A stretch of DNA of 12,505 bases from a bacterium BMS3Bbin07 (GTDB lineage: Bacteria > Nitrospirota > Thermodesulfovibrionia > Thermodesulfovibrionales > JdFR-85): NCBI GenBank assembly GCA_002898135.1, contig BDTQ01000274.1, positions 1-12,505 of the forward strand, written 5' to 3'. The notes beneath the pieces were generated by a model. The model saw only the letters and a program-made list of their open reading frames with translations. It was not told where the DNA came from and did no database searches. Made by a program: the position numbers and the translations under genes. This document shows, one piece after another, positions 1-12,505 of the stretch; the first letter of the stretch is position 1, and each line of letters opens with the position of its first letter.

Positions 1-63
1 GCAAGCCGGAATGACAGATAGAAAAATTGAGTTTATGATAAATTAAAAGCCTTGAAAGATGTC

Positions 64-93
64 ACCCTGAATTTATTTCAGGGTCTTGTTTTT
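64..93 (+). terminator. Hairpin plus T-rich tail, terminator-like
   Basis: ACCCTGAA (64-71) and TTCAGGGT (77-84) form a perfect 8-bp stem around a 5-nt loop, followed by CTTGTTTTT. This has the shape of an intrinsic terminator for a plus-strand gene lying left of the window. The same shape also occurs as a dispersed intergenic repeat in many bacteria, so a repeat relic is the alternative. Confidence 0.45.
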
Positions 94-125
94 GGAAATT
101 CTGAAACAATATTGTTTTTCTCTTT

Positions 126-153
126 AAATCTGCGAAAATCTGCGTAATCTGCG
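126..153 (+). repeat. Three direct copies of AATCTGCG
   Basis: Three near-tandem copies, AAATCTGCG (126-134), AAAATCTGCG (135-144) and TAATCTGCG (145-153), lie just before the permease gene. The array is non-coding. It could be a dispersed intergenic repeat or, less likely, an iterated binding site. No convincing -35/-10 pair or strong Shine-Dalgarno was seen between here and the start codon at 193. Confidence 0.5.
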
Positions 154-192
154 GACAGTAATTTCCTGAAGCGGATAGAAAATTTCCTGTTC

Positions 193-1392
193 ATGAAAAA
201 CAAACGTCAGATACTAAGCTGGTGTCTTTATGACTTTGCCAACTCCTCATATTCTGCGGTGATTGCTGCAGTAATATTTCCTGTTTATTTTGTGAAGGTG
301 ATTGCTGAAACACCGGCAGATGGAGACCTCTGGTGGGGGAGGGCGATCTCTCTCAGTATGCTGCTTGTGGCTGTTACTTCTCCTGTTGTTGGCGGTATAT
401 CTGATTATGCGGGTATGAGAAAACGTCTGCTTGTGGCTTATTCCCTTGTTTGTGTGGTTGCAGTCGGGCTTTTGCTCTTTATTGAAAAGGGTATGGTCTT
501 TGAGGCCTTTTTGCTTATCATCATTGCAAATATTGCTATGGAAGGTTCTCTCGTCTTTTATAACTCCTATCTGCCTGATATTGCACCAAAAGACCACCAG
601 GGCAGGGTTTCGGGGTGGGGGTTTGGCCTTGGTTACGCGGGTTCGGTACTTGCCCTTCTTATAGCCATGCTTTTTATAAAAAACGGGGTGATCCGTTTTT
701 CATGGCCAATGGTTTCGATATTCTATCTCCTCTTCTCTCTCCCTGCCTTTTATTTTTTGCCTTCGGACAGGCCGTCAGGGTCACCCCGTAGGTCAGCGCT
801 TGTGGGGATAAAGAACACCCTGAGATTATTGAGAGAGGTTTTGCGAATAAAAAAAGTGAGGAGATTCCTTCTTGCATACTGGCTCTACAAGGATGGAGTA
901 AATACCATTATAGTGTTTTCAGGTATTTATGCAGCGGTTACACTATCCTTTACAGGTTCCGAACTCGTTTTTCTATACCTCCTTGTGCAGGTTACTGCAC
1001 TGATTGGCTCAATTGCCCTTTCAACTCCCACTGACAGGTGGGGGGCAAAGAAGGTGGTTGTCCTCTCCCTTTTACTCTGGATTGCAGTTACAGTGTGTGC
1101 ATACCTGGTGGATGACAAGCGGTTCTTCTGGGGCATAGCCGCGATGGCCGGTCTGGGGCTTGGGAGTGTGCAGGCTGCGTCAAGGGCCCTTTTTTCAGGG
1201 TTCATACCTCCGGGCATGGAGGGGGAATATTTTGGTGTTTATGCCTTTGCAGGAAAGACGTCAGCGATAATCGGTCCGGTGCTTTTTGGTATGATCTCAT
1301 CTGCTGCAGGGAGTCAGAGACCTGCGGTGCTTTCAGTGCTTGTACTGTTTATCCTGGGGCTGGCCATTCTCTCTTCAGTGAAGGCCCGCTGA
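193..1392 (+). CDS. MFS permease, UMF1 / Atg22-like family
   Basis: A 399-residue polytopic membrane protein. It opens with WCLYDFANSSYSAVIAAVIF, the N-terminal signature of the UMF1 (Atg22-like, COG2270) branch of the major facilitator superfamily. Roughly 11-12 hydrophobic segments are visible across the chain. An MFS-like cytoplasmic loop (SDYAGMRKR, about residues 70-78) follows TM2, and RVSGWGFGLGYAGS around residue 138 also matches UMF1 members. The substrate is unknown: yeast Atg22 exports vacuolar amino acids, but bacterial members are mostly uncharacterised, so amino-acid or metabolite transport is inference. The ATG at 193 is chosen because it places the signature at the N-terminus; its Shine-Dalgarno is poor. 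The stop codon lies inside the 3' end of the convergent radical SAM gene. Family assignment is fairly sure, substrate is not. Confidence 0.85.
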   Translation: MKNKRQILSWCLYDFANSSYSAVIAAVIFPVYFVKVIAETPADGDLWWGRAISLSMLLVAVTSPVVGGISDYAGMRKRLLVAYSLVCVVAVGLLLFIEKGMVFEAFLLIIIANIAMEGSLVFYNSYLPDIAPKDHQGRVSGWGFGLGYAGSVLALLIAMLFIKNGVIRFSWPMVSIFYLLFSLPAFYFLPSDRPSGSPRRSALVGIKNTLRLLREVLRIKKVRRFLLAYWLYKDGVNTIIVFSGIYAAVTLSFTGSELVFLYLLVQVTALIGSIALSTPTDRWGAKKVVVLSLLLWIAVTVCAYLVDDKRFFWGIAAMAGLGLGSVQAASRALFSGFIPPGMEGEYFGVYAFAGKTSAIIGPVLFGMISSAAGSQRPAVLSVLVLFILGLAILSSVKAR

Positions 1393-3015
1393 CTCCCGTG
1401 CCTTCATATATTCCCCCCACAGGGCCTCCTTTGAAATGCCTGCATCAATAAAGTCCCATGGCAGTATCTCTTCAAACGACCTTTCCCTGAAGAGATAAAA
1501 GTCAGGGTCCAGTCCGGCATCCCTGAGAGTCTCTTTCCACCTGCCGGGTTCTTTCATATCATGCAGGACCATGGAGAGCCTCCTGTCACCCCTTGAAAAC
1601 ACACCCTGCATAAAGGCGTATTTTATCACGTCGTGAAATACCCTGATCCCCTTTATGTTCAGGCCTGACTTGATCATCTTCAGCCTGGCCTTGATTGTCT
1701 TCTCTGCTGTCATGGGATGCCATTGGAAGGGTGTAAAAGGTTTTGGAACAAAGGTGCTTGTGCTCAGGACTATGGTGCCCCGCGTGTTGAGTGAGCGGAT
1801 CTTTTTGGCAAGATCGATTATCCCGTTTATATCCTCGTCTGTCTCAAAAGGCAGACCAATCATGAAATAGAGCCTGAGGGTATGAATATCATGCCGGAGT
1901 ATCAGTTCTGCCGTTTCCATGATATCCTCCTCAGTGATCCTCTTGTTGATTATCCTTCTTAAACGTTCGGTGCCCGCTTCCGGTGCTATTGATATGCTGC
2001 GGTGTCCTTTCATGAGGGAGAGGAGTTTTTCTGCCTTTGGTGTTGCCCGCAAGGAGGTAATGGAGAAGTCCACACCCTCTATCTGCAGGGCCTCTGTTGC
2101 ATAACGGTAGTCGGTAAGTGAGGGCCCAATCAGGCCGACCCTGCCGGTAGTCTTCATGGCAAGGTCTATCTCCTGTTTCAGTATCCCTATATCCTTATGC
2201 CTTGGAGGATTATATATATGTCCGGCAACGCAGAATCTGCAACTCCAGACACATCCCCTCATGGCCTCAATGAGATACATATTTGAAAACTCCGTCTCCG
2301 GTGTGGTGATGGCCGGCCTGAGGCTGCCGTTCAGTACTCTCTCCGTCTTCTTCCTTATTGTCCGGGGGAAGTCCCCTGTAGTTCTTCTTTCTTCTATCTT
2401 CCCGTCATCAGAGTATAAGACCTCATAACCCCCCGGCACATAAAAACCCTCTCTTTCGGAGATTGCCCTGAGAAATGACCCTTTATCTTCAGCCCCTTTA
2501 TAGGCCTCTATGAGTTCGTCAAGGCTGCTGTCTGCCTCACCTATGAATATGAGGTCAAAAAAATCTGAAAGGGGTTCAGGGTTAAACATCGCACATACCC
2601 CTCCAAGAAGGAGTACGGGGTCCCCCTCCTTACGCACTGAGCGGAAGGCGCCTATTCGTGCAAGTCTCAGCATCTGCGGGATGGATGGATAGTCATTTTC
2701 AAAGGATACGGAGAAGGCTACTATATCAAACCTGTTAAGGGGCCTCCTTGACTCAAGTGAGAAGAGCTCAGAACCCGTACGCTCAAACTCCTTCAGGTCA
2801 GCTTCATCTGGCAGAAAAGCCCTTTCACATACGGTGTCGTCCCTTGCATTAAGGATTGAGTATATGCCCTGAAACCCGAGGCTGGACATCCCGACACGGT
2901 AGGTGTTTGGATATGCAAGGCATACATTAACCCTGCCACCGGGGTCTTTATATACAGTTCCCTCTTCTTTTACAAGCAGCGCCTCTGTTTTTTTGATTAA
3001 TCTCCGGCCAATCAT
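1375..3015 (-). CDS. Radical SAM protein with B12-binding-like N-terminal domain
   Basis: A 546-residue protein. Residues 28-170 (VNVCLAYPNTYRVGMSSLGFQ, then a Rossmann-like stretch with LLLGGVCAMFNPEPLSDFFD and FIGEAD) resemble the cobalamin-binding-type domain that precedes many radical SAM cores. The [4Fe-4S]/SAM motif CxxxCxxC is C255, C259, C262 (GCVWSCRFC). IAPEAGTERLR (343-353) and MIGLPFETDEDI (385-396) are typical later core strands. The C-terminus (about 424-546, with PFQWHP, RGDRRL and LPWDFIDAGISKE) resembles an uncharacterised radical SAM family that in other bacteria is often fused to a DUF2344 domain; that fusion is absent here. The reaction is unknown; B12-dependent methylation or a tRNA modification is possible but unproven. 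It diverges from hrcA and converges on the permease with an 18-bp overlap. The usual Shine-Dalgarno is missing. Confidence 0.8.
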   Translation of the reverse strand: MIGRRLIKKTEALLVKEEGTVYKDPGGRVNVCLAYPNTYRVGMSSLGFQGIYSILNARDDTVCERAFLPDEADLKEFERTGSELFSLESRRPLNRFDIVAFSVSFENDYPSIPQMLRLARIGAFRSVRKEGDPVLLLGGVCAMFNPEPLSDFFDLIFIGEADSSLDELIEAYKGAEDKGSFLRAISEREGFYVPGGYEVLYSDDGKIEERRTTGDFPRTIRKKTERVLNGSLRPAITTPETEFSNMYLIEAMRGCVWSCRFCVAGHIYNPPRHKDIGILKQEIDLAMKTTGRVGLIGPSLTDYRYATEALQIEGVDFSITSLRATPKAEKLLSLMKGHRSISIAPEAGTERLRRIINKRITEEDIMETAELILRHDIHTLRLYFMIGLPFETDEDINGIIDLAKKIRSLNTRGTIVLSTSTFVPKPFTPFQWHPMTAEKTIKARLKMIKSGLNIKGIRVFHDVIKYAFMQGVFSRGDRRLSMVLHDMKEPGRWKETLRDAGLDPDFYLFRERSFEEILPWDFIDAGISKEALWGEYMKARESAGLH

Positions 3016-3024
3016 GCAGGTTTA

Positions 3025-3053
3025 ATTTAACCGCTTGGCATGGGTGTTGGCAA
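3025..3053 (-). promoter_or_regulatory. Candidate promoter of the radical SAM gene
   Basis: On the minus strand TTGCCA (3053-3048) and TTAAAT (3030-3025) are separated by exactly 17 nt. This matches sigma-70-type spacing and has the same -10 hexamer as the hrcA promoter. Transcription would begin near 3018, only about 3 nt before the ATG, implying a nearly leaderless mRNA. Support is sequence only. Confidence 0.4.
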
Positions 3054-3056
3054 GCG
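3032..3056. promoter_or_regulatory. Imperfect palindrome, possible operator
   Basis: CGCTTGGCA (3032-3040) and TGGCAAGCG (3048-3056) are inverted 9-nt arms with one mismatch around a 7-nt centre. The element overlaps the candidate -35 and spacer of the radical SAM promoter and ends 12 bp before the hrcA -35. Its position suggests an operator, but no regulator can be named. Confidence 0.3.
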
Positions 3057-3068
3057 AAAAGGAGAGGC

Positions 3069-3097
3069 TTGACAGGTATACAGAATAATTGTTAAAT
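3069..3097 (+). promoter_or_regulatory. Vegetative promoter of the hrcA operon
   Basis: A perfect -35 TTGACA (3069-3074), a 17-nt spacer and TTAAAT (3092-3097) precede the CIRCE element. The predicted start near 3104 falls inside CIRCE, the classic arrangement in which bound HrcA blocks a housekeeping promoter. Confidence 0.75.
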
Positions 3098-3099
3098 TA

Positions 3100-3126
3100 T
3101 TAGCACTCTAAGCTAATGAGTGCTAA
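3100..3126. promoter_or_regulatory. CIRCE operator, HrcA binding site
   Basis: A perfect match to the CIRCE consensus: TTAGCACTC (3100-3108), a 9-nt spacer, then GAGTGCTAA (3118-3126). CIRCE is the known operator of HrcA, which represses when GroE keeps it folded and releases on heat shock. It sits on the predicted start site of the operon whose first gene is hrcA, so the system is autoregulated. The transcribed inverted repeat can also form a stem in the 5' leader. Confidence 0.97.
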
Positions 3127-3199
3127 ACAGGTGCATTGCAGCAAAGAAGCAGATTATGATTAAAAGATACATATCCCTTACATTAACATCAAAACGAAA

Positions 3200-3228
3200 T
3201 TTCCATGGTTGCGTATGTTTAATAGAAT
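3200..3228 (+). promoter_or_regulatory. Possible second, CIRCE-independent promoter
   Basis: TTTCCA (3200-3205), a 17-nt spacer and TAGAAT (3223-3228) lie between CIRCE and hrcA. If active it would start near 3235, giving a leader of about 37 nt, and would not be overlapped by the HrcA operator. The -35 matches only 4 of 6 positions, so this is tentative. Confidence 0.3.
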
Positions 3229-3271
3229 ATGTTAAAAAGAAAAATTCCATTCATTGAGGTGAAAGCTCCAG

Positions 3272-4321
3272 ATGCTTGACGAGAGGAGCATAAAAGTTCT
3301 CTGGGCTGTTATAAATAGTTATATAAACAACCCTGACCCTGTTGGTTCAAGGTATGTAACGAGGAAATATTCATTGGAGTTTTCTCCTGCCACGATCAGA
3401 AATATTATGGCAGACCTGGAGGAACTGGGGTTCCTGAGCCAGCCTCATACCTCAGCGGGCAGGGTACCTACTGACAAGGGTTACAGATTCTATGTAGAGA
3501 ATCTTATGGATGAGAATGTCTGTTGCCACAAGGGCCTTATTGACTCATTGACCAGGAGGCTGGAGGACTTACGGGAAGATATTTATACTCTGCTGGACGA
3601 GACAACAAGGACCCTTTCGATCCACTCCCACTACCTTGGTATTGCCGTCTCTCCAGGGCCGGACGGCAGCACTCTGAGACGCATTGAACTTATTCCTTAC
3701 AGTGATGACAGAATAGCTGTAATTTTATTTACCAATGAAGGTATAATTAAACATAAGATTCTTAAAAACAATTTTTCTTTTTCACGGAATGACCTGAACA
3801 AGATTGCCCGTTATCTCAACCGGGAGTTTTCAGGGTATACTATAAAGGAGATAAGGCAGCGTCTCCTTGAAGAGATGGCAAAGGACAAGGAGCTGTGCGA
3901 TACACTTATATCACAGGCACTAAGCCTCTGCGGAGATGTGATGTCCTGTTATGGGGCCAATGTCTTTATCTCGGGCCTCACCGAGATATTGGAGCTGCCC
4001 GAGTTTTCCGACATAGAGAAGATAAAGGAGATATCAAGGACGATAGAAGATAAACATGCAGTTATAAAATTGATAGACAGTCTTGCCGATGCGGAGGGGG
4101 TTCAGGTTGTAATCGGTGCGGAAAATAGAGTTGAAGAGATGAAGACCTTGAGTATCATTACATCAACATATAAAGAGGGGGACAAGCCCGCAGGAGTCGT
4201 TGGGATAATAGGGCCTACAAGGATGGATTACTCTTCCGCCATATCACTTGTGGATGTAACTGCAAGATTCCTAACGGAAATTTTAGATGAAGGAGGTCAT
4301 GAATGGAGAAAAGGGAGATAA
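3272..4321 (+). CDS. hrcA: Heat-inducible transcription repressor HrcA
   Basis: A 349-residue repressor of class I heat-shock genes that binds CIRCE as a dimer. Residues 1-75 are the winged helix-turn-helix, with the conserved block SPATIRNIMADLEELGFL (38-55) and the wing PHTSAGRVPTDKGYRFYV (58-75). The remainder is the GAF-like dimerisation/inserted domain, ending in the conserved VVGIIGPTRMDYSSAISLVD block near the C-terminus. Length is normal for the family. The ATG at 3272 is preceded by GAGGTG (3256-3261). It is the first gene of the hrcA-grpE-dnaK-dnaJ operon, with a 5' leader of about 165 nt from the CIRCE promoter. Its last 19 nt overlap grpE, consistent with translational coupling. 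Confidence 0.97.
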   Translation: MLDERSIKVLWAVINSYINNPDPVGSRYVTRKYSLEFSPATIRNIMADLEELGFLSQPHTSAGRVPTDKGYRFYVENLMDENVCCHKGLIDSLTRRLEDLREDIYTLLDETTRTLSIHSHYLGIAVSPGPDGSTLRRIELIPYSDDRIAVILFTNEGIIKHKILKNNFSFSRNDLNKIARYLNREFSGYTIKEIRQRLLEEMAKDKELCDTLISQALSLCGDVMSCYGANVFISGLTEILELPEFSDIEKIKEISRTIEDKHAVIKLIDSLADAEGVQVVIGAENRVEEMKTLSIITSTYKEGDKPAGVVGIIGPTRMDYSSAISLVDVTARFLTEILDEGGHEWRKGR

Positions 4322-4893
4322 AAGATCTGGAAATAAAGGAAGAGCACCCTGTAGAGGAGAAAAAAGAGGGGCCTGAAGATGTGGTGCCGGTTGAGCAGCC
4401 GCCTGAAGAGCGGGTAAAGGAGTTGGAGGCTGAATTAACTGAGAGCAGGGAGAGATACATCAGACTTTATGCAGAGTTTGAGAACTTTAAAAAGAGGGTT
4501 CAGAAGGATAAGGAAGAAATGCTGAAATACGGCACTGAGCCACTTCTTCAGGATCTGTTGACAGTGCTTGACAATCTCGAGATGGCCATACAGCATGCTG
4601 AAAAGGAAGTTTCTGCTGAGAGCCTTATTCAGGGAGTTGAACTGACGCTGAAGGAGTTCAGGAAGGTATTGAACAAGTATGGTATCAGTGAGATAGAGGC
4701 AGTTGGAAAGCCGTTTGACCCTGCTTATCATCATGCAATGAGCCAGGTAGAGAGAAGCGACCTTGACGACAAGACCGTAGTTGAAGAATATAGGAAAGGA
4801 TATATGCTAAAGGACAGGACTATAAGACCATCGCTTGTAGCAGTTTCCAAGAAGACCAAACCCGAAGATAAGTTAAGTAATGAAGATGAGTAA
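4303..4893 (+). CDS. grpE: GrpE, nucleotide exchange factor of DnaK
   Basis: A 196-residue cytoplasmic protein that releases ADP from DnaK and acts as a thermosensor. The N-terminal 35 residues are charged and disordered-looking. A long heptad-rich helix runs from about 35 to 100 (VKELEAELTESRERYIRLYAEFENFKKR) and is the dimerising coiled coil. The C-terminal beta domain carries the hallmark KPFDPAYHHAMSQVE (136-150) and GYMLKDRTIRPSLVAVSK (166-183). AGGAGG (4291-4296) lies 6 nt before the chosen ATG. A competing out-of-frame ATG at 4299 would not give GrpE. The gene starts inside hrcA, so coupled translation is likely. Confidence 0.97.
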   Translation: MEKREIKDLEIKEEHPVEEKKEGPEDVVPVEQPPEERVKELEAELTESRERYIRLYAEFENFKKRVQKDKEEMLKYGTEPLLQDLLTVLDNLEMAIQHAEKEVSAESLIQGVELTLKEFRKVLNKYGISEIEAVGKPFDPAYHHAMSQVERSDLDDKTVVEEYRKGYMLKDRTIRPSLVAVSKKTKPEDKLSNEDE

Positions 4894-4979
4894 TTAAGTA
4901 ATAATGTTGTGAGGGATGAGAGTATCCACGAGGAACACCCTGAATAAACTAAAGAAATAAAGAAGGAGGAATAAATATT

Positions 4980-6899
4980 ATGGGGAAAGCGATTGGAATA
5001 GACCTTGGGACAACAAATTCTGTTGTGGCCGTTATGCAGGGTGGTGAGCCAGTAGTGATACCAAACCAGGAGGGAAGCCGTACAACACCCTCGGTAGTTG
5101 CCTTTACTGAAAAGGGTGAAAGGCTGGTTGGCCAGATTGCAAAGCGTCAGTCCATTACGAATCCCGAGAATACGATATTCTCAATAAAGCGGCTTATGGG
5201 CAGGAAGTACGATTCCGAAATAGTCAAGGAGGCAATGAAGAGGCTGCCTTATAAGATTGTTCCGGCCCCTAACGGGGATGCCCATGTAGAGGCACGCGGC
5301 AAGAAATATTCTCCGCAGGAGATATCTGCAATGATCCTGCAGAAACTGAAACAGGCTGCAGAGGACTATCTTGGCGAGCCTGTTAACGATGCCGTGATAA
5401 CTGTGCCTGCCTACTTTGATGACAGCCAGAGACAGGCAACCAAGGATGCCGGGAAGATAGCTGGATTGAATGTCCTGAGGATAATTAATGAACCTACAGC
5501 AGCAGCCCTTGCTTACGGACTCGATAAAAAGGCAGAAGAAAAGGTTGCTGTATATGACCTTGGTGGAGGCACTTTCGATATATCCATCCTTGAGATAGGC
5601 GAGGGTGTTATTGAGGTGCATTCTACAAGTGGGGATACGTTTCTTGGCGGTGACGATTTTGATCTCAGGATTATAGACTGGATGGTAGAGGAGTTCAGGA
5701 AGGACCAGGGGATAGACCTGAAACAGGACAAAATGGCTCTGCAGAGGTTAAAGGAGGCTGCTGAAAAGGCAAAGATAGAGCTCTCTACTGCTTTGGAGAC
5801 AGAGATAAACCTTCCCTTTATAACCGCAGATGCAACAGGTCCCAAACACCTTGTTATAAAGCTTACCAAATCAAAATTCGAGCAGCTTGTCTCAGCTCTT
5901 ATTGAAAAAACGGCAGGTCCATGCAAGAGGGCACTTGAAGATGCAAAGCTGACAGAAAAAGATATTGATGAGGTCCTGCTTATTGGTGGACAGACAAGGA
6001 CACCAAAGGTGCAGGAGGTTGTGAAGAAGATTTTTGGTAAAGATCCAAACAAGACCATTAACCCTGATGAGGCGGTTGCAATCGGGGCGGCTATTCAGGC
6101 GGCTGTGCTTAAAGGCGAGGTTAAGGAGGTGCTTCTCCTTGATGTCATCCCCCTGTCACTTGGAATTGAGACGCTTGGAGGGGTTTTTACAAAGATAATC
6201 GAGAGAAATACTACGATTCCTACAAAGAAGAGTCAGATTTTTTCAACTGCAACCGATAATCAACCAGCTGTAACCATCAAGATATTCCAGGGTGAAAGGG
6301 AGATGGCTGCGGATAATAAAGTCCTTGGTGTGTTTGAGCTTGTGGGAATACCTCCGGCGCCAAGAGGGGTGCCACAAATCGAGGTTACCTTTGATATTGA
6401 TGCAAACGGCATACTCCATGTCTCTGCCAAAGACCTTGGCACCGGCAAGGAGCAGTCTATAAGGATTACTGCATCGAGTGGCCTTACCGAGGAAGAGATA
6501 AAGAAGATGGCCCGTGACGCTGAAGAACATGCAGAAGAGGACAGGAAGAAGAAAGCGCTCGCAGAGGCAAAAAATGAGGCAGACAATCTTGTCTATAGCG
6601 TAGAAAAATCCTTGAAGGATTATGGGGACAAGATTTCAGAGGAAGAGAGGAAGGAGATTGAAGAGGCCCTCGAAAACTGCAGGAAAGTCAAGGATACAAG
6701 CACTGATGCAGCAGAGATAAAGGCAGCGATTGAGCGGCTGACCCAGTCTTCCTATAAACTCGCAGAACACCTCTATAAGGGTGCCCAGGCACAGCAGGAG
6801 GCTGCAGGTGCTTCTGAGGAAAAGACTGACGGGGGTAAGCCTGCCGAGGAAGACGTAGTCGAGGCAGAGTTTGAAGACGTTGACAAGGACAAATCGTAG
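4980..6899 (+). CDS. dnaK: Chaperone DnaK (Hsp70)
   Basis: A 639-residue ATP-driven chaperone of full bacterial length. The nucleotide-binding domain shows GIDLGTTNS (6-14), [17 protein letters not shown] (142-158), [12 protein letters not shown] (169-180), DLGGGTFD (193-200) and LIGGQTRTP (334-342). The hydrophobic interdomain linker is EVLLLDV (383-389). The substrate-binding beta domain follows, then a charged helical lid. The tail is acidic ([12 protein letters not shown]), as in most bacterial DnaK. A strong AAGGAGG (4963-4969) lies 10 nt before the ATG. It is separated from grpE by 86 nt without an evident promoter or terminator, and co-transcription from the CIRCE promoter is expected. 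Confidence 0.99.
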
Positions 6900-6916
6900 G
6901 TAATGGTAATGGATAA

Positions 6917-6945
6917 CAGGTGGCAGGTTTAAAACCTGTCACCTG
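6917..6945. repeat. Strong hairpin between dnaK and dnaJ
   Basis: CAGGTGGCAGGTT (6917-6929) pairs with AACCTGTCACCTG (6933-6945): 13 pairs including one G.U, with a 3-nt loop. There is no U tract, so it is not a standard intrinsic terminator. It may adjust the dnaK:dnaJ ratio by stabilising or processing the transcript, or it may be a dispersed intergenic palindrome. The structure is certain on paper, the function is not known. Confidence 0.7.
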
Positions 6946-6976
6946 AAACCCGATACCTGAACATACATAAATACAT

Positions 6977-8071
6977 ATGAAAGATTATTACAGAATACTG
7001 GGCGTAAACCGGGATGCTACAGATGGTGAGATGAAAAAGGCCTTCAGAAGGCTTGCAATGAAGTACCATCCTGACAGGAATCCGGAAAACAAGGATGCAG
7101 AGGACAAGTTTAAGGAGATCAATGAGGCTTATGCCTGCCTGAGTGATCCCGAGAAGCGTTCTAATTATGACCGTTTCGGGTCTGCTGAAGGAATGGGCGG
7201 CGGTGGTGCCGGCTTTGGGCCTTTTAATTCAAACTTTTCCGATATATTTGAGGATATATTCGGGGATTTCTTCGGAACTTTTGCCGGACAGGGCAGGGCC
7301 AGGGCAACCCGGGGTGCTGACCTGAGATATGACCTTACCATTTCCCTTGAGGAGGCAGTCAGGGGTGTCGAGAAAGAACTCAAGCTGCCGAGTTGGGAAA
7401 TCTGCGAGGCATGTGGAGGTTCCGGTGCCAAACCGGGACATGGTCCCGTAACATGTCCTGATTGTAACGGAGCAGGCCAGAGAAGGTTTCAACAGGGTTT
7501 CTTTTCAGTCACAAGGACGTGCAGCAGGTGTGGTGGGACTGGTCAGTTTATCACGACTCCGTGTTCGGAATGTGGTGGAGACGGCAGGGTCAGGAAGTTC
7601 AGGATACTGTCTGTCAAGGTGCCTCCCGGTGTTGATACAGGGTCACGGCTCAGGATGTCGGGAGAAGGTGAACCTGGCACCAATGGCGGTCCATCAGGTG
7701 ATCTTTATATAGTTATTACCGTTAAACCACATAAGTTCTTCAAACGTGAGGGGCTGAACCTTTATTGCGATGTTCCCGTTAGTTTCACCCAGGCAGTCCT
7801 TGGGGCGGAGATTGAGGTGCCGACGCTTTATGGCAACGAGAAGATTAAAATACCTCCCCACACGCCTTCGGGAAAGGAGTTTGTCCTTAAGGGATATGGA
7901 GTGCCGAAGCTCGGAGGTTACTCAAAGGGTAATCAGATAGTCAGAATATATATTGATATACCTAAAAAACTCAACAAAAGACAAAAGGAACTCCTTGAAG
8001 AGTTTGCAAGCTTAAGTGGTGATGAGGTTCAGAGAGGGTTTATGGAGAAGTTAAAGGAGTTTTTCTCTTAG
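6977..8071 (+). CDS. dnaJ: Chaperone DnaJ (Hsp40, type I)
   Basis: A 364-residue co-chaperone that delivers substrates to DnaK and stimulates its ATPase. The J domain (1-69) contains the essential HPD at 31-33. A Gly/Phe-rich segment spans about 70-105 (GGGGAGFGPF, IFGDFFGTF). The zinc-binding domain has four intact CxxCxGxG repeats: C143/C146, C160/C163, C182/C185 and C196/C199. C-terminal substrate-binding domains follow (VKVPPGVDTGSRLRMSGEGE onward). The ATG at 6977 gives the canonical N-terminus KDYYRILGV, but no Shine-Dalgarno is visible upstream, unlike hrcA, grpE and dnaK. Translation may be lower or depend on the preceding hairpin. It lies 77 nt after dnaK. Confidence 0.98.
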   Translation: MKDYYRILGVNRDATDGEMKKAFRRLAMKYHPDRNPENKDAEDKFKEINEAYACLSDPEKRSNYDRFGSAEGMGGGGAGFGPFNSNFSDIFEDIFGDFFGTFAGQGRARATRGADLRYDLTISLEEAVRGVEKELKLPSWEICEACGGSGAKPGHGPVTCPDCNGAGQRRFQQGFFSVTRTCSRCGGTGQFITTPCSECGGDGRVRKFRILSVKVPPGVDTGSRLRMSGEGEPGTNGGPSGDLYIVITVKPHKFFKREGLNLYCDVPVSFTQAVLGAEIEVPTLYGNEKIKIPPHTPSGKEFVLKGYGVPKLGGYSKGNQIVRIYIDIPKKLNKRQKELLEEFASLSGDEVQRGFMEKLKEFFS

Positions 8072-8093
8072 CCGCGAATTAAAATAATTTGTC

Positions 8094-8807
8094 ATGCCTC
8101 GTATAATCCTTCCTTCAATAAGTCCGGGTGACAGAGAAGTGGCTGTTACGGATCAGAACCTGAAATACCTCAGGGATGTACTCAGGGTCTCAAAGGGTGA
8201 TGAGGTTATTGTCCTGGACGGTCAGGGGCTTGCTTTAAAGACCGGCGTACGGGAGGTAGGGAAAAAACATATCCTGCTCGAGGTCCTTGGCAGCTGCCCC
8301 ATAGATACGGAATCTCCGTTGCACCTTGTGCTCATTCAGGGCCTTTTGAAAGGGGACAGGCTGGACTTTGTGATACAGAAGGCGACCGAGCTGGGTGTAA
8401 GGGAGATATTCCCTGTGGTGACCGAGAGGTCACAGGTCAGGTTCAGCAGAAAGCTTGAACACTGGAAGAGGGTGGCAGAAGAGGCTGCCAGACAGTCGGA
8501 AAGGCTGCTGGTTCCGGTGATTCACGATGTCTGTAAGATGAAGGATATATTTGACAGTCTGGAGGATGAATCACTCAGGATTATCTTTTCTGAAAGTGAG
8601 AAGAAAGATTTCAATCCCCCACATTCAATTCCCGGCTCCTTTGTCTATTACATGGTAGGGCCTGAGGGAGGGTTTACTGATAAGGAGGTTCAGGGGGCAA
8701 AAGAATCCGGATTTATCAGTGCAGGGCTTGGTAAACGGATATTGAGGGCTGAGACGGCCTCAATAGCGGGAGCCGTACTTTTACAGTTTCTCTTTGGGGA
8801 CCTTTAG
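8094..8807 (+). CDS. rsmE: 16S rRNA m3U1498 methyltransferase RsmE
   Basis: A 237-residue SPOUT-class methyltransferase expected to N3-methylate U1498 of 16S rRNA in the 30S subunit. Residues 1-75 form the PUA-like RNA-binding domain (LRDVLRVSKGDEVIVLDGQG). The C-terminal trefoil-knot domain contains IQGLLKGDRLDFVIQKATELGV (81-102), AARQSER (131-137), the SAM-binding VGPEGGF (188-194) and LGKRILRAETA (212-222). Length is typical. It begins 22 nt after dnaJ, so it is probably the last gene of the heat-shock operon; linkage of rsmE to dnaJ is seen in other bacteria. No clear Shine-Dalgarno precedes the ATG. Confidence 0.95.
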   Translation: MPRIILPSISPGDREVAVTDQNLKYLRDVLRVSKGDEVIVLDGQGLALKTGVREVGKKHILLEVLGSCPIDTESPLHLVLIQGLLKGDRLDFVIQKATELGVREIFPVVTERSQVRFSRKLEHWKRVAEEAARQSERLLVPVIHDVCKMKDIFDSLEDESLRIIFSESEKKDFNPPHSIPGSFVYYMVGPEGGFTDKEVQGAKESGFISAGLGKRILRAETASIAGAVLLQFLFGDL

Positions 8808-8808
8808 G

Positions 8809-8981
8809 TTGACTATTGACTATTGAAACTGATAAAGAAGATATTTCTTCCCCTTGCCACGATGCATTGACTATTCAACTATTGACAACTTACTATTTAC
8901 GATTAACGAATTATTGACGATCGACTGTTTTACTATGAGTGATGATTTGACAATCGTTTTTTCAATCGTCAATCGTCAATC
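8809..8981. repeat. TTGAC-based heptamer repeats in convergent spacer
   Basis: The spacer between rsmE and the small minus-strand gene is rich in degenerate 7-nt units. TTGACTA occurs twice in tandem at 8809-8822 and is followed by TTGAAAC. TTGAC cores recur at 8867, 8882, 8914 and 8947. CAATCGT occurs twice in tandem plus CAATC at 8963-8981, which read on the minus strand is the related GATTGAC unit. The right end runs into the last codons and stop (8976-8978) of the small gene. No standard terminator was found. Confidence 0.65.
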
Positions 8982-9158
8982 TAAAATCGTATCGTCGTCC
9001 TCTGCCTCCCTGATATTAACCACGTGTTCCGTCAGAAGTGTCACCCATCCGAGCTCTGTCTCGAGGTGTACCTCTGTCTCGCTTATCTCTACGAGTTTGC
9101 CGGTATAGGTTATACCGTTTGCTTCCACTACTACGTTTTTGCCTATAAGTTCTATCAT
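8976..9158 (-). CDS. Small Sm/SH3-like barrel protein, coupled to der
   Basis: A 60-residue protein not recognised by name. Its pattern suggests five short beta strands: KNVVVEA, ITYTGKLVEIS, EVHLET, GWVTLLTE and VVNIREA. Glycines at the first and second strands (IGKNVVVEANGITYTGKL) are arranged as in the Sm1 motif of Sm/LSm/Hfq-like proteins. An acidic tail EDDDTILD follows. RNA binding would be an inference from fold only; another SH3-like barrel is equally possible. The start is firm: the Shine-Dalgarno reads TGAGGAGGATTC before ATG, and its TGA is the der stop codon. Only 9 nt separate the two genes, so translation is almost certainly coupled to der. The 3' end lies in the heptamer-repeat region. 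Confidence 0.75.
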   Translation of the reverse strand: MIELIGKNVVVEANGITYTGKLVEISETEVHLETELGWVTLLTEHVVNIREAEDDDTILD

Positions 9159-9167
9159 GAATCCTCC

Positions 9168-10484
9168 TCATTTGCTCCTTTGACGTATGAAAACCCTTAT
9201 GGGGGTGCCTTTAAAGGTATACTTCTGCCGCAGGAGTCTTTCTATGAACCTGACATGTTCCGGTTTGAAGACCTGGGGATAGTTTACGAACAGGACAAAT
9301 GTCGGTGGTTCGATGTCTGTCTGGGTCATGTAGAATATTTTTGTCTTTTTCCCCTTGTGTGTTGGGAGTAACGATGCTATCTCTGAGACGAATTTGTTAA
9401 GGGCTGAGGTGGATATACGCTTTTTCCGTTCTTTTATAATCTCGTCAACAATGGAAAAGACCTTTGTAATCCTCTTGCGTGAGAGTCCGGATATTGTCAG
9501 GACAGGGGCATATTCAACAAAGCGCAGTTTCCAGTGAACCTCCCTCAGGAGTTCCTTATACCTCTTGTCAGGGTCTTCAATGAGGTCCCACTTGTTAAAG
9601 AGCAGGACGAGTCCTTTCCCATATCTGCTGATCAATGCCGCTATCTTCTGGTCCTGTTCTGATATGCCTTCGCGGGCGTCTATGAGCAGGAGTACTACAT
9701 CGGCCCTCTCTATACTCCTGACCACCCTGATAATCATGAATTTCTCCAGCGAGTGGTCTGCTATCTTTGATTTCCGGCGTAGTCCAGCGGTATCAATGAT
9801 GATGTATTCCTTTCCGTAATATTTACAGATACTGTCAACGGAATCCCGTGTAGTCCCTGGTTCACTACTTACAATCATTCGATCCTTTCCAAGCAGGGAG
9901 TTAACAAAGGTGGACTTTCCAACATTCGGCTTACCCACAATGGCAATTCCCGGCAGACCCTCGACGGCCTTTTCAACAGCCTCTTTTTCAGGCAGGTTTT
10001 CAAGAACTTTTTCCATGAACTCGGCAAAACCGTACCCTGTGGCTGCAGATGCGGGAATCAGTTCATCGACTCCGAGGGAATAGAAGTCAAAGAGCCTGTC
10101 CTCCCTGTTGCGGGCGTCTATTTTGTTGACCACAAAGAGGACCTTTTTGTTTACAGGTCTCATCATGCCGACAATCTGTCTGTCCAGTTCTGTAAGGCCT
10201 TCTTTTCCGTCAAGGAGTAATACTATAAGGTCAGCCTCCTCTATGGCAAACATGGCCTGCTGTCTGGTCTGAATCAGAATCTCCTCATCTGTCTCAGGAA
10301 AGAGGCCGCCCGTATCTATGACGATAAATTCCCTCTCGTCATAGGTGGCTTCCTCGTAAATCCTGTCCCTCGTGACACCGGGGATGTCTTCAACTATGGC
10401 CTTGTGTGTGCGGGTCATTCTGTTGAAGAGCGTGGATTTGCCCACATTGGGCCTTCCGATTATTGCGATTACAGGTTTAGGCAT
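9168..10484 (-). CDS. der: Ribosome-associated GTPase Der (EngA)
   Basis: A 438-residue double-GTPase needed for 50S subunit assembly. The first G domain shows GRPNVGKST (10-18), GVTRD (36-40), DTGG (57-60), NKID (120-123) and a G5-like SAA (146-148). The second shows GKPNVGKST (184-192), GTTRD (210-214), DTAG (231-234) and NKWD (297-300); its G5 reads ISGLSRKR rather than the usual SA. A KH-like domain fills about 351-438. Length and order are canonical. The ATG gives the conserved start PVIAIIGRPNVGKST. No Shine-Dalgarno is visible, and an extended -10 lies so close that the mRNA may be leaderless. It is followed by the coupled small barrel gene. Confidence 0.97.
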   Translation of the reverse strand: MPKPVIAIIGRPNVGKSTLFNRMTRTHKAIVEDIPGVTRDRIYEEATYDEREFIVIDTGGLFPETDEEILIQTRQQAMFAIEEADLIVLLLDGKEGLTELDRQIVGMMRPVNKKVLFVVNKIDARNREDRLFDFYSLGVDELIPASAATGYGFAEFMEKVLENLPEKEAVEKAVEGLPGIAIVGKPNVGKSTFVNSLLGKDRMIVSSEPGTTRDSVDSICKYYGKEYIIIDTAGLRRKSKIADHSLEKFMIIRVVRSIERADVVLLLIDAREGISEQDQKIAALISRYGKGLVLLFNKWDLIEDPDKRYKELLREVHWKLRFVEYAPVLTISGLSRKRITKVFSIVDEIIKERKKRISTSALNKFVSEIASLLPTHKGKKTKIFYMTQTDIEPPTFVLFVNYPQVFKPEHVRFIERLLRQKYTFKGTPIRVFIRQRSK

Positions 10485-10493
10485 GGAACAGAT

Positions 10494-10502
10494 ATTATAA
10501 CA
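10494..10502 (-). promoter_or_regulatory. Extended -10 promoter of der
   Basis: The minus strand reads TGTTATAAT, a perfect extended -10 (TGn plus TATAAT), 9 nt before the der ATG. No good -35 is present at 17 nt, as is common for extended -10 promoters. Predicted initiation near 10487 would leave about 3 nt of leader. Confidence 0.45.
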
Positions 10503-10568
10503 GATATGGCAGAAATCAGGTTTGACAGTCTATGGGCGGGATATTTTGTTTCGCATAATTCCGGAATG

Positions 10569-10594
10569 GTAGGGGCAACCCCCTGTGGTTGCCC
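10569..10594 (+). repeat. REP copy A1 (GTAG foot plus hairpin)
   Basis: A 26-nt unit: foot GTAG (10569-10572), then stem GGGCAACC (10573-10580), loop CCCTGT and GGTTGCCC (10587-10594), 8 perfect pairs. The GTAG tetranucleotide 5' of an imperfect palindrome is the hallmark of REP sequences bound and cut by RAYT proteins. It is identical to the junction copy at 11295. Confidence 0.85.
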
Positions 10595-10629
10595 GTTCGT
10601 TTGTCTTCGTTTTAGGACGGCAACAGATA

Positions 10630-10655
10630 GGGCATGCACAGGGGCCGGCCCCTAC
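10630..10655 (-). repeat. REP copy A2, inverted partner of A1
   Basis: On the minus strand this is again 26 nt beginning GTAGGGGC and sharing CCCCTGTG and TGCCC with A1 at the same positions. The arms differ in the centre of the stem. Part of it is a 14-bp perfect palindrome, AGGGGCCGGCCCCT (10640-10653). With A1 it forms a BIME-like inverted pair with 35 nt between units, starting 9 nt after the transposase stop codon. Confidence 0.8.
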
Positions 10656-10664
10656 GGTTCGATT

Positions 10665-11780
10665 TTATGCATAATATTCGTCATCCTGCCATTTCAGAGG
10701 ATTGGTTTGTATGTATTCTGATATCTGATAATACGATTTTTCATCACGGATAATATGCTCGAAATAATTGCGTTGCCATAATTTTTTGTTAAATCGAGGC
10801 CAATCATTATTTTTAACCCCGTCTGTATACCGTTTTGTGGTTAATGTTTTAACCCGATGTACAATATCGGATAATGTCATCGTAGGGGCAACCCCCCGTG
10901 GTTGCCCTATCCTTTTTTGTATTTGCCCGTTTTGTATTTGCCCGTCAACATCAGGGCAGGCACGGGTTGGGCAAGACATTGGGCAGGCACAGGGGCCAGC
11001 CCCTACGGGATTGGATATCGTTTGAATGATTCCATGAACATGATTTGGCATAACAATAAATTCGTGGATATTGAATTCATGATAATATTCCGGGATTTTA
11101 TGCCATACGGTTTTGATCATTATGCCCGCATCATTCAAAACCATTTCTCCTTCTTTAATCTCCCCGAACAAACACGATCGGTTTTGTGTGCAAATGGTTA
11201 TGAAATATAATCCCGCCTGTGAATAATCATATCCCCTCAATCGAATGGAACGGCGGTGATGAATATCAGGATTAAAAATCGTCACAAGTTCACGGTAGGG
11301 GCAACCCCCTGTGGTTGCCCGTTTGTTGTTTGTCTCAAAAATAAAATCTATCTCTACGGGTGCGTTCATTGGCAGGACAGCGACACCGATGGCTGTTCTT
11401 GTGTGAACACCGCGCGCTCCGAATATCTCCCTGAGCAGGTCAGAGGCTGCATTCAGTACTGCCGGCTGTTCACGGAAGTTTGTCTCTGAGGCAATATAAC
11501 CGTTCAGCCTGATGCACCTGCTGATATTTTCGAGACCGCAGGTCTCCTTGACGATTGCGAGGGCATTAACCACTATCCGGCGTGCTGCCTCTCTTGCGGT
11601 ATCAATATCGACATCCTTACCAACAATACCCTCTGCAAGCAGGGCCCCGTCCTTCAGGGGTAATATTCCGCTGAGAAAGAGCAGATTTCCGGTCTTCAGG
11701 GCAGGGGTGTAAGAGCCAAGTGGTGTGGGCGCTTCAGGGAGTTCTATTGCGAGTTCCATGAGCCGTTCTTCTATCAACAT
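10665..11780 (-). CDS. RidA-family protein fused in frame to REP-associated tyrosine transposase
   Basis: One 371-codon frame with two unrelated parts. Residues 1-150 form a RidA/YjgF/UK114 enamine-imine deaminase-like domain (LGSYTPALKTGNLLFLSG at 21-38, GVHTRTAIGVAVLPMNAPVEI at 124-144), complete except about the last residue before a normal stop. Residues about 150-165 (TNNKRATTGGCPYREL) are encoded by a REP. From V166, VTIFNPDIHHRRSIRLRGYDYS starts a Y1_Tnp/RAYT domain with HUH motif H247-V-H249 (MPNHVHGII) and catalytic Tyr, probably Y339, in LWQRNYFEHIIRDE. Residues about 257-299 are a REP-encoded insert rich in Gly/Pro/Cys. The transposase may also start at the in-frame GTG codon V166 (11285). 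RAYTs cleave and join single-stranded REP DNA; RidA detoxifies reactive enamines. Whether the fusion protein is made is unknown. Confidence 0.85.
   Translation of the reverse strand: MLIEERLMELAIELPEAPTPLGSYTPALKTGNLLFLSGILPLKDGALLAEGIVGKDVDIDTAREAARRIVVNALAIVKETCGLENISRCIRLNGYIASETNFREQPAVLNAASDLLREIFGARGVHTRTAIGVAVLPMNAPVEIDFIFETNNKRATTGGCPYRELVTIFNPDIHHRRSIRLRGYDYSQAGLYFITICTQNRSCLFGEIKEGEMVLNDAGIMIKTVWHKIPEYYHEFNIHEFIVMPNHVHGIIQTISNPVGAGPCACPMSCPTRACPDVDGQIQNGQIQKRIGQPRGVAPTMTLSDIVHRVKTLTTKRYTDGVKNNDWPRFNKKLWQRNYFEHIIRDEKSYYQISEYIQTNPLKWQDDEYYA
10882..10907 (+). repeat. REP copy B1, inside the transposase frame
   Basis: A 26-nt unit, foot GTAG (10882-10885), stem GGGCAACC (10886-10893) and GGTTGCCC (10900-10907), with the loop reading CCCCGT. 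It differs from A1 and the junction copy at one base. It is translated on the minus strand as part of GQPRGVAPT. Confidence 0.85.
10915..10944. repeat. Two perfect 15-nt tandem copies within the RAYT frame
   Basis: TTTTGTATTTGCCCG occurs at 10915-10929 and again at 10930-10944 without a mismatch. Being 5 codons long, the duplication keeps the frame and appears as GQIQN-GQIQK in the protein. Perfect identity suggests a recent slippage or duplication event. Confidence 0.9.
10981..11006 (-). repeat. REP copy B2, inverted partner of B1
   Basis: On the minus strand it begins GTAGGGGC and follows the same 26-nt frame as the other units (CCCCTGTG and TGCCC conserved). It forms an inverted pair with B1 across 73 nt. 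A degenerate extra copy of its outer part, GGGCAGGCAC, lies at 10954-10963, exactly 27 nt away, so the reading frame is preserved. It encodes PVGAGPCACP. Confidence 0.8.
11295..11320 (+). repeat. REP copy C at the RidA/RAYT junction
   Basis: Identical over 26 nt to REP A1: GTAG foot (11295-11298), stem GGGCAACC (11299-11306), GGTTGCCC (11313-11320). It is a single unit; no inverted partner lies nearby. It is translated on the minus strand as RATTGGCPY, linking the RidA domain to the transposase. Confidence 0.88.
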
Positions 11781-11828
11781 GTATTTTCCCTTTCTTTGCA
11801 GATTAACAGGATGGTGAGCCTTACTTAA

Positions 11829-12505
11829 TTAAACAGTGACTAACTCGTATTGTCTGCTGCCGAGGCCGAGACGTTCAGCCTCTGATACCTGTAATTCATA
11901 GGGTTTACTATGGAGCCCTTTAAATATATCGCCCTCTTCATCCATTTCTTCAGCCATGGAGGACGGCAGGTGCTTTTCTTTCAGAACAAGGTCAATGGAG
12001 GCCTGTTCAATGGCAACTATGTCATTGCTTAACAATATGCCGATGTCCTGAACAACAGGCACATCAGCTGCCGGCATGCAGTCACACTCAGGCTGGATCT
12101 CGGTGAGGAAGTTTATGTAAATTATCTTGTCGGGCCTGAAGGTTTTAAGTACAACCATGGCAGCCTCTGCCAAGGCCCTCATGAACCTTTCGTCATCTCC
12201 CGGCAGGTGGATGGCCCCTGCCTGACATCCCCTTTCACAGCGGCCGCATCTCCAGCAGTGCTCCTTGTCCCACCTGAGTTTATTATCTTTGAATGCAAGC
12301 AATTCAAGGGGACAGAGCTCCACGCATTGCATGCAGTAGTTACAGAACTCCATATTCCATGTAAGCTCTCCCTCTCCGATGGTATGCATGGAGCCCCTGC
12401 CGCATTTCCATCCGCACTCTCTGTGAGAGGAGCTTACACCACCCATGGCCATGTTCTTTATTGCCCCGGCATATCCGGCATTTATATGTCCCTTTACATG
12501 GGAGC
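11829..12505 (-). CDS. DUF362 family 2x[4Fe-4S] ferredoxin-type protein, 5' end cut off
   Basis: The C-terminal part of a DUF362 protein; its start lies beyond the window's right end. The open frame continues upstream of the first internal ATG (12452) to the edge and encodes SHVKGHINAGYAGAIKNMAMGG, the diagnostic DUF362 SHxKGH...GAIKN block, so that ATG is not the true start. Counting from it, two [4Fe-4S] motifs follow: C37/C40/C43/C47-Pro and C66/C69/C72/C76. Later DIGILLSNDIVAIEQASIDLV and the LGLGSRQYELV tail are also typical. The function of DUF362 proteins is poorly known; an electron-transfer or metal-centre role in anaerobes is inferred. It lies 48 nt upstream of ridA on the same strand with no terminator visible, so co-transcription is plausible. 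Confidence 0.88.
   Translation of the reverse strand, partial: SHVKGHINAGYAGAIKNMAMGGVSSSHRECGWKCGRGSMHTIGEGELTWNMEFCNYCMQCVELCPLELLAFKDNKLRWDKEHCWRCGRCERGCQAGAIHLPGDDERFMRALAEAAMVVLKTFRPDKIIYINFLTEIQPECDCMPAADVPVVQDIGILLSNDIVAIEQASIDLVLKEKHLPSSMAEEMDEEGDIFKGLHSKPYELQVSEAERLGLGSRQYELVTV

Follow-up and report, generated by a model that had tools for sequence, protein, structure and literature searches.

The frame at the centre of this study raises the question of whether a host gene and a transposase gene may have been caught in the act of joining and, if so, by what route. The window that we analysed is a stretch of 12,505 nt from a Nitrospirota MAG (G000 below; 309 contigs, 84% complete). 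On the minus strand, a single frame of 371 codons runs from an ATG at 11780 to a TAA at 10665 and would encode a 371-residue product of 41.9 kDa (calculated); the plus-strand frame over the same interval, 10665-11780, is not open, with 8 stops. The product consists of a Rid-family domain (residues 1-149; 11334-11780, minus strand), a REP-encoded linker (residues 150-167, TNNKRATTGGCPYRELVT; 11280-11333, minus strand) and a RAYT/TnpA_REP domain (residues 168-371; 10668-11279, minus strand). An earlier note on this DNA had described such an uninterrupted frame, with an HVH motif and a candidate catalytic Tyr in the RAYT part, and had taken both domains to be intact; the frame itself, Pfam and alignment to the E. 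coli RAYT structure 4er8 confirm the description, and both domains look complete by Pfam and PDB comparison. Upstream lies a DUF362/ferredoxin-type gene (11829-12503, minus strand; Pfam), 48 nt from ridA and probably its operon partner, and downstream lies der, encoding the EngA GTPase (9168-10484, minus strand; Pfam), which is also the next gene in four other genomes of the genus (G001, G003, G004 and G005).

The N-terminal part belongs to the Rid family of the PF14588 type, with a significant full-length profile match to YjgF_endoribonc (PF14588; 6.5e-21, residues 4-141, profile positions 1-139 of 148), a further match to Ribonuc_L-PSP (PF01042; 3.5e-12, residues 16-147) and a match of residues 2-149 to the Rid protein 3d01 in the PDB (5.5e-34). 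NCBIfam TIGR00004 scored 41.8 against a cut-off of 106.25, and thus the Rid part falls outside that narrower subfamily. The conserved Arg is Arg128, within an xRxxxGVAxLP motif in which HTRTAIGVAVLP aligns to HARAAVGMASLP (3d01) and PARAVVGVAALP (2cwj); we take it to be equivalent to Arg105 of E. coli RidA. The last conserved RidA motif, VEIDFIFE, occupies residues 142-149, and past Glu149 the frame runs on for 222 residues.

The C-terminal part matches Pfam Y1_Tnp (PF01797) at 4e-08 over residues 298-359, passing the Pfam cut-off. NCBIfam REP_Tyr_transpos reached 68.5 bits in two stretches, below its cut-off of 80, and the low score probably arises because a REP-encoded insert splits the match. 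A 29-row RAYT profile compared with the PDB found the E. coli RAYT-REP complex 4er8 at 2.7e-05; in the alignment, HVH (residues 247-249; 11034-11042, minus strand) stands opposite HMH, and the candidate catalytic Tyr356 (10713-10715, minus strand) stands opposite the Tyr that, counted along the chain, is Y115. The Y115F protein is a catalytic mutant of the E. coli RAYT, according to PMC8266576. When the RAYT domain was modelled (mean pLDDT 72.7, pTM 0.66), the HUH elements were at good confidence, and the REP-encoded insert that separates HUH from Tyr (about residues 259-298; 10887-11006, minus strand) was predicted to be disordered, with pLDDT below 50 nearly throughout. The 30 best structural matches of this model were IS200/IS605-type transposases and 4er8 (rank 7), with E values of 3e-05 to 2e-03 and query TM-scores of 0.34-0.47. 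Thus alignment and model together place an HUH motif and a catalytic Tyr within a Y1 transposase fold, as in RAYT/TnpA_REP proteins. Mixed alignments (A1, A3, A4) put RidA rows on RAYT columns, and therefore the whole fusion was modelled from RAYT rows only; its RidA half, with no alignment rows there, had low pLDDT. Finally, two sister species have RAYTs at this locus that share 82-83% identity with the RAYT part. Judged by sequence, the fused frame is more than chance, given this identity and the significant matches for both domains, and HVH, the candidate Tyr356 and the core are kept in the fused RAYT.

Five GTAG-tagged REPs lie at 10569-11320: REP 1 in the linker (11295-11320, plus strand; an 8-bp hairpin as DNA), an inverted pair inside the RAYT frame (REP 2, 10882-10907, plus strand; REP 3, 10981-11006, minus strand), and a second inverted pair, REP 4 just behind the RAYT stop (10630-10655, minus strand) and REP 5 (10569-10594, plus strand). 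Four of the five form clear hairpins as DNA, and REP 4 does not beat its shuffles. The RAYT gene is thus flanked by GTAG-tagged palindromes, as in a REPtron. Both REP types of the locus, read in the RAYT direction, are free of stops in all three frames, so that a REP makes an easy linker. The cognate REPs have hardly spread, since nearly all copies are in the locus: with one mismatch allowed, the locus accounts for 5 of the 6 copies in each of G000 and G003 (the latter 99% complete) and for all 5 in G004, while there is one copy in G002 and none in G001 or G005. REPtrons in species without a REP family were already known, as described in PMC3733652. The sole REP-like copy outside the locus in G000 (L115 835-860, contig G000:C86) is a variant, AGACCC..., between maf-like and UvrD/PcrA-like helicase genes (named by eye); single variant copies also occur in G002 and G003.

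How did the two genes come to share a frame? Among six genomes of the genus (G000-G005), the REP-RAYT-REP module lies between ridA and der in the window, G003 and G004, and the site is empty in G001 and G005, where the ends of ridA read FEVD or FELG and the distance to der is 89 nt (G001) or 187 nt (G005). The module sits at the last ridA codons, in agreement with the junction proposed earlier. In G003, ridA has 180 codons, and its REP-encoded tail ends GIVQ-TGA, with the TGA overlapping the RAYT ATG (ATGA); the same overlap is found in G004. Over 25 RidA loci, G003 included, the tail after VExxFIF was 3-9 residues in 23 of the 24 others and 18 in one, and 32 residues in G003. The ridA of G004 (L002 1059-1268 and 1268-1567) is broken by a 2-nt insertion near codon 62, either real decay or a MAG error. 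G002 (80% complete) gave no ridA match; its RAYT fragment (L114 2554-2997) is located elsewhere, at a contig end and following an hsdS-like end, and carries a tandem SKPAHAVSR/SKPIHAVSR in its N-terminal half.

Database relatives had the same unfused arrangement. The closest RAYT among the best 120 of 5424 matches listed is IEMM0007_1778 (215 aa, starting MIFNPD). Among the best 120 of 940 matches listed for the G003 RidA, the best, P0124, likewise has a REP tail, and the second, IEMM0007_1777 (167 aa), has the REP tail ...GQPQGVALTVNL, ending ...TVNL. The two IEMM0007 proteins bear consecutive tags, come from contigs of identical length and are separate genes, known from the proteins alone. 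The earlier note had reasoned that relatives whose ridA has its own stop would point to an error in the sequence. Such relatives exist (G003, G004 and the IEMM0007 pair); they weaken the case for a conserved fusion and make an assembly error possible, although the fused frame stands as a fact of this sequence.

An alignment of five genomes located the change. Right after the GAG of Glu149, between 11334 and 11333, the window lacks the 5 nt GTGAG found in G003 and G004, and an ACG (Thr167; 11280-11282, minus strand) stands opposite their RAYT ATG. The loss of 5 nt is sufficient to place ridA in frame with RAYT. The earlier reading of ridA, GQPQGVAPTVNL-TGA, persists out of frame in the window, with 1 of 12 residues different from the IEMM0007_1777 tail; the TGA of this reading (11282-11284, minus strand) fits the TVNL end of P0125. 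Since the genes are separate in the sisters and database relatives, and the sites are empty in G001 and G005, the fusion is secondary and later than the landing of the module. Thus the module did not remove the ridA stop when it landed, as had been supposed, given that the ridA genes of G003 and G004 keep a REP-encoded tail and a TGA. The suggestion that RAYT would be tied to ridA does hold in the window, where the two form one continuous frame. The fused state is so far found in one MAG only.

ATGA overlaps can couple translation of adjacent genes, and re-initiation after ridA would be the natural reading for RAYT translation in G003 and G004. In the predicted RNA folds, the RAYT start codon lies in the loop of a 10-bp hairpin in G003 (L003 1540-1567) and G004 (L002 1552-1579), a hairpin absent from the fold of the window; with modest z-scores for the junction (-2.29 in G003, -1.39 in G004 and -1.51 in the window), this is suggestive only. 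In the window, a GTG (Val166; 11283-11285, minus strand) just upstream of the ACG is a possible internal start; by eye, it has no strong ribosome site upstream and no nearby in-frame stop for re-initiation. With the old stop out of frame, the ATG gone and the GTG without an evident ribosome site, the fused product is predicted to be the likeliest. Expression of RAYTs from upstream read-through has been argued in PMC3733652.

We examined selection on the three genes that G000, G003 and G004 share at this site. Pairwise dN/dS over the RAYT core (160 codons) was 0.18 (G000-G003), 0.24 (G000-G004) and 0.17 (G003-G004), with all upper 95% limits below 0.45. When the REP insert was included, the whole RAYT gave 0.29, 0.41 and 0.21, respectively; the insert itself gave 0.49-1.33 with wide limits, and the short part behind it gave 0.31 for G000-G004 (limits 0.05-1.34). 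The corresponding values were 0.07-0.09 for der and 0.12-0.16 for ridA. By these ratios, the RAYT core is under purifying selection. Moreover, dS in the RAYT core (0.18-0.27) is near, if slightly below, that of ridA (0.26-0.30) and der (0.24-0.29), and therefore RAYT has most likely been at this site since the common ancestor, by vertical inheritance. The core ratios that involve G000 are not clearly different from that of the unfused pair and are neutral as to a function of the fusion itself; because the fusion may have arisen at any point on the G000 branch, core dN/dS does not show selection for the fusion. The insert varies in length among the species (132, 165 and 141 nt), and the rest of the RAYT frame in the window is intact.

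Searches for a second fusion found none within their scope. Among the best 120 of 5424 matches listed for the whole fused protein, coverage of the query never exceeds 65%, and no match spans both domains; residues 1-158, compared with proteins of about 204-649 aa, gave 3 matches, none with Y1_Tnp. A scan of genome contigs kept 80 loci; in 75 of them the match begins at residue 153 or beyond, and in the other five (L049, L053, L089, L094, L100) it begins at residues 101-146. When RidA 1-149 was compared with all 80 by tblastn, the one RidA returned was in L106, and a match of 15 residues in L095 was put down to chance. Of 245 genomes of the phylum covered by a profile search, 46 had RAYTs, and the longest open frame among the rows listed was that of the window (387), followed by one of 344 in G074, whose extension is REP peptide with no host domain visible in the translation by eye. 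The RAYT encoded at this G074 locus (L133 1474-2508) has numerous in-frame VGADLRVRPD repeats, both ahead of the domain and within it, a REP expansion as protein repeats. Long open frames around the RidA of G053 (380) and G038 (322) were ruled out as fusions, as each extends upstream across the neighbouring gene in a different frame. Our literature searches found no RidA-RAYT or other host-RAYT fusion.

The L106 locus (534-1479; Planctomycetaceae MAG, JAITKS010000180.1) has, all as separate ORFs, a thioredoxin gene, an unrelated ridA (Ribonuc_L-PSP 3.5e-44), a 43-nt gap that is mostly a GTAG REP palindrome, and a RAYT ORF without its N-terminal part (Y1_Tnp 22.8 bits; cut-off 23). This ridA-REP-RAYT neighbourhood is unfused and unrelated, and perhaps a product of chance.

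We considered that the cell might make RAYT mainly from the internal GTG, as a separate protein, with the fusion rarely used or degraded. The GTG is one codon ahead of the lost ATG, where the relatives start RAYT, and RAYT is a complete enzyme by itself; however, no strong ribosome-binding sequence was seen by eye, the G-rich stretch falls within the REP hairpin, and the stop that might permit re-initiation is out of frame, leaving this reading unlikely. If instead the module were decaying, the fusion would be a neutral accident that precedes the loss of an inactive RAYT. The unspread REPs, the frameshift in the G004 ridA and the lone RAYT piece at a contig end in G002 all fit such decay, but HVH, Tyr and core are retained in a stop-free frame, and the low core dN/dS values speak against it, so that we regard decay as quite unlikely.

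The fusion could also be an error of assembly, binning or strain consensus in a genome where the genes really overlap, as in the sisters. It comes from a single MAG, the G003, G004 and IEMM0007 genes are all pairs of ORFs, and the matches listed hold no independent fused copy; a clean 5-nt loss together with a separate ATG-to-ACG change would nevertheless be an unusual error pattern, and the remaining RAYT frame is intact despite inserts of differing length. We regard an error as very unlikely. At the other extreme, the frame might encode a selected bifunctional protein, in which a RidA trimer gathers RAYT domains, or in which RidA activity depends on the state of REPs or DNA. RidA relatives form trimers, both domains look complete, and the L106 neighbourhood provides a second, unfused ridA-REP-RAYT arrangement in an unrelated MAG. 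Against this, the fusion is confined to one genome, with no homologous fusion among the matches listed; the linker is in another frame than the sister RidA tails, and thus offers no conserved interface; and the L106 RAYT is itself without its N-terminal part. Selected bifunctionality is in our judgement highly improbable.

The explanation that we consider probable is insertion of a REPtron, then overlap, then a later joining of frames, with a 42-kDa fusion as its most likely product. In an ancestor shared by several species of one Nitrospirota genus, a REPtron (a REP, tnpA_REP with internal REPs, and a REP pair) would have entered the ridA-der interval, at the final codons of ridA. As the REP is stop-free in three frames, ridA would have gained a REP-encoded tail ending at a TGA that overlaps the RAYT ATG, and RAYT was then probably translated by ribosomes coming from ridA. 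In the G000 lineage, the 5-nt loss at the end of ridA and the ACG for ATG would have turned the overlap into one frame, whose likeliest product is a single chain in which a flexible REP-encoded linker joins the RidA domain to a RAYT still able to cut REP single strands. The same-site module in two sisters, the overlap, the empty sites, the frame change, the intact catalytic residues and purifying selection on the RAYT core are direct observations; we infer from them that a fusion protein is produced, that its two parts function, as RidA trimer and in REP cutting, and that RAYT depends on ridA translation. Weighing against this explanation, no such fusion appears among the proteins listed (the best 120 of 5424, the best 120 of 940 and the 3 size-filtered matches).

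A single genus thus presents an empty site, an overlapping pair and a fused frame, while purifying selection acts on the RAYT core and the REPs are almost confined to the locus. Together, these three states, the selection on the core and the confined REPs offer a testable answer as to how RAYTs persist, namely that they attach their translation to that of a host gene. A fusion protein, if real, would be a bacterial host-transposase gene fusion caught soon after its origin. A broader proposal, which we regard as doubtful, is that, through a REP tail and a start/stop overlap, a bacterial host gene can capture the REP-cutting transposase next to it as a covalently attached C-terminal domain, such that RAYT synthesis, and perhaps oligomeric state, becomes a property of a conserved metabolic enzyme, and stepwise domestication (insertion, overlap, fusion) is visible in living species.

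Parts of this picture are not new, as REPs within RAYT genes and host genes are already known, and overlap of RAYTs with upstream genes recurs with other genes in our survey. From 85 loci, 65 gave 68 RAYT-like ORFs by a motif filter, which dropped the G003 locus (L003; a Tyr motif without the P of NP). Six of the 68, one of them at the G004 ridA, overlap the upstream ORF by 1-4 nt, a raw count; five more overlap by 10-79 nt, with doubtful listed starts. Pfam, run on four of the six upstream ORFs, identified Methylase_S, ArgJ and a SpoIIAA-like domain, with no match for one. The ridA-RAYT overlap is thus not unique. Unfused RAYT-like starts that overlap the host stop by 1-4 nt were noted at L091 2616, L098 3483, L040 2995 and L097 5908, and the upstream gene of L097 is argJ-like by its C-terminal likeness to L098.

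Compared with known systems, the window both conforms and departs. It shares a full-length match with the Rid family of PF14588 (PDB 3d01, 9bk9, 9bkb), whereas other members, G003 apart, end soon after VExxFIF and the window frame continues into a second domain. Like intragenic REPs and REP-supplied gene ends (PMC3733652, and the Rickettsia RPEs cited there), its palindromic repeat is translated in a host protein, but here the repeat links the host gene with the transposase gene itself. The overlapping pairs of our survey (ridA in G003/G004, hsdS in L091, argJ in L098, the SpoIIAA-like gene in L040) likewise have a RAYT start that overlaps the upstream stop by ATGA, but they are two ORFs where the window has one. 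There is also a likeness to TnpA_REP subclass 2.4, to which we assign the window RAYT by resemblance. According to PMC6006769, subclass 2.4 REPtrons have an HUH motif and one Tyr, GTAG REPs on both sides and, typically, REP insertions inside tnpA_REP, so that the in-frame REPs 2 and 3 (10882-11006) are a subclass trait and no novelty. REP-type peptides between HUH and Tyr also occur in 94 of the best 120 homologues listed (11 of the 120 unscorable by the motifs used), a count inflated by a query that favours such matches. The spacing from H249 to Y356 is likewise enlarged, at 106 residues against a subclass 2.4 median of 88 in PMC6006769. That survey excluded overlong TnpA_REP proteins as gene fusions or annotation errors; relative to the subclass 2.4 members presented there, the window RAYT differs in having an in-frame host domain at its N terminus.
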